Source: a virus. From it: a stretch of DNA of 60,868 bases. The stretch covers positions 1 to 60,868 of the IMG/VR virus record IMGVR_UViG_3300035670_000219; one strand, written 5' to 3'. Numbering within the stretch: position 1 is the first letter of the stretch; every line of letters begins with the position of its first letter. Positions 1 to 60,868 of this stretch are shown here, piece by piece. The notes under the pieces are model-generated. The model saw only the letters and a program-made list of their open reading frames with translations. It was not told the DNA's origin and did no database searches. The translations under genes were made by a program, and so were the position numbers.

Positions 1-238
1 TCTTTACCAATCCCATAGCTGGGTTATCAGGGATACTGCGAGGTCTGCATCTAACGCAGCCACTGTTTATCTGGGCGCGAATAAAGCTGATGCAGAAGTG
101 GACGCATGGCAAGTGGACATACTGTCCAATGGTTTTAAGGTTCGGACAAATACCGGCAGTGATATAAACAAATCCGGGAATACGATGATTTACGCCGCCT
201 TCGCGGAGTCGCCCTTCCAGTATTCCCGAGCCCGCTAA
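1..238 (+). CDS. Tail fibre / tail protein, C-terminal fragment
   Basis: Open frame entering from the left edge (first full codon at base 2) and ending at TAA 236-238, 78 residues visible. The end reads SNGFKVRTNTGSDINKSG followed by TMIYAAFAESPFQYSRAR. This 'NGFK.R....N.sG..yiY.AFAE.PF' ending is typical of the C-terminal domain of many phage tail/collar fibre proteins (DUF7483-like, from memory). It is probably an adhesin or receptor-binding structural protein. The two small genes just downstream fit a tail-fibre locus. The rest of the gene lies outside the window. Confidence 0.7.
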   Translation, partial: LYQSHSWVIRDTARSASNAATVYLGANKADAEVDAWQVDILSNGFKVRTNTGSDINKSGNTMIYAAFAESPFQYSRAR

Positions 239-295
239 CTTTGCTTGTCAGTGAACAAAATTAAGTTAAAATGAAAGAATCAAATCATAAAAAAT

Positions 296-808
296 ATGTT
301 TGTTCTTGACGGAAAACCTCTATCGCCAGACGTGGCGTTTACTCACGCTGGTATTCAGTACCCTGCAAATTGGTTGCGTCTTGCCACACCGGAAGAACGC
401 AGCGCAATTGGCATTACTGAAGTACCAGATCCCACTCCTTACGACCAGCGTTTCTACTGGGGATATGATCAAGATGGACATTTAATCCCTAAAGACCACA
501 CCCAGCTTGTGGAACAATGGACGGAGCAGACACGTCACACGGCAAACAGCCTCCTGGCACCAACTGACTGGATGGTGATTCGCGAAGCAGATAATGGTGT
601 TCAGATCTCCCCGGAAATTAAAGCCGAACGTGAGGACATCCGTGAAAAATGTGGAACAAAGCTTTCTGCTATAACAGCCACTAACACAACCGATGAATTA
701 GCGGCTTATATAACTAGCTCAGATTATTCAAATTGGAATGATCCAGTTTCTCTCAACGACACAATTGCTATCCCAGACGATGCTGTTGCAAGCGGAGATG
801 CTGTCTAA
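296..808 (+). CDS. Small tail-fibre-associated protein
   Basis: 170 aa, ATG at 296. The N-terminus contains YPANWLRLATPEERSAIGI, a pattern common in small proteins next to phage tail fibres. The middle (LAPTDWMVIREADNGVQISP) resembles the 'L..TDWmviRe.e.g..i..' segment of tail-fibre assembly/DUF4376-like proteins. No signal peptide or membrane segment. It probably acts in fibre assembly or as a tail component; this rests on position plus motif resemblance. Confidence 0.6.
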   Translation: MFVLDGKPLSPDVAFTHAGIQYPANWLRLATPEERSAIGITEVPDPTPYDQRFYWGYDQDGHLIPKDHTQLVEQWTEQTRHTANSLLAPTDWMVIREADNGVQISPEIKAEREDIREKCGTKLSAITATNTTDELAAYITSSDYSNWNDPVSLNDTIAIPDDAVASGDAV

Positions 809-838
809 TCACAGTAAAAATAAAGCAATGATTTAATT

Positions 839-1219
839 ATGAGCAAAGTACTTTGGGGTATTCGAAACCTAGATAGGAAGCTCCCCGATAGCAGTGCCTA
901 TCCAGGAGGGGAAGTTACGTCAATACACTGGATTGCTTATCAAGAAGAAGGTAAACACTCAATTAGTACAACAGGTGTAGTAAATCTTGCTCCAGCCAAA
1001 GAAGAAAATTGGATACCTTACTTAAACATTCACAAAGAAACTGCAATCGGTTGGTGTCGGGATGCTATTGGAGCAGATGAAGTAAAAGCAATTGAGGCTG
1101 ACATTTTAGCGCGAACGCAAGAACTTCTCTATCCGACACACGCGTTAGGTTTACCCTGGAACGTGCCAGATCCATTGCCCCCATTACCGTATAGCATTGG
1201 CTATGTAAAGCCAAAATAA
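839..1219 (+). CDS. Conserved phage protein of unknown function (DUF7936-like)
   Basis: 126 aa. The pattern is G-V-containing beta-rich N-terminus, then a 'GVVNL' strand, then an acidic helical part with 'AIGWCRDAIG'. It resembles small proteins found beside tail-fibre genes in many phages (DUF7936-like, recalled with low certainty). It sits between the fibre-associated gene and the endolysin on the same strand. The C-terminus is proline-rich (VPDPLPPLPYS). No catalytic motif seen. Confidence 0.5.
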   Translation: MSKVLWGIRNLDRKLPDSSAYPGGEVTSIHWIAYQEEGKHSISTTGVVNLAPAKEENWIPYLNIHKETAIGWCRDAIGADEVKAIEADILARTQELLYPTHALGLPWNVPDPLPPLPYSIGYVKPK

Positions 1220-1263
1220 GTTTATTGACCTGATCTAGAGTTATTTTTATTAGCTCTAGGTCG

Positions 1264-2277
1264 ATGTCTATAGAACTCACAGATGCTGCCAGGTTTTTTA
1301 AAGAAGAACAACATCAAATTGAAGCCTGGCAGTGGCTCCAGGGAACTCTTACACAAGAGACCCTGGAAATTTTTGCATCTAAATATCGCACCAAGCCCAA
1401 ACCTGCTGTCGTCAATAACAATAGTTGGGATGGTGTTTATGCCGCAGCGAAACAAGCAGGTGCCAAATTTCCTGAATGCGTTTGCGCCCAATGGGCACTT
1501 GAATCGGGATGGGGAAAACACACTTCAGGTAAGAATAATTACTTTGGCCTGAAAGGATCTGGCTCCACAGTTAGTACTCAAGAATTTATCAACGGTCAAT
1601 GGATCACAATTAAGGCTGGTTTCCTTGATTTTCCAGATTTAACAACATGTGTCGCATATCTTGTTGAACGTTGGTATAAAGACTTTGGCCGTTTCAAAGG
1701 TGTTAATCATGCTCAGTCACGTAATGAATGTTGTGAACTCCTGGTAAAAGAAGGGTATGCAACCGATCCTGAATACAGCAATAAATTAATTCAGATTCTT
1801 GACCGTCAATTACAAAACAGCGGAGCAAAACAAGATCCCATCAACGCTCAGAGCAATAATTTTAATCCCTGGAGCCCCTTTAGTTATAAAATTACACCTA
1901 ATATTACCTACGGCGAGTTAACACTTAACCAAGAAAAACGACGCTTTACTAAGCAATATCAATGTGATACAGCAAAAGAACTTTGTCTGTTTTTGGAAAA
2001 AGTTCGTACACAGTTTGGTGGCAAGCCGTTAATTATTACCAGTGCTTCCCGACCAGAGCCCATCAATACACAAGTAGGTGGCGCGAAAAACAGCGAGCAC
2101 ACTTACGATACTTCGTCAAAGGGAGCCGTAGATTTTTATATTGAAGGCGCTGGGATCTATGCTGTGCAAGAATGGTGTGACAGAAATTGGCCGTTTTCAT
2201 TAGGACTGGGCGCACCAAAAGGATTTGTCCACCTGGGAATTCGACCAGGAAAACCTCGTGTGCGATGGGACTATTAA
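1264..2277 (+). CDS. Endolysin: GH73-like glucosaminidase plus M15 peptidase
   Basis: 337 aa, two catalytic modules. Residues about 55-185 match a glucosaminidase fold: VCAQWALESGWG with the catalytic Glu, then SGKNNYFGLKG. Residues about 225-335 match an M15 D,D-carboxypeptidase: ITSASRPEP, SEHTYD...GAVDF (zinc His/Asp) and FVHLGIR (last zinc His). The N-terminal 45 residues may be a small wall-binding or helical domain. It would cleave glycan strands and peptide stems of host peptidoglycan for release. No signal peptide is visible, so a holin or other export route is expected. ATG chosen at 1264; the spacing to the previous gene is 44 nt. Confidence 0.8.
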   Translation: MSIELTDAARFFKEEQHQIEAWQWLQGTLTQETLEIFASKYRTKPKPAVVNNNSWDGVYAAAKQAGAKFPECVCAQWALESGWGKHTSGKNNYFGLKGSGSTVSTQEFINGQWITIKAGFLDFPDLTTCVAYLVERWYKDFGRFKGVNHAQSRNECCELLVKEGYATDPEYSNKLIQILDRQLQNSGAKQDPINAQSNNFNPWSPFSYKITPNITYGELTLNQEKRRFTKQYQCDTAKELCLFLEKVRTQFGGKPLIITSASRPEPINTQVGGAKNSEHTYDTSSKGAVDFYIEGAGIYAVQEWCDRNWPFSLGLGAPKGFVHLGIRPGKPRVRWDY

Positions 2278-2278
2278 A

Positions 2279-2440
2279 GTGAAAAAATACAAAGATAAAC
2301 CACAAAAAGTTAATATTTGCTGGCAAATTGGCGACGAAAAAAAATGCGTGACCCTACCAAGAGATCACGCATATGAAACAAAAGATTGGGTAGAAAGCCA
2401 AGGCGGAACCACGTTCTGGTTTCAACCTTTAGAAAATTAA
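2279..2440 (+). CDS. Small hypothetical protein next to the endolysin
   Basis: 53 aa if read from GTG 2279, two bases after the endolysin stop, which suggests translational coupling. A TTG further upstream (2225) would overlap the lysin by 53 nt and is less likely. Content: basic N-terminus (KKYKDKPQK), two Cys, C-terminal aromatic patch (TTFWFQPL). Beta-rich, no membrane helix. Function unknown; a lysis accessory role is only inferred from position. Confidence 0.5.
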   Translation: MKKYKDKPQKVNICWQIGDEKKCVTLPRDHAYETKDWVESQGGTTFWFQPLEN

Positions 2441-2605
2441 TCAGCGTTGTTTCGCTTTACCAACAACCAAGGCCAGGCTTTCAATAATTTTGTAAAGAGT
2501 ACCAACGATACTATCGTCTTTGGGTGTTGGTGTCAGCGCACAAATAGCGGAAGCTGCTGCGTGAATAGCAAGCAGTGCCTCGATGTAATCATTAAGTTGA
2601 TGCAT
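2441..2605 (-). CDS. Small hydrophobic-helix protein, lysis neighbourhood
   Basis: 54 aa, convergent with the preceding gene (stops one base apart). A strong ribosome site (GAGGAG, 6 nt spacing) precedes the ATG at 2605. The sequence holds a helix IEALLAIHAAASAICAL, then TPTPKDD and IVGTLYKIIESLALVVGKAK, i.e. two mildly hydrophobic helices around a short turn. A holin-like or small virion role is possible but not demonstrated. Confidence 0.55.
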   Translation of the reverse strand: MHQLNDYIEALLAIHAAASAICALTPTPKDDSIVGTLYKIIESLALVVGKAKQR

Positions 2606-2634
2606 AAATTCTCCTCTCTTTCTTTATTCTATAA

Positions 2635-2790
2635 TCACCTGTCAAATAAAGTATCTATATCTTCTTGAACTGCAAAAAAATCTTCCCAATCTTTTTCCGT
2701 TGCCGGAGAAATATTCACAAGTGACTGTGAAGACAAAGTTTGTGCTTCAAGTTCTTCTTTGTCTCTTTTTTGAGTTTGATTATCAGACAT
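2635..2790 (-). CDS. Small acidic hypothetical protein
   Basis: 51 aa from ATG 2790 (an adjacent ATG at 2793 is equally possible). The start overlaps the stop of the upstream 40-aa gene by 8 nt. Very acidic C-terminus (EKDWEDFFAVQEDIDTLFDR). No recognisable domain. The coupling pattern matches the neighbouring minus-strand genes, so I take it as real. Confidence 0.5.
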   Translation of the reverse strand: MSDNQTQKRDKEELEAQTLSSQSLVNISPATEKDWEDFFAVQEDIDTLFDR

Positions 2791-2905
2791 CATAAACTTT
2801 GCATGAAGGAGCAGAGGGGTGTTGTTCACAATAATACTTGAAATTGGTTGATTTTTTAAGTTTTTTTCCAACAAAAAAAGTTAGAAGTTTTTTTAAAAAG
2901 GTCAT
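2783..2905 (-). CDS. 40-aa cationic small protein
   Basis: Starts at ATG 2905, which overlaps the stop of the upstream structural-type gene (ATGA). N-terminus MTFLKKLLTFFVGKKLKK is hydrophobic-cationic; C-terminus CEQHPSAPSCKVYD carries two Cys. The 'C..nP.aPsC.vY' ending recurs in small cyanophage proteins as far as I recall. Function unknown. Confidence 0.5.
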   Translation of the reverse strand: MTFLKKLLTFFVGKKLKKSTNFKYYCEQHPSAPSCKVYDV

Positions 2906-3819
2906 GGTCTATTTGTTAAAGGTACAAAAATTTCTGGGAAACGATCTGTTTCCTGGTGTTGAGCATTCCAAGCTGTTTGCCATGCAAACAATGAATGGTC
3001 GTGTACAGTATCAAAATAAGAGTCGTCACCAACATCGCATAAAATACCAAAAGCGTCAGTAGAAGTAACAACGCCTCCAATAGCTAGAATGCTTGTATCA
3101 GGAACTGTTACAGAGCCTGTTGAGCCAATTACAAATGGCGTTACAGTTGCGACATACAGATTAGAAGGTAGCGTAACATCAGTCAACACAGGGCTGATTA
3201 AACCTGCTGTTTCTTGTCCAGATTCTTGAAGAACAATACTCCTATCATCATCCTCTAACTCAAACAGAACTTCTGTTTCTGGAAACTCAACGACAAGACC
3301 AACTTCGTAATCAACGGGCTCATTTCTTGTAGAAGAAACACAAATTAAATAAGAGCCTTTTGATAAAGGATAATAACGTTGATCTCCTAAATCTAAACGT
3401 AGCTGCGTAAACTGATTGTATAAACTTGACTGTGCAGCCATTACCGTATCTAAATACGGGAAATAAACTTCACCATTTTGTTTTGTACCAAAAGGAACCG
3501 AGTCTTCTTGAAAGAGAGAGCGTCCTTCTATTGGAATTTTGTTTAAATCGTAAGCAGATATTTGTATGTACTGCGGTTTAGGTGGACCTTTTGTAGCAAT
3601 AATCCAAGCAGGAGAATCAAGTTTAATAACAAACCAATGATTGTAAGTTCCTCCTCCATAACCCCCATTTGATTGTTGAGACGTGTCTGATCTGCCAACA
3701 ACTTTATACTGAGGTCCCAGAGAACCTTTCAGATACCGTAAAGATGTATAGGAAAAAGTACCTAAATTTAAAGGGTTATTTTGTGTTCTTTGTTGTTGAC
3801 CTACAGAATTACGCGCCAT
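2902..3819 (-). CDS. Putative virion protein
   Basis: 305 aa, beta-rich, low Lys, with Gly/Ser/Thr/Gln-rich N-terminus. The pattern resembles phage structural or fibre-type proteins (many V/T/S strands, no catalytic motif), but I do not recognise a family. It lies on the minus strand beside small genes, away from the plus-strand morphogenesis block. Its start overlaps the end of the upstream HNH-like gene by 11 nt. Confidence 0.55.
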   Translation of the reverse strand: MARNSVGQQQRTQNNPLNLGTFSYTSLRYLKGSLGPQYKVVGRSDTSQQSNGGYGGGTYNHWFVIKLDSPAWIIATKGPPKPQYIQISAYDLNKIPIEGRSLFQEDSVPFGTKQNGEVYFPYLDTVMAAQSSLYNQFTQLRLDLGDQRYYPLSKGSYLICVSSTRNEPVDYEVGLVVEFPETEVLFELEDDDRSIVLQESGQETAGLISPVLTDVTLPSNLYVATVTPFVIGSTGSVTVPDTSILAIGGVVTSTDAFGILCDVGDDSYFDTVHDHSLFAWQTAWNAQHQETDRFPEIFVPLTNRP

Positions 3820-4876
3820 CTCCCACTACATAACACATTTGTTCTTCATCATAATCGAGGTTGTTTTTTAGTAAATGAGGATGCTGTATCGTTGCTTTGA
3901 ACTGACTTTGAACGATGGGATTAAAAGGCAGATCAACAGAAGAATTAAACGAATGCATCAGTTTTTTAGGATCAAAATCAATAACAAACGGCATTGGCAT
4001 CGCTGGTGGATGTAAACGATTCCAAGAAGAAAATAAATGTAATGGATTAACACACTTTGGGTTGCGGCAAGCACGAGTAACAAATCCACTGCCTATATCC
4101 CCCCAGGTACATTGGTAAATTAATTTATGCGGCGTAACATTTGCGGTAACGGTATCCGAATAGTACGAACGGTAAGAAGGCATTTTTATGCGTTTATTTA
4201 TTGATAAGCGAATCTCCCAGCAATCCTGGAACTCACCAACACAAACTTTTGACCAAAGCTTGGAATATCGATTTCTATATTTTGGTTCCAAATAGTTGAG
4301 GTCAAACCCACAAATATTGCTATTTATTTTCTGTACGCAGTGATAACACCAATGTTTCGACTGATCTCGAATTGTATGACCATGTACACAAACGTAGCCA
4401 CGATAGTAACCATGCTTGGCAAGTTCTTCTTTTGATAAGTCTTCAATATTCGCAACAAAACGGAATTCAGTTGGTGAATTCAAAGAAGGTAACAGTTGCT
4501 TTTGATTTTTGTTTTGTCGTTTTGTAAAAGTGTTTTTAAGCTGAGAAGGGCCGTTACCTGTGGGAATGCGTTGTTTTAGTACCAATTCTTTTCTGTTGTC
4601 CCTGGGCATTTCGTTTGGATTTTTGTGAATGACATCCGCCGTTCCCGGATCTTCACCAGTACGCAAGTAGTACACCAAACGATGCGCGACGTAAGGAATG
4701 CGGTACAAGAAAACGGTGTAGTAACCGGTGCGTGGGTTGTAATTCCCCGCTGGCTCCCCGGCAGCATGCCGTGTTGACGATTGCTTCCACACCAAACCAC
4801 TGGGAGTGAGGTCAGATAGTTCCAGGAGGGACTGCAGCTCCCACAGAAGCGGAAGCTGACGGTACTCACGCGCCAT
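3809..4876 (-). CDS. HNH-type homing endonuclease-like protein
   Basis: 355 aa. Residues about 15-105 match the N-terminal part of HNH_3-type phage nucleases: SGLVWK, a YN..TGYY strand, then VAHRLVYYLRTGEDPG. The usual 'DHING' core is altered (ADVIHKN), so this copy may be catalytically weak. The middle has HWCYHC and the C-terminal part has ACRNPKCVNPLHL, a second Cys/His site like those of HNH recognition proteins. It follows the repeat-rich gap and overlaps the next gene by 11 nt. Confidence 0.6.
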   Translation of the reverse strand: MAREYRQLPLLWELQSLLELSDLTPSGLVWKQSSTRHAAGEPAGNYNPRTGYYTVFLYRIPYVAHRLVYYLRTGEDPGTADVIHKNPNEMPRDNRKELVLKQRIPTGNGPSQLKNTFTKRQNKNQKQLLPSLNSPTEFRFVANIEDLSKEELAKHGYYRGYVCVHGHTIRDQSKHWCYHCVQKINSNICGFDLNYLEPKYRNRYSKLWSKVCVGEFQDCWEIRLSINKRIKMPSYRSYYSDTVTANVTPHKLIYQCTWGDIGSGFVTRACRNPKCVNPLHLFSSWNRLHPPAMPMPFVIDFDPKKLMHSFNSSVDLPFNPIVQSQFKATIQHPHLLKNNLDYDEEQMCYVVGDGA

Positions 4877-4940
4877 GTCGAGAGGTAATCACGGAACTAC
4901 TGTACCAGGGATGGAGGCTAATTGGTACAAAATTGTCATG

Positions 4941-5188
4941 TATTCACTAAAAGTCCCGTGTTTTGGGGCCTGACAAATAGAGAATACCCCTATTTTTATC
5001 TTATATAAAGCGTTAAGTTACACTTTTGCGTGAATACATTTCCCCCTCACCTTTGTCTTACGCATCTCAAATGAGACACAAACTTGCCAGTGCTCACTCA
5101 TCTATTCACTCAAAAGTGTAACTTAGCGTATTATTAGGGATCAAATGGGGGGTATTCTCTATTTGTCCTGCAGGACTTTTAGTGAATA
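4941..5188. repeat. Large imperfect inverted repeat
   Basis: Left arm 4941-5036 and right arm 5103-5188 are near reverse complements. Both outer ends contain tattcact..aagt / actttt.gtgaata; the interior shares GTATTCTCTATTTGTC and AAAAGTGTAACTTA. The 66-nt centre (5037-5102) holds a small palindrome tctcaaatgaga. It lies in a 451-nt gap with no gene, between two minus-strand genes. Candidate replication origin, protein-binding control region or small mobile inverted-repeat element. Confidence 0.75.
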
Positions 5189-5317
5189 GATTCCCTGAAT
5201 ACGCGAAAACCCCTGCGGTGACAGGGGTCTGGAGAAAGGTACACTTTTCAGGACTTTTGGTGAATACCTGTTTTTTACCTAAAAACTGTACCCAAACCAC
5301 CGGACTTTTGGTGAATA
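4941..5317. repeat. Iteron-like repeats, consensus ACTTTTNGTGAATA
   Basis: Six copies: 4941-4956 (reverse), 5022-5036 (forward), 5103-5117 (reverse), 5173-5188, 5251-5266 and 5302-5317 (forward). The last three share GGACTTTTNGTGAATA. Four copies form the tips of the inverted repeat; two are extra direct copies leading to the glycosyltransferase stop. Spacing of the forward copies is about 78 and 51 nt. This gap holds no gene. Confidence 0.7.
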
Positions 5318-5327
5318 CCCCAAAAAA

Positions 5328-6617
5328 TCAGGCAAAACTGTACCCGCGTCGCATCCGTTTCTTCTTGGATACAGCCTTGGGTGCCTCCAACTCTGCCTCC
5401 AACTCTGCCTTTGACTCTGCCTTTGACTCTGCCCCTTGGCTCGTCACCTCCTCAAAGATGCCGCCAAACTGAGACGCAATTGTGTCCCACGAGAACTGGA
5501 CATCGGTGACGCGGTCGTAGCAGCGTTGGGCAACGGAGGAGAGTTTGTTGCGGTCCTCGTAGAGTTCTTCCAGGATGGCCACCAGGTGCTCCGTAGAGGG
5601 GCATGGCATCTCACGTCCGTAGTTCGTATCCACATCGATGTGATCGCATCTAATCAGCTCTCCATGACCCTCAAACACCTCTTTGGTGCTGGTATGGTCG
5701 GGCACTACTTGTGCAACACGACAGGCAGCGTTCTCAAAATTGACCAGTTCCCAGCCACCCCCTTTGGTGGTGTTGACACCAACATCAGCGCAGTTATAAA
5801 TCCAGTTCAGCATCTCCGTTGGTACGTTCGGAGGGTTATGGCTGTTGGAGGTCATGATGATGCGTCCGTTCGGATCAAGACCGTTCTTACTCATCTCCCT
5901 GGCAAACAGCGGCATTAGATCCCAGCCCTGGTCCTTGAGTCCCATGTGCATATACAACTGTGCATCGGGACGACCAACCGCAAATTTGGCAAAGGCAGCA
6001 ATCGTGATGTCCATCCGCTTGCGGAATTGATTTCGATTACCGTTCAAGACAATAAAGATGTCTTTTTTTAGACCGAGTTTTTTTCTTGCTTCTTCCTTAT
6101 CAATGGGATAGAAGACCTCCGAATCAAGGCCATGCGGGATCACAGCAATTGGCTTGTGGATACCAGCTTTTACAAATTCGCGAGCACCAAATTCCGTAAA
6201 AGCAATCAATGCATCCCATTCGTTGATATGCGGATCAATTCCACCAAGCCAGTTGTAGCTATCCATGGTGAGATAACCGACAAACTTAAATTTTCCTGCG
6301 CGATGCAAGTCTTCAATGCGTCGGTATTGTTCAGAAACAATCCAAGGATCATTAAGACTGAAGACAACATCAGGCTGTTCCCGCTCGACGATTTCACGAA
6401 TGCGATCTTCGCCAAAGGGTGCTTGCTGGAATCGGTTAGATGCTGGATACATCTTGAATTTTTTTTGCTCCTCTACTGGATCTCCATGCCAGTTACAGGC
6501 AAGCACTACAAATTCAAAGTCGTCCCGCAGCCTGGGCAACACAGCACCAGAGACACGACCAAAACCTGTCATGGCAGCAAAATCTGCAACCCACAGGATC
6601 TTTGTTTTTTTAGTCAA
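5328..6617 (-). CDS. Glycosyltransferase, GT4-like
   Basis: About 429 aa from TTG 6617; another TTG at 6656 would overlap speD. No ATG lies upstream of the conserved KTKILWVADFAAMTGFGRVS, so a TTG start is likely. The GT-B fold is indicated by PHGLDSEVFYP, then FIVLNGNRNQFRKRMDI (donor domain entry) and a C-terminal GVNTTKGGGWELVNFENAA with the Glu motif of group 1 transferases. It probably modifies a virion or host-surface glycan, or DNA. The tail is a repetitive acidic-basic stretch encoded by 12-bp repeats, ending KKKRMRRGYSFA. Confidence 0.8.
   Translation of the reverse strand: MTKKTKILWVADFAAMTGFGRVSGAVLPRLRDDFEFVVLACNWHGDPVEEQKKFKMYPASNRFQQAPFGEDRIREIVEREQPDVVFSLNDPWIVSEQYRRIEDLHRAGKFKFVGYLTMDSYNWLGGIDPHINEWDALIAFTEFGAREFVKAGIHKPIAVIPHGLDSEVFYPIDKEEARKKLGLKKDIFIVLNGNRNQFRKRMDITIAAFAKFAVGRPDAQLYMHMGLKDQGWDLMPLFAREMSKNGLDPNGRIIMTSNSHNPPNVPTEMLNWIYNCADVGVNTTKGGGWELVNFENAACRVAQVVPDHTSTKEVFEGHGELIRCDHIDVDTNYGREMPCPSTEHLVAILEELYEDRNKLSSVAQRCYDRVTDVQFSWDTIASQFGGIFEEVTSQGAESKAESKAELEAELEAPKAVSKKKRMRRGYSFA
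5383..5433. repeat. 12-bp tandem repeat in the glycosyltransferase 3' end
   Basis: Four tandem 12-mers (gcctccaactct twice, gcctttgactct twice, then gcc) encode an alternating ESKA/ELEA stretch near the C-terminus of the glycosyltransferase. The number of units probably varies among relatives by slippage. Confidence 0.8.
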
Positions 6618-6642
6618 GGTAAATCGAAATACTCTCGATTTA

Positions 6643-7002
6643 CTATACAGAAGCAAGCAAAGTTGTTGACCGCACCAGTTCTTTTTCTTCTACGTTTTTT
6701 GCCTTGAGTTTACTTTTAAGGAACTCAGCAGCTTTATGGGTATTTGTAGTATCACCACATGTATAAAGGTCTACTGCACAGTATCCAATCTCAGGCCATG
6801 TATGAATACTAGCGTGTGATTCCGACAGTAATGCAAGGAGCGTAACTCCTTGAGGCTTAAACTTTTCACCAATAATCCGAAGAATAGTAGCTTTTGCCAT
6901 CACAAGAGAAGCTTCCAACAAGCGTTGGAGCTCCTCATAATCATCAAGGATCCCTGGATCGCAATCATAGAGATCCAAGATGAGATGGCGACCGTTGCTC
7001 AC
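6643..7002 (-). CDS. speD: S-adenosylmethionine decarboxylase proenzyme
   Basis: 119 aa, the usual length for the bacterial class 1B enzyme. The self-cleavage site is LLSESHASIHTWPE: cleavage at E-S makes the pyruvoyl group, and the following His and the Cys in CAVDLYTCGD are the expected processing/catalytic residues. It makes decarboxylated AdoMet for spermidine synthesis, and cyanophages are known to carry it. The start overlaps the primase-helicase stop (ATGA), so the two are co-translated. The glycosyltransferase follows. Confidence 0.92.
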   Translation of the reverse strand: MSNGRHLILDLYDCDPGILDDYEELQRLLEASLVMAKATILRIIGEKFKPQGVTLLALLSESHASIHTWPEIGYCAVDLYTCGDTTNTHKAAEFLKSKLKAKNVEEKELVRSTTLLASV

Positions 7003-9665
7003 AGTTCTTCAGCAATATTCTCCATTTTCGCACCAGTAGACAAAGATGGGTTGACTCCGTAGAAAGGTTGATATTTCTCAGGATTCGAAGCCACCTCAAC
7101 CATGGAAGGATACCCTTCGTACTTGGTAGGATTTCCGTCTCTCATGCCAACATTAAAGATACGCAAACCATTGACGTTTTTCTTGCTATAGACATTGATC
7201 TTGAGCTGGTGTTTACAGATATCCAAAAAGAGTGGCTCAAAGCGACTGCGTGACATTGTGCCTACATTGCAGCTACGGCAGAACTCAGCGTAGTTGGGGT
7301 ACAACCAAGAGTTCCAGTTGTAGTAATTAGCACCTCCACCGGGGTTTGCTTTGCAAAAACCAATCTGACAACTGTTATTTGGATCAAAGACAAGGTTGTG
7401 CTCCATCCAATCCAACAGAGGATTAGAGCGAAGGCTTTGCATCTTTTCATACTTCTGGAAGAAGTCGACGTGCTTACCGGTTTCCATCAGGTAGAGACGC
7501 ATTTCTTCCTCTGTCATATCCAAAAGCCAATTCACCAACCCTGGCAGAAGAGGAGCAAAAACACCCTGCGGGTTCCCTTTGGAATCAAACTTAATTAGTT
7601 CCCGTTGTTCGGCTTGACCCCCTTCAAAAGGACGATCAAATGGAATGGTAAGACGACGACGGGCAAGACCAGATGTGTAGTCGGTTGATTGGATTGCTTC
7701 GTTAGCAGTAATCATGACCACCCCATGGTACTGGAAGGGATCTTGACTTTCCGACTGATACTTACGTTCTGAACGAATCCAGTCGTTACCTGTAATGGCC
7801 TTTAGTTTAGAAACAGAACCACCCCATCGATCAGCATCCTGGAACAGCAGGAGCTTTTTACCCATGTAACTTGCTGCTTCAAAACGGTTTTTCTCTAGGT
7901 TTTCAAAGTCTGTCGAATAAGCGTTTTGTTTACCGACTAGTGCAACCGCAATGTTGGCATAGGTGGATTTACCCGACTTACCTGGACCAACAATTTCAAC
8001 AAACTTTTGAATTTCATAGCGGCTAAGCAGTGTTGCACGCAGCCAAGCACGGAGAACTTGAGCACGTTCCCAGTTGCCATGTTGCGTATGCTTCAACCAC
8101 TTAATAATTTCTTCACATGTTGCAGCAGGATCATATTCATAAGGCATCTGCTGCGTCATATAAAGTTCTTTCTTAAAAGGAAGAAGTTCTTTAGCCTGTA
8201 CATCTAACACCCCATTGGTAAACAGCAAATAATCAGAGCCGTCATACCAATCACTAAATGGAACCATGCTCTGCAGTTGCAGATACATATCATTGAGTTT
8301 GTTGCTGCTAAAACCTGCGGGCAGAAACTTCATCTCAACAAGTTGTTTCATCTTGCTTCTAATATCACCAAACATCTCAACCTTGGTGAGCGGTGACCAG
8401 AGACCAGTATTTCTTGCGTATACAAAAAACTGACCATGCGTCTGGCTGTAACGCAAATCACCTTCATACATTCCAAAGAGAACGTCTGCTATTTTGTCGG
8501 AGGAAGGATTACGTTGGGAATCCTTGTCTGCTTTAGTTTTATCTTTTTCTTTTTTCTTTTTATTTGATTTTGGTTTTTCAGCCCACTCTACTTTGCCGCT
8601 TTGACCAGCAACGTTTTCAATTTGGTTGACCTGGAGAAGTTGTTCCATTTCTTGGTAAGTTTCTTGATCTAGTTGACTGCAGACTTCAGCACTTTTATCT
8701 AAAAGTTCGTCATCTACCGACAGTGCTTTATGGTCTTGTTTTTGTATCCAGCCTTGTTGTTTTGCGGTATGGATCAAGGTACCTAAACCTCGACCGCCAT
8801 TTTTGCTAAACGAAAGCCAACGTCGATGGCACTCACCTTCTTTGTATTTATCCGATTGAGACGACCATTTATCCCATTCTTCTAGCAATGAATCATCCAA
8901 TCCATGGAGCGTTTGACCAACGATGATCCAAATATCGTAATCATCAGCTGCTTCTGGAGGCATTGCCCATGTTGCTTCCAATGCAGTTTGAATATCACGC
9001 TCTAAACCAGCCGATGTAACGACAGCGAAATTTGCACCAACAAAACGAGAGGTTTCTTCTGCTGGCTTTCCTAGCTTGACATTCTTACCAATGATTAGTG
9101 TCAACAACCAACTTGGGATTTCCGGCAGTTTATCGGCCCATTCAAAACCAAGTCCTTCACCCGTGTGGTAACCTTCGGTTTCTGGGTGGACTCCCATCAG
9201 AACACCTTGGTGTTTTTTCCAAAGAATTTCTAGTTTTTCTTTGTTTTCAGCAGCAAACCAAGCGTATTTGTTCCGCAGAAAGTGCTGTTGTTTTTCTTTT
9301 GGCAGTTTGTAGAGCTTGCGCTCTCTTCCTATTTTGCCGCTGAAGACGGTAAGGGTGGGAGGCAGCGCGTCTTGTAGGGGTAAGCCGCTGAGTTCTTCAA
9401 TAAGGTTGTAGACGCTTGGTCCATCAACATCAACCCAGACCAAACCATAAGGCAAATTATAGATGGGACCACCAAGGACGCCAATTGCTTTGCAGTCACC
9501 TGTGGTAAGTTCTTTTTCAATTTCATCGACTGTAAACGGCTTGTTCTGCCACCCCTGAATGTATGGATCTTTGTTGCCCCCAAGAGGGGTAAGCGGCCAA
9601 TCGATCGGAATTAAATCAAGACGGATTTCGCCGGGCTTAATAGATTGTTGGTGCTGGTTTGTCAT
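6999..9665 (-). CDS. Primase-helicase, prim-pol plus SF3 (D5/P4-like)
   Basis: 888 aa. N-terminal prim-pol-like domain (about 10-190) with YGLVWVDVDGPS (DxD). A PriCT-2-like module lies at about 210-310 (WIIVGQTLHGLDDSLLEEW). A Lys/Asp-rich linker follows at about 365-395. The C-terminal SF3 helicase has Walker A GPGKSGKSTY and Walker B LLLFQDAD, with motif C near MITANE and an Arg finger near GLARRRLTIPFDRP. It unwinds and primes DNA at the phage fork, possibly working at the iteron region 1.7 kb away. Linked by 4-nt overlaps to the upstream 61-aa gene and to speD. Confidence 0.9.
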   Translation of the reverse strand: MTNQHQQSIKPGEIRLDLIPIDWPLTPLGGNKDPYIQGWQNKPFTVDEIEKELTTGDCKAIGVLGGPIYNLPYGLVWVDVDGPSVYNLIEELSGLPLQDALPPTLTVFSGKIGRERKLYKLPKEKQQHFLRNKYAWFAAENKEKLEILWKKHQGVLMGVHPETEGYHTGEGLGFEWADKLPEIPSWLLTLIIGKNVKLGKPAEETSRFVGANFAVVTSAGLERDIQTALEATWAMPPEAADDYDIWIIVGQTLHGLDDSLLEEWDKWSSQSDKYKEGECHRRWLSFSKNGGRGLGTLIHTAKQQGWIQKQDHKALSVDDELLDKSAEVCSQLDQETYQEMEQLLQVNQIENVAGQSGKVEWAEKPKSNKKKKEKDKTKADKDSQRNPSSDKIADVLFGMYEGDLRYSQTHGQFFVYARNTGLWSPLTKVEMFGDIRSKMKQLVEMKFLPAGFSSNKLNDMYLQLQSMVPFSDWYDGSDYLLFTNGVLDVQAKELLPFKKELYMTQQMPYEYDPAATCEEIIKWLKHTQHGNWERAQVLRAWLRATLLSRYEIQKFVEIVGPGKSGKSTYANIAVALVGKQNAYSTDFENLEKNRFEAASYMGKKLLLFQDADRWGGSVSKLKAITGNDWIRSERKYQSESQDPFQYHGVVMITANEAIQSTDYTSGLARRRLTIPFDRPFEGGQAEQRELIKFDSKGNPQGVFAPLLPGLVNWLLDMTEEEMRLYLMETGKHVDFFQKYEKMQSLRSNPLLDWMEHNLVFDPNNSCQIGFCKANPGGGANYYNWNSWLYPNYAEFCRSCNVGTMSRSRFEPLFLDICKHQLKINVYSKKNVNGLRIFNVGMRDGNPTKYEGYPSMVEVASNPEKYQPFYGVNPSLSTGAKMENIAEEL

Positions 9666-9847
9666 ACTTCCGTTCGACTTTTAACTTCTACTTTAAAGGT
9701 TCGGTCTGGGAAAAAGTCCCTTTTTACAATGGTGTAAGCATGTAGATGCATTAGTGTGGGCAGATAAAAACAGTCCCCATCCATCGCATTATCCATGCGA
9801 CTCATGAGACTATTTATCCACTCACCCAAGCTGACATAGATGTCCAT
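9662..9847 (-). CDS. 61-aa hypothetical protein coupled to primase-helicase
   Basis: Starts with MDIYVSLGEWINSLM and ends FKVEVKSRTEV. Its TGA overlaps the primase-helicase ATG, so translation is coupled. Mixed helix then strand; no motif recognised. Possibly a replication accessory protein, judged only by position. Confidence 0.55.
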   Translation of the reverse strand: MDIYVSLGEWINSLMSRMDNAMDGDCFYLPTLMHLHAYTIVKRDFFPDRTFKVEVKSRTEV

Positions 9848-9914
9848 GGGGAGGGGCCTGTTGTGCGTCTTCTTATCCTACGGCTCCCAACCCAGAGCGC
9901 TTACCAAAAAACTA

Positions 9915-10106
9915 TTAAGATTGTTGAGTCTTATTGGACTCACTTTCTTTGTATTTAACTCTCTTATCAATAGACAAAAACTCTTTCATTAAACGGTTGT
10001 AAATATCAACGGCATCCTCCTTGGTGACCACTGCCCTTTCACATGCGATCGTCCATGCCAGGCGCTTCCTGCACTCCATCTTTCCGTTGGGGTTGTATGA
10101 GACCAT
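9915..10106 (-). CDS. 63-aa hypothetical protein
   Basis: Read from ATG 10106 (MVSYNPNGKMECRKRLAW); an upstream start at 10121 would add five residues. Helical and basic, with a polar tail ESESNKTQQS. Lies between the nuclease and the 61-aa gene in the replication operon. No domain recognised. Confidence 0.5.
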   Translation of the reverse strand: MVSYNPNGKMECRKRLAWTIACERAVVTKEDAVDIYNRLMKEFLSIDKRVKYKESESNKTQQS

Positions 10107-10148
10107 TGTACCAAGTCGCACGTAGCTCTATTGCCCTACTTAGCTCCT

Positions 10149-11003
10149 TCAGATTAAATCAGCGTCATAATGACCGCAGTTTTCGATTTGCGTATAGTAT
10201 TCTGTCACCAGGGCGTACCAATCAGCATGTAATGCGTCCAAGTACTTTCTAGATATTTTAAATACTTGGGTACGAACAGGCGTTGAAACTAAAACAGCCG
10301 CTTGTTGTACTTTCATGCCTAAAGTCTGGGTAATACCCAAGTCGTAAGCTGCGAGCTGCTTTAGGCATTTTTTGAATTTAAGGTGACCACCAAGCAAATC
10401 CCTCCATTCTTGGGAGCCCTTCTCAAGATCTTTTGGCCACTTTCTACTGTAGGGTTTAACGCTTGTCTTGAGATCCGCTAGCGTTAACTTCCCGTTTACG
10501 ACAGCAATGATGTCAGGACTTCCTGACCAAGCGCGTCCCTCTTCGTCTTGTCCCCACACTCGACCAACTCCATCATCTGACAAAGCAAATTGATGTTTGT
10601 CTAACAGAGGAGTTTCAGCCCATATGATCTCATCAAATTGGTCAAGAATTGCGGGCATTCCCTGCCAAAACTCAGCATATTCCTCCGGTATCTCAGGGTT
10701 TTTGTCTCCTTTTAAGTAGCATTCCATGCCATAGTGAATGGCTGTACCTCGCTCTGCAGCCTGCTCCTTGACACCTGGATTATTCTTTGACCACATCTCA
10801 AGCTTTCGCTTGTTTGCTTCTGATGCGGTTTCCGAAAGGATAGTTGTTACACTGGGCGCCGGCCCTGTTACAAATGGCGTATGATAATGACGCTTACCAT
10901 TGATTGTAATTCGGGCGGGACGGCTGTTTAGCTCCCGCATTAACTCTGGTTGCTCTTGGTACTTTAGCGACCATGGATCGCTTGTTTCAATTTTAGCAAC
11001 CAT
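10149..11003 (-). CDS. PD-(D/E)XK exonuclease, RecB/Cas4-like
   Basis: 284 aa. Motifs in order: AERGTAIHYGME (helix with His), WSGSPDIIAVVNGKLTLADLKTS (Asp, then D-L-K of the D-(D/E)XK core) and CLKQLAAYDLG (the QxxxY motif of RecB-type nucleases). It is probably the phage recombination or host-DNA-degrading exonuclease, as found in T7-like cyanophages. It is the first gene of the minus-strand replication operon running toward 5.3 kb; the divergent hli cluster starts 53 nt away. Confidence 0.82.
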   Translation of the reverse strand: MVAKIETSDPWSLKYQEQPELMRELNSRPARITINGKRHYHTPFVTGPAPSVTTILSETASEANKRKLEMWSKNNPGVKEQAAERGTAIHYGMECYLKGDKNPEIPEEYAEFWQGMPAILDQFDEIIWAETPLLDKHQFALSDDGVGRVWGQDEEGRAWSGSPDIIAVVNGKLTLADLKTSVKPYSRKWPKDLEKGSQEWRDLLGGHLKFKKCLKQLAAYDLGITQTLGMKVQQAAVLVSTPVRTQVFKISRKYLDALHADWYALVTEYYTQIENCGHYDADLI

Positions 11004-11055
11004 CGACAGTTTTGTGTATTATTTATAAGTTAACACAGTTGTCAAGGAGTTGTGA

Positions 11056-11160
11056 ATGGACGGGTTTAACTACGCAATTGCTTCAATCCTTGGCGCCATG
11101 CTTGTTGTGATTAGCATGGATGCCTACCTCTTTTTTACTGAAGTACTTTCTCGTCAATGA
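11056..11160 (+). CDS. 34-aa single-membrane-span peptide upstream of hli
   Basis: ATG 11056 follows a good ribosome site (aaggag). The sequence is essentially one transmembrane helix (IASILGAMLVVISM then AYLFF). Its TGA overlaps the hli ATG (ATGA), so the two are coupled. The size and topology recall small photosystem or cytochrome b6f subunits, but I cannot match it to PsbN, PsbM, PetN or PsaM. Confidence 0.6.
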   Translation: MDGFNYAIASILGAMLVVISMDAYLFFTEVLSRQ

Positions 11161-11399
11161 ACAAGTTTTGGCTTGGTATACAAGGCTACATTTCTTGCTT
11201 TGGTTGGATTTTTGTAGCAGTTGTTAAGTGGGCTTGCGAAGAATGCCCAGATCTTAAGTTTTGGAAACGACACACAAATCTAGACGACCACTTGTGGTAT
11301 GCCGAGCGAGTGAATGGGAGAATAGCAATGCTTACCCTTACATTCCTTCTACTTTGGAACTTGGCCCATGGGATGCAACTTAACTCGTTTTTACTTTGA
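11157..11399 (+). CDS. hli: High-light-inducible protein (chlorophyll a/b-binding fold)
   Basis: 80 aa. The signature AERVNGRIAMLTLTFLLLW carries the Glu, Asn and Arg of the ExxNGRxAM chlorophyll-binding helix. In the family this pigment-binding helix protects photosystems during stress, and marine cyanophages often carry it. Unusually, the protein has a second hydrophobic segment at about 8-26 (GYISCFGWIFVAVVKW) before the Hli helix. Coupled to the 34-aa membrane peptide upstream; the next gene starts inside its 3' end. Confidence 0.88.
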   Translation: MNKFWLGIQGYISCFGWIFVAVVKWACEECPDLKFWKRHTNLDDHLWYAERVNGRIAMLTLTFLLLWNLAHGMQLNSFLL

Positions 11400-11529
11400 T
11401 GTAGACGAAGACGGGCGCACTGGTATCTTTAATGGTAAGGTCTTTAAAGATGTCGAAACTATTGAAGCCGATGCTTATGAGCAAGAGCTTCGGGACCAAC
11501 AAATTCCTTACCTAAGAACTGATCTGTGA
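11368..11529 (+). CDS. 53-aa hypothetical protein (RFYFDVDEDG)
   Basis: ATG 11368 lies inside the end of hli. The sequence begins MGCNLTRFYFDVDEDGR. It resembles the strand-rich start of DUF6894-like small proteins (ryyFdv.edg...D..G), with helix-forming acidic sequence after it. It overlaps the next gene by 4 nt (GTGA). Confidence 0.6.
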   Translation: MGCNLTRFYFDVDEDGRTGIFNGKVFKDVETIEADAYEQELRDQQIPYLRTDL

Positions 11530-12137
11530 ACACTTACGAAGACCTGGCACCCTGGCAAGAATACTGGGAAAAGATCGGACCCCAACTCGGGAACCGTCAA
11601 AAGACTTTTGAAAAAATTTTTGATTACCTGCTGTGCATTGATGATCCTGTCATCATTGAAACAGGTACATATCGAGAAGAAAACAACTATGCAGGCGATG
11701 GGTGCTCAACCCTTCTCTTTGATAAATTTATCGAATGCAACAAAGGTGGAACAGTTATTTCTATTGATATTGACCCCAAGGCTTGCGCCTTGGCAAAAAA
11801 CAACACCAAATATACGCAAGTTATCTGTGGGGATTCAGTAGAAACACTAGCGCTTCTGGATACAAAGGTTGATCTCCTTTATTTGGATTCGTACAACATC
11901 CAAGATTGGTACAACGACTGGGCTCCTGCTGCTCACCATCTTAAGGAATTGTTTGCCGCCAAAAACCTCTTAGCATCAAGTGATACGTTGATCGTAGTGG
12001 ACGACAACCTTACAGCACCAGATGGTCGACGTTTAGGCAAAGGCCGTTTGATCTACGAACTTATGGAGTCTCTTGGTATTGATCCTGTCTTTGATGACTA
12101 CCAAATTGGTTGGGTATGGGAAGAAGAGTACGAGTAA
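11526..12137 (+). CDS. Class I SAM-dependent methyltransferase-like protein
   Basis: 203 aa, GTG start overlapping the previous TGA. Motif I is VIIETGTY...GDGCSTLLFD, motif II is TVISIDIDPKACALAKNN, then VICGDSVETLALL and a DLLYLDSY motif IV position, consistent with a Rossmann-type methyltransferase. The substrate is unknown. It is the last gene of the hli operon (membrane peptide, hli, 53-aa, methyltransferase). Confidence 0.7.
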   Translation: MNTYEDLAPWQEYWEKIGPQLGNRQKTFEKIFDYLLCIDDPVIIETGTYREENNYAGDGCSTLLFDKFIECNKGGTVISIDIDPKACALAKNNTKYTQVICGDSVETLALLDTKVDLLYLDSYNIQDWYNDWAPAAHHLKELFAAKNLLASSDTLIVVDDNLTAPDGRRLGKGRLIYELMESLGIDPVFDDYQIGWVWEEEYE

Positions 12138-12216
12138 ACCGCATATTCTTGGTGAGTTAACCCAACACTTCTTTTGTTTTATCTTGCAACAATAAATTAG
12201 TTGCTACGATAGACAC

Positions 12217-12459
12217 ATGGTTATCATTCCTGTTATTCGTAAACCCCGCGCATCTGAAATGTCTCTTTCTACTCAGGTTAAAGAAGCAGTCGATCAAGCA
12301 GCCAATGCATTGCGCGATGCTCTCGCATTTGCTGCACGCACCGAACATCCGTTAACTGTTAACACGCTTGCCGATCTTCTTTGCCGCCTGGAATCCATTG
12401 AACAAGTTGATGAGTTAATGCACCATTTCTCGAAAAAAAATGAGAACACGGCAAAGTAA
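12217..12459 (+). CDS. Small helical protein
   Basis: 80 aa from ATG 12217; an internal ATG at 12259 would give MSLSTQVKEAVDQAANAL onward. Fully helical with heptad-like Ala/Leu. The stop region overlaps the following 51-aa gene by 20 nt. Unknown function. Confidence 0.5.
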   Translation: MVIIPVIRKPRASEMSLSTQVKEAVDQAANALRDALAFAARTEHPLTVNTLADLLCRLESIEQVDELMHHFSKKNENTAK

Positions 12460-12595
12460 AACCGACAAGGAACGCCTAGAAGAATACTTTTACAAGTTGA
12501 GGTCTGTGATACCAGAGCCTCCAAGGAATTGGGCTGTGAATGCTCAACCATGTAAGTGGAAAAAATTATTAGAAGAAAAATTTAAATCTGATTGA
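12440..12595 (+). CDS. 51-aa basic hypothetical protein
   Basis: ATG 12440; basic helix (MRTRQSKTDKERLEEYFYK), then a Pro/Trp segment (PEPPRNWAVNAQPCKWKK). It overlaps the previous gene's end and is convergent with the HNH-AP2 gene (14-nt overlap). Too short to assign. Confidence 0.45.
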   Translation: MRTRQSKTDKERLEEYFYKLRSVIPEPPRNWAVNAQPCKWKKLLEEKFKSD

Positions 12596-13115
12596 GTCTT
12601 GCAAAGTCCCCATGAAGTTTTAATGCTTTTACGTTATATGCTTGTGCAGCTTCTAATTCGGTTTTGTAATATCCAATTGCACCTCTTTTTCCATTGCAGC
12701 ATATTGTAGCAATCCATTTTTGGTTTTTTGCACACCAATAAACCCCTTTATGCTTACTAGTTGCTTTTAATTTTGCTTTGCCTTGGTTCCATTTGTTTTC
12801 ATTTAAGTTTGCTAGCCGTAAATTATTGATACAATTATTTGCTTTGTTTAAATCAATATGATCAATTATATGTTGATCAATATTTGTTTTATGATGCATA
12901 AAATATATAACTCTATGCGCCATTAATATTTTATTTTTTCCATTTACTTTTAATCCAATAACCCAATACCCTTTTTTATTTAGGCAGCCAGCAAAGTCTC
13001 CTGCTTTTATTTTTTTACCGTTTGCTTTACACCAGCTAAGACCACTAGGTGATACCGGATTTATTTGAAGCAGATCTTCAAGAAAGGAAAGCGGCGGGAG
13101 CGGGGTAGTCTTCAT
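12582..13115 (-). CDS. HNH homing endonuclease with AP2 DNA-binding domain
   Basis: 177 aa. HNH_3 module at about 62-105: LMAHRVIYFMHH, then IIDHIDLNKANNCINNLR with the catalytic His-Asn pattern. AP2/ERF-type domain at about 118-172: HKGVYWCAKNQKW...GYYKTELEAAQAYN. This domain order is typical of phage free-standing homing endonucleases. It is encoded opposite to its plus-strand neighbours and its 3' end overlaps the preceding gene, which suggests an invading element. Confidence 0.88.
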   Translation of the reverse strand: MKTTPLPPLSFLEDLLQINPVSPSGLSWCKANGKKIKAGDFAGCLNKKGYWVIGLKVNGKNKILMAHRVIYFMHHKTNIDQHIIDHIDLNKANNCINNLRLANLNENKWNQGKAKLKATSKHKGVYWCAKNQKWIATICCNGKRGAIGYYKTELEAAQAYNVKALKLHGDFARLNQI

Positions 13116-13172
13116 GAACGGATCCTAGCAAATGATGGGCTAAAATACTAGAAGAACGAAAGAATAATCCTG

Positions 13173-13478
13173 ATGCCACAGGATGATAGCAAATACTCAA
13201 AACCTGAGTTACGTGAGCGGATTAAAGACCGTGTAATGGCCGGGTCCAAAGGTGGAAAGCCTGGCCAGTGGTCTGCGCGTAAGGCACAGCTTGTTGCGCA
13301 AGAGTATAAAGAAGCGGGTGGTAGTTACAAAGGTGGTAAAGGCGAGAAGCAGAAGTCCCTGGAGAAGTGGGGCAAAGAAAATTGGAGCACTCGAGAAGAA
13401 TACGAAAAGGGCTTGAAAGCTGCTAAAGTAGCCAAAAAAGCAAAGCAACGCAGTGCCCAGAAAAATTCACGGTCATAG
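13173..13478 (+). CDS. N-terminal half of a DUF5872-like protein
   Basis: 101 aa. The segment KPELRERIKDRVMAGSKGG then KPGQWSARKAQLVAQEYK matches the N-terminus of the DUF5872 family as I recall it. Family members normally continue into an RYLP..AW..L..EE section; here that section is a separate gene at 13925, after an HNH-like gene. The protein ends in a basic tail (KVAKKAKQRSAQKNSRS). Basic, probably nucleic-acid-associated; function unknown. Confidence 0.7.
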   Translation: MPQDDSKYSKPELRERIKDRVMAGSKGGKPGQWSARKAQLVAQEYKEAGGSYKGGKGEKQKSLEKWGKENWSTREEYEKGLKAAKVAKKAKQRSAQKNSRS

Positions 13479-13923
13479 CTTAGGCAAGCGGGGAGAAACA
13501 AAACGTTCAGCCACGTATAACAGCTGGCGCGCAATGTATGATCGTTGTTTTTTAAAGTCAAGCGTTAGTTACAAATATTATGGCGCTATTGGAATCACTG
13601 TTTGCGATCGGTGGCGTTGTTTTGAATTCTTTTTAGAAGATATGGGAGAAAGACCTGAAGGCTGTGTTCTTTCTCGGTTTAATGATCAAGGTAATTATCA
13701 ACCGGGCAACGTTACGTGGAAGCTGTTAGAAGAGAATTCTTCAGAAAAGAAATCAGCAGTTGGCAGCAAGGTTGGCAGCTCTAAATTAGTAGAGGATCAA
13801 ATTTTAAAAATTAGAAAACTTGGAAACAAAGGATATGGCATGCGTGAGCTGGGAAGAATGTTTAATGTAAATCACAAAACTATTTCGGCTATTATAAAAA
13901 GAAAGACCTGGAATCATATTTAA
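13453..13923 (+). CDS. HNH-like endonuclease with C-terminal helix-turn-helix
   Basis: 156 aa, GTG start, overlapping the preceding gene by 26 nt in another frame. The conserved segment TYNSWRAMYDRC, then YKYYGAIGITVCDRW, then the GNYQPGNVTW region belongs to a common phage family related to HNH nucleases. The usual 'DRIDNDGNY' reads SRFNDQGNY here, so the first catalytic position may be altered. Residues about 115-150 form a helix-turn-helix (ILKIRKLGNKGYGMRELGRM). It sits inside the DUF5872-like gene. Confidence 0.7.
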   Translation: MPRKIHGHSLGKRGETKRSATYNSWRAMYDRCFLKSSVSYKYYGAIGITVCDRWRCFEFFLEDMGERPEGCVLSRFNDQGNYQPGNVTWKLLEENSSEKKSAVGSKVGSSKLVEDQILKIRKLGNKGYGMRELGRMFNVNHKTISAIIKRKTWNHI

Positions 13924-13924
13924 A

Positions 13925-14134
13925 ATGGCCATTGACAAGGCTATACAAAAGGGATACACCAAGCGCTACCTACCCGAAAAGGCTTGGGCCTCACTGTCTA
14001 AAGAAGAACGGGAAGAGACTGATCAAAAGAAAAGAGCTGGCAGTCGCAAAGGTAAACAGTTCATCCCAAACACTGAGAAAGCAAAGAAAGCAGGTAAAGC
14101 TGCCCGTGCCGCCAAACGTTACAAGAATAAGTAG
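13925..14134 (+). CDS. C-terminal half of a DUF5872-like protein
   Basis: 69 aa. TKRYLPEKAWASLSKEERE and KKRAGSRKGKQFIPNT match what I recall as the C-terminal half of DUF5872 proteins, whose N-terminal half is the gene at 13173. It starts one base after the HNH-like stop (TAAaATG). Either the two halves work as separate chains or the gene is broken; an intact ATG and clean frame favour retained function. Confidence 0.65.
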   Translation: MAIDKAIQKGYTKRYLPEKAWASLSKEEREETDQKKRAGSRKGKQFIPNTEKAKKAGKAARAAKRYKNK

Positions 14135-14167
14135 TCCATTTATACTTAACAAAGATTCCGTATCCCC

Positions 14168-14317
14168 ATGGAAAAAAAGAAACCCGTGCCTCCTAAGAAG
14201 GCTGCTGTACCTGCCAAAGGGAAAGGTGGTGCATCTGCTAAGCAGACTGAAGCACGCAATAAGTTTAAAGAAATGATTGCCAAGAAGAAAGAAGCTGCTG
14301 CCAAAAAGAAAAAGTGA
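14168..14317 (+). CDS. 49-aa lysine/alanine-rich protein
   Basis: ATG 14168. Almost entirely Lys, Ala, Pro and Gly (MEKKKPVPPKKAAVPAKGKG), like the H1-type tail peptides of phages. Likely binds nucleic acid or is packaged with DNA; this is inferred from composition only. It follows the DUF5872 C-terminal half. Confidence 0.55.
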   Translation: MEKKKPVPPKKAAVPAKGKGGASAKQTEARNKFKEMIAKKKEAAAKKKK

Positions 14318-14329
14318 CACTCTTGTTGT

Positions 14330-14458
14330 GATATCCTGACAGCGGAGCAATACCGCTCTAAGGGTAATAGTCGAAACCCTTTCCACGTTACAAATACGTG
14401 GTGCTCACAAGAGCGCGGAAGGAAGCTATGATCCCGGCATAGTACACCGGGATTTTTT
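14330..14458 (+). promoter_or_regulatory. Structured leader with four hairpins ending in a terminator-like stem
   Basis: Successive stems: AGCGG..CCGCT, AAGGG..CCCTT, CCACGT..ACGTGG and a final ATCCCGG..CCGGGAT followed by six T. The ATG of the next gene follows the T-run directly. The last stem lies where a ribosome site should be, so the leader could control both transcription termination and initiation. There is no match to a riboswitch I know. Confidence 0.5.
14431..14458 (+). terminator. Rho-independent terminator abutting the next start codon
   Basis: Stem ATCCCGG/CCGGGAT with loop CATAGTAC, followed by TTTTTT. The T-tract ends one base before ATG 14459, so the structure would also hide that gene's start region. 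Confidence 0.7.
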
Positions 14459-15130
14459 ATGACGACTCTTGTAGCCAATGTGCCGCCAGTGAAGGTGTGG
14501 ATTCGACGGGAATATTTGAGAGATCTGCATGATGGGTATGGGGAATACACGCCAGCATATTGGGTGACTTGTAAATCCTTGACTGGTAGAGCTTTATATT
14601 TTGAAGCGTATTTAACAGAGTTTGGATGCCTTTACGACAAGCTTCCCATCAGCGCATTCCTTGCGTGGGACCCTGATCATCCGGACAAACCAGAAGCACC
14701 TACCCCAGATTTGGAACTAACCGACCTGCAGTTCTGGAATGGATTTGATCATGGTCTGACGATCATCGAAAAGAATCTGATCTTTAACATGCAGTTCCAA
14801 GTTATGACACGCACGCAGGGTGTGATGACGGGCACATACTTATTTACAGTTGATAACTATCATCCACATAGAAACGAACCGGACTTTTACTTTGCGGAAT
14901 TTCCTGACGAGCATAAGTCCCACAACATTGTGGCTTTGGACAACGGTCAAATTGGCGCTTATCCCAACAATCGTTGTCGAATGGTTGATCCATCGCTCAC
15001 CAACCACGACCTAAAGACACCAGACTTTAAGGTATCGACCAGATACTTTGATGTAGAACACGCCCCCAAATGGGGACGGCTGGGTGAATGTGACGATTAC
15101 TTTTGGAAAACACCCAATGAATGTGTATAA
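14459..15130 (+). CDS. Conserved phage protein of unknown function
   Basis: 223 aa, acidic, rich in aromatic residues. No catalytic motif seen. Contains KVWIRREYLRDLHDGYGEY at the N-terminus and FYFAEFPDEHKSHNIVALDN in the middle. It is downstream of a structured leader and directly upstream of the tRNA-like region. I recall similar proteins in cyanophages but not a function. Confidence 0.55.
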   Translation: MTTLVANVPPVKVWIRREYLRDLHDGYGEYTPAYWVTCKSLTGRALYFEAYLTEFGCLYDKLPISAFLAWDPDHPDKPEAPTPDLELTDLQFWNGFDHGLTIIEKNLIFNMQFQVMTRTQGVMTGTYLFTVDNYHPHRNEPDFYFAEFPDEHKSHNIVALDNGQIGAYPNNRCRMVDPSLTNHDLKTPDFKVSTRYFDVEHAPKWGRLGECDDYFWKTPNECV

Positions 15131-15251
15131 TAAATGAGTTCCCCCTCTCTTTTGATGGGGCTCAGTTGGCCGCTGATGCGCCGGGGACCCACTTGGCAAG
15201 CGCGAAGGCCTGGGGTGACTCGCTAGGCAGATAGCCTAGAAGGAGAGCCAA

Positions 15252-15336
15252 GATAGAGGTGCAGTCACTGATTGGATACGCCTGGTTAACTCACAGCCCG
15301 ATTGTCGGTAAGCCAGTCACACTGCATCCATCTATA
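15252..15336 (+). ncRNA. Structured RNA-like segment 1
   Basis: Long imperfect stem: ATAGA.GG.TGCAGT at the left pairs with ACTGCATCCATCTAT at the right, enclosing further stems. The inner motif CACAGCCC...GTCGGTAA recurs in segment 2 at about 15484-15511. No reading frame. It lies just 5' of a tRNA-like element. The stretch 15131-15251 before it holds no gene and shows GC-rich short stems only. Confidence 0.4.
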
Positions 15337-15407
15337 CGGTCGGTAGTCTATTGGTAAGGACAGGCAGACAATGCACAAGAAAGCTGGTTCGATTCCAGCA
15401 CGACCGA
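15337..15407 (+). tRNA. tRNA-like element with aberrant anticodon arm
   Basis: Acceptor CGGTCG pairs with CGACCG, D-arm GTCT..GGAC has the GG loop, and the T-arm GCTGG TTCGATT CCAGC is canonical. The anticodon arm (GGCAGACAATGC...) cannot form a normal 5-bp stem and 7-nt loop, so no anticodon is assigned. It may be a decayed or interrupted tRNA. Confidence 0.5.
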
Positions 15408-15440
15408 TAGGGTACGACAAGGAACGTCGTATTAAATGAA

Positions 15441-15526
15441 GAGTCCCCTCGGCTGCATCGTAGATTCACCGTTAAGTTTGTGGTAACACAGCCCTAGCGA
15501 TGGTCGGTGAACGTAGGCAGACACTC
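15441..15526 (+). ncRNA. Structured RNA-like segment 2
   Basis: Outer pairing GAGT..ACTC, then CTGC..TACG/TTCACCG with CGGTGAACGTAGGCAG, and an inner TGTG-GTAA-CACA hairpin. It shares GGTAAC.CACAGCCC and GTCGGT.AA with segment 1. No coding frame. Possibly a duplicated tRNA-like or regulatory RNA. Confidence 0.4.
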
Positions 15527-15539
15527 TCGCCCTCCCTTC

Positions 15540-15575
15540 CGGGGATTAGCTCAGCTTGGCCAGAGCGCATCTGCT
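15540..15575 (+). tRNA. 5' half of a split tRNA
   Basis: CGGGGAT acceptor strand, T8-A9, D-arm GCTC AGCTTGGCCA GAGC, then the 5' anticodon strand ending CATCTGCT. The matching 3' half is at 16062, beyond a tRNA-Pro-like element and an HNH gene. No anticodon can be stated because the loop is interrupted. Confidence 0.65.
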
Positions 15576-15592
15576 AAACTGATCGAACCCCT

Positions 15593-15663
15593 CGGGGTGT
15601 AGTAGAAAAGTATCACGCCGTCTTTGGGAGGCGGAGGAGAAGGGGCAGTACCTTCCACCCCGA
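15593..15663 (+). tRNA. tRNA-Pro(UGG)-like, degenerate
   Basis: Perfect 7-bp acceptor CGGGGTG/CACCCCG with A73. Anticodon arm is CCGTC TTTGGGA GGCGG, the usual proline UGG loop. T-stem GAAGG/CCTTC is present but its loop is GGCAGTA instead of TTCRANN, and the D-arm is weak and lacks the GG pair. It is a proline tRNA by descent; ability to form the normal elbow is doubtful. It lies inside the split tRNA. Confidence 0.6.
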
Positions 15664-15668
15664 TTTTT

Positions 15669-16061
15669 ATGGTCTCAAAAATTTCTGATTACAAAAAACG
15701 TCGCCAAGAGATGATTGATTTTCTTGGCGGTGTTTGCGTTAAATGCGGATGTTCTGATTTGTTGCATATTGATCACATAGATCACAATTCCAAAAGTTTT
15801 AATATTAGCTGCAAGTGGTCAACCCATTGGGATATATTGGAGGCAGAGCTTAAAAAGTGTCAGTTACTTTGTAAACCCTGTCATCACGATAAGACTTTAG
15901 AAGAAGGAAGTTATGGGAAAGGCTGGACCAACGAAAAACGACAAACACACGGGACAGTTTGGTCGTATTCTAAATATGGATGTCGGTGTGATTTATGCAA
16001 AACAGCAAAAAGCCAGGCGAGCAAAAGGCAAAGAGAGTTAAAAAAACAAAAAGTTAAATAG
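15669..16061 (+). CDS. HNH endonuclease inserted in a tRNA gene
   Basis: 130 aa from ATG 15669 (MVSKISDYKKRRQEM). HNH core: CVKCGCSD, LLHIDHIDHNSKSFN and CQLLCKPCHHDKT, i.e. two zinc Cys pairs and the His-Asn-His catalytic set. A C-terminal second Cys pair (GCRCDLCKTAKS) may bind DNA. Its TAG ends at 16061 and the 3' half of a tRNA begins at the very next base. Likely a free-standing homing endonuclease. Confidence 0.82.
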   Translation: MVSKISDYKKRRQEMIDFLGGVCVKCGCSDLLHIDHIDHNSKSFNISCKWSTHWDILEAELKKCQLLCKPCHHDKTLEEGSYGKGWTNEKRQTHGTVWSYSKYGCRCDLCKTAKSQASKRQRELKKQKVK

Positions 16062-16096
16062 AGCAGATGCCGCAGGTTCGAATTCTGCATCTCCGA
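16062..16096 (+). tRNA. 3' half of the split tRNA
   Basis: AGCAG (anticodon 3' strand), ATGCC variable loop, T-arm GCAGG TTCGAAT TCTGC, acceptor ATCTCCG, then A. The acceptor strand pairs over all seven positions (one G-T) with CGGGGAT at 15540, and AGCAGATG pairs with CATCTGCT at 15568-15575. The two halves therefore belong to one tRNA. Confidence 0.65.
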
Positions 16097-16149
16097 TATC
16101 AACAATTCCAATAAAAGCGTTATATTAATTACACGAATAAAAACTATGA

Positions 16150-16404
16150 ATGCCCTGGAGAGATTCCAAGGAACGCATCAACAAGAATCGACAGAAGCTT
16201 CTGGAGTACAAGAAGACTCTGCAGTGCGAGAAGTGTGGGTTGGATGATCACCGTGTTTTAGAGTTTCATCACATTGGAGATAAGGATAACAACATCTCCA
16301 GCATGGTGAACCATGGCTACGCCTGGAGCAGGGTGGAGGAAGAGATTAGTAAATGCATTCCGTTATGCTGTAATTGCCATAGGCTTGAGCACTGGGTTAA
16401 TTAA
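16150..16404 (+). CDS. Small HNH-type nuclease
   Basis: 84 aa. CEKCGLDD, VLEFHHIGDK and CIPLCCNCHRLEH form a compact zinc-bound HNH pattern (Cys-x2-Cys, His-His, Cys-x2-Cys-His). It overlaps the next, convergent gene by 4 nt. Upstream 16097-16149 is AT-rich and may hold a promoter. Likely another free-standing nuclease or a packaging-type HNH protein. Confidence 0.72.
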   Translation: MPWRDSKERINKNRQKLLEYKKTLQCEKCGLDDHRVLEFHHIGDKDNNISSMVNHGYAWSRVEEEISKCIPLCCNCHRLEHWVN

Positions 16405-17285
16405 CGAGCATTGATTGGCTCAACTCGTCCATCTGGGTAGACTTGTAAGCGAATAGGATATGGCGTACCCACGCCCATTGTAAGTAATTTTGTTCCAGCT
16501 TGCACAGGGTTTAATATAGTTTTATTTTTGGTAGCATCCTGAAGTCTTTTATTGGTATCTTCATCAGTACCACCTTTGTCTTTTGGTGCATAGAAAAAGT
16601 CGTATTTGTCGGAAACAATGTAGGAATTGTCTTTTTGTGGTTCTGCCCAAAACTGCCCAAGACCAAAAGCAGTTTCTGTTCTACCATAATTTATGTTTCC
16701 GAAATCATTGTCGTATCGCACAGGTACATGGCCTTTGCCGAGACGCTGCAATGCACCGCTGTCTTGACCATATGCAGCGTACAAACGTTCCATTGCAGCC
16801 CCATCTGTCCAGTTTTTCATTCCTTGGATAGGCTCATGGCTTTTTGTAATTACATCGTAAATTTCACGACCAGTTTCTGGACCAATTTCAAGATCTTTAG
16901 TGCCAGCACCAGACATATAGCGAAGGAATAAATTTGTCCTTAGATCGTATTGATTGGCGACTTGTGGATTTGCGCTATAGTAGTTAGAAACTAATTTAAT
17001 ATCATTTGGATTTGCTTGTGCCAGACCCAAAGGACTTGCACCTGCTTTTGTTATTGCGTCGATAGCATTAAGAGGCTGCCAACTATTGCGAAATTGTCCA
17101 GGTCGTCCAGCCCATGGTTGCCCTTGCTTTGTATTAGTTGGTCCAAGATCTTGTTTCCATTTAGGTTGTTCTGGTTTTGGACGAGCGGCGCCACCAGGTA
17201 ATAAACCACCAAATAAGTTTTTATCTACTTGTCCGTAACTACGTTGTGCACGATTTAAAAATTGTTGAAAAAGTTCTCCCATCAA
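16401..17285 (-). CDS. Putative virion-associated protein
   Basis: 294 aa, ATGATG start (17285 or 17282). Pro/Gln/Gly-rich N-terminus (GGLLPGGAARPKPEQPKW), then helical and polar. No enzymatic motif. It follows the Dps-like gene with an ATGA overlap. The structural role is inferred from composition and from the virion-type neighbour at 17872. Confidence 0.45.
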   Translation of the reverse strand: MMGELFQQFLNRAQRSYGQVDKNLFGGLLPGGAARPKPEQPKWKQDLGPTNTKQGQPWAGRPGQFRNSWQPLNAIDAITKAGASPLGLAQANPNDIKLVSNYYSANPQVANQYDLRTNLFLRYMSGAGTKDLEIGPETGREIYDVITKSHEPIQGMKNWTDGAAMERLYAAYGQDSGALQRLGKGHVPVRYDNDFGNINYGRTETAFGLGQFWAEPQKDNSYIVSDKYDFFYAPKDKGGTDEDTNKRLQDATKNKTILNPVQAGTKLLTMGVGTPYPIRLQVYPDGRVEPINAR

Positions 17286-17845
17286 CCATTCCGCAACGTA
17301 GCTTTAATAAACCAAGCAGCCTTAAAGGCTTGACCACAGAGATCAGCAATGTAGTTCTGGATATCAATGGCACCCACCTTGGCAGCAATGGGCTCCAGCT
17401 TTTTGGTCTTCATGCCCAGCTCCTCTAGGTTTTTATAGTACACCGCAAGCATTTCGGTGCCCTTGTAGCTGGTAACGTGTTGGATACCAGGACCGGCATC
17501 AGCCAATCCCCTGGCGCACATGGGCATTAAGTAGTCCATGCTGCGAATGAACTCACTTAACGTATCGAACTGTTCCAGATGAGCTTCGTATTGGTCTTTA
17601 AGGAATGCATGCACCCCGAGGAAGTTAGACCCCTCGTAGTTCAGGTGAATGAGGTGGGACTGTGTTTGAAGTTCCTTGAGGTAGGAGGCAAGGGAGATGC
17701 ACTGCTGGATGAAGGCCCCGACATCACCGTTCTTTGATTTACCAGGAGCTTTAGGCTTGGCCTGCTGCTCTGGAGCCACCCCAGTATTGAGTGGTTCCAC
17801 CCCCATTTGGGGTGGTTGTTGCGTTTGAGGACCAGGAGTATACAT
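17282..17845 (-). CDS. Dps-like ferritin
   Basis: 187 aa with a Pro/Gln-rich N-terminal 45 residues. Residues about 58-185 match the Dps four-helix fold: SHLIHLNYEGSNFLGVHAF has the two ferroxidase His, and LEQFDTLSEFIRSM has the Asp and Glu four apart. Dps dodecamers bind DNA and oxidise iron with peroxide. Here it could protect or compact DNA in the infected cell or be in the virion, since flanking genes look structural. One acidic ligand position (Lys instead of Asp after the second His) differs. Confidence 0.6.
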   Translation of the reverse strand: MYTPGPQTQQPPQMGVEPLNTGVAPEQQAKPKAPGKSKNGDVGAFIQQCISLASYLKELQTQSHLIHLNYEGSNFLGVHAFLKDQYEAHLEQFDTLSEFIRSMDYLMPMCARGLADAGPGIQHVTSYKGTEMLAVYYKNLEELGMKTKKLEPIAAKVGAIDIQNYIADLCGQAFKAAWFIKATLRNG

Positions 17846-17871
17846 AGTTTTTTACCAGTTGTACCAGTCTA

Positions 17872-19191
17872 TCAAAGAGAAATTTCTTCCCAATCAAGGG
17901 CAGCATAAACATCATCGCCTGCTACCTTAGTTTCAACAAGGACACTAAATTCTTCTGGTGTACTTGTGAAGCTATCTCTTTGCAATTGGAATTGAAACAA
18001 CGCAGCTTTTAGAATATCAATGGGTGTATTGCCTTGTGTAGTAGAAGCAATGTAACCCTGAGCAAGCGTACTCCCACCACTGGTGCTTGTACCGCTTAAG
18101 TTATATTCAACTGCAGATCCACTACTGGTGGTATCCCATGATCCTCCAGAGGTAGTACATCCTTGTTGTAATTTCCAGTTAAAGAAACCATTGTTACCAA
18201 CACCCATGATACTGGTAGCAGTTGGAATAACAATTGCGTCTAAGCGATTTGGAGAAGCTTTTAAACGTAAAGAGATGACAGGATAAAAAACACCGGTAGC
18301 AGTTAGATCTCGTGGCGTAGAAATTGGTGTGCCAACCGCATTTTGTTTACCACGCAGTTCATAACCCCCTTCCGAAATAACAGTAGAGCAAACCTGTTTT
18401 AGCGTACTGGTTGACGCAGTTGTATTTAAGTTTTCAATTTCATAACGCAGCGGCAAAGAAGCTGTCGTTATATAAGTTGAAGCAATAAGATTTGCATGGT
18501 GGAACGAATGGCAGTGAATGAATTGACCACCGATTACAAACCCCATACGCACTGTTCCCAAGCCAAGCCATTCAATATCCATCCACAAGATTTGAGATTT
18601 AGAAATATCTAGTTCAATTCCAGAAGGTCCCTCTCCATCTAACTTATCAATATTCCAATCACTTTGATTAACAATAGTTTCAACAACAGATCCAGTAACA
18701 GAACTCCTTTCAACAAAACTAAGTGTTGAATTTTGCAACTGTAAGTAAAGACCGTTATTTGCGCCAAAATAACCAACCCGCTGACGCAGGTTGGTTTTAG
18801 CAGGAGCCATTGCAAACGTAGAAAGAACTAGAAGCGATTTCCCTGGTTGATAAGAGAACACTCGTTTGGTCTCTCGTTTTACAAAAGCACCAGATGTAGT
18901 TGTTACATTGAGTTCTACCAATCCTGCATTTGCATTAAACGTTGCATCACATCCGCTTGCAGCAGATGTTGCCCAAAGACCATTGTCGCTGTAGCGATGA
19001 CTGGAATCAAATAGAGTTAAAGGTTCTGATACACGTGCACGACCAAAAGCATCGCCCGCAGGCGAACCAGCCGTCGTAAAAGTAACTTGATATCCGCTTG
19101 CAGTAGTTACTTCTAATGGCTGACCGCTGCATGTCTGTACTTTTACTACTTCATACAAAGTGCTTTGTCCAGACTCTCTATATACAGGCAT
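17872..19191 (-). CDS. Putative virion structural protein
   Basis: 439 aa, very Ser/Thr/Gly-rich and beta-rich, low charge. The N-terminal region includes GDAFGRARVSEPLTLFDSS, a segment I associate with cyanophage virion proteins of unassigned role. No catalytic motif. First gene of the minus-strand pair leading into the Dps-like gene. Confidence 0.6.
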   Translation of the reverse strand: MPVYRESGQSTLYEVVKVQTCSGQPLEVTTASGYQVTFTTAGSPAGDAFGRARVSEPLTLFDSSHRYSDNGLWATSAASGCDATFNANAGLVELNVTTTSGAFVKRETKRVFSYQPGKSLLVLSTFAMAPAKTNLRQRVGYFGANNGLYLQLQNSTLSFVERSSVTGSVVETIVNQSDWNIDKLDGEGPSGIELDISKSQILWMDIEWLGLGTVRMGFVIGGQFIHCHSFHHANLIASTYITTASLPLRYEIENLNTTASTSTLKQVCSTVISEGGYELRGKQNAVGTPISTPRDLTATGVFYPVISLRLKASPNRLDAIVIPTATSIMGVGNNGFFNWKLQQGCTTSGGSWDTTSSGSAVEYNLSGTSTSGGSTLAQGYIASTTQGNTPIDILKAALFQFQLQRDSFTSTPEEFSVLVETKVAGDDVYAALDWEEISL

Positions 19192-19221
19192 TGTTATTTA
19201 ATCTATTTCTTTCATTGTAGT

Positions 19222-19497
19222 TTAGACATTTTTTAGATCATTTAAGTATTTAAGTTTTACCATGTCCCAGTTGGCGCATAGGTGACCATAATCCCTTGGC
19301 TCAGCCACAACGAGCTCTTCTCCTTCGCAAATGTCACAATTGCCCAAGCGTTGGAACATGAAATAACATGTTGGCCCAATATATTGTTTGCCTTTATACC
19401 ATTCTCCATAACGTCTTCCGCAATCATCACAAATCCACTGAGGTGCACCTCTTAACCGCAGTGTATTTTTATGCCAATCAGGGTTTTGTTCATTCAT
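19222..19497 (-). CDS. Zinc-ribbon protein, paralogue A
   Basis: 91 aa from ATG 19497 (MNEQNPDWHKN). Pattern WICDDCGRRYGEWYKG...YIGP...GNCDICEGE...VAEPRDYGHL: two Cys-x2-Cys pairs of a zinc ribbon. It is a paralogue of the next gene upstream, which shares WIC..CG..YG.WYK, YIGP, GNCD.C and EPRDYG. The start overlaps that gene's stop by 8 nt. Function unknown. Confidence 0.6.
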   Translation of the reverse strand: MNEQNPDWHKNTLRLRGAPQWICDDCGRRYGEWYKGKQYIGPTCYFMFQRLGNCDICEGEELVVAEPRDYGHLCANWDMVKLKYLNDLKNV

Positions 19498-19723
19498 GTT
19501 TAGCATTGAACTCAGTTTTCCACCTAGCCCTTAGGTAGCCATAATCCCGTGGCTCTGTTACCGGAACATCAGTAGCTCCACAGAGATCACAATTTCCTTG
19601 ATGGACGGTGGCATAGTGCAGCTTGGGACCTATGTAGGCCCCTTTTTTGTACCACCCTCCATAAGCCACGCCACATTCATGGCAAATCCAGTTAGGATAC
19701 TTCTTTTCTTTTTTGTCAGCCAT
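19490..19723 (-). CDS. Zinc-ribbon protein, paralogue B
   Basis: 77 aa from ATG 19723 (MADKKEKKYPNW). WICHECGVAYGGWYK, YIGP, GNCDLCGATD and TEPRDYGYL mirror paralogue A, so the pair arose by tandem duplication. Its start overlaps the upstream gene's end by 8 nt. Confidence 0.6.
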   Translation of the reverse strand: MADKKEKKYPNWICHECGVAYGGWYKKGAYIGPKLHYATVHQGNCDLCGATDVPVTEPRDYGYLRARWKTEFNAKHE

Positions 19724-20033
19724 TGTTATAACGAAGCATGTCAAGTAATTCTTTTGTTTTCTTGTATTCTTTTTCTGTTGCTTCTACATTTTCTACCACA
19801 GCTGTATAAAATGCTTTATATAATTCTTTACCAGTCAATTCATATTGAAACTCGGCAAGTGTATCAGCAAAATGTTCTTTTGCTTTTTCAAAATAAAATT
19901 CTTTGGCTTTGGATTCAGTTAAAAGATCGGTCACTGTCACAGGCGTTGTAATTTCTGGATCAGTGGAGCTAAATGTTTGATACCATTCTTGCCATGCTTT
20001 GATGGCATCCATGGGTTCGTTGGTAAAGTCCAT
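19716..20033 (-). CDS. Hypothetical helical protein
   Basis: 105 aa, acidic and helical, with aromatic-rich N-terminus (IKAWQEWYQTFSS) and long C-terminal helix (VEATEKEYKKTKELLDML). Overlaps the zinc-ribbon gene by 8 nt. Preceded by a strong hairpin at 20042. No family recognised. Confidence 0.5.
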   Translation of the reverse strand: MDFTNEPMDAIKAWQEWYQTFSSTDPEITTPVTVTDLLTESKAKEFYFEKAKEHFADTLAEFQYELTGKELYKAFYTAVVENVEATEKEYKKTKELLDMLRYNNG

Positions 20034-20041
20034 GATTAAAA

Positions 20042-20068
20042 GGGACGCACCACTATGGTGGCACGCCC
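20042..20068 (-). promoter_or_regulatory. Intercistronic hairpin before a start codon
   Basis: Stem GGGCGTGCCACC / GGTGGTGCGTCCC (mostly paired) followed by TTTTAATC and the ATG at 20033. It could be a terminator (short T-run) or a translation-control hairpin like others in this block. Confidence 0.55.
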
Positions 20069-20096
20069 AAACACAGGTGTTAGTTTAGTGTAAACC

Positions 20097-20375
20097 TTAA
20101 GAAATAGATTCAAGCTGTTTTTCCTCGTATAGACGAACAGCTTCTAGCATTTCAAAGTACCGCTCACGCATGATTGGACCGGCCTCACGGATACAAAAGT
20201 TTTGCCAAAGGCCAGTATACAGACCATTGGTCCGACCGCTGCATTTGTACATATGCTCCATGAAGTCAGCTTTCTTTTGTTCCGAGACAACGTTCCAGTT
20301 TTGAAGCTGTTCTTTTAACCAAGGGGTGTCAAAAGCACCTGCGGTTTTAAGTTTTTTTACGAGGTCGTCAGTCAT
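20097..20375 (-). CDS. Hypothetical protein
   Basis: 92 aa, MTDDLVKKLKTAGAFDT, helical with a central CSGRTNGLYTGLWQNF segment. Overlaps its upstream neighbour's stop by 8 nt. Unknown function. Confidence 0.5.
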   Translation of the reverse strand: MTDDLVKKLKTAGAFDTPWLKEQLQNWNVVSEQKKADFMEHMYKCSGRTNGLYTGLWQNFCIREAGPIMRERYFEMLEAVRLYEEKQLESIS

Positions 20376-20562
20376 TGAATCCTAGGTTGGTAAGACTGGT
20401 GTAGACACCCTCAACATGAGGGAGTTCAAATAATAGATCATCTAGATCGTCTTGGAGTGCTTCTGCAATTTCATCTACAGTTTTGCCACCAAAAGAGTTG
20501 TACTCTACCTCAAGGTCAATTGCAAAAGACACCGTGAGTTTGGTTGTGTAGACAGGTTCCAT
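20368..20562 (-). CDS. Small acidic protein
   Basis: 64 aa from the internal ATG (MEPVYTTKLTVSFAIDLEVE); an upstream start would add seven residues. Beta strands then an acidic helix DEIAEALQDDLDDLL. The form resembles small single-domain fold proteins; unassigned. Confidence 0.45.
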   Translation of the reverse strand: MEPVYTTKLTVSFAIDLEVEYNSFGGKTVDEIAEALQDDLDDLLFELPHVEGVYTSLTNLGFND

Positions 20563-20597
20563 TCCTTGATTGAAAGGTGTCAATACCTTAACAGGAT

Positions 20598-20861
20598 TTA
20601 GTCTTTTAGTAAACGCTCTAAAGAATGTGTTTGGTTTTGCTGGTAATAACCTAGCCGTTCTTGGATAATTTGATAATAATTAATTGCCGCATCAACCATT
20701 TCGGTCGGATCCATTGATGCAGCAAGGCTTTCATTAGCAAGCATGGCTGCTGTCAAGATGACAACACCATGCTCCATCTTGGAGCCAATAGTTGCAGTTA
20801 AAGGAGTCCCATCGTTGGTAAACCCAGCAATCAATTTGTTAAGGACTGGATCCCCGCCCAT
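20598..20861 (-). CDS. Hypothetical protein
   Basis: 87 aa, MGGDPVLNKLIAGFTNDG, with a Met/Ala-rich helix AAMLANESLAASMDPTEM. No motif recognised. Separated from the next gene by about 35 nt. Confidence 0.45.
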   Translation of the reverse strand: MGGDPVLNKLIAGFTNDGTPLTATIGSKMEHGVVILTAAMLANESLAASMDPTEMVDAAINYYQIIQERLGYYQQNQTHSLERLLKD

Positions 20862-20895
20862 AAGACTCCTGCTATTTCTTCTATTGTATGGCTAG

Positions 20896-21120
20896 TTATT
20901 TACCAGACTTTTCTCGCTGGATCCAATACCAATATGCATTACTTGCATTTTGGTGGAAGCGTTTACCCAACAACAGCTTTAGCTTTTTCTGTTCTAGGTC
21001 TTCGTACTCTTCTATCTGATACGGAACAACTTTGCCATCTTCCATGAGCATTTCCATTTGAAGAGCACTCATTTCTAGTTGAAGATCAAAGTCTTTGATG
21101 GCATGTTCATGACAGCTCAT
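20896..21120 (-). CDS. Hypothetical protein next to the Gp157-like gene
   Basis: 74 aa from ATG 21120 (MSCHEHAIKDFDLQLEM). Upstream in-frame starts would overlap the Gp157-like gene extensively and are disfavoured. Helical and acidic, then basic C-terminus ending YWYWIQREKSGK. It may work with the Gp157-like protein, from adjacency only. Confidence 0.45.
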   Translation of the reverse strand: MSCHEHAIKDFDLQLEMSALQMEMLMEDGKVVPYQIEEYEDLEQKKLKLLLGKRFHQNASNAYWYWIQREKSGK

Positions 21121-21142
21121 TTTGATACGAGCGTCTTCTGTG

Positions 21143-21856
21143 TCAAGAGGCGCTGGAATCTTCTGGTAGAAGCTCTCCTGGATACTCGGATGATGCCAGA
21201 TCCAAGCTTGGCTCTGAGAAGATTCGTTTGGAGCGGACTGAATATTCTTGGATGACCTTAACTCCACTGGGGAGTTGCTGTCCTTCTTGATAGGCATTGC
21301 GTATGGCATCGAGGTTAGGGAGGACTTTAGTGGTTGTTTTTGGTTCGGTTCTTTCTGAGAGAACTTCTCCTGACATTGAACGTAACACAACTCGTTTGGT
21401 TGTGGTGATTTCTTCTGTAACGCAATAACGTTTTCTTTCGTCAGTGTGCCAAAACTCCGGATCTGTGGAGATTTCAACGGTGAGCTCTTTCTTTTTAACA
21501 AGGGTAAACTGATAGTTACGGCCTGTGATTTTGTTCGTGTTTAAGGGCAAAACACGACGTAAATAATTTAGCAGGTTTTTGAGCGACCGCAGCTGAGATT
21601 CGTGGTGACGCTTGGCTTGTGTAATAAGATCACTTTCTTTTTTGATGCGTTCGAGCGCATCTTCATGTGACGCCATTGCGTAATAGATACGATCAATTTT
21701 TTCTGACCGTAAGTTGGCGCAAGCTTCAAGCTCTGCCTGAGCCAATTCCTGGGATTCAGGAGTGAGAAGAGGTAAAGACTTTTCGAGAGCATCATAGTGC
21801 TCGTAGAGTTTAATGACGTTTAGTTCTTTGAGTTTAGCTTGTGTAATTTGAGTCAT
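21143..21856 (-). CDS. Gp157-like phage protein
   Basis: 237 aa. The region from about 60 to 130 resembles the Siphovirus Gp157 family: a long helix with ERIKKESDLITQAKRHHESQ, then LKNLLNYLRRVL and KITGRNYQFTLVKKKELTVE. In known phages Gp157-like proteins lie with recombination and SSB genes. A segment RVVLRSMSGEVLSERTE and a Ser-rich tail follow. The 37-aa membrane gene precedes it closely. Confidence 0.62.
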   Translation of the reverse strand: MTQITQAKLKELNVIKLYEHYDALEKSLPLLTPESQELAQAELEACANLRSEKIDRIYYAMASHEDALERIKKESDLITQAKRHHESQLRSLKNLLNYLRRVLPLNTNKITGRNYQFTLVKKKELTVEISTDPEFWHTDERKRYCVTEEITTTKRVVLRSMSGEVLSERTEPKTTTKVLPNLDAIRNAYQEGQQLPSGVKVIQEYSVRSKRIFSEPSLDLASSEYPGELLPEDSSAS

Positions 21857-21859
21857 GGC

Positions 21860-21973
21860 TTAGTTGAATTGAGATTGAACTTTGTTGAGCATATAGGTCA
21901 GCAGCATACCTGCCGCTGCCCAAAGAAAATCTTTTATCACCGGAAGTACCGTGGCAAGTAAGGATTCAAACAT
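21860..21973 (-). CDS. 37-aa single-span membrane peptide
   Basis: ATG 21973 to TAA 21860. One hydrophobic helix (FLWAAAGMLLTYMLNK) after a short MFESLLATVLPVIK. A family II element lies 24 nt upstream of the start, and the leader has CAACTTCAACTC directly before ATG instead of a purine-rich ribosome site. Confidence 0.5.
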   Translation of the reverse strand: MFESLLATVLPVIKDFLWAAAGMLLTYMLNKVQSQFN

Positions 21974-21996
21974 GAGTTGAAGTTGAAGTAAGTGGT

Positions 21997-22020
21997 CAGT
22001 TTTACGTCATGACCAGGACG
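21997..22020 (-). promoter_or_regulatory. Family II element, copy 1
   Basis: Minus strand: CGTC CTGGTCAT GACG hairpin, then TAAAACTG. Same arrangement as the copies at 25495, 26619, 38003 and 43918. Located 24 nt before the ATG of the 37-aa gene. Confidence 0.6.
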
Positions 22021-22045
22021 GCGACCCTGCAGGATTTGTGCGTGG

Positions 22046-22441
22046 TCAGTCTACCTTGTCATCAAGGGTGGTAGCAATACCCTCAAGACCTGCTGTGGTG
22101 ATGGTGACCAAGTTACTGATATAGTCAACAAGGGATTCCACTTTGGCGTTGACGGATTGGATTTCTTCCATTAATTCTTCCCTGGTGGGACCGAGACCAT
22201 AAATCTCGGCGTCTTTTACAGCCTCGGGGTTGTTGCTTTTTTGATACCGGCGACAATCATCATTGGTGGTGTACACAGCTTCCTGGTACATATCCAAGAC
22301 AGTTTTGAAGTCAACATTACCGACTCCTTCACCTGTCAAGATGTTGCAGGTATCAAGGTAAAGCTTGGCAGCAAACCGAACATTCTTATGGAAAAACTCG
22401 GTGTATTGCTCAGAAGAAAAGCCGTAAGAATCAATCGACAT
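22046..22441 (-). CDS. Hypothetical helical protein
   Basis: 131 aa from ATG 22441 (MSIDSYGFSSEQYTEFF). Helical throughout, ending in a heptad-like region (MEEIQSVNAKVESLVDYI). Overlaps the upstream gene's 3' end by 11 nt. Unknown. Confidence 0.5.
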   Translation of the reverse strand: MSIDSYGFSSEQYTEFFHKNVRFAAKLYLDTCNILTGEGVGNVDFKTVLDMYQEAVYTTNDDCRRYQKSNNPEAVKDAEIYGLGPTREELMEEIQSVNAKVESLVDYISNLVTITTAGLEGIATTLDDKVD

Positions 22442-22622
22442 CACACTGAAGAGCATTGTAAAGTGCATCAATTATAAAGGTTTTTTGACCTTCTTCACCA
22501 AGGGATGTCCAGTATTCCAAATCTGGATCTGTTTCATCCCAATCAATGCGAATAGTCATTGTGCCATCCTCTTCATCAATGCATTCAATCTTTAGCTTTT
22601 CGATCCAGTTCAGATTCCACAT
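22431..22622 (-). CDS. Small acidic hypothetical protein
   Basis: 63 aa from ATG 22622 (MWNLNWIEKLKIECIDEEDG). Strand-rich N-terminus (KLKIECIDEEDGTMTIRIDW), then acidic turn and helix. Its start lies inside the 3' end of the 72-aa gene. Unknown. Confidence 0.45.
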   Translation of the reverse strand: MWNLNWIEKLKIECIDEEDGTMTIRIDWDETDPDLEYWTSLGEEGQKTFIIDALYNALQCDVD

Positions 22623-22803
22623 GGCCAATGAGTACGTTGATTGCATAGTCTTCATAATGCATTTTAAGGTCAGCGGCTAGCTTGACAAGTTCCCAGTGAG
22701 TGTCTTCTGGAATCTCAAGGTCGTAGCATTTGTCGCCAGGGATTGATGAAGTGCGTGGTTGCATGGCAAGTTGACGTGCGTATTCAAGGATGTCGTCAGT
22801 CAT
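22585..22803 (-). CDS. Small hypothetical protein
   Basis: 72 aa, MTDDILEYARQLAMQPRTSS. Helical; overlaps the 5' end of the following gene by about 38 nt and its own upstream gene by 8 nt. No domain recognised. Confidence 0.45.
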   Translation of the reverse strand: MTDDILEYARQLAMQPRTSSIPGDKCYDLEIPEDTHWELVKLAADLKMHYEDYAINVLIGHVESELDRKAKD

Positions 22804-22993
22804 TGTTATCCGTTTCTATACGCCAAAGTACATTCCGAGCAATTGGAATGTTAAGGGCCATTCGAAGCGTGTTGTTTTCATGGATTAAAAGTTTTACCAT
22901 ATCAAGTGTAGTGATTTCACATTCAGGAAACTGCTTGCCCACAGTATAGGCAATGCGTTGATACTCAGTTTTGTAATCAATTTCATCAATCAT
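22796..22993 (-). CDS. Small hypothetical protein
   Basis: 65 aa from ATG 22993 (MIDEIDYKTEYQRIAYTVGK), chosen because it makes a 4-nt ATGA overlap with the large gene upstream. Contains FPECEITTLDMVKLLIHEN, helical. Unknown. Confidence 0.5.
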   Translation of the reverse strand: MIDEIDYKTEYQRIAYTVGKQFPECEITTLDMVKLLIHENNTLRMALNIPIARNVLWRIETDNND

Positions 22994-23931
22994 TTTTTGA
23001 TAGCAGCCTTGAGTTGAGGAAGTGAGGTACCTGGGAATGGGACGTAACCAGCCTCCATCATATTGAAAAACAAATCCCATGCATGGTGCTGAGTAAACAC
23101 TTCATTTGGTTTGTAAGTACGCCAATGGGTCAACGGAGCTTGTGCACCTTGGTTGGTATAAAGCAAAACAAAACGTCCATTGCTAATAGCATCTTTAGGA
23201 GGTGCATACCACCAAGCCACACATTTTTCGGGTGTACCACTGGGGCTTGCATTACGTGCTTCGGTACGTTTGCAGAGAAGCTCTCTGTACTTGTTGAACC
23301 AAGTCAGATGGATGCACCATGGTTTAAATCCTTGGATCTCTTCTTGGAAAGTAGATAGGTTACTGAGCTGACGTTGAAAGGACCCGCATGAGCAGCTAGG
23401 TTCGCCAAACATGGCCCGTTGTTCGGAGCCATCGTCCAGTTCAGCGTCCATATCAATCGGCCTATTCGTAAGCCGCATCCCGTCCGGTGCAACCAAATGG
23501 CCAATGTCCGTCTGGTCAGACTGAAGCAATGCTGTGATCTTTGCGATGTCTGATACATGAATGAATCGATCTGCCCAGTGCTGTTGTAGTTTTGCATTAG
23601 AAGTCAGGTGTCCGAGTGCATGTGTGTAGTTCCAGCCCTTAAACATAATGTAAGCATTGTTGTGCCATACACTAGGGCCACGATAATTAGGACCAAGGTA
23701 AGAAAAGAAATCTTTTAAACGGTTAGTGTAAGTCACATATGTCGCTTTAATTATTTCCCGTGAGTAAGTTTGCTCAGTACCATCACGACGCACCACGAGG
23801 CAATCATCACCTCGCAAATAAATCCCAGAGATTTCGGAGTCATCAAAGTCCTGGAAAGCACGACACAGATTAGTACGTGTGTAGATGCATTGTTGTGCGC
23901 TGTTAAGTTCTGTGTTGAGTTGAGTGGTCAT
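22990..23931 (-). CDS. SWIM-like zinc-finger protein
   Basis: 313 aa. The centre has PSCSCGSFQRQLSN and, about 20 residues later, FKPWCIHLTWF, fitting the SWIM pattern C-x-C-x(n)-C-x-H. The N-terminal part includes ISGIYLRGDDCLVVRRDG. SWIM fingers bind nucleic acid or proteins; the target is unknown. It is the first of a chain of five overlapping small genes on this strand. The leader before ATG is CAATTCAACCA. Confidence 0.55.
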   Translation of the reverse strand: MTTQLNTELNSAQQCIYTRTNLCRAFQDFDDSEISGIYLRGDDCLVVRRDGTEQTYSREIIKATYVTYTNRLKDFFSYLGPNYRGPSVWHNNAYIMFKGWNYTHALGHLTSNAKLQQHWADRFIHVSDIAKITALLQSDQTDIGHLVAPDGMRLTNRPIDMDAELDDGSEQRAMFGEPSCSCGSFQRQLSNLSTFQEEIQGFKPWCIHLTWFNKYRELLCKRTEARNASPSGTPEKCVAWWYAPPKDAISNGRFVLLYTNQGAQAPLTHWRTYKPNEVFTQHHAWDLFFNMMEAGYVPFPGTSLPQLKAAIKK

Positions 23932-23949
23932 TGGTTGAATTGGATTGAG

Positions 23950-24156
23950 TTAGATGAAAAGATCAGGCTCGTAATCAGAACCCCCCTTGGAACCCAGGTG
24001 AGATTTCACCTTGTGCTTTGCAGCCTTGCCCATTTTGTAGGCCCCATAGGCTGCTGCACCCAATACTACAGGGTTTGATGCGCATATAGCAAGTAAGCCA
24101 CCGATTAGGAATGTTAATCCCCCAGACTTAAGCGCTGCTTTGTCTTCTTGTTTCAT
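23950..24156 (-). CDS. Small membrane protein
   Basis: 68 aa with two possible spans: GLTFLIGGLLAICA and PVVLGAAAYGAYKMG, followed by a basic segment KAAKHKVKSHLGSKGG. Diverges from the plus-strand gene at 24235. Unknown function. Confidence 0.5.
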   Translation of the reverse strand: MKQEDKAALKSGGLTFLIGGLLAICASNPVVLGAAAYGAYKMGKAAKHKVKSHLGSKGGSDYEPDLFI

Positions 24157-24234
24157 GTGTAATCCTTAACACAATTGGATGTTTTGAATCAAGTTTAAAT
24201 GACTAAGTAAAATAAAAGTAGCCAATTGAATAAC

Positions 24235-24453
24235 ATGTTGAAATTTGAAATGTCACCAGAAGATATGTTCTGGCAAGAAAAAATGATACGTAGTATTAAT
24301 GATTGCAGTTCAATGAGTGAATTAAAAGAAATGGCGATCCTGTTAACCAAGATCGCCACTACACGTCAAGTTGCAATCAAAGGATTAGTCAATGATGCAA
24401 TGGAGCTTATGCAAGAAAATTACTCATACAAGCCTCAAGACATCAAGGATTAA
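24235..24453 (+). CDS. Small conserved helical protein, isolated on plus strand
   Basis: 72 aa from ATG 24235 (MLKFEMSPEDMFWQEKMIR); an upstream TTG exists but is less likely. Helical with SSMSELKEMAILLTKIAT. I recall similar sequences in cyanophages without function. It is a single plus-strand gene between minus-strand blocks, and its stop is one base before the convergent gene's stop. Confidence 0.55.
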   Translation: MLKFEMSPEDMFWQEKMIRSINDCSSMSELKEMAILLTKIATTRQVAIKGLVNDAMELMQENYSYKPQDIKD

Positions 24454-25470
24454 TCACAGGCTATCGTCTTCCCCAGTCAAAGGATCACGAGCAGGTAATG
24501 CTTTTACATCAACTGCGTCCGTAGTACGAGACACGGGCAAGATTTCAACCCCTTCTTTGATACCATAAGCACCACCAAGTTTTTGTGCATCCTGTCTTGC
24601 ATGTTGGTTGATGTAATCACTGAACATTTCTTGGAACTTCCAGGTTGATTCACGATCTTCATCGGGAATGCTGAGGCGATTAAGAGATGCAATCGCTTCA
24701 TCTTGAGAGCTGTAATCAGGAATCTCAAACGATTCAATAGCACAGATCTCCACGTTGTTTGCTCCACGCATCTCATTAGCGAGTACAGGAACAAACACGG
24801 TGGTGGCAAAAAACTTTTCGTTAAATGCCAGTGGTACCTCAGAGTCCAGTGCTTTGCTCAGGCACTTGGACATTTCTTTTTCGTATAGCTTGACCTTATC
24901 GGATACATCAGTACCGTTTAGGCCTTTAAGCGTCAAGACCATGGGGATCTTGTGAGCACGCTTGTTATCTTCAGTCAAGATGTAAACAAGATACTTGGTA
25001 CGCACGCTGTACTTACGCTTGTACATCTCACCTTTGCTATTGGCAAGATCAGCGGCTAGCTTGTCGTTATCAAACATTTCTTTCACCTCTGGATGTTCAA
25101 AGGTGCCAATCGTCTGTCTCATCCCTGTGGTTTCCTCAACCATGAGGGGAGAACGTAAAAGGATCTGCAAACGAGGCTCAGTGAAATTGAGTCCTTCTTC
25201 AATTGAAGTATTGGGAGCCATACCAAAAGTTTGCTTGTAGTCCCAGATAACTGAACCCTTAGCAAATTGATCTTCAGTTGCGATCCATCCACAAGTGTCC
25301 AAGTCTGACTTCCGCACGAACCAACCTCTGACCTTGGACTTATTGAGAGGTTGGATTGTGACGAGGTTTTGGTACCCCGAAACAAATTCTTTGGATTGAA
25401 AAAGTTTAAAAGAATCAAGGCTTCTGGTTGTAAGCGCAGATGTTTTCTTGGTGGTCATGGCAGAAATCAT
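24454..25470 (-). CDS. Conserved cyanophage protein, possibly DUF5895-like
   Basis: 338 aa. Notable segments: SKVRGWFVRKSDLDTCGWIA near residue 45 and KYSVRTKYLVYILTEDNKRA in the middle. It may belong to DUF5895, a family of cyanobacteria and their phages, but I am not certain. It lies next to SSB and is preceded by a family II element, so a role in recombination or replication is plausible. Confidence 0.5.
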   Translation of the reverse strand: MISAMTTKKTSALTTRSLDSFKLFQSKEFVSGYQNLVTIQPLNKSKVRGWFVRKSDLDTCGWIATEDQFAKGSVIWDYKQTFGMAPNTSIEEGLNFTEPRLQILLRSPLMVEETTGMRQTIGTFEHPEVKEMFDNDKLAADLANSKGEMYKRKYSVRTKYLVYILTEDNKRAHKIPMVLTLKGLNGTDVSDKVKLYEKEMSKCLSKALDSEVPLAFNEKFFATTVFVPVLANEMRGANNVEICAIESFEIPDYSSQDEAIASLNRLSIPDEDRESTWKFQEMFSDYINQHARQDAQKLGGAYGIKEGVEILPVSRTTDAVDVKALPARDPLTGEDDSL

Positions 25471-25494
25471 GGTTGTTTCGTAGTCAAAGACAGG

Positions 25495-25520
25495 CCTTTT
25501 AACGTCATACCAGAGGACGG
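25495..25520 (-). promoter_or_regulatory. Family II element, copy 2
   Basis: Minus strand: CGTC CTCTGGTAT GACG, then TTAAAAGGCC. It lies 25 nt before ATG 25470 and just after the previous gene's stop. Confidence 0.6.
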
Positions 25521-25524
25521 GAAA

Positions 25525-25779
25525 TCATTTTGTTTCCTCAAGCTCATCTTGTTGGAGCGGCAGCTCAACTGTTACGCCCTCTTGATATAGCTCAAGATAT
25601 TGTCTTGAGATCTCATGCATGCGTTCAATGATATTGAGTTCAAGATGACCAATACCACGCAGGAAATGAATCATCTCATCAACAATTTCATCTGTCCCAA
25701 TGCACTGGAACTCATGCAATACCTTTCGTTTTCCATCCTCATAAAGGAGAGTGAACTGATCTTCGGGTTGAGTTGACAT
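25525..25779 (-). CDS. Hypothetical protein coupled to SSB
   Basis: 84 aa, MSTQPEDQFTLLYEDGKRK, then helices; acidic C-terminus (LQQDELEETK). Its start overlaps the SSB stop by one base, so it is translated with SSB. Unknown. Confidence 0.5.
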   Translation of the reverse strand: MSTQPEDQFTLLYEDGKRKVLHEFQCIGTDEIVDEMIHFLRGIGHLELNIIERMHEISRQYLELYQEGVTVELPLQQDELEETK

Positions 25780-26594
25780 CAGAATGGAGGTTCGTCGTTA
25801 AAGTCAGGTGCAGTGCCGTACTGACCAGGGAGATCAGGAAGACCTGCGTTGGGACCAGCGTTCCAAGGATCACTGGCTTCCTCAACTGTTTTGCCGCCCC
25901 ATAGGCTAGCAACATTATCGTCAGAAGCAACAGTGTTTCGTGCTTCTACAGATTTTGGTTGAGTCTCATTAGTCTTAGGTGCAAGTGTCATAGAGACAAG
26001 CTGCAACTTGGTAAGACTGCGCCGTTGTTGTGTTTCTTTATCAGTCCAAGCATCTGTAACAAGACGGGTACGGATCGTAATACCTGTCCCCTTCTTGGTC
26101 ATATTGACCAATAGTTCTGCTTGATTAAATTTATCTTGAGCAGAGTTAATTGCGTAGAAGTTAAACAAGTCCGCTTGATTGCGGCCTGTATTAACAGAGA
26201 TGGTTTGGTTAGCAATCATTAGACCATCTGGTGTGGTCTTAAATGCACGTGCGTCATCTTGATCAATGTCTTTAATACAGCGACCCGTCAAGATCACATC
26301 GTTGAAGACTGGGAATGATTCAGTAACTTGTGCAATAATTCCTCCATGTAGTGAATGCGTTTTTGATTCAAGATCAAACCGTAGCTTGGAGCCGTGAATA
26401 TAAATCCTTTCTCCTTTGCGCAGACTTTTGAATGAGTCTCCGCTTTTTCCGTAGACATTGAGATTAAGAATGGTGGGAGCTTTAGTGCCAACTGGTGGGA
26501 GAACAACTTCAGCGCAATAACTAAAAGCTGTCGGACTGGTGTAAACCTGACGAGGAGTCTCGTTCAGGATTGCGCATGCATCAACGTAATTCAT
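25779..26594 (-). CDS. ssb: Single-stranded DNA-binding protein, two OB-like domains
   Basis: 271 aa. First OB-like region about 20-95 (LRKGERIYIHGSKLRF). Second about 98-205 (VILTGRCIKDIDQ, then TPDGLMIANQTISVN), the clearest SSB match. A Pro/Gly/Asp-rich linker follows and the protein ends DFNDEPPF, the acidic tip by which SSBs recruit partners. About 100 residues longer than E. coli SSB. It would coat ssDNA at the fork beside DNA polymerase upstream. A family II element lies 25 nt before its ATG. Confidence 0.82.
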   Translation of the reverse strand: MNYVDACAILNETPRQVYTSPTAFSYCAEVVLPPVGTKAPTILNLNVYGKSGDSFKSLRKGERIYIHGSKLRFDLESKTHSLHGGIIAQVTESFPVFNDVILTGRCIKDIDQDDARAFKTTPDGLMIANQTISVNTGRNQADLFNFYAINSAQDKFNQAELLVNMTKKGTGITIRTRLVTDAWTDKETQQRRSLTKLQLVSMTLAPKTNETQPKSVEARNTVASDDNVASLWGGKTVEEASDPWNAGPNAGLPDLPGQYGTAPDFNDEPPF

Positions 26595-26618
26595 CAGATC
26601 AGATGGATGGTGTTAAAG

Positions 26619-26642
26619 CAGTTTAACGTCATGCTTAGGACG
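26619..26642 (-). promoter_or_regulatory. Family II element, copy 3 (before ssb)
   Basis: Minus strand: CGTC CTAAGCAT GACG hairpin, then TTAAACTGC. It begins a few bases after the polymerase stop and ends 25 nt before the ssb ATG. Confidence 0.6.
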
Positions 26643-26647
26643 TAGCT

Positions 26648-28507
26648 CTAGTGCGTTTCGGACCAGTTGGATCCTACACGAGAGTCGCCTTCAATAACAC
26701 AGCGGAAGCCAAAGAAATTCTGCGCTTGCGGGAACGCCTCCATAGCTTGCAACTGGATTTGTTTTGTGTATTGAGGTTTACAAACTAGTTGCACTTCATC
26801 ATGCACCATCAAAACTTGTTGCCAATCTCTTTCATAAACAAGACCCAAATTCTTTTCAATATTGTTATTGATGTTAATAACAACTTGTTTCATAAGTATT
26901 GCGCCAGCAGATTGCAATAAAACATTTAATCCTTTAAATGCAGAACGACAATAAAGAATACGTCGATCTAGTCCAATCAGATATCCACGTGATTCAATGT
27001 TTGTTTCAATCTGTTCTTTTAATGCTTTAAGTGCAGGCACGCTTTTCATGAATGAATTAATTGCAGTTCTTCCTAATTGACGAAGAACATCTTCATTTTT
27101 TTCATTCGGATCCACAATGGTTCCAGCCTTAAGGTTGCCTGCTCCATATAGAACTGCATAAAGTAAACGCTTTGATATGTCTCTGGTCTCAACACCAAAC
27201 TTTTCTTGGTTATAAACATGGATATCAATCTCTGGATTTGTTACCACACTTGCGTATTCACCTTCATCCCATAGTGCAAGATAACCAGCAAGACAGCGCA
27301 GTTCTAATGCTTTGGCATCAATACCAATCATGTCCCATCCTTGGGGCGCATGAAATAGTGAACGACATTCTTTACCATAAGGTGAATAGCCCGCCGGAAC
27401 TTGAGCCATATTTGGGTATCTGTGAGAACAGCGACCAGTGATGCAACCATTAGTAATAACGTCACCGTGCATGCAACCGCTGTCATTATTAACCAACTTG
27501 ATCCAAGAGTTGTTTCCATTAATAATTTGCCCAAGACGTTTTTTTACAAGCATGTATTCTGCCAAAGGACCAGCCTCTTGATAAGGCAGCTGACTTAATA
27601 CTTCATCATCAAGGACTGGATTTCCTTTTTCAGTTGTTTTTTCAGGTTCCCATCCGTATTTGCTCTTGAGTCGATCAACAATCTGGTCACGAGATCCAGG
27701 ATTGAACTCTTCGTATCGAACCTTTTCAAATGGTACTCCTTTGATGTAACCGCGATTTTTGTTATTTACTTTTGGAGTAAACCAAGTTCGATGTTCAATT
27801 GGTGGAAAGATTTCTTTTAGCTGATGTTCAAGCTGTTTTTCCTTTGCTCGGAGATCATCCACAAGATCAAGAGCTGCATCCACATCAAAAGGAATACCTG
27901 CTCTAATTTGTCGATTAATTGCTGAGGCAAAATCATGCTCAAGTTTAAGCGCTGGTTCAGGATAGTTTTGGTTTTTTGTATGTTCCCAGAGTTTTGTTGT
28001 AACTGCAACGTCCTGGATACAATAGTCCAACATCTCCTGAGAATATTCGGAGAAGTCTTTGAAGTCGATCTTATGATCGGCCAAACGCCATCCCCATGCC
28101 TTAAGTGATGCGGATCCACGCAGCTTCTTTGGAACCTGCGGATATTGTTGGATGTCAAGGTCATAGAGTTTTTCCTTGGGCCAAATCAATCGAGTGCAGA
28201 TAAGTGTGTCAATAATGCGTGCTTTACTGACAAATGAATGCAGCTTTTGCAGAACAGGAATGTCATAAAAAATAATGTTGTGCCCAATCAAAACATCAGC
28301 GGTTGCCAAATGAGCAACAGCATCAGTAATGCAATCAGGCCCGTAACTAAAAGTCTGTTGTCCTGTGATGTCATAGAGAACAATGCAATGAATTTTTGTT
28401 ACTTTGTCATAAAGCCCATCGCTTTCAAGATCAAATACAAAAAACTTTTCATTTGCGGAACTGGGCTTCATCACAAATTTGGAGTTCTTTACAGGCGAGG
28501 TCTTCAT
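26648..28507 (-). CDS. polA: Family A DNA polymerase with 3'-5' exonuclease
   Basis: 619 aa, T7 gp5-like but shorter. Exonuclease motifs: FDLESDG (Exo I), IGHNIIFYDIPVL (Exo II), YCIQDVAVT (Exo III). Polymerase motifs: A IGIDAKALELRCLAGY, B ISKRLLYAVLYGAG, C LMVHDEVQLV. ATG 28507 overlaps the upstream gene by 59 nt; an ATG at 28471 (MKPSSANEKFF) is equally plausible. It is the replicative polymerase, working with SSB and the primase-helicase. Confidence 0.93.
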   Translation of the reverse strand: MKTSPVKNSKFVMKPSSANEKFFVFDLESDGLYDKVTKIHCIVLYDITGQQTFSYGPDCITDAVAHLATADVLIGHNIIFYDIPVLQKLHSFVSKARIIDTLICTRLIWPKEKLYDLDIQQYPQVPKKLRGSASLKAWGWRLADHKIDFKDFSEYSQEMLDYCIQDVAVTTKLWEHTKNQNYPEPALKLEHDFASAINRQIRAGIPFDVDAALDLVDDLRAKEKQLEHQLKEIFPPIEHRTWFTPKVNNKNRGYIKGVPFEKVRYEEFNPGSRDQIVDRLKSKYGWEPEKTTEKGNPVLDDEVLSQLPYQEAGPLAEYMLVKKRLGQIINGNNSWIKLVNNDSGCMHGDVITNGCITGRCSHRYPNMAQVPAGYSPYGKECRSLFHAPQGWDMIGIDAKALELRCLAGYLALWDEGEYASVVTNPEIDIHVYNQEKFGVETRDISKRLLYAVLYGAGNLKAGTIVDPNEKNEDVLRQLGRTAINSFMKSVPALKALKEQIETNIESRGYLIGLDRRILYCRSAFKGLNVLLQSAGAILMKQVVININNNIEKNLGLVYERDWQQVLMVHDEVQLVCKPQYTKQIQLQAMEAFPQAQNFFGFRCVIEGDSRVGSNWSETH

Positions 28508-28682
28508 CGTTTTTGTTAATCCATGTCAAGATCTGCTGTGCACCCGCACGATACGGATGAGAAAAGATCTTGCTTAATGCCACTTCAGAGTCTAGTGGAA
28601 TTAACTCAAATTGATTGGTTCTACCATTGGCTGTAATAGCATGTGGTACACCCCATCGTATACAAGCAATAACGTAAGACAT
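28449..28682 (-). CDS. Small hypothetical protein upstream of polymerase
   Basis: 77 aa, MSYVIACIRWGVPHAITANG. Strand-rich first half then helical. Overlaps the polymerase start. A 44-nt inverted repeat ends two bases before its ATG, where no ribosome site is visible. Confidence 0.5.
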   Translation of the reverse strand: MSYVIACIRWGVPHAITANGRTNQFELIPLDSEVALSKIFSHPYRAGAQQILTWINKNDEDLACKELQICDEAQFRK

Positions 28683-28683
28683 G

Positions 28684-28727
28684 GATCAGATGAAAGTCAG
28701 ATCGATGATATCTGATTTCACCTGATC
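28684..28727 (-). promoter_or_regulatory. Strong inverted repeat touching a start codon
   Basis: Minus strand: GATCAGGTGAAATCAGAT pairs with ATCTGACTTTCATCTGATC (one mismatch and one bulge). The repeat ends directly before the ATG at 28682. As RNA it would sequester the start region. Confidence 0.6.
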
Positions 28728-28744
28728 CGCAAGCGTCTACAGAA

Positions 28745-29170
28745 TTATTTCTTTTTCCTGTGACGTAACGTGTGGCAACCACGACACAAAGGAATAACTT
28801 CTAAAGGTAATAGGTAATTTTCATGATGATAGTCGCAAGCTGTTACACCGCAGTCTTTACAGGAACATTGTGATACAGGTAAGAGAATTCCCTTTTTTAT
28901 AGCGTCACGCACTTGTCTGCGTGCTTTTGTTTTTTCTGCATTATTCTTTCTTTCCTTTGCAGCTGAATTACGCTTACTTTCTTTCCATGTTTCAAGATTG
29001 CGCATCTTATACGAAAGCTGCACTTCTTTGACACGTTCCTTGTTTTTGTCTTCCCATCTTTTGTTTCTTGCATTAGCGCAATCAATGCATGCCCCAGTTT
29101 TTGTACCAGGGCGTGGTGGATAGCGCCGTATGCTACCGCATTTAATGCAAGGTTTTATTTGACTTTCCAT
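28745..29170 (-). CDS. HNH endonuclease overlapping the GP88-like gene
   Basis: 141 aa from ATG 29170 (MESQIKPCIKCGSIRRYPPR). N-terminal zinc site (CIKCG...CIDCAN), long basic helix, then the HNH core CKDCGVTACDYHHENYLLPL, EVIPLCRGCHTLRHRKKK. Its start lies inside the last 29 nt of the GP88-like gene in another frame. Likely a free-standing homing endonuclease. Confidence 0.8.
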   Translation of the reverse strand: MESQIKPCIKCGSIRRYPPRPGTKTGACIDCANARNKRWEDKNKERVKEVQLSYKMRNLETWKESKRNSAAKERKNNAEKTKARRQVRDAIKKGILLPVSQCSCKDCGVTACDYHHENYLLPLEVIPLCRGCHTLRHRKKK

Positions 29171-29912
29171 ACCCAATAAAGCCTCCTTCTTTCTTTCGTT
29201 TGCTAAGAGCTTTACTTGCTTCTGATCCTGCTCGTTGTGAGCCATGAACTAAAAGAGCAAAAGGCTTGGTACCAAAACATAACTCATCTGAGTGATCAAT
29301 CTCGAGACCAAGCTCTGCGGCTTGTGTTTCTGTATACACAACGTGAGCAACCCTGGTAAACACGTCGCGGTACTTGTCAATCAAGTAATCGAGTGTCCCA
29401 CCGTGAGATGCAGTGAGATAAAAGTTGGATGGGATCATGTCACGCAGGTTGTACCACATCCCAAGGGACTTGGTGTAAGCATAGAACTTTTGTTCGGGCC
29501 GACCTTGGGCAACCATGATCCAAGCCTTCATGTAGTTCTCTGTCCAGAAGTCACCAGACTCATGGATGCGAACCAGCTTCTTTGGTGGGTGCATCAAGAG
29601 TGACAGGTCGATCAGATCACGCAACAGCACAGCCTGGTTCCCATTCATGTGAATGGTTTCACGCAGCAGATCCCAGTTGTGCCAACGTGCCTCTCGGACG
29701 TTAGGCCGTACTTCTGCCATGGCAGCAAAGCAACGGAAGTCACGTTCTGCTGTCACACCTGTGTACTGAGGCAGATCGGTGATAGCACCAGTGGTACGCT
29801 CAGCAAAGGTCTTGCAAACCCCAGCGTGTGGACAGGCATACCCTGCTGGCAGGCTAAAGATCAAACGATTCTTGAGCTTACCGTTGCCGGTAGAAAACTT
29901 GAGGAGTTTCAT
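29142..29912 (-). CDS. GP88-like phage protein
   Basis: 256 aa. N-terminal SLPAGYACPHAGVCKTFAE carries a Cys-x6-Cys motif, followed by VRIHESGDFWTENYMKAW and FYAYTKSLG. This set matches the 'gene product 88' family known from mycobacteriophages, whose biochemical role is not settled to my knowledge. The leader before ATG is TTCAATTCAACACC. Its 3' end overlaps an HNH gene, and the last residues (YGKSNKTLH) may have been altered by that insertion. Confidence 0.68.
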   Translation of the reverse strand: MKLLKFSTGNGKLKNRLIFSLPAGYACPHAGVCKTFAERTTGAITDLPQYTGVTAERDFRCFAAMAEVRPNVREARWHNWDLLRETIHMNGNQAVLLRDLIDLSLLMHPPKKLVRIHESGDFWTENYMKAWIMVAQGRPEQKFYAYTKSLGMWYNLRDMIPSNFYLTASHGGTLDYLIDKYRDVFTRVAHVVYTETQAAELGLEIDHSDELCFGTKPFALLVHGSQRAGSEASKALSKRKKEGGFIGYGKSNKTLH

Positions 29913-29989
29913 GGTGTTGAATTGAACTGAATGATAAGTAAAACTAATGAGTAGTTTAAGGACTTGCTCAGGTCCGCTAGAGAAGGTGA

Positions 29990-30202
29990 CTACTGGGTTT
30001 CAAGTTCAATAGCAATGGCCAAAAGTTCGGCGCGTATTGCTGCTGCGTTTACATCACAGCAAGAATCATACGGAAGACGTGGTGCTGGAACCACCTGATC
30101 CGCAGCAGCTCGCAGGGCGGCAGCGATGTCGTCATTCCTGTACCAAGGTTTGCGGCCAGTAGCATTAAGCACCTCCTGCGCGACGGGTGAAAGTTCAGTC
30201 AT
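29990..30202 (-). CDS. Paralogue family X, member 1
   Basis: 70 aa: MTELSPVAQEVLNATGRK, then DIAAALRAAADQVVPAP and LLAIAIELETQ at the end. The same layout (SPxAQ.VL ... AAALRAAAD.VVP ... LLAIA.ELE.Q) occurs at 30199 and 31408. Overlaps member 2 by 4 nt. Function unknown. Confidence 0.6.
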   Translation of the reverse strand: MTELSPVAQEVLNATGRKPWYRNDDIAAALRAAADQVVPAPRLPYDSCCDVNAAAIRAELLAIAIELETQ

Positions 30203-30501
30203 TGGTTTTCCAGTTCGGTGGCGATGGCAAGAAGTTGTTCGCGGACGGGATCACGCTTTTCGTACTGAAGCATTTTTCCGTCGGTCCACACGTCCTCATA
30301 GCCGAGAGGCACCACCTCATCCGCAGCAGCTCGCAGGGCGGCGGCAACAGCGGAACGGTTGACGCAATCGAAACAACCATTCCAGCCGTTGTCAGATGGA
30401 TGGCACGGAGGATCGTTCACAGAGGCCCATTCAGAGACGCATCGCGCTCCGGCATCGGCACGCAGCACCGCCTGCGCGGCGGGGGAGAGAGGTTTAGCCA
30501 T
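30199..30501 (-). CDS. Paralogue family X, member 2
   Basis: 100 aa from ATG 30501 (MAKPLSPAAQAVLRADAGAR). Longer central insert with CVSEWASVNDPPCHP and GCFDCVNRS, possibly a metal site, then SAVAAALRAAADEVVPLG. Ends LLAIATELENQ. Part of a GC-rich duplicated array. Confidence 0.6.
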   Translation of the reverse strand: MAKPLSPAAQAVLRADAGARCVSEWASVNDPPCHPSDNGWNGCFDCVNRSAVAAALRAAADEVVPLGYEDVWTDGKMLQYEKRDPVREQLLAIATELENQ

Positions 30502-30814
30502 CGAAATTGTCGGGTCGATAAGGAGCAGTGAGTTGGCCGTGTTCGTCAACAAAGCCCGCCTCCTGCAGGAACTGTCTCGCAGCAGCACGATCCCCAGCCA
30601 AGGCGCGATCAAGCAGGGTTGGAGCCGTGAGTTCAGTGGCAAGCTCTTCAAGGGTGTCAGTCGTGACTCCGTGCCAGTACTCGTCACCGTCGCTGTAGTT
30701 ATCCCAGGTGACGGCAAGGTGCAGCAGCACATTGGCAATGCCCTCGCGAACGCTTTCGCCGTACTCAAACTCTTCGATTAGACACTGGGCGCGGGAGGTG
30801 AGGTGGTCAGTCAT
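30494..30814 (-). CDS. Hypothetical protein in the paralogue array
   Basis: 106 aa, MTDHLTSRAQCLIEEFEYGE. Acidic helical first half, a central TWDNYSDGDEYWHG, then an ankyrin-like LLDRALAGDRAAARQFLQEA helix pair. Overlaps both neighbours by about 8 nt. Unknown. Confidence 0.5.
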   Translation of the reverse strand: MTDHLTSRAQCLIEEFEYGESVREGIANVLLHLAVTWDNYSDGDEYWHGVTTDTLEELATELTAPTLLDRALAGDRAAARQFLQEAGFVDEHGQLTAPYRPDNFDG

Positions 30815-31166
30815 CGGGCAGGGCCTCCAGTGCGCGGCGAATGGTGTCTATGCCCTTGTCGCTAAGGAAAGGCTGGTTTGCCGGATCGTGATTGAGCAAC
30901 GCCAGCGCCTGCTCCTTCAAGCTCGGCGGCTTGGGGCGGCGGGCGGCGCGGAGATCTTCCACAGCCTCGTGTTCGTATTTGAACCACCCTTCGCTGACCA
31001 GCCACTCACAGCACGCCTCTAGCTCCTGGTCTGCGCCCCATTGGGTGGCAGCTATAAGGACGCGCTGATCAAATGGGCTAATCACAGAAACTGGGCCGCC
31101 GTACAGCTCTTCCAGCCACTGCTGCACCAGCTCCGGTGGTGGGGTGATGGGGTGTTCTTGTGTCAT
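30807..31166 (-). CDS. Paralogue family Y, member 1
   Basis: 119 aa: MTQEHPITPPPELVQQW, then AATQWGADQELEACCEWL, then RRPKPPSLKEQAL and a C-terminal IRRALEALPDD. Shared with members at 31658 and 38870. I recall such proteins in Synechococcus phages without known function. The DNA around the start is nearly identical to that of member 2, indicating recent duplication. Confidence 0.65.
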   Translation of the reverse strand: MTQEHPITPPPELVQQWLEELYGGPVSVISPFDQRVLIAATQWGADQELEACCEWLVSEGWFKYEHEAVEDLRAARRPKPPSLKEQALALLNHDPANQPFLSDKGIDTIRRALEALPDD

Positions 31167-31185
31167 GGGTTATTAGTGGTAATGG

Positions 31186-31401
31186 CTACGAAAGCGGGTA
31201 AAGCTGATTGATCGCATCACGAATGAGAAGAGCATCTGCCTTGCTAAGGCTTAGCTTTATTTCACCCACTTGATCGTTGTCGTCGTGATACTTGATGGTG
31301 AGGCCAGAGCCGGGCTCCACGTCGCACTCAGCAAAGCAGTCTTCAACTGTCCACCACCACTCGGGTTCAGATTGACAGCGTTTAATGGTTGTTACTGGCA
31401 T
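31186..31401 (-). CDS. Hypothetical protein
   Basis: 71 aa, MPVTTIKRCQSEPEWWWTVE, then strands LTIKYHDD and GEIKLSLSKADALLIRDAI. Lies between the two copies of the X/Y array. Unknown. Confidence 0.5.
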   Translation of the reverse strand: MPVTTIKRCQSEPEWWWTVEDCFAECDVEPGSGLTIKYHDDNDQVGEIKLSLSKADALLIRDAINQLYPLS

Positions 31402-31407
31402 GGTTGA

Positions 31408-31665
31408 TTAGAGAAGTGACGACTGGGCTTCAAGTTCAGCGGCAATGGCGAGGAATCTGCACCGGATGCGAACCCACTGGTCACGACGAGCGTCATCATG
31501 CTCATCTCCAACAGTATTTACGACTTCCGGTACCACCTGATCCGCAGCAGCTTGCAGGGCAGCGGCAAGACGTGCGTGTAGCACGGGTGTGGCACATCCG
31601 TATCCACCACCCGCTTCAACCGCTGCGTTAACTATATCCTGTGCGTCGGGGGAGAGGTCAGTCAT
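31408..31665 (-). CDS. Paralogue family X, member 3
   Basis: 85 aa from ATG 31665 (MTDLSPDAQDIVNAAVEAGG). Has RLAAALQAAADQVVPEV and FLAIAAELEAQ. Its start overlaps the end of family Y member 2 by 8 nt, as in the first copy of the array. Confidence 0.6.
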   Translation of the reverse strand: MTDLSPDAQDIVNAAVEAGGGYGCATPVLHARLAAALQAAADQVVPEVVNTVGDEHDDARRDQWVRIRCRFLAIAAELEAQSSLL

Positions 31666-32005
31666 CAGGCAGCTCCTCCAGTGCGCGGCGGATTTTGTCG
31701 CATACGAGATCGCCACCGTGAAACATACGAAATACCGCTGCGATTCCATCCAGCTCATCCATCGCCTGCTCCTTCAAGCTCGGCGATTTGGGCCGGCGGT
31801 GGGAGCGGAGTTGATCAGCGTCCCAAGGTGTCCACTTGGGGATCCACTCACAGCACGCTTCTAGCTCTTGGTCTGCGCCCCATTCGGCACCTAGCCGTAC
31901 TAGTTCATACGCAGCGATTTCTGGTTTATCCGGGCAGCCAAAAAGCTGTTCACACCATTGCTCTACTAGCTCCGGCGGTGGGGTGATGGGATGTTCTTGT
32001 GTCAT
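31658..32005 (-). CDS. Paralogue family Y, member 2
   Basis: 115 aa: MTQEHPITPPPELVEQWCEQ, GAEWGADQELEACCEW, RRPKSPSLKEQAM and IRRALEELPDD. Highly similar to member 1, less so to member 3 at 38870. The leader TCATTACCACTAATCACCC before ATG is also duplicated. Confidence 0.65.
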   Translation of the reverse strand: MTQEHPITPPPELVEQWCEQLFGCPDKPEIAAYELVRLGAEWGADQELEACCEWIPKWTPWDADQLRSHRRPKSPSLKEQAMDELDGIAAVFRMFHGGDLVCDKIRRALEELPDD

Positions 32006-32028
32006 GGGTGATTAGTGGTAATGACTAG

Positions 32029-32379
32029 TCAGTTTACTTGAGCAGAGCCCTTGAACTTCTCCTTAGATAAACGCAAAACAATTTGGTCACCAGAGTCTGG
32101 GATTTCAGTTGGTCCTTGGTGAACCAACATCTCCCATATGTTTTGATTGATCTTCATCACTGAATTACAGTGACGAATCATCAAGAGTTCTTTGTCTTGC
32201 CCTGGTTTGTATGACAAAACTTTCTTGTAAACATCAATGGGTTCATCTTCATTGTCTTTGGCGTAGACAGCTATCCAATACGCTGCCGACTTTGTTGGTT
32301 GTTCAGTTAAAGCAAAACCTTTCATTAAACTTTTGAGTTGTGTTACATAACGAACGACATCATATACAACAATCGTCAT
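32029..32379 (-). CDS. Hypothetical protein
   Basis: 116 aa, MTIVVYDVVRYVTQLKSL. Mixed alpha/beta, ends in a strand QIVLRLSKEKFKGSAQV. Diverges from the plus-strand DUF4278-like gene. Unknown. Confidence 0.5.
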   Translation of the reverse strand: MTIVVYDVVRYVTQLKSLMKGFALTEQPTKSAAYWIAVYAKDNEDEPIDVYKKVLSYKPGQDKELLMIRHCNSVMKINQNIWEMLVHQGPTEIPDSGDQIVLRLSKEKFKGSAQVN

Positions 32380-32409
32380 ATACTTTCCGTATCAATAGAT
32401 ACAGAACTT

Positions 32410-32562
32410 ATGACTCTAACGTATCGTGGTTGCAAATACAACCAAGAGGAACAAGCGCAGAAAGATAAAGCATGGTGGAACTTAGTCCACCGTCCCTGGC
32501 TGTGCCTGACGTACCGTAACATCTGCTACTTTCCATTTGTTACTGGAGGTCAAATCAAATGA
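32410..32562 (+). CDS. DUF4278-like small protein
   Basis: 50 aa from ATG 32410: MTLTYRGCKYNQEEQAQ and a second LCLTYRNICYF. The 'M.L.YRG..Y' opening and repeated YR..cY are typical of DUF4278, a family widespread in cyanobacteria. Function unknown. Overlaps the next gene by 4 nt. Confidence 0.65.
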   Translation: MTLTYRGCKYNQEEQAQKDKAWWNLVHRPWLCLTYRNICYFPFVTGGQIK

Positions 32563-32675
32563 ACAAAGCACTGATCGTTTACCTGGTGGACAAACGAAAG
32601 AAGATGGCACGCAAGGATGTGGAATCCAAGCATGCCACCACTGAATTAAAAAAACAAAGCGCCGCGACCTTCTGA
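32559..32675 (+). CDS. 38-aa basic peptide
   Basis: ATG 32559, overlapping the previous TGA; ribosome site tggagg. Begins MNKALIVYLVDKRKKMARKD; basic and helical. Its 3' end runs 30 nt into the convergent HNH gene. Confidence 0.5.
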   Translation: MNKALIVYLVDKRKKMARKDVESKHATTELKKQSAATF

Positions 32676-33377
32676 TCGCCACTTGTCTAGTTCATCAGTC
32701 TTCTGCAAAGGCTGCTTCTCCAATGATGGGGAATTCTTTGCAGAAGATTCCTTTAATTGTTCCTGCAATTTCTCGGTGTTCGAGTTGGGTTCCTGAGTCA
32801 TGTTCTCAATAATTAAATGACATTGCGAAATAAACTGTTCAATTGTCAATGTATGTTTCATGTAGTTGCATACACTACAACATGAAACGCAATTGGATTT
32901 TGTGTAGCCAGCTTCTGAATCTTTACGGTCTATCCCATGATGAGGAAAAGGTACACCAGTTCGTTTTGCTTGTTTACTTGTAGGCATAGCAGGCATAGCT
33001 CCACAATAAAAACAAGATTGTTCTATTAAAAATAAATGCTCTTCTTTTGTAAGATCAAAAGACAGGCGTCTTTGTTTAGCATTAGATTTTGTAGTACAAA
33101 ACAATAAATTATGATAAGACTCTTTTGTCTTTTGCTTTTTGCCTTTAATGCGTGCAACTTCTTTGGTAAGACAGCCGCAGCTTTTACTGGTTTCTCTGTG
33201 TAAATAATCGCCTCTTACTATACGTTCTGTACCACAATCGCATCTACATAAAAAACTACGCACAGGTCTACCTTTGCCATTGGCATGTTTATTTCCATAC
33301 CGTTTTATGACAGGTGTAGGATCCATAACAGTCCAGCGATTAAAACGCTGATACAGATTTACTTGTATTGGTTTCAT
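32646..33377 (-). CDS. HNH endonuclease downstream of thyX
   Basis: 243 aa from ATG 33377, which overlaps the thyX stop (ATGA). N-terminal zinc-like site FLCRCDCGTER...SCGCLTKE, then the HNH core CFYCGAMPAMP, HHGIDRKDSEAGY, NCVSCCSVCNYMK. From 32793 to 32695 its C-terminal region is read, in another frame, across a second copy of the thyX C-terminus. This indicates that the nuclease gene invaded the 3' end of thyX. Confidence 0.8.
   Translation of the reverse strand: MKPIQVNLYQRFNRWTVMDPTPVIKRYGNKHANGKGRPVRSFLCRCDCGTERIVRGDYLHRETSKSCGCLTKEVARIKGKKQKTKESYHNLLFCTTKSNAKQRRLSFDLTKEEHLFLIEQSCFYCGAMPAMPTSKQAKRTGVPFPHHGIDRKDSEAGYTKSNCVSCCSVCNYMKHTLTIEQFISQCHLIIENMTQEPNSNTEKLQEQLKESSAKNSPSLEKQPLQKTDELDKWRSEGRGALFF
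32695..32793 (-). pseudogene. Second, out-of-frame copy of the thyX C-terminal exon
   Basis: Frame shifted from the HNH reading: GTQLEHREIAGTIKGIFCKE then FPIIGEAAFAED and TGA at 32695. The intact thyX ends GTQLEHREIALAIKKIFCAE, FPIIGEAIWG, so about 23 of 30 residues agree, while synonymous codons differ widely. It is probably the original 3' end of thyX, displaced when the HNH gene brought its own replacement tail. Confidence 0.82.
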
Positions 33378-34009
33378 CCCCAAATAGCCTCTCCAATAAT
33401 CGGAAACTCTGCACAAAAAATCTTTTTAATAGCAAGAGCAATTTCACGATGCTCTAATTGAGTTCCATTTGATTCACGAAGTTGTAGGTAATGGATCCAC
33501 GACCGGATTGTACCGTTCATGAAAAGACGAGTCTGTGTCGAAAGTGGCAGGATGGACCTGGCACATTCCTTTGCAACGCCGTTGCTAACCATCTCGCGGT
33601 AGAGATGTTCAGCGTCTTCATACAGCTTGCTAATGCGGCGATAATAACCACTGATTGCATCAGCAGACAAATCATCAATACTGTTCTGACGGTTCTTGTG
33701 ATCTTGACGGCGCAGATGAGGAATAACAGCTGAGCCAAGCTCACTGGTGTCTGCATAACGCTGACTAAATTCCTGGAAACTAAATGATCGATGGCGCAGG
33801 ATCTGTGGTGAGATTGCACGCGTGGTTTCAATCTCAACGCACAGGTTACTCATCTCGAACGGCGAGAAATGTTTGTGTTTAATCAAATACTTTAAAAGCC
33901 TTGGCGCAGTTTCAGTGTTTTTAGCATTTTTGGGATTTGACACTCGTGCCATTTCTACTATTAGGTTTTCTGCGTTTGGGGTGACCCACACCAATCTGAC
34001 CTGAGACAT
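33374..34009 (-). CDS. thyX: Flavin-dependent thymidylate synthase
   Basis: 211 aa from ATG 34009 (MSQVRLVWVTPNAENLI); an upstream in-frame start at 34057 would add 16 residues inside the endonuclease VII gene. The ThyX signature RHRSFSFQEFSQRY is intact, with LEHREIA and R...LPLSTQTRLFMNGT as substrate/FAD contacts. It makes dTMP from dUMP using FAD and methylenetetrahydrofolate, supplying phage DNA synthesis. Flanked by two nuclease genes; its own C-terminus appears to be a replacement. Confidence 0.93.
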   Translation of the reverse strand: MSQVRLVWVTPNAENLIVEMARVSNPKNAKNTETAPRLLKYLIKHKHFSPFEMSNLCVEIETTRAISPQILRHRSFSFQEFSQRYADTSELGSAVIPHLRRQDHKNRQNSIDDLSADAISGYYRRISKLYEDAEHLYREMVSNGVAKECARSILPLSTQTRLFMNGTIRSWIHYLQLRESNGTQLEHREIALAIKKIFCAEFPIIGEAIWG

Positions 34010-34442
34010 AGTCGGCTGCTTGTTGTAGAAGAAAGTAGTTGTCGTTAAACTTACCAATTGCTTGGTTGCATCTTAGGCAAAGAAGCCCACGTATTATACC
34101 GGTTAGATGGCAGTGATCAATGGCCAACCTCTTTCCAGATGTGCACTGCACTGTACCACAAATAGCGCATTGATTATTTTGCGCTTGCAACATTGTTTCA
34201 TAGTCTTCAATCGTTAAACCAAATGTTTTAAGATTAGCTTTTCTTTTGTGTATGTTGTTATATTTAACGCGCCGTTTTCTAGAGTAATTGCGATATTGCT
34301 CTGGTTTATTTGCATAAACTTGTCTTTGTTTTTCAGCACAACATTGTTTGCATTGTGATCTAGGTTTCTTATTTGTTTTAGATACACAGGGAAAAAGGTT
34401 GATTGATTTTGATTGTTTGCATCGAGTACAAATTTTATTCAT
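33921..34442 (-). CDS. Endonuclease VII-like HNH nuclease
   Basis: 173 aa. N-terminal Cys pairs (ICTRCKQSKSINLFP, CKQCCAEKQ), then the endonuclease VII core: CAICGTVQ, RLAIDHCHLTGIIRGLLCLR, CNQAIGKFNDN. The T4 gp49 family cuts branched DNA, and many phage relatives are homing nucleases. The last ~30 codons overlap the start of thyX by 89 nt in another frame. Its start overlaps the membrane protein stop (ATGA). Confidence 0.82.
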   Translation of the reverse strand: MNKICTRCKQSKSINLFPCVSKTNKKPRSQCKQCCAEKQRQVYANKPEQYRNYSRKRRVKYNNIHKRKANLKTFGLTIEDYETMLQAQNNQCAICGTVQCTSGKRLAIDHCHLTGIIRGLLCLRCNQAIGKFNDNYFLLQQAADYVSGQIGVGHPKRRKPNSRNGTSVKSQKC

Positions 34443-34645
34443 GAGCAGCGCAGGAAATATTGGTAGCGCTGAGATGGGTCACTGTACTGAACAATATCGC
34501 AACCCTTGTAGCTGTCAACAACTTTGAATTTCTCCTTAGTTGTTTCTGGCGTATCAAAGATCATTGCAATAAAAAGTACAATAAATATTCCAAAAATTAA
34601 ACCCCATGCAATAGCTTGAAGAATCATACTAGTTCTATGATCCAT
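34439..34645 (-). CDS. Small membrane protein
   Basis: 68 aa. One span LQAIAWGLIFGIFIVLFIAM, then an exposed part with FKVVDSYKGCDIVQYSDPS and a final C. Similar layout (one span, then a Cys-pair tail) to 42194 and 42963. Unknown. Confidence 0.5.
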   Translation of the reverse strand: MDHRTSMILQAIAWGLIFGIFIVLFIAMIFDTPETTKEKFKVVDSYKGCDIVQYSDPSQRYQYFLRCS

Positions 34646-34947
34646 TACTCCACCTCAAATCCATAGCCTTCAGATTGTAAACGCTGAAGCTGATCGGCAG
34701 GACAGATGCGCATCTGGGCATGTTCAGTGGGTGACTTAAGGTGATCCCACTTCACAAGCAAGAATTTCTGCTTGGCACCAGTCTTGTTTGGTTTCAGGTT
34801 GATACCGACCACTGTGCCATAACGCTGTGAACGATACTGCTCAATCCGCTCACGAACTTCTTGCCGTACAGCAAAGATTCCATGAGCTTTAGGGCGCTCT
34901 GCTACGCGATCACCAATGGCGTAGGTGTACTGACGTTTAGTTGTCAT
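34645..34947 (-). CDS. Hypothetical beta-barrel-like small protein
   Basis: 100 aa. YGTVVGINLKPNK then KFLLVKWDHLKSPTEHA suggests an SH3/KOW-like barrel with GTVV...KWD. N-terminus YTYAIGDRVAERPK also fits such a fold. One base shared with the next gene's start. Function unknown; nucleic-acid binding possible. Confidence 0.5.
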   Translation of the reverse strand: MTTKRQYTYAIGDRVAERPKAHGIFAVRQEVRERIEQYRSQRYGTVVGINLKPNKTGAKQKFLLVKWDHLKSPTEHAQMRICPADQLQRLQSEGYGFEVE

Positions 34948-34949
34948 TG

Positions 34950-35162
34950 TTAAGAAAAATGAACACGCAAAAAACCAGGCAAACGTTTCATCTTGTCTTT
35001 GCCTCTGGAATGTTGTGCAGCATTAGGTGGCAATTCAACTTCTAGTGTGAATGTTCTGTAGCCGCAATCAACGCATTTACGCTGACGCAAAATAGATTCG
35101 GCAGTGTCACGGTGTGTGCGATCAACATCAAAACGAGTTGAATCACATTGTGCACATCTCAT
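34950..35162 (-). CDS. NrdR-like zinc-ribbon protein
   Basis: 70 aa. MRCAQCDSTRFDVDRTHR and RKCVDCGYRTFTLEVELP closely follow the zinc-ribbon module of NrdR regulators (CxxC...R..C..CG.R..T.E). The ATP-cone domain of NrdR is absent, so this is a ribbon-only protein, possibly DNA-binding. Starts inside the 3' end of the upstream gene. Confidence 0.6.
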   Translation of the reverse strand: MRCAQCDSTRFDVDRTHRDTAESILRQRKCVDCGYRTFTLEVELPPNAAQHSRGKDKMKRLPGFLRVHFS

Positions 35163-35466
35163 TGTCTAAAAATGTTTCAAGTTGTACTGAATTCAAAAAC
35201 TCAAGGGCATCAACTGAGCCCATGATTTTAAACAAATCAACAATTAATTCTTTTTGCATAAAAGGAATTTTATAATAATCAAGCAGAATTTTTTCTGCTC
35301 GATCAAAGTCATCATAGGTACCAGTCAAACGCTGAAGCACTGAACCAGGCATATTGTCAACTAAAGTTGTAACAATCACTTGTCTCAGATGAGTCCAGGC
35401 TTGATCTGGAACTAGTGCAATGACTTGGTCAACAAGGTCAAGATCAATAGAATTGGTTTGTGTCAT
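35143..35466 (-). CDS. Hypothetical helical protein
   Basis: 107 aa from ATG 35466 (MTQTNSIDLDLVDQVIALVP), chosen because a hairpin lies just upstream. All-helical and acidic. Unknown. Confidence 0.5.
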   Translation of the reverse strand: MTQTNSIDLDLVDQVIALVPDQAWTHLRQVIVTTLVDNMPGSVLQRLTGTYDDFDRAEKILLDYYKIPFMQKELIVDLFKIMGSVDALEFLNSVQLETFLDNEMCTM

Positions 35467-35475
35467 AAGAAAGAA

Positions 35476-35493
35476 CCCCTGCTTGCGCAGGGG
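35476..35493 (-). promoter_or_regulatory. GC-rich hairpin before a start codon
   Basis: CCCCTGC TTGC GCAGGGG, perfect 7-bp stem, ending 10 nt before ATG 35466 and followed by TTCTTTCTT. It could terminate transcription weakly or gate translation. Confidence 0.6.
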
Positions 35494-35515
35494 CCAACAA
35501 TCCACCCGTGGAACT

Positions 35516-35878
35516 CTAGGCTGCTTCTGCCTGTGTGTCCACTATTGGGTTGATAATGCCAGACTCTTCTAGCTTGTTAAGCATGCTGAGCATGATTGAG
35601 GCATGAGCCTGGGTCTGATCCATGAAGTGCTTGGCACGTTCAGGGCTGATCGTATGGACATGACCATTGGGCTCTACATAACGCCAGCTTCCATCAGGCT
35701 GCGGATCCCCCTGGAGCGCAAGGCGTTCAGAGTTATGGACATACCGGAGCTCAAGATTATGGTAGTCCTGGAGCCCATCATGTGCAGTCCAAGTAGCACC
35801 AATGTTGTAACGCTTGTCCTCATCTGAGTAAGCATGGAACTCAGGGATGAGATGTTTGAAAGCAGCAAAGATTTGCAT
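35516..35878 (-). CDS. Hypothetical protein
   Basis: 120 aa, MQIFAAFKHLIPEFHAYSDE, with a beta-rich middle (WRYVEPNGHVHTISPER) and a helical Ala-rich end. Lies between tRNA-Leu and the hairpin. Unknown. Confidence 0.5.
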   Translation of the reverse strand: MQIFAAFKHLIPEFHAYSDEDKRYNIGATWTAHDGLQDYHNLELRYVHNSERLALQGDPQPDGSWRYVEPNGHVHTISPERAKHFMDQTQAHASIMLSMLNKLEESGIINPIVDTQAEAA

Positions 35879-35902
35879 GGTTTTGAATTAAGTGTGGGTT
35901 GG

Positions 35903-35986
35903 TGCGAACAGAGAGGATCGAACTCTCACGACCAAAGGTCAACGGATTTTAAGTCCGTAGCGTCTACCTATTCCGCCATGTTCGCA
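35903..35986 (-). tRNA. trnL: tRNA-Leu (UAA)
   Basis: 84-nt class II tRNA. Acceptor TGCGAAC/GTTCGCA, D-arm GGCGGAATAGGTAGACGC, anticodon arm ACGGA CTTAAAA TCCGT (anticodon TAA), long variable arm, T-arm GAGAG TTCGATC CTCTC. No CCA encoded. Canonical and probably functional. Its first 19 nt overlap the 3' end of the upstream protein gene. Confidence 0.92.
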
Positions 35987-36195
35987 TCACTTGGGCTTAC
36001 GCTTACGTCAATTGACGCATGCTGCCAAGTGTGGTCTTGAGGTAGGACTTCCATTCCGTAAGTCCAGCTATCGTAATCATCCTCATTACGAGGATCTTCT
36101 TCAATCAATACATAGTGAGGTGAGTTGTCATGGATGTACTCGCCAAGATTTGCCATAGCCATGGCAAGCAGTTGCTCATCGGTGTAGTTAGTCAT
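35968..36195 (-). CDS. Small acidic protein whose stop lies inside tRNA-Leu
   Basis: 75 aa, MTNYTDEQLLAMAMANLGEY, acidic. The last codons (…SDANMAE, TAG) are read from the acceptor and D-arm of tRNA-Leu on the same strand. mRNA end and tRNA 5' processing therefore compete. Unknown function. Confidence 0.55.
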   Translation of the reverse strand: MTNYTDEQLLAMAMANLGEYIHDNSPHYVLIEEDPRNEDDYDSWTYGMEVLPQDHTWQHASIDVSVSPSDANMAE

Positions 36196-36204
36196 TGGTA
36201 GAAA

Positions 36205-36232
36205 CCAGCCCTAGTATCGAGGCTAAGGCTGG
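36205..36232 (-). promoter_or_regulatory. Intercistronic hairpin before a start codon
   Basis: CCAGCC ... GGCTGG with inner TAGCCTCGATACTAGGG, between the PcfJ-like stop and ATG 36195. The stem ends about 10 nt before the ATG. Confidence 0.5.
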
Positions 36233-36246
36233 TAAACCGTGCGGGC

Positions 36247-37971
36247 TCAGGCAGATTGTAGCTGAGATTCTCGCTGTTGCAAAGCCAGTTTAAAGGCATC
36301 GCTGTACTGATCCTTCTGCTCATCCGTCAGTCGCTGGTTGGCAACACCAGCAATTTGCTTGACAGACATCAGGCCCATGTCAACTACCAGTTGGATGGTG
36401 AATGTAGGTTTACCATCAATCATGCAAAGCACAATGAAGTGTTTACGCTTCTTGATGTCATCAGCATAGTGCGATGCAGATCCGACGCAGTTGCGTACAG
36501 CCTGGCCCCACATGGCTAGTTGATGTGTGTCAACAGGCTGGAAGAATGACCAGGTTTGATCATTGCGTGTAACCCTGATGGGTTCAGGGAATAGATCTTG
36601 ACGCAAAGATTCGTTGGGATTCTGGATCTTCCAAGACTCAGCTTGCACATAATCATGGAACTCATTGATGCGCCATCGCTTGGGTGGTGCAAGTTCATTT
36701 CCATGGTCAAGGATACGGATTGCCATGGAGAATGTGTCATTCAGTTCATAGAATCCAACGCGTGGATAACCAACCTCTGAGTCAACACCTTTGAGTGTAT
36801 AGGTTTCAAGATATTTACGCAGCATTGTAAACAACGATGCAACAGGCATGTGCCTACGTAACCAACCAACAAATTGATTTGAGTTGGTGCTTATGCTGCT
36901 TGTACGTACTTGACTAAGTCTGATGTAACGGAGCTCCTTATAATAAGTTTGGTAGTAATCAAGTGGGCAGTCAGGCCATAGCCTGTTGATCCAGTCAATC
37001 GAATCAATGATATGAATAAATGTTCTGAAGCCTTGAGTAATTGGCTTGCGTTCAGTGTTGCCTGGGTCATTGTACGCAAGTGTACAGCGATCAAGCTCTG
37101 TTTGCAGCAACCTCTTGATTGCTGGCTTAGAAATAATGTGCTTGATTCTTTCCAGTACACAAAACGTTGATGATGGAAAATTCGGATTCTTGTTAAATTC
37201 AATTGCTGCATTAAGTAAGTTATCAACAGTTAAGCCTTGCTCTACATCAAGACACTTGGTAATCATCGGAGGCATATCAGCTGCATCAAAGATATTCTTG
37301 CAACGCAGTCGATCAAACAATCCACGGGAGTCAGACCATGTTGGAATATTTTCTCGCAAACTAAATTCAAATTGACGCGTTGCGTAATCAATAATATTGC
37401 GTCCTTTCTGGCAGTGAAGATTAAAGGCTTGCCATTGGTAGGAACGCCAGCCACTACCTTCATTTGATTCAATATCACCCTTGGTGATGTTCATTGAATA
37501 AGTAAACGTTTGGGCACCACGATCACTTGGGTGCTCGATGCATTTGTCCTTACTGTTCCAAATGAAATTTGGTGCAGTTTTGGCAGCAGCTGCTGTGTTC
37601 TTGAATGCGTAGGCATGGCCATACACATATTGATCAGCTTCCTGCTTGGGAGGAAGCCATGCTGCGTACCATACCTGTTCGTAGTGATACAGTATGGCAA
37701 TGACTTTGAATCTGGTCTCTAAAGTTGCTGCTGTAATAGGTTTAGTAAATACCCGGTAACGATCTGGTGCTTGCTGTTGATTGATGTGATCAATCGCAGC
37801 TTGCTGATCTGATTCACGCACCACGTTATGTGGGATGAGATGCGGAATGTTACCCAGTGGGTACTTAGCTTTCTTGGTAGTCTTGGCCTTGGTCTGTTTA
37901 GCCAACACCTTCAGTGTTGGATCATAAGCCAAGAGTTCGGTTTGAAGGTTGGAAGGAAGAGCAAATTGCAT
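36247..37971 (-). CDS. PcfJ-like protein
   Basis: 574 aa. The C-terminal 120 residues match a PcfJ-like domain: GQAVRNCVGSASHYADDIKK, FIVLCMIDGKPTFTIQLVV and VKQIAGVANQRLT (the 'C.VG..Y...i..g...i' and 'Q..G..N' pattern). PcfJ-like proteins occur on conjugative plasmids and in phages, with no settled biochemistry that I know of. The N-terminal 440 residues are unrecognised, helical and aromatic-rich. A family II element lies 32 nt before its ATG. Confidence 0.62.
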   Translation of the reverse strand: MQFALPSNLQTELLAYDPTLKVLAKQTKAKTTKKAKYPLGNIPHLIPHNVVRESDQQAAIDHINQQQAPDRYRVFTKPITAATLETRFKVIAILYHYEQVWYAAWLPPKQEADQYVYGHAYAFKNTAAAAKTAPNFIWNSKDKCIEHPSDRGAQTFTYSMNITKGDIESNEGSGWRSYQWQAFNLHCQKGRNIIDYATRQFEFSLRENIPTWSDSRGLFDRLRCKNIFDAADMPPMITKCLDVEQGLTVDNLLNAAIEFNKNPNFPSSTFCVLERIKHIISKPAIKRLLQTELDRCTLAYNDPGNTERKPITQGFRTFIHIIDSIDWINRLWPDCPLDYYQTYYKELRYIRLSQVRTSSISTNSNQFVGWLRRHMPVASLFTMLRKYLETYTLKGVDSEVGYPRVGFYELNDTFSMAIRILDHGNELAPPKRWRINEFHDYVQAESWKIQNPNESLRQDLFPEPIRVTRNDQTWSFFQPVDTHQLAMWGQAVRNCVGSASHYADDIKKRKHFIVLCMIDGKPTFTIQLVVDMGLMSVKQIAGVANQRLTDEQKDQYSDAFKLALQQRESQLQSA

Positions 37972-38002
37972 GGTGAGTTCGTAGTAAGTTCGTAGTTGGA
38001 TA

Positions 38003-38029
38003 GGCAGTTTAACGTCATACCCAGGACGG
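38003..38029 (-). promoter_or_regulatory. Family II element, copy 4
   Basis: Minus strand: CGTC CTGGGTAT GACG hairpin, then TTAAACTGCC. Starts just after the previous gene's stop, 32 nt before ATG 37971. Confidence 0.6.
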
Positions 38030-38033
38030 TTGA

Positions 38034-38285
38034 TTAGTCTAGATCGTCACGCTCGACAAGTTCCCACTGAGGATCGAGCTGATCAAGATAGGCACAGAAG
38101 CCATCTTCATCAAGAGGGATTGGTTCCTCTGGATCCAACTCGATAGTTGCTTGACACAATGCAGGAGCCCACTCTTCAGGTTCGAAGCGAGTCGCCCGAT
38201 AGAGCAAGCGCATTTCGTCAACAACTGCTGTAACTGTGACATGAGTGTCAGTGAATGAAGTGTGTTCAATTGCAAGGACTGTCAT
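38034..38285 (-). CDS. Hypothetical acidic protein
   Basis: 83 aa, MTVLAIEHTSFTDTHVTVTA, beta-rich first half, then acidic (ELDPEEPIPLDEDGFCAYL). Start shares one base with the upstream stop. Unknown. Confidence 0.5.
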   Translation of the reverse strand: MTVLAIEHTSFTDTHVTVTAVVDEMRLLYRATRFEPEEWAPALCQATIELDPEEPIPLDEDGFCAYLDQLDPQWELVERDDLD

Positions 38286-38470
38286 CAGTTGTCATCCACG
38301 TAGGAATAGGTAGTTGTTTTGACAAGGCGATACTTCATCCACAGACGTGCTGTGTCGTACTCGCCATTCCAACGTTTTGAATTCAACACATTTGCCGATG
38401 CTCTGCGCTCTGCGCAGGCAGCAAGATTAATGCGGTCAAACATGTTGAGGTTGTCAGTTACTGCAGACAT
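38285..38470 (-). CDS. Hypothetical basic protein
   Basis: 61 aa from ATG 38470 (MSAVTDNLNMFDRINLAACA). An in-frame TTG at 38494 would enter the family I element and is rejected. Leader CAACTCAACTC directly before ATG. Unknown. Confidence 0.5.
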   Translation of the reverse strand: MSAVTDNLNMFDRINLAACAERRASANVLNSKRWNGEYDTARLWMKYRLVKTTTYSYVDDN

Positions 38471-38495
38471 GAGTTGAGTTGAGTAGGTGGACAAA

Positions 38496-38527
38496 ATCTG
38501 GGACTTACACCATAAGGATGCCCAGAT
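38496..38527 (-). promoter_or_regulatory. Family I element, copy 1
   Basis: Minus strand: ATCTGGG CATCC TTAT GGTGTAAGT CCCAGAT. Outer stem ATCTGGG/CCCAGAT, short inner CC/GG stem. 26 nt before ATG 38470. Confidence 0.65.
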
Positions 38528-38529
38528 CT

Positions 38530-38694
38530 TTAATTACTCCAGAGATCTATCTCTTCTTCTAATTCTTCTTCAGTAAGAAGACAAACGGCTGTATTGAGAA
38601 AACCTTCAATACATCCTGGATCTTTGTGAACAGCATTCATTATTTTCAGAATAAGCTGCTGTTCTTTCTCGTAACGGTCAAGATTAATTGCCAT
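38530..38694 (-). CDS. 54-aa acidic helical protein
   Basis: ATG 38694 to TAA 38530: MAINLDRYEKEQQLILKIMN and LLTEEELEEEIDLWSN. Helical, acidic C-terminus. Ends just before the family I element. Unknown. Confidence 0.5.
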   Translation of the reverse strand: MAINLDRYEKEQQLILKIMNAVHKDPGCIEGFLNTAVCLLTEEELEEEIDLWSN

Positions 38695-38700
38695 GATTCT

Positions 38701-38898
38701 TTAGATTATCTTAATGTTTGGAATGCTAACTCCTGTGCCTGGAAGACTGAGTGATCCACGCACGCCAGACTGACGAGCATTAAGTGTCAATTGAAACGGA
38801 CCAAGCTGGAACGATTTGCTGTACGATTTGATCCCATGTTCTGTGATGTTAAATCCAGCAACAGTGCGATCAAAATTCAATGGAGATTTGTCGGTCAT
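38701..38898 (-). CDS. DUF4236-like small beta protein
   Basis: 65 aa from ATG 38898 (MTDKSPLNFDRTVAGFNITE). The end GVRGSLSLPGTGVSIPNI resembles the 'GvsvgvpGtGvsy' repeats of DUF4236-type proteins. Its start lies within the 3' end of family Y member 3. Unknown role. Confidence 0.5.
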   Translation of the reverse strand: MTDKSPLNFDRTVAGFNITEHGIKSYSKSFQLGPFQLTLNARQSGVRGSLSLPGTGVSIPNIKII

Positions 38899-39205
38899 CT
38901 TTGAGTTTGCGAATGAGTTGTTGAAGTTCATCTTCAGTACCAGTAATTGATACTGTTAATGTTGTTTGCTTCGGCTTAGGTCTACGCTTATTGCGCAAAT
39001 CCCGCACAGAAGATTCGCGTTGGAACTTGGTGCCACATACTGAATTAGATTTGAACAATGCACAGCATTCTTCTAATTCAATATCTGCACCCCACTGTGC
39101 AGCTTCAATGAGAAGTTCACTGAAGCTTTTGCCTAACTGATTGTACTGGTGACGCCAAGCGTCAAGCAAGTACTCTGTTGGAATAACGGGATGTTGTTGA
39201 GTCAT
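38870..39205 (-). CDS. Paralogue family Y, member 3
   Basis: 111 aa: MTQQHPVIPTEYLLDAW, AAQWGADIELEECCALF and NKRRPKPKQ mirror the N-terminal two thirds of the genes at 30807 and 31658. The C-terminus differs: LTVSITGTEDELQQLIRKLK. 4-nt overlap with the next gene upstream. Confidence 0.6.
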   Translation of the reverse strand: MTQQHPVIPTEYLLDAWRHQYNQLGKSFSELLIEAAQWGADIELEECCALFKSNSVCGTKFQRESSVRDLRNKRRPKPKQTTLTVSITGTEDELQQLIRKLKDDRQISIEF

Positions 39206-39411
39206 TTGAGGTCTTCAGGCATAAGTGCATTGGCATCTTCGTCATCCATATTTGTCATGACAAATTTCTCTCCATTGGGGGCAATAAAGCCACCAATGAA
39301 TCCAATGCCATGTTTCTCAGCAGATTCCTTCATCTTGGCAACAAGTTGCATAGCTTGAAGTCTTTGCATATCCAGAGAGTCTGGTATACGAGGAAGATTT
39401 GATTCAGTCAT
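39202..39411 (-). CDS. Small hypothetical protein
   Basis: 69 aa from ATG 39411 (MTESNLPRIPDSLDMQRLQA). Helix, then IGFIGGFIAPNGEKFVMTNM and an acidic end. The 160 nt upstream (39412-39571) hold no gene that I can support. Leader CTCAACTCAACATTC. Confidence 0.5.
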   Translation of the reverse strand: MTESNLPRIPDSLDMQRLQAMQLVAKMKESAEKHGIGFIGGFIAPNGEKFVMTNMDDEDANALMPEDLK

Positions 39412-39571
39412 TGGTGAGTAATGAATGTTGAGTTGAGATAACAAGGGAAGTCTACCAGAGATGTAAAGGACTAGGACATAAGTATGTCTTATATAATCCA
39501 AGGATTCCCTGGTACTCCAGCGGGGGAGTTTGAGGGGGTGAGTACGTATGTACTAATCGCCCTACTGGCTG

Positions 39572-39847
39572 TTACCGATGCATGGCTTGGTGTTCTTTCC
39601 ATGCAGCAGTGTGCATCTCATTCATTGTTATGGGAGGCTCTCCTGGTTCATTCGGTGTTGGATCGTAGTCGATCTCGTCTTCTAACATACTGATCACTTC
39701 TAGTACAACATCTGCTGTATGCGGAGTGAGATGCTCGTCCATTTGATGACGCTTGCCCTCACGTTCTTGGATTGCCTTGAGGAGATTGACCACCTCTTGT
39801 AGTTGGTGGTACTCGTTCTTCTTCCAGTTGATTTCAGGGTAGGACAT
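39572..39847 (-). CDS. Hypothetical acidic protein
   Basis: 91 aa, MSYPEINWKKNEYHQLQEVV, a long helix, His-rich middle (QMDEHLTPHTADV), then a proline-rich end. Preceded by family I copy 2. Unknown. Confidence 0.5.
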   Translation of the reverse strand: MSYPEINWKKNEYHQLQEVVNLLKAIQEREGKRHQMDEHLTPHTADVVLEVISMLEDEIDYDPTPNEPGEPPITMNEMHTAAWKEHQAMHR

Positions 39848-39877
39848 GAGTTGTTCAGAGTTGAGGTTGAGGTAAAG

Positions 39878-39918
39878 CCTGGGACTTACACACCGTAATT
39901 ACGTAGGTGCTGCCCAGG
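39878..39918 (-). promoter_or_regulatory. Family I element, copy 2
   Basis: Minus strand: CCTGGGCAG CACC TACGTAATTAC GGTG TGTAAG TCCCAGG. Inner stem CACC/GGTG and outer stem CCTGGG/CCCAGG. 31 nt before ATG 39847. Confidence 0.65.
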
Positions 39919-39995
39919 ATTGAGGCTATGACTAAAGTATTGGCATGTATTGGCATTTCTTACGTGCCATCTAATACTACGCAAGTGTTATGGTG

Positions 39996-40238
39996 TTATG
40001 CGACTTTGGGCTCTGTCATGATCCAACCAGTGTAGTTATCACTGCATCGTTCAACGCGTATCAAACCGTATTGTTCCAGTTTGATTAAGGCGTTGAGATA
40101 TTGATCAAGCCTTGAGTTCTGTACAGGAATCCTTGGTACAAAACAAGGCGTCTTCCCATACTTCTTCCTGTGATTCAGGAAGTATGCATAGAGATTACGC
40201 TGATTGATCGTAAGTGATGGAGTTGCAGTCGCTGGCAT
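39996..40238 (-). CDS. Winged-helix-like small protein
   Basis: 80 aa. LTINQRNLYAYFLNHRKKYG, then RLDQYLNALIKLEQYGLIRV and a wing-like strand YTGWIM. The order helix, helix, recognition-helix, wing resembles LexA/MarR-type domains. It may be a small transcription regulator, but this is only fold-level resemblance. Confidence 0.5.
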   Translation of the reverse strand: MPATATPSLTINQRNLYAYFLNHRKKYGKTPCFVPRIPVQNSRLDQYLNALIKLEQYGLIRVERCSDNYTGWIMTEPKVA

Positions 40239-40241
40239 GAC

Positions 40242-40610
40242 TTAGCAATAGTGTGGACGGGTCTTAGGGTACACCTCTGCATACCTATTAGAAAAACTTA
40301 GCTCGATGTTCGAGTAAGTTGTTGTATCTCCAAGAGAGGGCTGACCTTCGATCTCGTACTCTTCGAAGTACTTGACGTAGGTTTGGATCGCCTGCTTCTT
40401 GGAGAAGATGCAGTGGCTGAGGACTGGGTATCCTGCTTGGTACCACCATCCACCTTCTTCTGGACCGCCGTAGTTGAGCGTCGTTTCGTGGATGGTGATA
40501 ACCGTTGGGTCTTGCTCTTCGTAATGCTTGTGTTGCTTGTAGGCTCCGATTGCGTATCGGGCTTTGTAGGTGTTGGGGTAGAACTTCTTGAGTTCTGAGA
40601 TGTAAGACAT
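40242..40610 (-). CDS. Hypothetical aromatic-rich protein
   Basis: 122 aa, MSYISELKKFYPNTYKARYA, then EEGGWWYQAGYPVLSHCIFS. Overlaps in another frame with a candidate membrane protein (40298-40711). This frame has the more natural composition. Unknown. Confidence 0.55.
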   Translation of the reverse strand: MSYISELKKFYPNTYKARYAIGAYKQHKHYEEQDPTVITIHETTLNYGGPEEGGWWYQAGYPVLSHCIFSKKQAIQTYVKYFEEYEIEGQPSLGDTTTYSNIELSFSNRYAEVYPKTRPHYC

Positions 40611-40711
40611 GATGCAAACTCCGAGATGATGATTGAAATGATTGCGATCAAGATGACGATAATGTCACCGTCATCCCATGCTTGATGCAGTGTGTACTTA
40701 GGCCTGGTCAT
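40298..40711 (-). CDS. Candidate overlapping membrane protein
   Basis: 137 aa from ATG 40711, overlapping the previous stop by 14 nt. One clean span (GDIIVILIAIISIIISEFA) within the first 35 residues, which are not covered by another gene. After that it is read over the 40242 gene as a Ser/Thr/Lys/Gln-rich, probably disordered tail. Either a genuine overprinted gene or a short membrane peptide whose stop was lost. Confidence 0.4.
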   Translation of the reverse strand: MTRPKYTLHQAWDDGDIIVILIAIISIIISEFASCLTSQNSRSSTPTPTKPDTQSEPTSNTSITKSKTQRLSPSTKRRSTTAVQKKVDGGTKQDTQSSATASSPRSRRSKPTSSTSKSTRSKVSPLLEIQQLTRTSS

Positions 40712-40898
40712 CGTATTCGTCCCATTGTTCTTCTGTATTTGTAACATTGAAACCAACGAATTGACCGTCGATTTCAACAAGGGACCAATCGCTTTGCGAT
40801 GTTTCACGCATGGCTTCTTGTTCTTCTTCGAACTGATCAGCCATTGCGTCAAGGATGTCAGCATTACGCTGCTCATCAATGAAGTTAGGGTCTCTCAT
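40698..40898 (-). CDS. Small acidic protein
   Basis: 66 aa, MRDPNFIDEQRNADILDAMA, strongly acidic (FEEEQEAMRE, EEQWDEYDD). Could be a DNA-mimic-type or inhibitor protein by composition, but that is speculation. Leader ACTCAACTCAAACC before ATG, with family I copy 3 further upstream. Confidence 0.5.
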   Translation of the reverse strand: MRDPNFIDEQRNADILDAMADQFEEEQEAMRETSQSDWSLVEIDGQFVGFNVTNTEEQWDEYDDQA

Positions 40899-40927
40899 GG
40901 TTTGAGTTGAGTAAGGTTTGCAGTTGT

Positions 40928-40964
40928 CCTGGGGCTTACACCACGTACTTATGTGGATGCCCAG
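40928..40964 (-). promoter_or_regulatory. Family I element, copy 3
   Basis: Minus strand: CTGGG CATCCAC ATAAGTAC GTGGTGTAAG CCCCAG. Inner stem CCAC/GTGG, outer CTGGG/CCCAG. 30 nt before ATG 40898. Confidence 0.65.
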
Positions 40965-40975
40965 TTTAGTTGGTG

Positions 40976-41323
40976 CTACTTCATGTATAAATAGCCGCCT
41001 GCCCAGTCGGCATTATGCAGACAGGTCTCATATGATACGTCGTCAAGCAAATTGTAACGGACATGTTTGGCTGGCGCCTTCCATGAAGCAGGTTTGTAGA
41101 CAGCACCTGATTGTCTGTGGATAAAAGCATGGACACTGCCATGTTCAGTACCTAAGCCATTACGCTTGAGGTTACGCTGAATAAGCTTGTAATACTTCGT
41201 ACCACGAACAACATCAAAGACAAGGTCGTTGCTGTGATAGTTCTTGTTGTAGTTCTCAGTAAGCTTATCGATTAATGCATCGATGCGTGCTTCGAGAACT
41301 TGGATGTGTTCATCGAGCTTCAT
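40976..41323 (-). CDS. Hypothetical protein
   Basis: 115 aa, MKLDEHIQVLEARIDALIDK, coiled-coil-like start, then FDVVRGTKYYKLIQRNLKRN and a basic middle. Start overlaps the upstream gene by 14 nt. Unknown. Confidence 0.5.
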   Translation of the reverse strand: MKLDEHIQVLEARIDALIDKLTENYNKNYHSNDLVFDVVRGTKYYKLIQRNLKRNGLGTEHGSVHAFIHRQSGAVYKPASWKAPAKHVRYNLLDDVSYETCLHNADWAGGYLYMK

Positions 41324-41513
41324 TAACTTTCTCCTGGATAGGTTGAGGATTGAGTTGCGTCATATCAACACCTAGCAGTGAACTGGCGGTGATGGTGGCG
41401 ATGATGATGGAGAAGAGAGCAATGGCAATAGACCAACGGCGATTCTCATGAGACTCACCATAAGAATCCATTGTGATGTACTTGCCTCTTCCCATGGAGT
41501 AGATGGTCTTCAT
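41310..41513 (-). CDS. Small membrane protein
   Basis: 67 aa. Span IAIALFSIIIATITASSLL at about 29-47, polar N-terminus with MGRGKYITMDSYGESHENRR, short outer tail. Unknown. Confidence 0.5.
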   Translation of the reverse strand: MKTIYSMGRGKYITMDSYGESHENRRWSIAIALFSIIIATITASSLLGVDMTQLNPQPIQEKVNEAR

Positions 41514-41514
41514 A

Positions 41515-41787
41515 TCAGTTGGTCTCTAGGATGTAACGGCAAGCAATGTAGTCTTGGTCAGGGAGTGAAACAGGGTTACCTTGTTCGTATGAACCGTAGG
41601 TATCCACCCACTGACCATCAATCAATACATCGAGACATTCAAAGTATGCATCGATGTATTCACGTGCTTGTTCTGTAAGTGCTACCCAATGAAGGTAACA
41701 CTCACTCGTCTTGCAACTGATGTAATAGTCATCGATCTTAAACATCGCAATAGCTTTGTCAAGATCTTCTTTGCCGACGGTTAACAT
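41515..41787 (-). CDS. Hypothetical protein
   Basis: 90 aa, MLTVGKEDLDKAIAMFKIDD, then aromatic-rich helices. Follows family III copy 1, 25 nt upstream of ATG. Unknown. Confidence 0.5.
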   Translation of the reverse strand: MLTVGKEDLDKAIAMFKIDDYYISCKTSECYLHWVALTEQAREYIDAYFECLDVLIDGQWVDTYGSYEQGNPVSLPDQDYIACRYILETN

Positions 41788-41811
41788 GGTGTCGTAACGA
41801 TGGATTGGTTG

Positions 41812-41862
41812 TGCAGGATATTGAGTCCTGCAGAGAAGGCCCGAAGGCCCTCAGTGCAGAAG
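41812..41862 (-). promoter_or_regulatory. Family III element, copy 1
   Basis: Minus strand order: CTGCA, hairpin GGGCC TTC GGGCC-type stem, TGCAGGA, loop CTCAATA, TCCTGCA. The middle strand can pair either with the upstream CTGCA or with the downstream TCCTGCA. It starts at the previous gene's stop and ends 25 nt before the next ATG. Confidence 0.65.
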
Positions 41863-42102
41863 TCAGTCCTCATGCTTGCGTTCCCAACGAAGCAGCTCTC
41901 GGTTGAGATCTACTTTACGTTGGAGTACAACGCAGAACGGCATGAGATCTTGGTAATCACGCATGCCATCCTGCCATTGGAAAAAGATCTCGAGAGCAGC
42001 TTGACGCTGCGCCTCAAGTTCTTCGTCAATCACAGGGGCATCTCTCCTGGCAAGCAGGCGAGCATCTTGCGTGAGGAGTTGTTCAACAGCTTGGTAGTTC
42101 AT
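41863..42102 (-). CDS. Hypothetical helical protein
   Basis: 79 aa, MNYQAVEQLLTQDARLLARR, all-helical with DEELEAQRQAALEIFFQWQD. Its stop begins family III copy 1. Unknown. Confidence 0.5.
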   Translation of the reverse strand: MNYQAVEQLLTQDARLLARRDAPVIDEELEAQRQAALEIFFQWQDGMRDYQDLMPFCVVLQRKVDLNRELLRWERKHED

Positions 42103-42130
42103 TGAACTAACTTGGTGTCGTGTGGTGTGA

Positions 42131-42193
42131 TGCAGAGCTAAGCCCTGCAGAAACCCCTCATCTCCAATAGGAAATAAGGGGAAAGTGCAGAGA
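42131..42193 (-). promoter_or_regulatory. Family III element, copy 2
   Basis: Minus strand order: TCTGCA, variable hairpin (TTTCCCC..GGGG), TGCAGGG, loop CTTAG, CTCTGCA. Alternative pairing as in copy 1 with compensatory changes. 29 nt before ATG 42102. Confidence 0.65.
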
Positions 42194-42397
42194 TCAGTTC
42201 ACGTACTTACTGTTGATGCAGTAGTACGTATCGCCAAGGAATCCTTGGACGTAGATCAGATTGTGTCCCGGTCTATCGTGGCATGTGGCTTGGTAGTGTT
42301 TGTTGAGAAGCTTCTGCGCTCCAACAGATAGCAGTAGACCCAAGCCAGAACCAAGAATGATAGCCACACAGGAATCACTAAAGCAGTTGGTACGCAT
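42194..42397 (-). CDS. Small membrane protein with Cys-pair tail
   Basis: 67 aa. Span VAIILGSGLGLLLSVGA, then an exposed part with CHDRPGHNLIYVQGFLGD and YYC. Layout like 34439 and 42963. Its stop begins family III copy 2. Unknown. Confidence 0.5.
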   Translation of the reverse strand: MRTNCFSDSCVAIILGSGLGLLLSVGAQKLLNKHYQATCHDRPGHNLIYVQGFLGDTYYCINSKYVN

Positions 42398-42399
42398 GA

Positions 42400-42588
42400 T
42401 CAGATGTTGTTCTTAGGAGTAATGACGAATGCCATGTCATTAGGCATGACAAGTGCAGCAGTACGACAACGAATGTCATGTAGCTTAGAGCCAATGTCAT
42501 CCTTGGTAGGTACCTTGGCATTCTCTACTGCGGCTGCAGTATTGACAAGGATGGACGCAATGTTCTTGCGGATGTTGAGCTTGGTCAT
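42400..42588 (-). CDS. Small hypothetical protein
   Basis: 62 aa, MTKLNIRKNIASILVNTAAA, helix then AFVITPKNNI. Two bases after its stop the next gene starts. Unknown. Confidence 0.5.
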   Translation of the reverse strand: MTKLNIRKNIASILVNTAAAVENAKVPTKDDIGSKLHDIRCRTAALVMPNDMAFVITPKNNI

Positions 42589-42607
42589 GGTGTCGAATGA
42601 AATGAAT

Positions 42608-42681
42608 AGCAGGCTGAGTGCCTGCAGTAAAACAACCGGGGTAGTACATATATACCACCCCGGAATGTCTTAGAGCAGGAG
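42608..42681 (-). promoter_or_regulatory. Family III element, copy 3
   Basis: Minus strand order: TCCTGC, hairpin CCGGGGTGG..CCCCGG, GCAGGC, loop ACTCA, GCCTGC. 20 nt before ATG 42588 and directly after the preceding stop. Confidence 0.65.
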
Positions 42682-42891
42682 TCAGAAGGGAAGTTCTCCC
42701 ATCAATTGCCAGTAACTATTGAAATCAAGGACAGCCAGCCGAGGAGCTGGGACTTCAGCGCCAAGATCACTCTGCTCTTTCCACTCCTCAGCAAGCTGAA
42801 GAGATTGGGAATGAGCTTCGTCTTCTGTCTTGTGATAGCCAACGATGTAACCGTTGGAAAGCACGATGTAAGAGTTCTTGATCATTGACAT
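42682..42891 (-). CDS. Small hypothetical protein
   Basis: 69 aa from ATG 42891 (MSMIKNSYIVLSNGYIVGYH). Strand-turn-strand start, then KTEDEAHSQSLQLAEEWKE. Resembles small sequence-binding domains but unassigned. Confidence 0.5.
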   Translation of the reverse strand: MSMIKNSYIVLSNGYIVGYHKTEDEAHSQSLQLAEEWKEQSDLGAEVPAPRLAVLDFNSYWQLMGELPF

Positions 42892-42911
42892 GATGTTGAG
42901 TTGGTAGTGGG

Positions 42912-42962
42912 TACAGGATGTTGAGTCCTGTTGAGGGGGCCGTAGCCCCCAGAGCAGGAGTC
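42912..42962 (-). promoter_or_regulatory. Family III element, copy 4
   Basis: Minus strand order: TCCTG, hairpin GGGGGC TAC GGCCCCC, ACAGGA, loop CTCAACA, TCCTGT. 21 nt before ATG 42891. The first base pairs show the same compensatory pattern as the other copies. Confidence 0.65.
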
Positions 42963-43151
42963 CTAGATCTTGTAGCCGTTCGCTACACACCAATCCCTGT
43001 GGATTTGATCGGCATCCTTGGGCCAGTCATGAGTTATGCATTGCTTGGCAGTTGCCTTATCAATGAAGTAACCAGCGACTGGGCCAGCGATGATACCCAT
43101 GGCAAATGCCTGGATAATGATAAGTGCATACATGTTCTGTGCTTTGATCAT
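42963..43151 (-). CDS. Small membrane protein with Cys-pair tail
   Basis: 62 aa from ATG 43151 (MIKAQNMYALIIIQAFAMGI). Span plus GPVAGYFIDKATAKQC and a C-terminal DWCVANGYKI. Preceded by family IV copy A 21 nt upstream. Unknown. Confidence 0.5.
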   Translation of the reverse strand: MIKAQNMYALIIIQAFAMGIIAGPVAGYFIDKATAKQCITHDWPKDADQIHRDWCVANGYKI

Positions 43152-43171
43152 GATCGTGTGGTGTAGATAGA

Positions 43172-43234
43172 TGCCACTGGATTGTGGCAATACTGAAGGC
43201 AGGGTTTGCACCTGCCAATGCCGCTTATACGGAC
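43172..43234 (-). promoter_or_regulatory. Family IV element, copy A
   Basis: Minus strand: CCGTATAAGCGGCATT, hairpin GGCAGG TGCAAAC CCTGCC, then TTCAGTATTGCCAC, AATCCA, GTGGCA. TGCC can pair with the upstream GGCA or the downstream GGCA. 21 nt before ATG 43151. Confidence 0.62.
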
Positions 43235-43516
43235 TCAGTCTTCATCTTGCCAAGCAAGGCGTTCTTGCTCACGCTGACGCATGAACTTGATGATGCCCTG
43301 CAATTCGGCAAGTGTCAGGTAACCGGTTGGGTCACACATGCCTGGAAACCACGCTTCATACGTGGTCTCTGAGCCTGGATCGTTGGCTGCCATTAGTCCT
43401 GAACCCTTGGGTCCAGTGACAATAGAGATTTCGCCAACGAGGCTATCGATGTATACAAGGTGGAAACCACCAGGTACACCAAGATGTTGTACCCAACCAG
43501 TAGTCAGGTCAATCAC
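43235..43516 (-). CDS. Hypothetical protein
   Basis: 93 aa from GTG 43516, preceded by GGAG at 6 nt. Begins VIDLTTGWVQHLGVPGGFHL; C-terminal part YLTLAELQGIIKFMRQREQE is helical. The start was placed downstream of family IV copy B. Unknown. Confidence 0.5.
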   Translation of the reverse strand: MIDLTTGWVQHLGVPGGFHLVYIDSLVGEISIVTGPKGSGLMAANDPGSETTYEAWFPGMCDPTGYLTLAELQGIIKFMRQREQERLAWQDED

Positions 43517-43534
43517 GGGTGTTCTCCGTGTGTG

Positions 43535-43601
43535 CGGTACCCATCTCCGCTGTGGGTAATAACTGGACCAGGGTTTGCACCTGGTCACCCGCTTTAACGG
43601 A
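43535..43601 (-). promoter_or_regulatory. Family IV element, copy B
   Basis: Minus strand: CCGTTAAAGCGGGTGA, hairpin ACCAGG TGCAAAC CCTGGT, CCAGTTATTACCCA, CAGCGGAGA, TGGGT. Same plan as copy A, with all three strands changed together (GGGT-ACCC-GGGT). About 19 nt before GTG 43516. Confidence 0.62.
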
Positions 43602-43832
43602 TCAGTTGTTCTCCAGCATCTCGTCCACGTAGGACTTGATAGTCTGGAGATGGTCGGCAGTAAGTACTTGGCTACGGCCATACTCAAGCAGGTCAAGGAC
43701 CTGGAGCATGACGTTATCGCCAGCTTCCTGCCGGGTTGGTACGCCACACATTTCGAAGATCTCATCACGTGACATCTCAGTGATGTCAACGCAATCGATC
43801 TGACGAACGGTGGCGATGGTGGTGCTGGTCAC
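43602..43832 (-). CDS. Hypothetical protein
   Basis: 76 aa from GTG 43832, preceded by GGAG at about 7-8 nt. Contains VDITEMSRDEIFEMCGVPTR and a long C-terminal helix. An earlier start would run into the family I element. Unknown. Confidence 0.5.
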   Translation of the reverse strand: MTSTTIATVRQIDCVDITEMSRDEIFEMCGVPTRQEAGDNVMLQVLDLLEYGRSQVLTADHLQTIKSYVDEMLENN

Positions 43833-43853
43833 GTTGTTACTCCGTAGGGTGAG

Positions 43854-43887
43854 CTTGGGCTTACACCACTGAAGTGTGGATGCCAAG
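43854..43887 (-). promoter_or_regulatory. Family I element, copy 4
   Basis: Minus strand: CTTGG CATCCAC ACTTCA GTGGTGTAAGC CCAAG. Outer stem CTTGG/CCAAG is a compensatory variant of CTGGG/CCCAG. 22 nt before GTG 43832. Confidence 0.65.
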
Positions 43888-43917
43888 GTCGTGACCGACC
43901 GCCGAGTTGTCTGCTAC

Positions 43918-43940
43918 GTTTAACGTCCAGCTCGACGAGA
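43918..43940 (-). promoter_or_regulatory. Family II element, copy 5
   Basis: Minus strand: CGTC GAGCTG GACG hairpin, then TTAAAC. It stands upstream of family I copy 4 in the same leader. Confidence 0.55.
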
Positions 43941-43965
43941 TGCCTGGGATATAATGTATGTATAT

Positions 43966-43982
43966 CCGACCTCAAAGGTCGG
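43966..43982. other. Short hairpin in the early leader
   Basis: CCGACC TCAAA GGTCGG, perfect 6-bp stem. The region 43887-44228 between genes holds this hairpin, elements of families I and II, and the promoter at 44072; no protein gene is supported there. Confidence 0.5.
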
Positions 43983-44071
43983 GATTAAATATGTAAACAC
44001 CTGGTACAATCCGCTACATTTCTAGAACCTAACGAACTACAGTCAGCGATTCCAAAAATTATAGACCAGAG

Positions 44072-44100
44072 ATTATAGCATAAATACATCCAAAAAGTAC
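44072..44100 (-). promoter_or_regulatory. Sigma-70-type extended -10 promoter
   Basis: On the minus strand TGCTATAAT (extended -10, 44077-44072) with a weak -35 GTACTT 17 nt upstream. It faces the whole early gene chain from 43.8 kb downward and is the best consensus promoter I see in the window. Confidence 0.55.
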
Positions 44101-44228
44101 AGGAATTGGACAAAAGTAGTCAATGAATGTGACACTTTCTGTCCTGGATGTGACAGTTTGTGGGTAAAGAAAGCCTGAGGGCTATAGAAAACTCTGCAGC
44201 TGGTACACTACAGAGCTAAGGATAACCT

Positions 44229-44495
44229 TCACACTTTGTGAATCATGATTGCCTTCAGTCCTTCCTCGGTATGATATACTCTCATGCTTAGCTTATCGCT
44301 TCGCATCTCAAGTAATACCTGAAACAAATACGTCGGTTGACATACTTGCCTAACCTCGGAATAGATAAAGTCGGCTGAACTAAACTCCTCAAGTAACTCA
44401 TTCGCCATCTCCACATAACTGTGGAAAAGCTCTACGTTACTTTCGGTAGGCCGCTCGCCTACCTTCGAACGCCAATCATACTTAACCTTTGTCAT
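44229..44495 (-). CDS. Hypothetical protein
   Basis: 88 aa from ATG 44495 (MTKVKYDWRSKVGERPTESN); acidic helix then strands. An upstream start would add five residues. A hairpin with arms CTACC/GGTAG (44581-44614) lies in its leader; 44511-44728 otherwise shows no gene. Confidence 0.5.
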   Translation of the reverse strand: MTKVKYDWRSKVGERPTESNVELFHSYVEMANELLEEFSSADFIYSEVRQVCQPTYLFQVLLEMRSDKLSMRVYHTEEGLKAIMIHKV

Positions 44496-44729
44496 TAAAC
44501 TAAATTGCAATGGAACGCCTGCGTTACACGGATGCGCAGCCCCCGTTACCTCTACTTATCCCTTACACCTTTCTTTTTTTCTACCCACATCCCATTCCTG
44601 TTGGGTGTTGGTAGACTACTCGGATAATTTTTGTCCTTTTTAGGCCCAAAAAGTTGGCAATTCCTAGAAATAAAAATATATAAAATAAAAAATGTACCAA
44701 AAAATATTTTCGACCCCAAAAATATAGAC

Positions 44730-44753
44730 AAAAAAGAGGGGGTGTTAACCCCC
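44730..44753 (-). terminator. Rho-independent terminator
   Basis: Minus strand: GGGGG TTAACA CCCCC followed by TCTTTTTTG. It is placed downstream of the gene at 44782. Confidence 0.8.
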
Positions 44754-44781
44754 TTGTTTGACCCTTGTTTAAATTTTGTAC

Positions 44782-45027
44782 TTAACGTACAGTTTGCTGG
44801 TATTGTGCCGCCTGTTTTGCCGCTTGTTTGTACTTGCCGTAATCAGGTTTTTGCCTAGCAACCTCTTCTCTTGCTCCTTGACGGAAAGCTTGCACCTCAA
44901 ATTCATCCGCACCGCGATTTTTTAATCTTTGCGCCTCTTCTTCAATGCCTTGATACGCAACTTGCTTCTGTGCTTCATCCGTATCAGCAGCAATTTCCTC
45001 TTTAATTTGAGCTGTGGGGCCAAACAT
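44782..45027 (-). CDS. Small charged helical protein
   Basis: 81 aa, MFGPTAQIKEEIAADTDEAQ, all-helical, with alternating charges and Gln/Ala-rich end. Divergent from the late block, with its own terminator. Possibly a small virion or regulatory protein; unknown. Confidence 0.55.
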   Translation of the reverse strand: MFGPTAQIKEEIAADTDEAQKQVAYQGIEEEAQRLKNRGADEFEVQAFRQGAREEVARQKPDYGKYKQAAKQAAQYQQTVR

Positions 45028-45137
45028 TACTTTTATTTCTCAATATTCTTAGTTTAGTTCCTTTTAATTTCTGTTTGAGGGCTACATACATCTAGAATTG
45101 AACAAGAAATACCCGTAAAACACAATAAATACGTCCC

Positions 45138-47915
45138 ATGGCCCTTTCTGCCGCTGATTTTTACGCCTACAGCCGCGCCACTGGAGCCCCATACCCCGAA
45201 GATCCGGAAGAAAGGGCAGAGATGGCGCCAGAGGTGCTTGAATTTCGGCGTAATCAGCTCCGCGCACCGGAACAAGGGCCTAATTTACTTGAAACCTTAG
45301 GACTTGGCGCTCTTGCCGCAGGTGGTTTAGCTGGCATCGGCTTTGGTGCACGTCGTTTCTTGCGTGGTTCAGCACAAAAACCAGTTTCAGTAGCTGCAGG
45401 AATTACAAAAAAAGATCTTGCAAAGGTTGCCACTGCTCCTTCAGTAGAACCGAAGCAATATGTCCAACCTTCTAAAGTTGTTGGTCAGGTGCAGGAGGTT
45501 GCAGTACCTACGCGTAGGGAAGCTGCCATTCCAGAAGCAACCGTTGACTTAACAACTCTTCAGCAAGTAGAAGAGCCTGTAGTTGTTAATCAACAAAATC
45601 AAGCAAATGACACTGGTGTTGATCAAGCTGTTGCACGGATAAGCACTCAAGTCGATCAAAGAGATGTTGATACTACTCGCACAGGTATGGGCGGTCGTCA
45701 AAAAAAGTTGATGACTGAGTATGGACAAGTTGGTTCAGCAAAGACTGATCTTAATGATCCACTGTCTTCTTTAAAACGTGCAAGTTATCTTTTTGAGCAG
45801 AGTGATTGGTCTGGTGGCTTACCGCCAGGATTAGAAGAGCAAGCTCAAGCATTTATTCGACAACAACGATATCGCTCTCCGGAAGGCGTTGCTCAACGCG
45901 CTGCACAAGAAGCACTTGCCATTCAAAAAAGCAAAGCACCACAAAATGCAAAAGTACTACAAAATCTTGGACCGCAACTTGGTTTAAGTCAGGAAGAAAT
46001 CTTCCATCGCATTTCTGCATCGGCAAGTGAATACAAACCTGGTTCCATGGAACCTTTAACTCAACTTGATGTTGCTGCCTTACTTGATCCGTCTGTTCCA
46101 ACAAAGTCCGTTTCTGATCTTCTTGGGACAACTCTCGCCGTACGTGGCGGTCGTGTTGGGCGCAATTTAGATTATGAAGTTATGGCAGAAGGTGCTGGCA
46201 TAACTGGACGCAAAGGAGATGTAGAGGTAACGGGCGAATTCGGCTCTGATGTCTATGCCTACAATCCAAACACCGGTAATTTTGAAATTGATACCACGTC
46301 TGATCTAGAAGATCTTAATTTGAGTCGTGGTCGTACCAGTGATTACGAAAGTAGTGCAGCTGATTATGGTGATGTTGAAGGCCCCGGTGGTTTTGTGGCT
46401 ACTCGTAGTTTTGAAGAGACAACCAAAGGAGGTAAAAGCATTATTCCTGGTATTGCATCAGAAGCAGAAGGAATGGTTCCTGGCTCCAGGCGTCAGTTGC
46501 GTGAAGTAGATCGCGTCATTCCCGCCCGTGAGACGTTAGAAGGTGATCCGGCTGCTGGCTGGACATTTGATCCTCGGACAGGCCGTGCTGTTCTCGTTGG
46601 CGCTGGTAAACGCCTGGAAGAAACACGCACTAATGTCGCTGGTAAACCAATTAAAGTTGTTCAAGCTGGCGGACGCGCTCGTGAACTTGGCGCTTATAAA
46701 GGACGCATCTCAGTTGACGACCCAAGTTATGATCCGACTAGCGGCGGTAAACTCCCCGGTCGTTATCAACCCGCTACTACAGAAGTTTCTCCGCTTATCA
46801 GTACGCAACCCGTCACAGAATATAAAACTGTTCAAGAGCGTCTGCTTCAAGATGATAAAGGAAATTGGTGGGTAGATTCTTCCAAGAAGAAAAAAGTAGG
46901 AGAAGAACAACTGCGTGGTCTTGTCGGGAGTGATCCCAATCTCCGCGATATCTCCCTGGATCGAAATGAAATTAATAGTGTGATTAATAAAGCCGCAGAA
47001 CGGTGGAATACCGTTAATTCAAAAGGAGAGCTTAGCGCTCTCCAACGTCAAGAATTTTTAATTGATAATTTAAATAGCTATCTTGTTACTCAAAAACGCA
47101 TCACCCTTCCTGTTCTTCAACGTACTAAAAAAGGTGGTCTTCCAGCAGAGGCTTTTGCTTTTATTAAAGACGTTCAGCCTGGGATGCAGGTTTCCGATGT
47201 GTACGTGCGTCCTGCCAAGGTGAGTGCAAATAATCGCCCGTTAATGATTTCAGAAGGTAAAAAACAAGAACCTTTAATTGATCCTAAATATGCAGCTATG
47301 GATCCTGTTCCCCTCCCCGGCTTCACCAAAGTTGCGGGCACTGGTGGAGTAGAGGCACGTACTGTGGATACCGAAACTTATGAAGGCGATGTTTCTTTCT
47401 TCTCTCCAACGGTCGAGACCGCTCCCCAAGTAATTCGTGACCGTAGAACAGGTCAGCTACTTACCACGGCTACACCGCAAGCCATCAGATCATCCACTGG
47501 GGCTCAGTTAGCAAACTTGCGTGCCGCAATGGAAACGCCGCAGACTGGAGAAGGATTGCGTACTGTGCCGGTTGTTGATCCGTCTACCGGCGAACGGATT
47601 GGTACGGAAAAAGTTTCTGGTATTCGCATTGGCTCTTTCGCTCGTACACAAAACCCATACACTGGAAAAGCTGCGCCAACAATGGGTCCTGCTTCCAGGG
47701 TTCTAACTGGAGATTATCAATACACTCCCCAACAGCTCTATGTTGATCTAACGCCAAACATCTCAGAAGCTGGTGGTACAATAGATGTTATTGCTCCACA
47801 ACTTCCCTTCGAGGTATCTACTTCTGCTGAAGAGTATCGCCGTAGCTCTTCCAATGTAGATGTAGCAATGCAAAAATTACTTGCACAAGGCAAGCGTCGT
47901 CGCGCGAAACGTTAA
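45138..47915 (+). CDS. Large virion-associated protein, first late gene
   Basis: 925 aa. MALSAADFYAYSRATGAPYP then a hydrophobic Gly-rich span LGALAAGGLAGIGFGARRFL near residues 54-73; the rest is long, polar and low in Cys. The pattern (one Gly-zipper span, long extended body) is like internal virion or injected proteins of podovirus-type phages, but I recognise no family. It opens the late operon. Confidence 0.55.
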   Translation: MALSAADFYAYSRATGAPYPEDPEERAEMAPEVLEFRRNQLRAPEQGPNLLETLGLGALAAGGLAGIGFGARRFLRGSAQKPVSVAAGITKKDLAKVATAPSVEPKQYVQPSKVVGQVQEVAVPTRREAAIPEATVDLTTLQQVEEPVVVNQQNQANDTGVDQAVARISTQVDQRDVDTTRTGMGGRQKKLMTEYGQVGSAKTDLNDPLSSLKRASYLFEQSDWSGGLPPGLEEQAQAFIRQQRYRSPEGVAQRAAQEALAIQKSKAPQNAKVLQNLGPQLGLSQEEIFHRISASASEYKPGSMEPLTQLDVAALLDPSVPTKSVSDLLGTTLAVRGGRVGRNLDYEVMAEGAGITGRKGDVEVTGEFGSDVYAYNPNTGNFEIDTTSDLEDLNLSRGRTSDYESSAADYGDVEGPGGFVATRSFEETTKGGKSIIPGIASEAEGMVPGSRRQLREVDRVIPARETLEGDPAAGWTFDPRTGRAVLVGAGKRLEETRTNVAGKPIKVVQAGGRARELGAYKGRISVDDPSYDPTSGGKLPGRYQPATTEVSPLISTQPVTEYKTVQERLLQDDKGNWWVDSSKKKKVGEEQLRGLVGSDPNLRDISLDRNEINSVINKAAERWNTVNSKGELSALQRQEFLIDNLNSYLVTQKRITLPVLQRTKKGGLPAEAFAFIKDVQPGMQVSDVYVRPAKVSANNRPLMISEGKKQEPLIDPKYAAMDPVPLPGFTKVAGTGGVEARTVDTETYEGDVSFFSPTVETAPQVIRDRRTGQLLTTATPQAIRSSTGAQLANLRAAMETPQTGEGLRTVPVVDPSTGERIGTEKVSGIRIGSFARTQNPYTGKAAPTMGPASRVLTGDYQYTPQQLYVDLTPNISEAGGTIDVIAPQLPFEVSTSAEEYRRSSSNVDVAMQKLLAQGKRRRAKR

Positions 47916-47917
47916 TC

Positions 47918-48142
47918 ATGGCCGAAGAAAAGAAAAAAGAAAAGAAGTGGATTCAAGGCATGGAGATGAAGGAAGGCGCTTTCACAAAAAAAGCAAAACG
48001 CCGTGGTATTACTTCAGCCCAGCTTCAGGAAAACGTTCTTTCTAATCCCGATAAATATGATGAAAAAACTGTAAAACAAGCAAACTTACGCAAAACTCTT
48101 GTAGGCTTACATAAGAAAAAGAAAGCCGAAGGTAAAGCATAA
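47918..48142 (+). CDS. Conserved small basic phage protein
   Basis: 74 aa: KKWIQGMEMKEGAFTKKAKR and ITSAQLQENVLSNPDKY. This 'W...a..k.Gaft..Ak..g.t...f...vl.np' pattern is common in phage structural operons. Function unknown. Confidence 0.6.
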   Translation: MAEEKKKEKKWIQGMEMKEGAFTKKAKRRGITSAQLQENVLSNPDKYDEKTVKQANLRKTLVGLHKKKKAEGKA

Positions 48143-48757
48143 ATGGCAAAAGATCATCGCCTCAAACTAAATCGCTACATTGATTCGCCTTTTGAAAATA
48201 AAGTCAAACTTAATTTTCATCAACTGTTTGCGACTAAGCCCGAAACAGGTGATGCCCCCTGGATCCCCTCACGCCTTTCTTCTGCTGATCTTTTAAACAA
48301 ACTGCAGACTCGTAAACTTAAATTAAATCCAAATCTTAATTTTGTTGGAGATGATTCAACTGAATACCAGATGTTTGCTGGTTTGGGTCATTTCGATCGT
48401 ATCGAAGATTACGATTTTAATAGTGGACGCCCACGCACTGCTCAAAATCCTCGCGATCAACCCGACTTTACAGATTTGTGGGTCGAAGCATATCGCTATA
48501 GCCCAACTATAAATCCAGAGAAAAAAGCAAAGAACCCAATGCCGCGTGCCGCCAACCCTGATCCCAGGGGCTTTATCATGGCACAGGCTGAACGTCGCGC
48601 CGAAAGTGAAATGGAAGGAAATAAGTCAGTTGCGGAATTGCTTGCTGAGCGCAGTGAAAATAAAACAGAGATTAAACCAAATGAAGCCAAGCAACCTGCT
48701 TCGCAAGAGCAAGTAAAAGAGCAACAAAAACAACAGCAGGCTGGCCCCAAGACTTAA
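48143..48757 (+). CDS. Late-operon hypothetical protein
   Basis: 204 aa starting at ATG right after the previous TAA. N-terminal two thirds folded-looking (MAKDHRLKLNRYIDSPFENK), C-terminal 50 residues charged and Gln-rich (QVKEQQKQQQAGPKT). Probably a virion or assembly protein by position. Confidence 0.5.
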   Translation: MAKDHRLKLNRYIDSPFENKVKLNFHQLFATKPETGDAPWIPSRLSSADLLNKLQTRKLKLNPNLNFVGDDSTEYQMFAGLGHFDRIEDYDFNSGRPRTAQNPRDQPDFTDLWVEAYRYSPTINPEKKAKNPMPRAANPDPRGFIMAQAERRAESEMEGNKSVAELLAERSENKTEIKPNEAKQPASQEQVKEQQKQQQAGPKT

Positions 48758-48788
48758 CGATTTATAATTATTAAAAAGGTAGATAAAT

Positions 48789-49376
48789 ATGAAAGCTTTT
48801 CAGCAGTTACTTAATTACGCCGCTAAAAATAAAGACGTTTTATCCAATGTTGCTATTGGTAGCGGTGTTAATGCTCTCTTGGGGGGACTTGCAGAAGGAC
48901 CCACTGGAGCAATTAAGTATGGGCTGAGTGATCTTTTAATTTCTTACCCAGCTACACTAGGAGCTAGAAAATTAGCTGGTGGTCCAGTAACTGAAACTCT
49001 CTTAAAAAACGGCCAACAAATAACACGAAAAGTGCCATCTGGCCTTGAAAATACTGTCAATGTAGGTGCATCGATTATTGGCCCCATGGTCACTGATGTA
49101 GCTTTTGGTACCACAAGAGCCCAACCAGTGCCTACCGATATGTCTCAACAGCAGCAAATTGCACAACAACTGCTGCAACGCGACATGATCAACAACGACC
49201 CAACCATGGCTTTGTTCCCTGGAACGATGCTTCAAGCACAGGGTGCGGAGTCAACCTTATTCAGGGATTTCTTAGCGCAGATGCCTTCTTTGGAAGAAGT
49301 TGCATCTAGGCGTCGGCAAAGTTTCCAGCCAATTGATTACATGCAGCAAGCCACTGAGTTGCGGAGGATTGCATGA
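48789..49376 (+). CDS. Gly-rich hydrophobic virion-type protein
   Basis: 195 aa. Hydrophobic stretch VAIGSGVNALLGGLAEGPTG and LSDLLISYPATLGARKL suggest membrane association. Same style as genes at 49373, 50317 and 60221. 4-nt overlap with the next gene. Possibly internal virion protein. Confidence 0.5.
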   Translation: MKAFQQLLNYAAKNKDVLSNVAIGSGVNALLGGLAEGPTGAIKYGLSDLLISYPATLGARKLAGGPVTETLLKNGQQITRKVPSGLENTVNVGASIIGPMVTDVAFGTTRAQPVPTDMSQQQQIAQQLLQRDMINNDPTMALFPGTMLQAQGAESTLFRDFLAQMPSLEEVASRRRQSFQPIDYMQQATELRRIA

Positions 49377-50293
49377 TTCCCCAACAAGTCAAAAATCTTG
49401 GTGCCGCACTTAAACAGGGCTTTTTAACTTCTGAGGGTATCTCTACTGAGCTACAAGAAGTTTATCCAACTACCCTGGCACCACGTTTCAAAAAGAAATT
49501 AAAAGAAGAAGGCATCTCTTTACGCGAAACACCTGCTCAATTTTTAGGCGCATTTAGCGCTCGTGTTCTTACAGATTTAACAAATGATGGTACACGTGGC
49601 GTCTATTGGCGTTACAACCATCCATTGGCTATTGCGGAGAAAGCCATTGAGAAATCAATTGGTGAAGAAGCCTATCAAAACCTTGGCCCTTTAAAAACAG
49701 GTCTGATTGGCTTGGGTATTACTGCACCAGCCGTTGCTGCTGCTGGCGCTTATGACATTACTAATATCAGTCAGCAGTTCAGGCCCAAGGGTTTTTCTCA
49801 ACAGTATGCAGAAGAAGGTTCAGAAGATCGACGTGAATCTACCCAACCTGTTGCAGAAACATTTGAGCGGTTTTTCTTGGGACGTACGGGCCGTCCTTTG
49901 AAGTATGAAACAGCCAAAGAAGATATTCCCGATCTCACTCCTGAGCGCTATGGTAATTATTTGAGAAATTATTACCAAGACCGTGGGTTCCTAGGTCTTG
50001 TCAAAGCGACTCCAGAAAACTTGCAGGGTGTTCCGGAGATGCGTGTCTTGAATTATCCAGTGACGATTCCAATGGTTGCTGGCTTGGCTGGTGGTGTTGC
50101 TGCAACAGCGATGGCAACAAGACTTAGCAAGGATCCATCAAAAACATTCAAACGTGCTGGTCTTGGTGGCGCACTAGGATCCATCGGTGGTGTTGTCGTT
50201 GGTAATGTTATCAATAATGAAATTGCTAAAGCAAATCGTCCGCAGCTACCAACAATTGGTGAATATCAAAGTATGAATACTGATAGAATTTAA
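49373..50293 (+). CDS. Virion-type protein with Gly-zipper span
   Basis: 306 aa. Ala/Gly-rich spans LIGLGITAPAVAAAGAY and VAGLAGGVAATAMA, then LGGALGSIGGVVVGNVI. Such Gly-zipper helices can form membrane channels in injected pilot proteins. No sequence family recognised. Confidence 0.5.
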   Translation: MIPQQVKNLGAALKQGFLTSEGISTELQEVYPTTLAPRFKKKLKEEGISLRETPAQFLGAFSARVLTDLTNDGTRGVYWRYNHPLAIAEKAIEKSIGEEAYQNLGPLKTGLIGLGITAPAVAAAGAYDITNISQQFRPKGFSQQYAEEGSEDRRESTQPVAETFERFFLGRTGRPLKYETAKEDIPDLTPERYGNYLRNYYQDRGFLGLVKATPENLQGVPEMRVLNYPVTIPMVAGLAGGVAATAMATRLSKDPSKTFKRAGLGGALGSIGGVVVGNVINNEIAKANRPQLPTIGEYQSMNTDRI

Positions 50294-50316
50294 GATATAA
50301 AAAACAGCTAATCATA

Positions 50317-51225
50317 ATGACCCCTGAAGAATTAGCAAGGATGCAGGCAGGCCTCGATCCTAGAGCTTATTATTCGGATGCTGATTTATTGCGTCGCGCT
50401 CAAGCAGGTGAGATACCAGCAGAAGCTTTGCAGGGCCGGGGTGCCACTCCCATAAAGCTCCGTGGTAGCCAATCTGATCAAGCAAAGCAATTCGCCCGTG
50501 AAACACTTGGAAAAGTACAAGGTGGATTATCCAGTGCCTCTGCGTTTTTGGGAGGAATTCCAACAGGTCGTCTTGGGCTTGGTTTAGGTGCTATCCCCGC
50601 CCTTGGTACTGCTTACTCTGAATTACAAGCAGATCGCCCCCTGGGAGCTGCAGGTGGCTTGTTAGGTGGCGCAGCAGGTGGCCTTACCGGTGCAGCAGTT
50701 GCTCGCTTCCTGCCAACGACAGGTAAATTTGGTCTAATCGGTAAAGCTGCCCAGGCCGTTCTTCCTGCAATTGGCGCAAGTGTTGGTGCACCAGCCTTTG
50801 CTTCAGAAGCGGAGCGGATCAAAGCACGTGCAACAAATGAACCCATTCGTGGCAAAGAAGCAGAACTGACTTCTCAACTTGCTACACAACGTGCCATCAA
50901 CGAGCTTGGCGAAACACAATTCCGTAATACACTTGGAATTTATACCAGCAATCAGATAGATTTACAGAAAGCCAATATTGAAGCGAATCTCTATGCAATG
51001 CAAAAAGAGATTCCATTGATTGAGCAGATTGAGCGGGGCCGCCTGGCACGTGCCCAAACAATGTTGAATGCGCAGAACAATGCGTATTTACAGCAGATGA
51101 CCCTTGGTGCACAGTCCAATTTAATGCTCGATGCTCAACGGGAGCGTGGTGCCACCATGCGTCAGGTTTTATCCAGCAATCCTTACATGGTTGCTCTTCA
51201 GTCTCCTAGCGTTTCGATTAGCTGA
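50317..51225 (+). CDS. Virion-type protein with Gly-zipper and coiled coil
   Basis: 302 aa. LGGIPTGRLGLGLGAIPALG and LGAAGGLLGGAAGGLTGAAV are hydrophobic Gly-rich; the rest (ELTSQLATQRAINELGETQF and following) is a long helical part. Likely an internal or pilot-type protein by resemblance of architecture. Confidence 0.5.
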   Translation: MTPEELARMQAGLDPRAYYSDADLLRRAQAGEIPAEALQGRGATPIKLRGSQSDQAKQFARETLGKVQGGLSSASAFLGGIPTGRLGLGLGAIPALGTAYSELQADRPLGAAGGLLGGAAGGLTGAAVARFLPTTGKFGLIGKAAQAVLPAIGASVGAPAFASEAERIKARATNEPIRGKEAELTSQLATQRAINELGETQFRNTLGIYTSNQIDLQKANIEANLYAMQKEIPLIEQIERGRLARAQTMLNAQNNAYLQQMTLGAQSNLMLDAQRERGATMRQVLSSNPYMVALQSPSVSIS

Positions 51226-51227
51226 TC

Positions 51228-51680
51228 ATGCCTGGTCCTCTTGCTGGTAAGTATGGTCTAAACCTCAACTTAGACCAAGCTGATTACACAAATCCCATAA
51301 GTCCTGCTGTGAATAGTTATGATCCTTTAATTAGGCCTTTGACTCAAAATCCTTACGCAGAGCAAGAACGCGCTTTGGAAGGGATTAAAGATCCTGACTT
51401 ACAAGGTTTCTTGCGTTATGGTCTTGCGCAACAAAAATATCTTTATGATCCTCAACGAATGAGGGAAGAGCTTCAAGCGTACAGTGATGTACGCAAAAAA
51501 GAGGCATGGGATGCATTTGGCATGAAACAACTTGCCTCCATCCCCCAAACAATTGCAAACACTGTTTATAACAGAGATGCACTAGGTATCCTGGCAGAGA
51601 TTCCCAGGAACATTAGTCCTATTCTGCAGGGTGGCATTCAGAGCGCAAACTTACGAGACCGCTTTAAGTACTTCAGTTAA
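51228..51680 (+). CDS. Late-operon hypothetical protein
   Basis: 150 aa, MPGPLAGKYGLNLNLDQADY; starts three bases after the previous stop. Helical, with no motif recognised. Confidence 0.5.
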   Translation: MPGPLAGKYGLNLNLDQADYTNPISPAVNSYDPLIRPLTQNPYAEQERALEGIKDPDLQGFLRYGLAQQKYLYDPQRMREELQAYSDVRKKEAWDAFGMKQLASIPQTIANTVYNRDALGILAEIPRNISPILQGGIQSANLRDRFKYFS

Positions 51681-51702
51681 TTAACAAAGGGGCTGTAGAA
51701 TA

Positions 51703-52239
51703 ATGACAACATACTTCCCTTCAGGCCTTTCAACCACCTGGAGCAGCCCTAGTTTCGGAGCGGCAACCACTTCTTTTGGTGGTAGTCCTCCATATCAGCC
51801 AGGGTTTTCAGGTGCGATAGGAACAGCGCCATCATCTACACCCACCTCTAGCTACGGTTCATTAGGAGGATCATCAATGTTTCCCGGAATTGCAATGGGT
51901 CTTATTGGTGCTGGTGCTTCTATTTTTGGAGCATCTCAAGCAGCCGATGCCACACGCGATGCCGCTGCACAATCTGCCGCAGCAACAAAAGGAGCAGCAA
52001 GAATTGCAGGTAAGTACGGTATTAAACGCGATAAATTAGATTACGAGCTCCAACAGAAAGCAAAAGAAGCAAGTGTGTTTCGTTTTGATCCAGCACAACG
52101 AGCTTTGATGGCATCGTTTGCTGCATCTCCCGCAGCACAAAAACTTTCTGCGCAAGAGTTTTATAATCAACGTGCATTAGCTGGTACAGGCGGCGGCTTT
52201 TCTCCACTTGCAGGTGGGTCACCTTTCTACAGGATTTAA
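51703..52239 (+). CDS. Virion-type protein, Ser/Gly-rich N-terminus
   Basis: 178 aa. Ser/Thr/Gly/Pro-rich first 60 residues, a hydrophobic Gly segment FPGIAMGLIGAGASIFGA, then Ala-rich helices. Similar to small podovirus internal proteins in layout. Unknown. Confidence 0.5.
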   Translation: MTTYFPSGLSTTWSSPSFGAATTSFGGSPPYQPGFSGAIGTAPSSTPTSSYGSLGGSSMFPGIAMGLIGAGASIFGASQAADATRDAAAQSAAATKGAARIAGKYGIKRDKLDYELQQKAKEASVFRFDPAQRALMASFAASPAAQKLSAQEFYNQRALAGTGGGFSPLAGGSPFYRI

Positions 52240-52242
52240 GTC

Positions 52243-53382
52243 ATGAGTGGTATTTCCCCAACTAGTGCTATTTCTTTCGGTCAAGCAAATAATGACGACG
52301 AGCTTGTTACAAAGTCTTATTTTGAAGAACTTTTTAAAACAAAACAAAAACAAGATGCAAAAACTGACGCAGAAAGAACGGCTCAAAAACAAAAAACAAT
52401 TGGAGAAATTTTTGGTAGTTATAAACAACAAATTCGCAGTGGTGTTTTAGATCCTTTATCTGCTTCTCAAGCTTTTAAGGAAGAGGCCAAAGGTTACGGA
52501 GGACCTGCTAAGCGTACACGGCTTTCTACAGAGCTTGCAGACCTGCGCCCCATCCCTGGCTACGACCCCAAAACATATAATAAAAGAAAGGATTTAATCC
52601 AGCAAAAGAAAGATATTGAAGCGAGGCCCCAGACTTGGGAAGAAAAAGCCGACAAATTAGAAAACCGTGGCGTTAATATACAAGAAAAAATTGATGCATT
52701 ACTTGGCAGTGAAGACTATGATCCCACGCCAAATCGGCAAGCGGAAAAAGATATTTTTGCGCAACTTCAAAAATTAAAGGAAAGGCAGGCATTAATTGAT
52801 CCTGAAAAAGATAAAGCCAGAGCCGATAAACTACGAGCGAGAGCCGCAGCTTTTGATCCTGAGAAAGCAACATCTTCTCTTACCAAACGAATAGGAGAAC
52901 TTGCCCCTGGCGTTCAGTACAAAGAAATGGTGAGCGGTGCTTTGTCTACCCAAGCAAATCTTCTTGGTTTAGGCAAGGGAATTGTAACTCCTCAGTTAGA
53001 AAAAAGTTTAATCCAGCAAGCAAAAGCTCAAGGCATTACCGCAAGTGAAATGCCAAGCTATATGCGTGAGCAATTGTCTTCTAGTCAAATTACACGTCCT
53101 TATTTACTGACGGCAGACCAAGAGAAACTTCAGCTTGAATATGGCAACATAGGCCGAGACAAGTCAGGCTTAATCTCTAATACTTATCAATCCATACTTC
53201 CTGGTAATCAAGCACTTGCCAGTTCGTATGGTTTAAAATCAGGGCAAGGAATGTCAATCGGAGATATTGAACACTTAAAAAATGTAGATATGCAAAACGT
53301 TGTTAATGCTGGTATGGCAAAGGTTGAAAACATTCGCGGCTTGTCTAGTATGCTTGGTCTTATTGGTTACGCATTAAGCTAA
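52243..53382 (+). CDS. Late-operon structural-type protein
   Basis: 379 aa, highly charged helical (many K/E/Q), ending with hydrophobic GLSSMLGLIGYALS. Probably structural or assembly (tail or internal protein); no motif recognised. Confidence 0.5.
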   Translation: MSGISPTSAISFGQANNDDELVTKSYFEELFKTKQKQDAKTDAERTAQKQKTIGEIFGSYKQQIRSGVLDPLSASQAFKEEAKGYGGPAKRTRLSTELADLRPIPGYDPKTYNKRKDLIQQKKDIEARPQTWEEKADKLENRGVNIQEKIDALLGSEDYDPTPNRQAEKDIFAQLQKLKERQALIDPEKDKARADKLRARAAAFDPEKATSSLTKRIGELAPGVQYKEMVSGALSTQANLLGLGKGIVTPQLEKSLIQQAKAQGITASEMPSYMREQLSSSQITRPYLLTADQEKLQLEYGNIGRDKSGLISNTYQSILPGNQALASSYGLKSGQGMSIGDIEHLKNVDMQNVVNAGMAKVENIRGLSSMLGLIGYALS

Positions 53383-53419
53383 CCTTGCTATAATTTAAAA
53401 AACACGACTTTGTTTTAAA

Positions 53420-53638
53420 ATGGCTAAAGATAGTAACTCTACATCCCAAATCGGAAAGAATACGGAAGTCGATCCTGGCGGAGCGATGGATTACCTTTCC
53501 GACGAGAATATTGCTAAATTCCAAGATCTTTTGAATCGCCTGCAGCGCTCTAAGATGGAACAAGCTCAGCAAGGTGCGCGTGAATCTCGCAAGGGTACCT
53601 TTGCTCAGGGTATCGCCAGCATGATGTCTAACTTCTGA
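53420..53638 (+). CDS. Small protein carrying the duplicated 64-aa domain
   Basis: 72 aa. MAKDSNSTSQIGKNTEVDPG, then YLSDENIAKFQDLLNRLQRS. Apart from the first 8 residues it is nearly identical to the C-terminal 64 residues of the next gene. Recent duplication. Confidence 0.6.
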   Translation: MAKDSNSTSQIGKNTEVDPGGAMDYLSDENIAKFQDLLNRLQRSKMEQAQQGARESRKGTFAQGIASMMSNF

Positions 53639-53643
53639 TTTTA
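53450..53643 (+). repeat. 194-bp direct repeat, copy 1
   Basis: From atcggaaagaatacggaagt to tgatttta, including the stop codon. It matches 53937-54130 with about 9 differences in 194 bases by my reading. Confidence 0.85.
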
Positions 53644-53651
53644 TTTTTAAA

Positions 53652-54125
53652 ATGGCTAAAATTTCTACAAAATTTGGGCAAAGCCCTGACTTCTTTGGTC
53701 GCGAAGATTACCTGGAAAACTTAAAACGGGGCGTCAGCAGTCAAGAAATGCTTGACTTTGTCAAGGCTAACCCCAATTTAATGCGAGGCAAGCTTCAAGA
53801 GCAAGTTCGTGATGAAATGCGTCAAGGAGCTTTGCGAGAAGCACAAGAAAAAACTACTCGAGAGCGAGAAGCAAAAGAAAAAGCTGATCGAGAAGCAAAG
53901 GAAAAAAGTAGCACTACCAAAAACGAAACCTCTAAAATCGGAAAGAATACGGAAGTCGATCCTGGCGGAGCGATGGATTACCTTTCCGACGAGAATATTG
54001 GTAAATTCCAAGATCTTTTGAATCGCTTACAGCGCTCTAAGATGGAGCAATCCCAGCAAAGTGCGCGTGAATCTCGCAAGGGCACCTTTGCTCAGGGTAT
54101 TGCCAGCATGATGTCTAACTTCTGA
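53652..54125 (+). CDS. Protein with unique N-terminus and duplicated C-terminal domain
   Basis: 157 aa. N-terminal 95 residues: MAKISTKFGQSPDFFGREDY, then a charged helix rich in KEKADREAKEKS. C-terminal 64 residues repeat the previous gene's domain (IGKNTEVDPGGAMDYLSDEN). Probably a virion or assembly protein. Confidence 0.6.
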   Translation: MAKISTKFGQSPDFFGREDYLENLKRGVSSQEMLDFVKANPNLMRGKLQEQVRDEMRQGALREAQEKTTREREAKEKADREAKEKSSTTKNETSKIGKNTEVDPGGAMDYLSDENIGKFQDLLNRLQRSKMEQSQQSARESRKGTFAQGIASMMSNF

Positions 54126-54130
54126 TTTTA
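53937..54130 (+). repeat. 194-bp direct repeat, copy 2
   Basis: Second copy of the repeat at 53450, offset 487 bp, ending just after the stop of the 157-aa gene. Differences are mostly synonymous (for example gaa/gag, ggt/ggc). Confidence 0.85.
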
Positions 54131-54136
54131 AAAACC

Positions 54137-54352
54137 ATGGCAGACGAAAGGCCTGATCTTCCTTCTACAGAAGACGACTGGTTTGATATTGATAAATATC
54201 GCCAGGCGGCTGGTGTCGCCTATGAGTTTTCCAAGAAGAAAATGGAAGAAGCTGGTAAACAAGAACGTGAAACCCGTGGCCAACAACAAGAGTTCTCTCA
54301 ATCGGACGAAGCCAGGGACTACAAACAGTCTCAACGAGCGTATAAATTCTGA
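54137..54352 (+). CDS. Small charged protein upstream of terminase
   Basis: 71 aa, MADERPDLPSTEDDWFDIDK, acidic start then a basic helix, ends QSQRAYKF. The next gene (terminase small subunit-like) has no ATG after its stop, so this frame may feed it (see findings). Confidence 0.6.
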   Translation: MADERPDLPSTEDDWFDIDKYRQAAGVAYEFSKKKMEEAGKQERETRGQQQEFSQSDEARDYKQSQRAYKF

Positions 54353-54839
54353 TCTGTTTGAGCTTTGGCTTGACAATCAAGACTCGGCAACGCAGGAAGC
54401 ATTTCTAGCGTTTGCTGAGTCTAATTATTCCTTGATTGAGTGCTATCTCTACGCTCGCTTCCTGGGCTACTCTGGGGCCATATCCTCTTGTGATTGCTGG
54501 TATCAACAGAACTATCCCAAGCCTGACCACAGGGAGATTTTGTTATTTGAGATTCAGGAGATGCAAGAAGATATTAAAAAACTCCGCGACGACATTGAGG
54601 CTGGTGTTGTAAAACGTGATTCAGGCGTTGCTCGTATTGCGGCAATGCAAAAAGAATTACGTAGTACTATTTCTCAAGTTGAAACTTTTACATCTAATAA
54701 GGATAAAAAAGGTTTGTTAATGGCAGGTGCCGATAGAGCATTGCGTGAAATACTTTCTATTTTTAAAGATGAGCCCATTGAAGGACCTCTGCAAGATGCC
54801 TCAATGAGTGTATGGGCTAAAATGCAGTTAAGCGAATAA
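54342..54839 (+). CDS. Terminase small subunit-like protein
   Basis: About 165 aa from the first conserved residue (N-S-D-L-F-E-L-W). The start is uncertain: the frame has no ATG between 54330 and 54355; ATA at 54342, GTGs upstream within the previous gene (for example at about 54270), or a +1 frameshift at TTC TGA T (54347-54353) are options. SLIECYLYARFLGYSGAISS looks helix-turn-helix-like, followed by a long helix VVKRDSGVARIAAMQKELRS. Position just before the large terminase supports the call. Confidence 0.5.
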   Translation: MNSDLFELWLDNQDSATQEAFLAFAESNYSLIECYLYARFLGYSGAISSCDCWYQQNYPKPDHREILLFEIQEMQEDIKKLRDDIEAGVVKRDSGVARIAAMQKELRSTISQVETFTSNKDKKGLLMAGADRALREILSIFKDEPIEGPLQDASMSVWAKMQLSE

Positions 54840-54844
54840 TTTTC

Positions 54845-54997
54845 ATGTCTAAAAATAAAATGCCTCCTGAACTCTTGGAGCATTTCAAAAAGAAAGAAGC
54901 CAAGAAAGAAGATGGCACAGAGATGAATGATAAAGAAAAGCGTCGCGCTGCTTTAGATAAAGCACGCAAGTATAAAGAACAGAAAGCAAAAAAATAA
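54845..54997 (+). CDS. 50-aa basic phage protein
   Basis: ATG 54845: MSKNKMPPELLEHFKKKEAK, then charged helix. The 'PPELLE.FKKK' pattern recurs in small proteins next to terminase genes of many phages, as I recall. Function unknown. Confidence 0.55.
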   Translation: MSKNKMPPELLEHFKKKEAKKEDGTEMNDKEKRRAALDKARKYKEQKAKK

Positions 54998-55028
54998 GTT
55001 AGTATCGTAGTAATTACGCATACTTTAC

Positions 55029-56555
55029 GTGGCTTCTCATATCCATCTTGCTTATCGACGTACAGCACTTGCCGCTGCAAAAAATCGTCAGATACGCAAG
55101 ACGGACAATCAAGAAGACCTGGAACGAGCACGAGAAGACTTTGGTTTTTTCTGTGAGTACGTCGCAGATAAACCACCTGCTCGGCATCACAAGGAATGGC
55201 ACAAGTACCTGGTAACACAAGACGATAGTCAGTGCCTTGTAAAAATTGGTGGACCGAATATTGATCTCTTAGCTCCACGGGGCTCAGCCAAATCTACCGT
55301 CCTTGGTTTGTTTACGGCATGGGCCATTGGAGTGCATACGGCCGACAAAAAACCATTGCAGATTCTTTATCTTTCTTATACGGTTGATATCGCACGTTCT
55401 AAGTCGGCAACGATTAAGAGAATCATTGAAAGTAAAAAATATCAAGAAGTTTTTCCAACGGTAAAGCTTTTAAAGAACGTAACCAGTAATGAGTATTGGT
55501 CAATTGACCATAAGTTTGCAGGTATTGATACAACCGGTGATGAGCAATTTACTCTTTGCGCTGCTGGCTTGAAAGGCTCGGTGACATCCAAGCGCTCTCA
55601 CCTTTGTATCATTGATGACCCTATTAAGAGTTCATCTGATATCTCTAACCCTGACATCAGGAAAATGATGCAGGACAACTGGAACGCCGTGATTGCACCA
55701 ACGATGTTCGAAGGTGCACGAGCGATTTGCCTTGGAACTAGATTCCGGCATGATGATATTCATGCGACTACTTTTAATGCGAATAACAACTGGATGCAGA
55801 TTGTCCTTCCGGCTGTTACCTCAGATCCCGTTACGGGAGATGAAGAATCTTATTGGCCGGAAATGTGGTCCTTATCGTATCTGAAAGAGAAAAAACGTCA
55901 GGCGCCAATTGCTTTTTCCTTTCAGTACATGAATCAGATTGTCAGACAGAACGAGTTGTCACTCGCTCCAGAACTCTTGATTAAAGCTGAGATTGCCACT
56001 GAGTTTGATTGTCTTGGCGTAGGGGTTGACCTATCCTCTGGCACAAAAGAAAAGAACGATTACACGGTGTTCGTATTGGGTGGTCGCATTGGAGACACGA
56101 TCCACATTATTGATTACCGCCGCTTGCGCGTCATGGGCAATCTAGAAAAACTAGATACTCTCAAAGAATTGCTTAATGATTGGTCCATCATTGGTAAAGA
56201 TCAAAACGATATTTATTTCCCTACTCATTCAACGTGTGACGTATGGTCTGAAGCGGTGCAGTACCAGGCTTCTTTAGAGGCTGATTTTAAACGCATCTGC
56301 TTGACAGGCGAAAATCTTTACAACTTAATTTGGCATCCGGTCAAGGGATTTCGTGGCGACAAACTTGCGCGTTTCCGTGGAATTATGGGTATGTTTGAAG
56401 ATCGCAAGATTATCTTCAATCGTTACCGAACCTTTACTGCAATGTTTGAGGAGCTGACCAACTTTGGTGTTAGCGGTCATGACGACTGTGTTGACGCCCT
56501 TGTATGGCTTGTGAACGGACTCATGAAGAAAGGAAAATTACAACTTGATTACTAG
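55029..56555 (+). CDS. Terminase large subunit
   Basis: 508 aa, GTG start. Walker A PRGSAKST near residue 83, Walker B HLCIIDDP near 191, and nuclease domain with GVGVDLSSGTKEKNDYTVF (first Asp) and GHDDCVDALVWLVNG (last Asp). It powers DNA translocation into the capsid and cuts the concatemer. The coiled-coil and portal genes follow. Confidence 0.9.
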   Translation: MASHIHLAYRRTALAAAKNRQIRKTDNQEDLERAREDFGFFCEYVADKPPARHHKEWHKYLVTQDDSQCLVKIGGPNIDLLAPRGSAKSTVLGLFTAWAIGVHTADKKPLQILYLSYTVDIARSKSATIKRIIESKKYQEVFPTVKLLKNVTSNEYWSIDHKFAGIDTTGDEQFTLCAAGLKGSVTSKRSHLCIIDDPIKSSSDISNPDIRKMMQDNWNAVIAPTMFEGARAICLGTRFRHDDIHATTFNANNNWMQIVLPAVTSDPVTGDEESYWPEMWSLSYLKEKKRQAPIAFSFQYMNQIVRQNELSLAPELLIKAEIATEFDCLGVGVDLSSGTKEKNDYTVFVLGGRIGDTIHIIDYRRLRVMGNLEKLDTLKELLNDWSIIGKDQNDIYFPTHSTCDVWSEAVQYQASLEADFKRICLTGENLYNLIWHPVKGFRGDKLARFRGIMGMFEDRKIIFNRYRTFTAMFEELTNFGVSGHDDCVDALVWLVNGLMKKGKLQLDY

Positions 56556-56582
56556 TTTTAAAATAAAAAGAAAAGTCTTGTG

Positions 56583-56876
56583 ATGGGACCCGAGTATATT
56601 GCTATAGGGCTAACCGCTATTGCCTCCTCAATCACAGGCGGTTCTTGGGTAGCCAATAAAATACTACAAAGGCAACACGAAAAAGTGCAGCAAGCTTTTG
56701 ATTACATCGGATCCCAGAAAAGACGGATTGATGTACTAGAAGATCAGATCAACCGAATGCCTTTGGATTACGTGTTAAAGGTTGATTTCTTAAGAGAAAT
56801 AAAAGAAATGCATGATAATTTTCGACAAATTAACGATAAGCTTGATAAGCTTATGGAAAAGATTTTGTCCAAATGA
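56583..56876 (+). CDS. Membrane-anchored coiled-coil protein
   Basis: 97 aa from ATG 56583 (MGPEYIAIGLTAIASSITGG); GTG 56580 is possible. One span, then a coiled coil (QKRRIDVLEDQINRM, QINDKLDKLMEKIL). Similar one-span coiled coils stand between terminase and portal in several phages. A spanin-like or anchor role is possible but unproven. 4-nt overlap with the next gene. Confidence 0.5.
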   Translation: MGPEYIAIGLTAIASSITGGSWVANKILQRQHEKVQQAFDYIGSQKRRIDVLEDQINRMPLDYVLKVDFLREIKEMHDNFRQINDKLDKLMEKILSK

Positions 56877-57055
56877 GCTACATCCTTGAAGTCCAGGAAG
56901 ATAACAACGGAGACTGCTTCTTGGAATTACCAGATGAATTAATTGAAAGCCTTGGCTGGCAGGAAGGAGATCTGCTTGACTGGGATGTCCGTTCCAATGG
57001 GATTATTTTGTCAAAAGTAAACGATCCCACTGGCTACGAAGTATTAGAAGAGTAA
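56873..57055 (+). CDS. AbrB/SpoVT-like protein
   Basis: 60 aa. FLELPDELIESLGWQEGDLL then GIILSKVNDPTG matches the swapped-hairpin AbrB-like fold: L-P-del-l..LGw..GD.l....... Probably DNA-binding, although in phages such proteins also occur as small unassigned ORFs in packaging operons. Confidence 0.65.
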   Translation: MSYILEVQEDNNGDCFLELPDELIESLGWQEGDLLDWDVRSNGIILSKVNDPTGYEVLEE

Positions 57056-57081
57056 AATAAAATTAAGAGAAGATTGCTTAA

Positions 57082-57453
57082 ATGACTACAAGTATCAAAG
57101 GTGGTATTCCGGTAGGCGGTAATCTTGCCTTTCGTGATCTTGTGTATCGTCCACAGATTGACGGTGCCCCTCAAATGATCCCCCTACCGTATTACGGTGA
57201 TCCGGGTGAGGTCATGAATTTGGCTCGTGATCCTAGTTTCAAGATCAACGCACCAAGCCCTTTCAAGAACATGCCTCAGTCTGAACTAGATCGGCTTAAA
57301 GATTGGGATAGCGATCCAGGTGCTCTTCAAGAATATTACAATCGCATTAATCTCCCCGGTCCAAAGTTATTCCCTCAGGCTTCTGTAATGGGAAATATGG
57401 GTAATGTTGCAGGTATGCTTCCTGGCGACATTGGTGCGAAATACGTTTACTAA
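57082..57453 (+). CDS. Late-operon hypothetical protein
   Basis: 123 aa, MTTSIKGGIPVGGNLAFRDL, proline- and glycine-rich. No motif. Upstream of the portal in the late operon; possibly a head-completion or connector piece. Confidence 0.5.
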   Translation: MTTSIKGGIPVGGNLAFRDLVYRPQIDGAPQMIPLPYYGDPGEVMNLARDPSFKINAPSPFKNMPQSELDRLKDWDSDPGALQEYYNRINLPGPKLFPQASVMGNMGNVAGMLPGDIGAKYVY

Positions 57454-57488
57454 ACTGCTAGTATCTATTCAAGACAACAGGATAAATA

Positions 57489-59771
57489 ATGGCAGACGCT
57501 AAAGCCAGGCTACAAGAGATCATCAATGCTTACATTGATAAAGACAGTTCTGTAACTGTTGATACCGGCATTGTTGCGTCCCACCTGGCTCAAATGAAAA
57601 TGTTTGGCATCCGCCAGGGTGTTGAATTTTTTCCAGGACAAGATAACTTCGGAAATCAACGCAAAGACTTTATTGACCGAGTTGTCAAATACAACCAGCT
57701 TGATGTACGCTTAGATTCCATCTGGGATTACTTTTTGTGTGATGGTACGGGCTTGTTTTATATACGCCCTACTACCAAGAACTACCGCATTTATTACTTC
57801 AGGGAGCATGAGTATAGAACTTTCTACAACGTAGATGGCGACCTGGAAGAAGTTGTGGTGATCTACAGCTATAAAGTTCGGCGCGGCAACGGTTTTGGCA
57901 GCATCAATACTACGAACTTGGTTGGTAAAACAACTTTAGAGAATACAGGTACCAAAAGATATATTCGCCTGTCAATCAAATCAAAAGAAATTACAGAAAC
58001 CCATTCTGAATCCGAGATGTCTTTTGACATGCCGGAGTTCATGGCCCCTGGTAAAACAAAGACTTTTGTTAACACTCTCAACTTTATTCCCTGTGTTGAG
58101 ATCTTCAACAATCCCAAAGGCTTCTCGAATGAAGGCGTAGGGGAGTTTGATGCGATGGCCAACCACATCATCACGCACGATGAAATGGTTCGCACCATGC
58201 GTAAGAACGTTCAGTTCTTTGGTAATCCAACTCTCCTCTCCTCTCGTCCCAAGACGGACTTGATTGAAGCTGGTGGCGACACCACAATTCAAAGACCTTC
58301 TATTGCAGCGAACTCTGGCTTTACAAGTCCCTCTTCTTTGAGCCAATCAATGTTCAAGGCTGACCCAGTCAGTCGCAGCATTGATGGTCAGATTCGTGTG
58401 CCAAGGATTATTGCAAACCTGGAACCAAACGACCGTGTTGGCTACATCGTTCCCGATGCTATCACTGGTGATCAGAATGCGTTTGCTCGTCAATATCGCG
58501 AAGAGATTCGTACAGCTTTAGGTGGTGTTGACGAATTGTCAATTTCTGCGGGTGTAACGGCAACAGAATATAAATCCCTCTTTGGTCGTGTATCTGCTAC
58601 ATCCAAGAAAAAAGCCAATGCCATTTATACGCATGGCATTTGTCGTTGCTTTGAATTGATTATTTATCAAGAAGAGCAACTCTTCAGGAGGACATTAGCT
58701 GCTTCTGCTGGTTTTGAAAAGCCTGTCCAACCATCTCCAGATGCACCACCGGAAGAATATGGTGCTTACGAAGAAGCCATGAAAGCCTTCGAAGATAAGC
58801 TAAAGTATCTGTTAATGGCTTGTATCGAAACAGGTCAATTACCACCCAAAGTACAAGGACTAATTCCTGATGGTGATCTAACTGTTCTGTGGCGTTGGTT
58901 AGGCCCGGTTTATGAGGACTCTACCCAAGACATCCTCAATAATTCAATCGTGGTCCGCAACCTACAAGAATTAGGTGTTGATAGCATTGAAGCACTGAAA
59001 TACCTCTTCCCGTCTAAGACGGATGAGGAACGGGCCGAGATGTTATCTGGGTTCCCATTCAGGATGGTTAACGAATTGCAGGGTGCTTATTCTGCATTCG
59101 CGAAACTGGTGGGGGGAATGATGCAGACTCCTCACCCGCAGGCACCAGACTTACCGATGGCTGCGGATCCAAGACTGGATTTGACTCCATATCTGTATCG
59201 AACATTAGAAGCCTTACAAAAGGAGATGAGTTATGCAGGACGCTACCGTCCAGTCGATCCCACAGACGAGCCAAGTACAGACAGCTCCAGCTCCGAGCAG
59301 CTACGTGGTTCCGTCAGCACCAGCAGCCCAAGCTTACCAAGCGGCTCCGGTGGCGTATCAGGTGGGTACGAGCTACCCCCAAGCAGTACCACAGGCGGCC
59401 CCCAGCTACCAATCCGCCCCTACTCAGTACGCCCCCCAATCCCAACCGGAGACGGCGGGCAGCAACCCATGGGAATCGGCGTTCAACAAAGTGGTGGGCC
59501 TGCTGAGCTCACCAGTGCAATCCCCGTTCCAGGGTCAACAATCGCCAGCGACGAGCTACAGCCCAGCCAACTTCGGGCAGCAAGCCAGCTACCTCAATAC
59601 GCCACAATCGGGTCAGCAGATCTCGTATCCCAACCAGACCTACTCGCCCAACTCTTCCCAAACCTCCTCGGCTCAATCCTTGGAGCAGGCAGCAAACTTC
59701 CTGAATCTGAGCGATCAAAGCCGGTACGTTCTAAGCGCGTACGGGGCAGAAGCTCCAGCAATTCTAAATGA
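57489..59771 (+). CDS. Portal protein with overprinted disordered tail
   Basis: 760 aa. The body (about 1-580) has the portal pattern of phages with long portals: FIDRVVKYNQLDVRLDSIWD, FDAMANHIITHDEMVRTMRK, LGGVDELSISAGVTATEYKS. Residues from about 582 become Ser/Pro/Gly/Gln-rich and end in basic PVRSKRVRGRSSS. These last ~179 codons overlap the scaffold-like gene in another frame. Portal is the DNA-entry ring at one capsid vertex. Confidence 0.8.
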   Translation: MADAKARLQEIINAYIDKDSSVTVDTGIVASHLAQMKMFGIRQGVEFFPGQDNFGNQRKDFIDRVVKYNQLDVRLDSIWDYFLCDGTGLFYIRPTTKNYRIYYFREHEYRTFYNVDGDLEEVVVIYSYKVRRGNGFGSINTTNLVGKTTLENTGTKRYIRLSIKSKEITETHSESEMSFDMPEFMAPGKTKTFVNTLNFIPCVEIFNNPKGFSNEGVGEFDAMANHIITHDEMVRTMRKNVQFFGNPTLLSSRPKTDLIEAGGDTTIQRPSIAANSGFTSPSSLSQSMFKADPVSRSIDGQIRVPRIIANLEPNDRVGYIVPDAITGDQNAFARQYREEIRTALGGVDELSISAGVTATEYKSLFGRVSATSKKKANAIYTHGICRCFELIIYQEEQLFRRTLAASAGFEKPVQPSPDAPPEEYGAYEEAMKAFEDKLKYLLMACIETGQLPPKVQGLIPDGDLTVLWRWLGPVYEDSTQDILNNSIVVRNLQELGVDSIEALKYLFPSKTDEERAEMLSGFPFRMVNELQGAYSAFAKLVGGMMQTPHPQAPDLPMAADPRLDLTPYLYRTLEALQKEMSYAGRYRPVDPTDEPSTDSSSSEQLRGSVSTSSPSLPSGSGGVSGGYELPPSSTTGGPQLPIRPYSVRPPIPTGDGGQQPMGIGVQQSGGPAELTSAIPVPGSTIASDELQPSQLRAASQLPQYATIGSADLVSQPDLLAQLFPNLLGSILGAGSKLPESERSKPVRSKRVRGRSSSNSK

Positions 59772-60216
59772 GTACGCCCTTCAACTCGAAGGGATGCTGG
59801 ATAGTGCTGTTGCCTGGGGACAAGATGCCCAAGCACGCATGGCAGCTGGTCAGCAACTGCTGAATGGCTATGCCGAATTTGCTATTGATGAGCACACCGA
59901 GAATCTTGCCTATAACGAGATTCTGACCAATCCCGATGTACTGAGCGATTACACGCTGCGTTTCTTTGGTCCCGAAGGTCCGTACCCTGTATACGAAAGC
60001 GAAGTTGAGCTTGAGACCCGTGGTTATCCCACTGCTCCCGTGAATGACTACGTTGGTCAGTTCCCTGCTCCTCCCGCAGCCGCTGCTCCCCAACAGCCTG
60101 AGAACTTCTGGGGCACCTTCAAGCAGCAAATGGATATGGATCCCAGTCAAGCCTGGCGCATCCTGAACCAAGCTCAGCCTCAAGTTGTTGCTAACAAACT
60201 GTTTGTGATGGAGTGA
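59233..60216 (+). CDS. Scaffold-like protein overlapping the portal gene
   Basis: 327 aa, ATG 59233 preceded by AAGGAG at 9 nt. First 150 residues are Ala/Pro/Gln/Ser-rich and probably disordered (QTAPAPSSYVVPSAPAAQAY). From about 150 the sequence is helical and better defined (DQSRYVLSAYGAEAPAILNE and later FFGPEGPYPVYESEVELET). Position between portal and the gene likely to be capsid fits a scaffold or capsid-assembly protein. The overlap with the portal is 539 nt. Confidence 0.6.
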   Translation: MQDATVQSIPQTSQVQTAPAPSSYVVPSAPAAQAYQAAPVAYQVGTSYPQAVPQAAPSYQSAPTQYAPQSQPETAGSNPWESAFNKVVGLLSSPVQSPFQGQQSPATSYSPANFGQQASYLNTPQSGQQISYPNQTYSPNSSQTSSAQSLEQAANFLNLSDQSRYVLSAYGAEAPAILNEYALQLEGMLDSAVAWGQDAQARMAAGQQLLNGYAEFAIDEHTENLAYNEILTNPDVLSDYTLRFFGPEGPYPVYESEVELETRGYPTAPVNDYVGQFPAPPAAAAPQQPENFWGTFKQQMDMDPSQAWRILNQAQPQVVANKLFVME

Positions 60217-60220
60217 GGCC

Positions 60221-60754
60221 ATGCGTCCACTTCTTAAATATGGTGTACCTGCTGCCGCCGCTTTAGGTGTTGGTGGGTACGCCCTTTCTCAAGGTGAAGA
60301 TCCAGGCTCCGCAATTCTTGCTGGAGCAGCTGGCGGCCTTGGTGGCGCAGCTGGTTTACTTGGTGCACGCGCACTTGCTGGCAAATACGCACCTGGCCTA
60401 TTAAAGGCTGTTAAAGAAGGTAAGGTCGCCGCCGAGAAATCTCTTCTAGAGTCTGCCATCGGTATGCCCGAAGGTTCCAGGCGCCAAAATGCCATCTTGG
60501 GTTTAATTGATAAATCTGTAGGGATTCCCATTCCTTCAGAGCAACAATTCACTCGTGGTGTTGGCAAGGGCATGGCTGCTGCCGCTGTACCTGCTGCAGC
60601 ACTTACTGCCGGTCTCGGTGGTGTTGCATTAGGTGCCATTCCTGGTGCAATGGGTATGCCGGGCTTCCAGCAAAGTGGCGCCATCGATCCCGAGTCGCCC
60701 TATGTATCCCAAAACCCCCGTGGCCTTGGGCCAACAACGATGCAGTACGTGTAA
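60221..60754 (+). CDS. Gly-zipper virion-type protein
   Basis: 177 aa. Two hydrophobic Gly-rich regions: GVPAAAALGVGGYALSQGED and MAAAAVPAAALTAGLGGVAL. Helical middle with KSLLESAIGMPEGSRR. Same architecture as late genes at 48789-51225. Between the scaffold-like gene and the next gene. Confidence 0.5.
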   Translation: MRPLLKYGVPAAAALGVGGYALSQGEDPGSAILAGAAGGLGGAAGLLGARALAGKYAPGLLKAVKEGKVAAEKSLLESAIGMPEGSRRQNAILGLIDKSVGIPIPSEQQFTRGVGKGMAAAAVPAAALTAGLGGVALGAIPGAMGMPGFQQSGAIDPESPYVSQNPRGLGPTTMQYV

Positions 60755-60787
60755 TAAATAAATTACCAACTGCTAAAATTTGTGTTA

Positions 60788-60810
60788 GATAAGACGTAAG
60801 TGTCTTTATC
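60788..60810 (+). promoter_or_regulatory. Hairpin in the leader of the last gene
   Basis: GATAAGAC GTAAGT GTCTTTATC, imperfect 8-bp stem, in the 98-nt leader. It could be a terminator-like or processing stem between the 60221 gene and the next. Confidence 0.4.
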
Positions 60811-60852
60811 TTTCACCCGATAAAAAACATCGACACTGGAGGATAAACCAAG

Positions 60853-60868
60853 GTGTTTATTGATAGCT
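60853..60868 (+). CDS. 5' fragment of the next gene (possibly major capsid)
   Basis: GTG 60853 follows ggagg with 7-9 nt spacing; five codons (GTG TTT ATT GAT AGC) are visible before the window ends. Position after portal and scaffold suggests the major capsid protein, but no sequence supports that. Confidence 0.35.

Follow-up and report, generated by a model that had tools for sequence, protein, structure and literature searches.

In translational attenuation of the erm and cat type, as in leader-peptide attenuators, a ribosome stalled in a short leader peptide frees a Shine-Dalgarno sequence or a start codon. The element described here lies between phage genes and has a central strand, b, that can pair either with strand a before it or with strand c behind it. 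It resembles these systems in that a ribosome would cover one side of a helix, whose other side would then take a new partner. It differs in that the trigger would be ordinary termination of a full gene, with the stop codon itself paired, and in that we found neither a masked Shine-Dalgarno sequence or start codon nor a short stalling leader peptide. The tna operon leader combines the arrest peptide TnaC with Rho, and there too a ribosome at the stop codon masks the RNA directly behind it, but no alternative hairpin pair of this kind is known to take part.

Translational coupling by RNA unfolding is described for phage f1 VII/IX, MS2 coat/lysis and Escherichia coli rpmI-rplT (PMC12548453). In those systems the structures cover the downstream ribosome-binding site, whereas both folds of the present element are predicted to leave that site open. 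A random-library screen cited in the same review correlated structure directly behind a stop codon with poorer coupling (PMC12548453), and this is the position that our element occupies. The motifs manA, wcaG and PhotoRC-II are likewise structured RNAs of cyanobacterial phages, found upstream of metabolic, exopolysaccharide or photosynthesis genes (PMC2864571); they are in Rfam, whereas our element matches no Rfam family.

Copies in the window and their range among phages

The window, meaning the whole stretch of DNA analysed, is a virus record of 60,868 nt. It encodes a 760-aa virion protein with 75% identity to its counterpart in Synechococcus phage S-EIV1, the only match among named phages in the collection, which places the virus in the S-EIV1-type lineage; the protein is encoded in 44 of the 49 records searched. 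Elsewhere in the window, an ORF at 55665-56555 matches phrog_38, the large terminase subunit, in its C-terminal part only (positions 442-708 of 760). S-EIV1 has one long gene for this subunit; in the window the region upstream may be disrupted or may lie in a different frame.

On the minus strand of the window, structured spacers separate small early genes. Four of these spacers had been predicted to share the order a, variable hairpin, b, short loop, c, beginning at the stop of the preceding gene and ending 20-29 nt before the next start. The sequence bears out the coordinates, the strand order and the placement of all four, with the next ATG about 20-30 nt away, and a covariance model adds a fifth copy that the original prediction lacked (Table 1). 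The match to copy 5 starts exactly at the stop codon; its core is new, it has no good c, and no gene start follows closely. Window copies fold better than their dinucleotide shuffles (z between -3.6 and -5.9). The predicted energy of copy 1 with UGA and a:b paired is -25.8 kcal/mol; when UGA is left out, a:b (-22.2) and b:c (-21.4) are close. Copy 3 prefers b:c over a:b (-38.2 versus -37.1 kcal/mol), and in copy 5 the UGA:UCA helix is part of the minimum free energy structure (-25.5 kcal/mol).

Table 1. Copies of the element on the minus strand of the window, with covariance-model (CM) and folding scores
Copy	Span	Strand	Stop codon	Strand a	Hairpin	Strand b	Behind b	Strand c	CM bits (E)	Fold z
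1	41812-41865	-	UGA 41863-41865	TTCTGCA 41855-41861	GAGGGCC-TTCG-GGCCTTC 41835-41852	TGCAGGA 41826-41832	UCA 41822-41824	TCCTGCA 41812-41818	76.9 (2.7e-19)	-4.3
2	42131-42196	-	UGA 42194-42196	CTCTGCA 42186-42192	42154-42181	TGCAGGG 42143-42149	UUA 42139-42141 (one G-U in pairing with UGA)	GCTCTGCA 42131-42138	38.6 (3.3e-8)	-5.2
3	42608-42684	-	UGA 42682-42684	TCCTGCT 42674-42680	long	TGCAGGC 42620-42626	loop ACTCA	GCCTGC 42609-42614	29.9 (1.1e-5)	-5.9
4	42912-42965	-	UAG 42963-42965, then GA-C	TCCTGCT 42953-42959	GGGGGC-TACG-GCCCCC	AACAGGA 42926-42932	loop CTCAACA	TCCTGTA 42912-42918	54.5 (8.1e-13)	-3.6
5	44166-44231	-	UGA 44229-44231 (88-aa gene 44229-44495)	GGTTATC 44221-44227	present	TATAGCC 44180-44186	UCA 44176-44178		29.1 (1.9e-5)

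Two other families of spacers occur alongside these copies. The second family lies at 43520-43603 and 43155-43233 (both minus strand), at positions 3107 of locus L094, 939 and 1216 of L105 and 3429 of L112, and in the isolate S-EIV1 (L176, spacer 4420-4495). It consists of a stop codon, TCCGTnAAGCGG, a hairpin resembling the T arm of a tRNA (CCAGGTGCAAACCCTGG, or GGGGGATCGAATCCCCC in two relatives) and a further hairpin before the leader, whose loop is often ACTCA or AACTCA. The third, GGGCATCCACA...GTGGTGTAAGCCC with a conserved AT/TGTAA internal loop, lies at 40925-40980 and 43848-43885 (both minus strand) and again in S-EIV1 (L176, spacers 1712-1817 and 2409-2519).

Three 6-nt strands that can pair in this geometry, G-U included, are found 547 times on the window's minus strand, so that the four triples are weak evidence by themselves. 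What lies far beyond chance is that relatives repeat the element, keep its register and show covariation. Scanning viral contigs with an exact b-loop-c consensus gave 87 stretches, mostly gene spacers of like layout, and relatives of a protein encoded nearby supplied a second, independent set, in which a, b and c are free of bias from the scan pattern. The pattern fixed part of b and c in loci L002-L088; its bias is absent from loci L089 onward and from all cores other than CAGGA. In all, we analysed 135 distinct elements. A search by structure and gene context, with no sequence specified, returned 123 distinct matches, compared with 11, 12 and 15 under decoy pairing rules.

By covariance model, each of the 28 S-EIV1-like metagenome records searched, the window counted among them, holds 2-6 copies. 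S-EIV1 (KJ410740) holds one, at 42658-42717, located by way of the virion protein and then the model. Two marine records lacking the S-EIV1-type virion protein gave zero copies by the same model. Marine cyanomyovirus relatives of a neighbouring gene also carry no copy, which shows that the gene and the element are not inherited as a unit. Exact-pattern scanning of 84,980 cellular genomes or species gave six matches, none in the context of the element and some coding by eye, and blastn of the consensus against named phages gave chance matches to part of the hairpin only. Against Rfam 15 the element reached the gathering score of no family; the sole window match is a tRNA at 35903-35985, and no sub-threshold match in 40900-44100 is credible. 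The RNA family is thus uncatalogued and, as far as tested, confined to S-EIV1-related phages. As for the surrounding genes, a 115-aa protein of unknown function (phrog_818; 40976-41323, minus strand) is common to marine cyanomyoviruses and, by tblastn, also has matches in about 100 Klebsiella phages.

The stop codon and the three strands

The original prediction described the architecture correctly and overlooked two features, the stop codon as a strand of the first helix and the absence of c where no gene follows. The a:b helix can run on through the stop codon, as UGA-Y-a7 paired with b7-Y-UCA. An ORF of 30 aa or more precedes 123 of the 135 elements, and in 106 of those 123 strand a starts exactly 1 nt past the stop. 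That stop is UGA in 112 of the 123, as against 213 of 416 ORFs of at least 100 aa at the same loci. In 103 of the 135, b is followed by a single pyrimidine and a UCA or UUA triplet that can pair with UGA. Where the real stop lies a few nucleotides upstream (for example TCTAACTGACTCC), UGA is still in place in 13 of 16 in-register elements, counted by eye. Pairing of the stop codon is supported by this complementarity and retention; UGA is near-invariant, and so offers no covariation.

Copy 5 and 17 further elements with related cores comprise UGA, a, hairpin, b and mostly UCA, with no acceptable c. As 17 of these 18 keep UCA in the absence of a b:c loop, the UCA within the 'CTCA' loop of other copies most plausibly serves to pair with the stop codon. 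Among 182 distinct matches, a start codon follows every one of the 160 that bear c. Of the 22 that lack c, twelve lack a start codon as well; the other ten comprise three reverse-strand matches, one atypical loop and six with a start-like ORF, which in several cases is not shared by a close sibling. The elements without c form one lineage, so that loss of c amounts to one or a few evolutionary events. A palindrome, TGATACGAATTCGTATC, tops the upper hairpin in many loci across core classes (for example L002:1080-1158 and L076:6289-6367) and also occurs in non-coding DNA near elements without c.

About ten b cores were found, among them TGCAGGA, TGCAGAC, TGCAGGG, TACAGGA, AACAGGA, TGCAGGC, TGTAGTC, ACCAGGA, TGCAGGT and TGCAGCC, and a and c change to match, as in the a/c pairs TTCTGCA/TCCTGCA, GTTTGCA/GTCTGCA, CTCTGCA/CCCTGCA, GACTACA/GGCTAC and GGTTGCA/GGCTGCA. 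With cores AACAGGA, ACCAGGA and TGCAGGC only c follows b in full and a is incomplete, and in the S-EIV1 copy, too, strand a tracks b incompletely. Of the compensation that had been claimed for the window in all three strands, copies 1 and 2 show the whole; in copies 3 and 4 strand a compensates only in part, pairing with 5 of 7 positions of b where c pairs with 6.

A lack of covariation, or strands drifting at random in a single phage, would have spoken against the prediction, and the homologues show neither. With strand a taken at a set distance from the stop codon, pairing drops by a z of 12.2 for a:b and 13.0 for b:c when b is shuffled across 107 distinct types. These values overstate independence, because the sequences share ancestry and cores may be passed on as cassettes. 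In alignment A1, 96.4% of a:b and hairpin cells are paired, against 81.6% after shuffling and about 50% when slid by one column, and both sides change in 12 of 17 pairs; a repeat of the covariation count on covariance-model matches gave the same support. Pairing of b with c was counted by register in Python, as the MAFFT alignment leaves c unaligned across loop lengths. Thus the comparative evidence shows both helices to be under selection and mutually exclusive, and the element has the mark of a bistable switch, one strand kept pairing with two others and covariation in both helices.

Gene-strand cells hold 56 G-U and 12 A-C combinations, the reverse of what structure on the opposite strand would give, which identifies the mRNA as the structured molecule under selection. 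The same tolerance of G-U on the gene strand only argues against a protein- or DNA-binding palindrome, with b:c as operator and a as decoy. The inverted repeat and the frequent CTCAACA loop would suit such an operator, but core and loop sequences vary freely while pairing is kept, and we regard this reading as very improbable.

The tree of one family of downstream genes implies seven or more changes of core, and before the same gene L112 and L114 carry cores TGCAGGG and TGTAGTC ahead of identical downstream proteins. Whole triples therefore change, or are swapped, as a unit, and elements seem to be exchanged as cassettes. Such different cores before identical proteins, seemingly exchangeable cores and upper hairpins, and the 2-6 copies per genome could also be expected of a selfish or mobile repeat (REP-like or double-hairpin) with no function for the phage. 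REP or BIME-like repeats would, however, be inserted in either orientation and without a fixed register to genes, whereas strand a here begins 1 nt past the stop in most elements. The element lies on the same strand as both flanking genes at fixed distances from stop and start, it loses c where no gene follows, and no copies in both orientations or inside unrelated sequence were found in the genome contigs searched. A mobile repeat is thus highly unlikely.

Two folds and their possible output at the gene boundary

Comparison establishes the two folds, the shared strand b, the fixed registers and, through complementarity and retention, the pairing of the stop codon. In the closed fold, UGA, a mismatched pyrimidine and a would pair with b, a second mismatched pyrimidine and UCA, capped by the variable hairpin; in the open fold b would pair with c, leaving the stop codon and a unpaired. 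Without the UGA pairs, the median gap between the predicted energies of a:b and b:c is 1.1 kcal/mol, and 96 of 135 elements have the two within 3 kcal/mol of each other, a balance that arises partly because b is common to both. These energies describe equilibrium and take neither kinetics nor tertiary contacts into account. When UGA is included, folding of the free RNA predicts a:b in 100 of 106 elements.

The footprint of a terminating ribosome covers the stop codon plus about 10 nt behind it, and the start of strand a falls inside it. Masking the stop codon and 10 nt in silico lets b:c form in 105 of 106 elements; masking abolishes a:b by construction, and the formation of b:c is the informative part. 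We suggest that a ribosome at the stop would cover UGA and a, open the closed fold and let c capture b, and that where no ribosome terminates at the junction the closed fold would re-form. Junction structure would in this way follow whether the preceding gene is translated.

The leader of the next gene constrains what this change could do. From the end of c to the next start is mostly 17-31 nt, with 6% G, and an SD-like motif is present in 17 and absent in 116 of 133 leaders. The original prediction of a translational or termination switch holds for the repeated, exclusive three-strand architecture at junctions, with its covariation, and is not supported for a terminator or start-masking role. 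The element lacks the U-tract that a transcription attenuator has behind its hairpin: in none of 135 elements do the 8 nt after c contain at least six T, and TTTT follows c in four. The alternative hairpins, the terminator-like score of copy 3 in a simple scan and the upper hairpin, whose 3' arm is T-rich in 50 of 135 elements, could point to an intrinsic terminator/antiterminator switch. The T-rich stretch is largely that hairpin arm itself, however, and in one class TCAACAGG follows the hairpin. The sequences mostly refute this reading, and we consider it scarcely credible.

Nor do we think that the element hides the next start. Modelled opening costs of the start region differ between folds by a median of just 0.3 kcal/mol, which gives start-codon masking no support, both folds leaving the region about equally accessible. 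Folding was also used to ask whether c shields the start region by acting as a trap, and for both ideas the effects are too small for a decision. The open start region, the missing U-tract and the G-poor leader, which mostly lacks a Shine-Dalgarno sequence, together argue against a classical attenuator.

A coupling switch of the attenuation type is possible, albeit doubtful. In it, a ribosome ending one gene would change the fold and so promote or hinder de novo initiation at the gene behind it, for instance because the single-stranded leader usable by the 30S subunit would become longer or shorter. Consistent with this, c is present only where a start codon follows and ends about 20 nt before it, and the free, G-poor leader would be about 40 nt in the a:b fold and about 20-25 nt in b:c. 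A ribosome at the stop is predicted to ease opening by more than 0.5 kcal/mol in 39 of 101 start regions, and to make it harder in 8. Against it stand the small median change, neither fold being predicted to hide the start, and the 116 leaders without an SD-like motif. The weaker coupling reported where structure lies behind a stop (PMC12548453) favours a boundary or insulating role.

Processing or stabilization of the mRNA, with hairpins that stop exonucleases, or that RNase III or RNase E cleaves between the genes to yield separate messages, is unlikely. Stable junction hairpins, several with UNCG loops, and the unstructured leader behind them would serve this purpose, and copies without c at gene ends with no close follower would fit 3'-end protection. 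But two independent hairpins would suffice for processing, with no need of a shared b or an exact stop-codon register, and stem lengths differ widely.

On balance, and with moderate confidence from evidence that is computed throughout, we think the element is probably a cis-acting mRNA structure at the gene boundary, with two exclusive folds, toggled by the ribosome and serving as boundary punctuation. Termination of the preceding gene is the likely trigger of the fold change. We propose more cautiously that its output is punctuation or insulation, which would keep b and the rest of the junction off the unstructured leader of the next gene. A fuller version, punctuation of the operon in which the closed fold holds the upstream stop, c is kept only if a gene follows and each terminating ribosome resets the junction, is an attractive possibility that we put forward tentatively.

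The comparative evidence for two exclusive folds tied to the stop codon is unusually clean, and the element occurs several times per phage. Junctions with and without c provide a natural experiment, and S-EIV1, an isolate with a known Synechococcus host and a single copy, makes the proposal directly testable. The element bears on how operon neighbours that lack a Shine-Dalgarno sequence are coupled or insulated. If our reading is true, repeated punctuation would let the boundaries of a phage early operon register the translation of the upstream gene.
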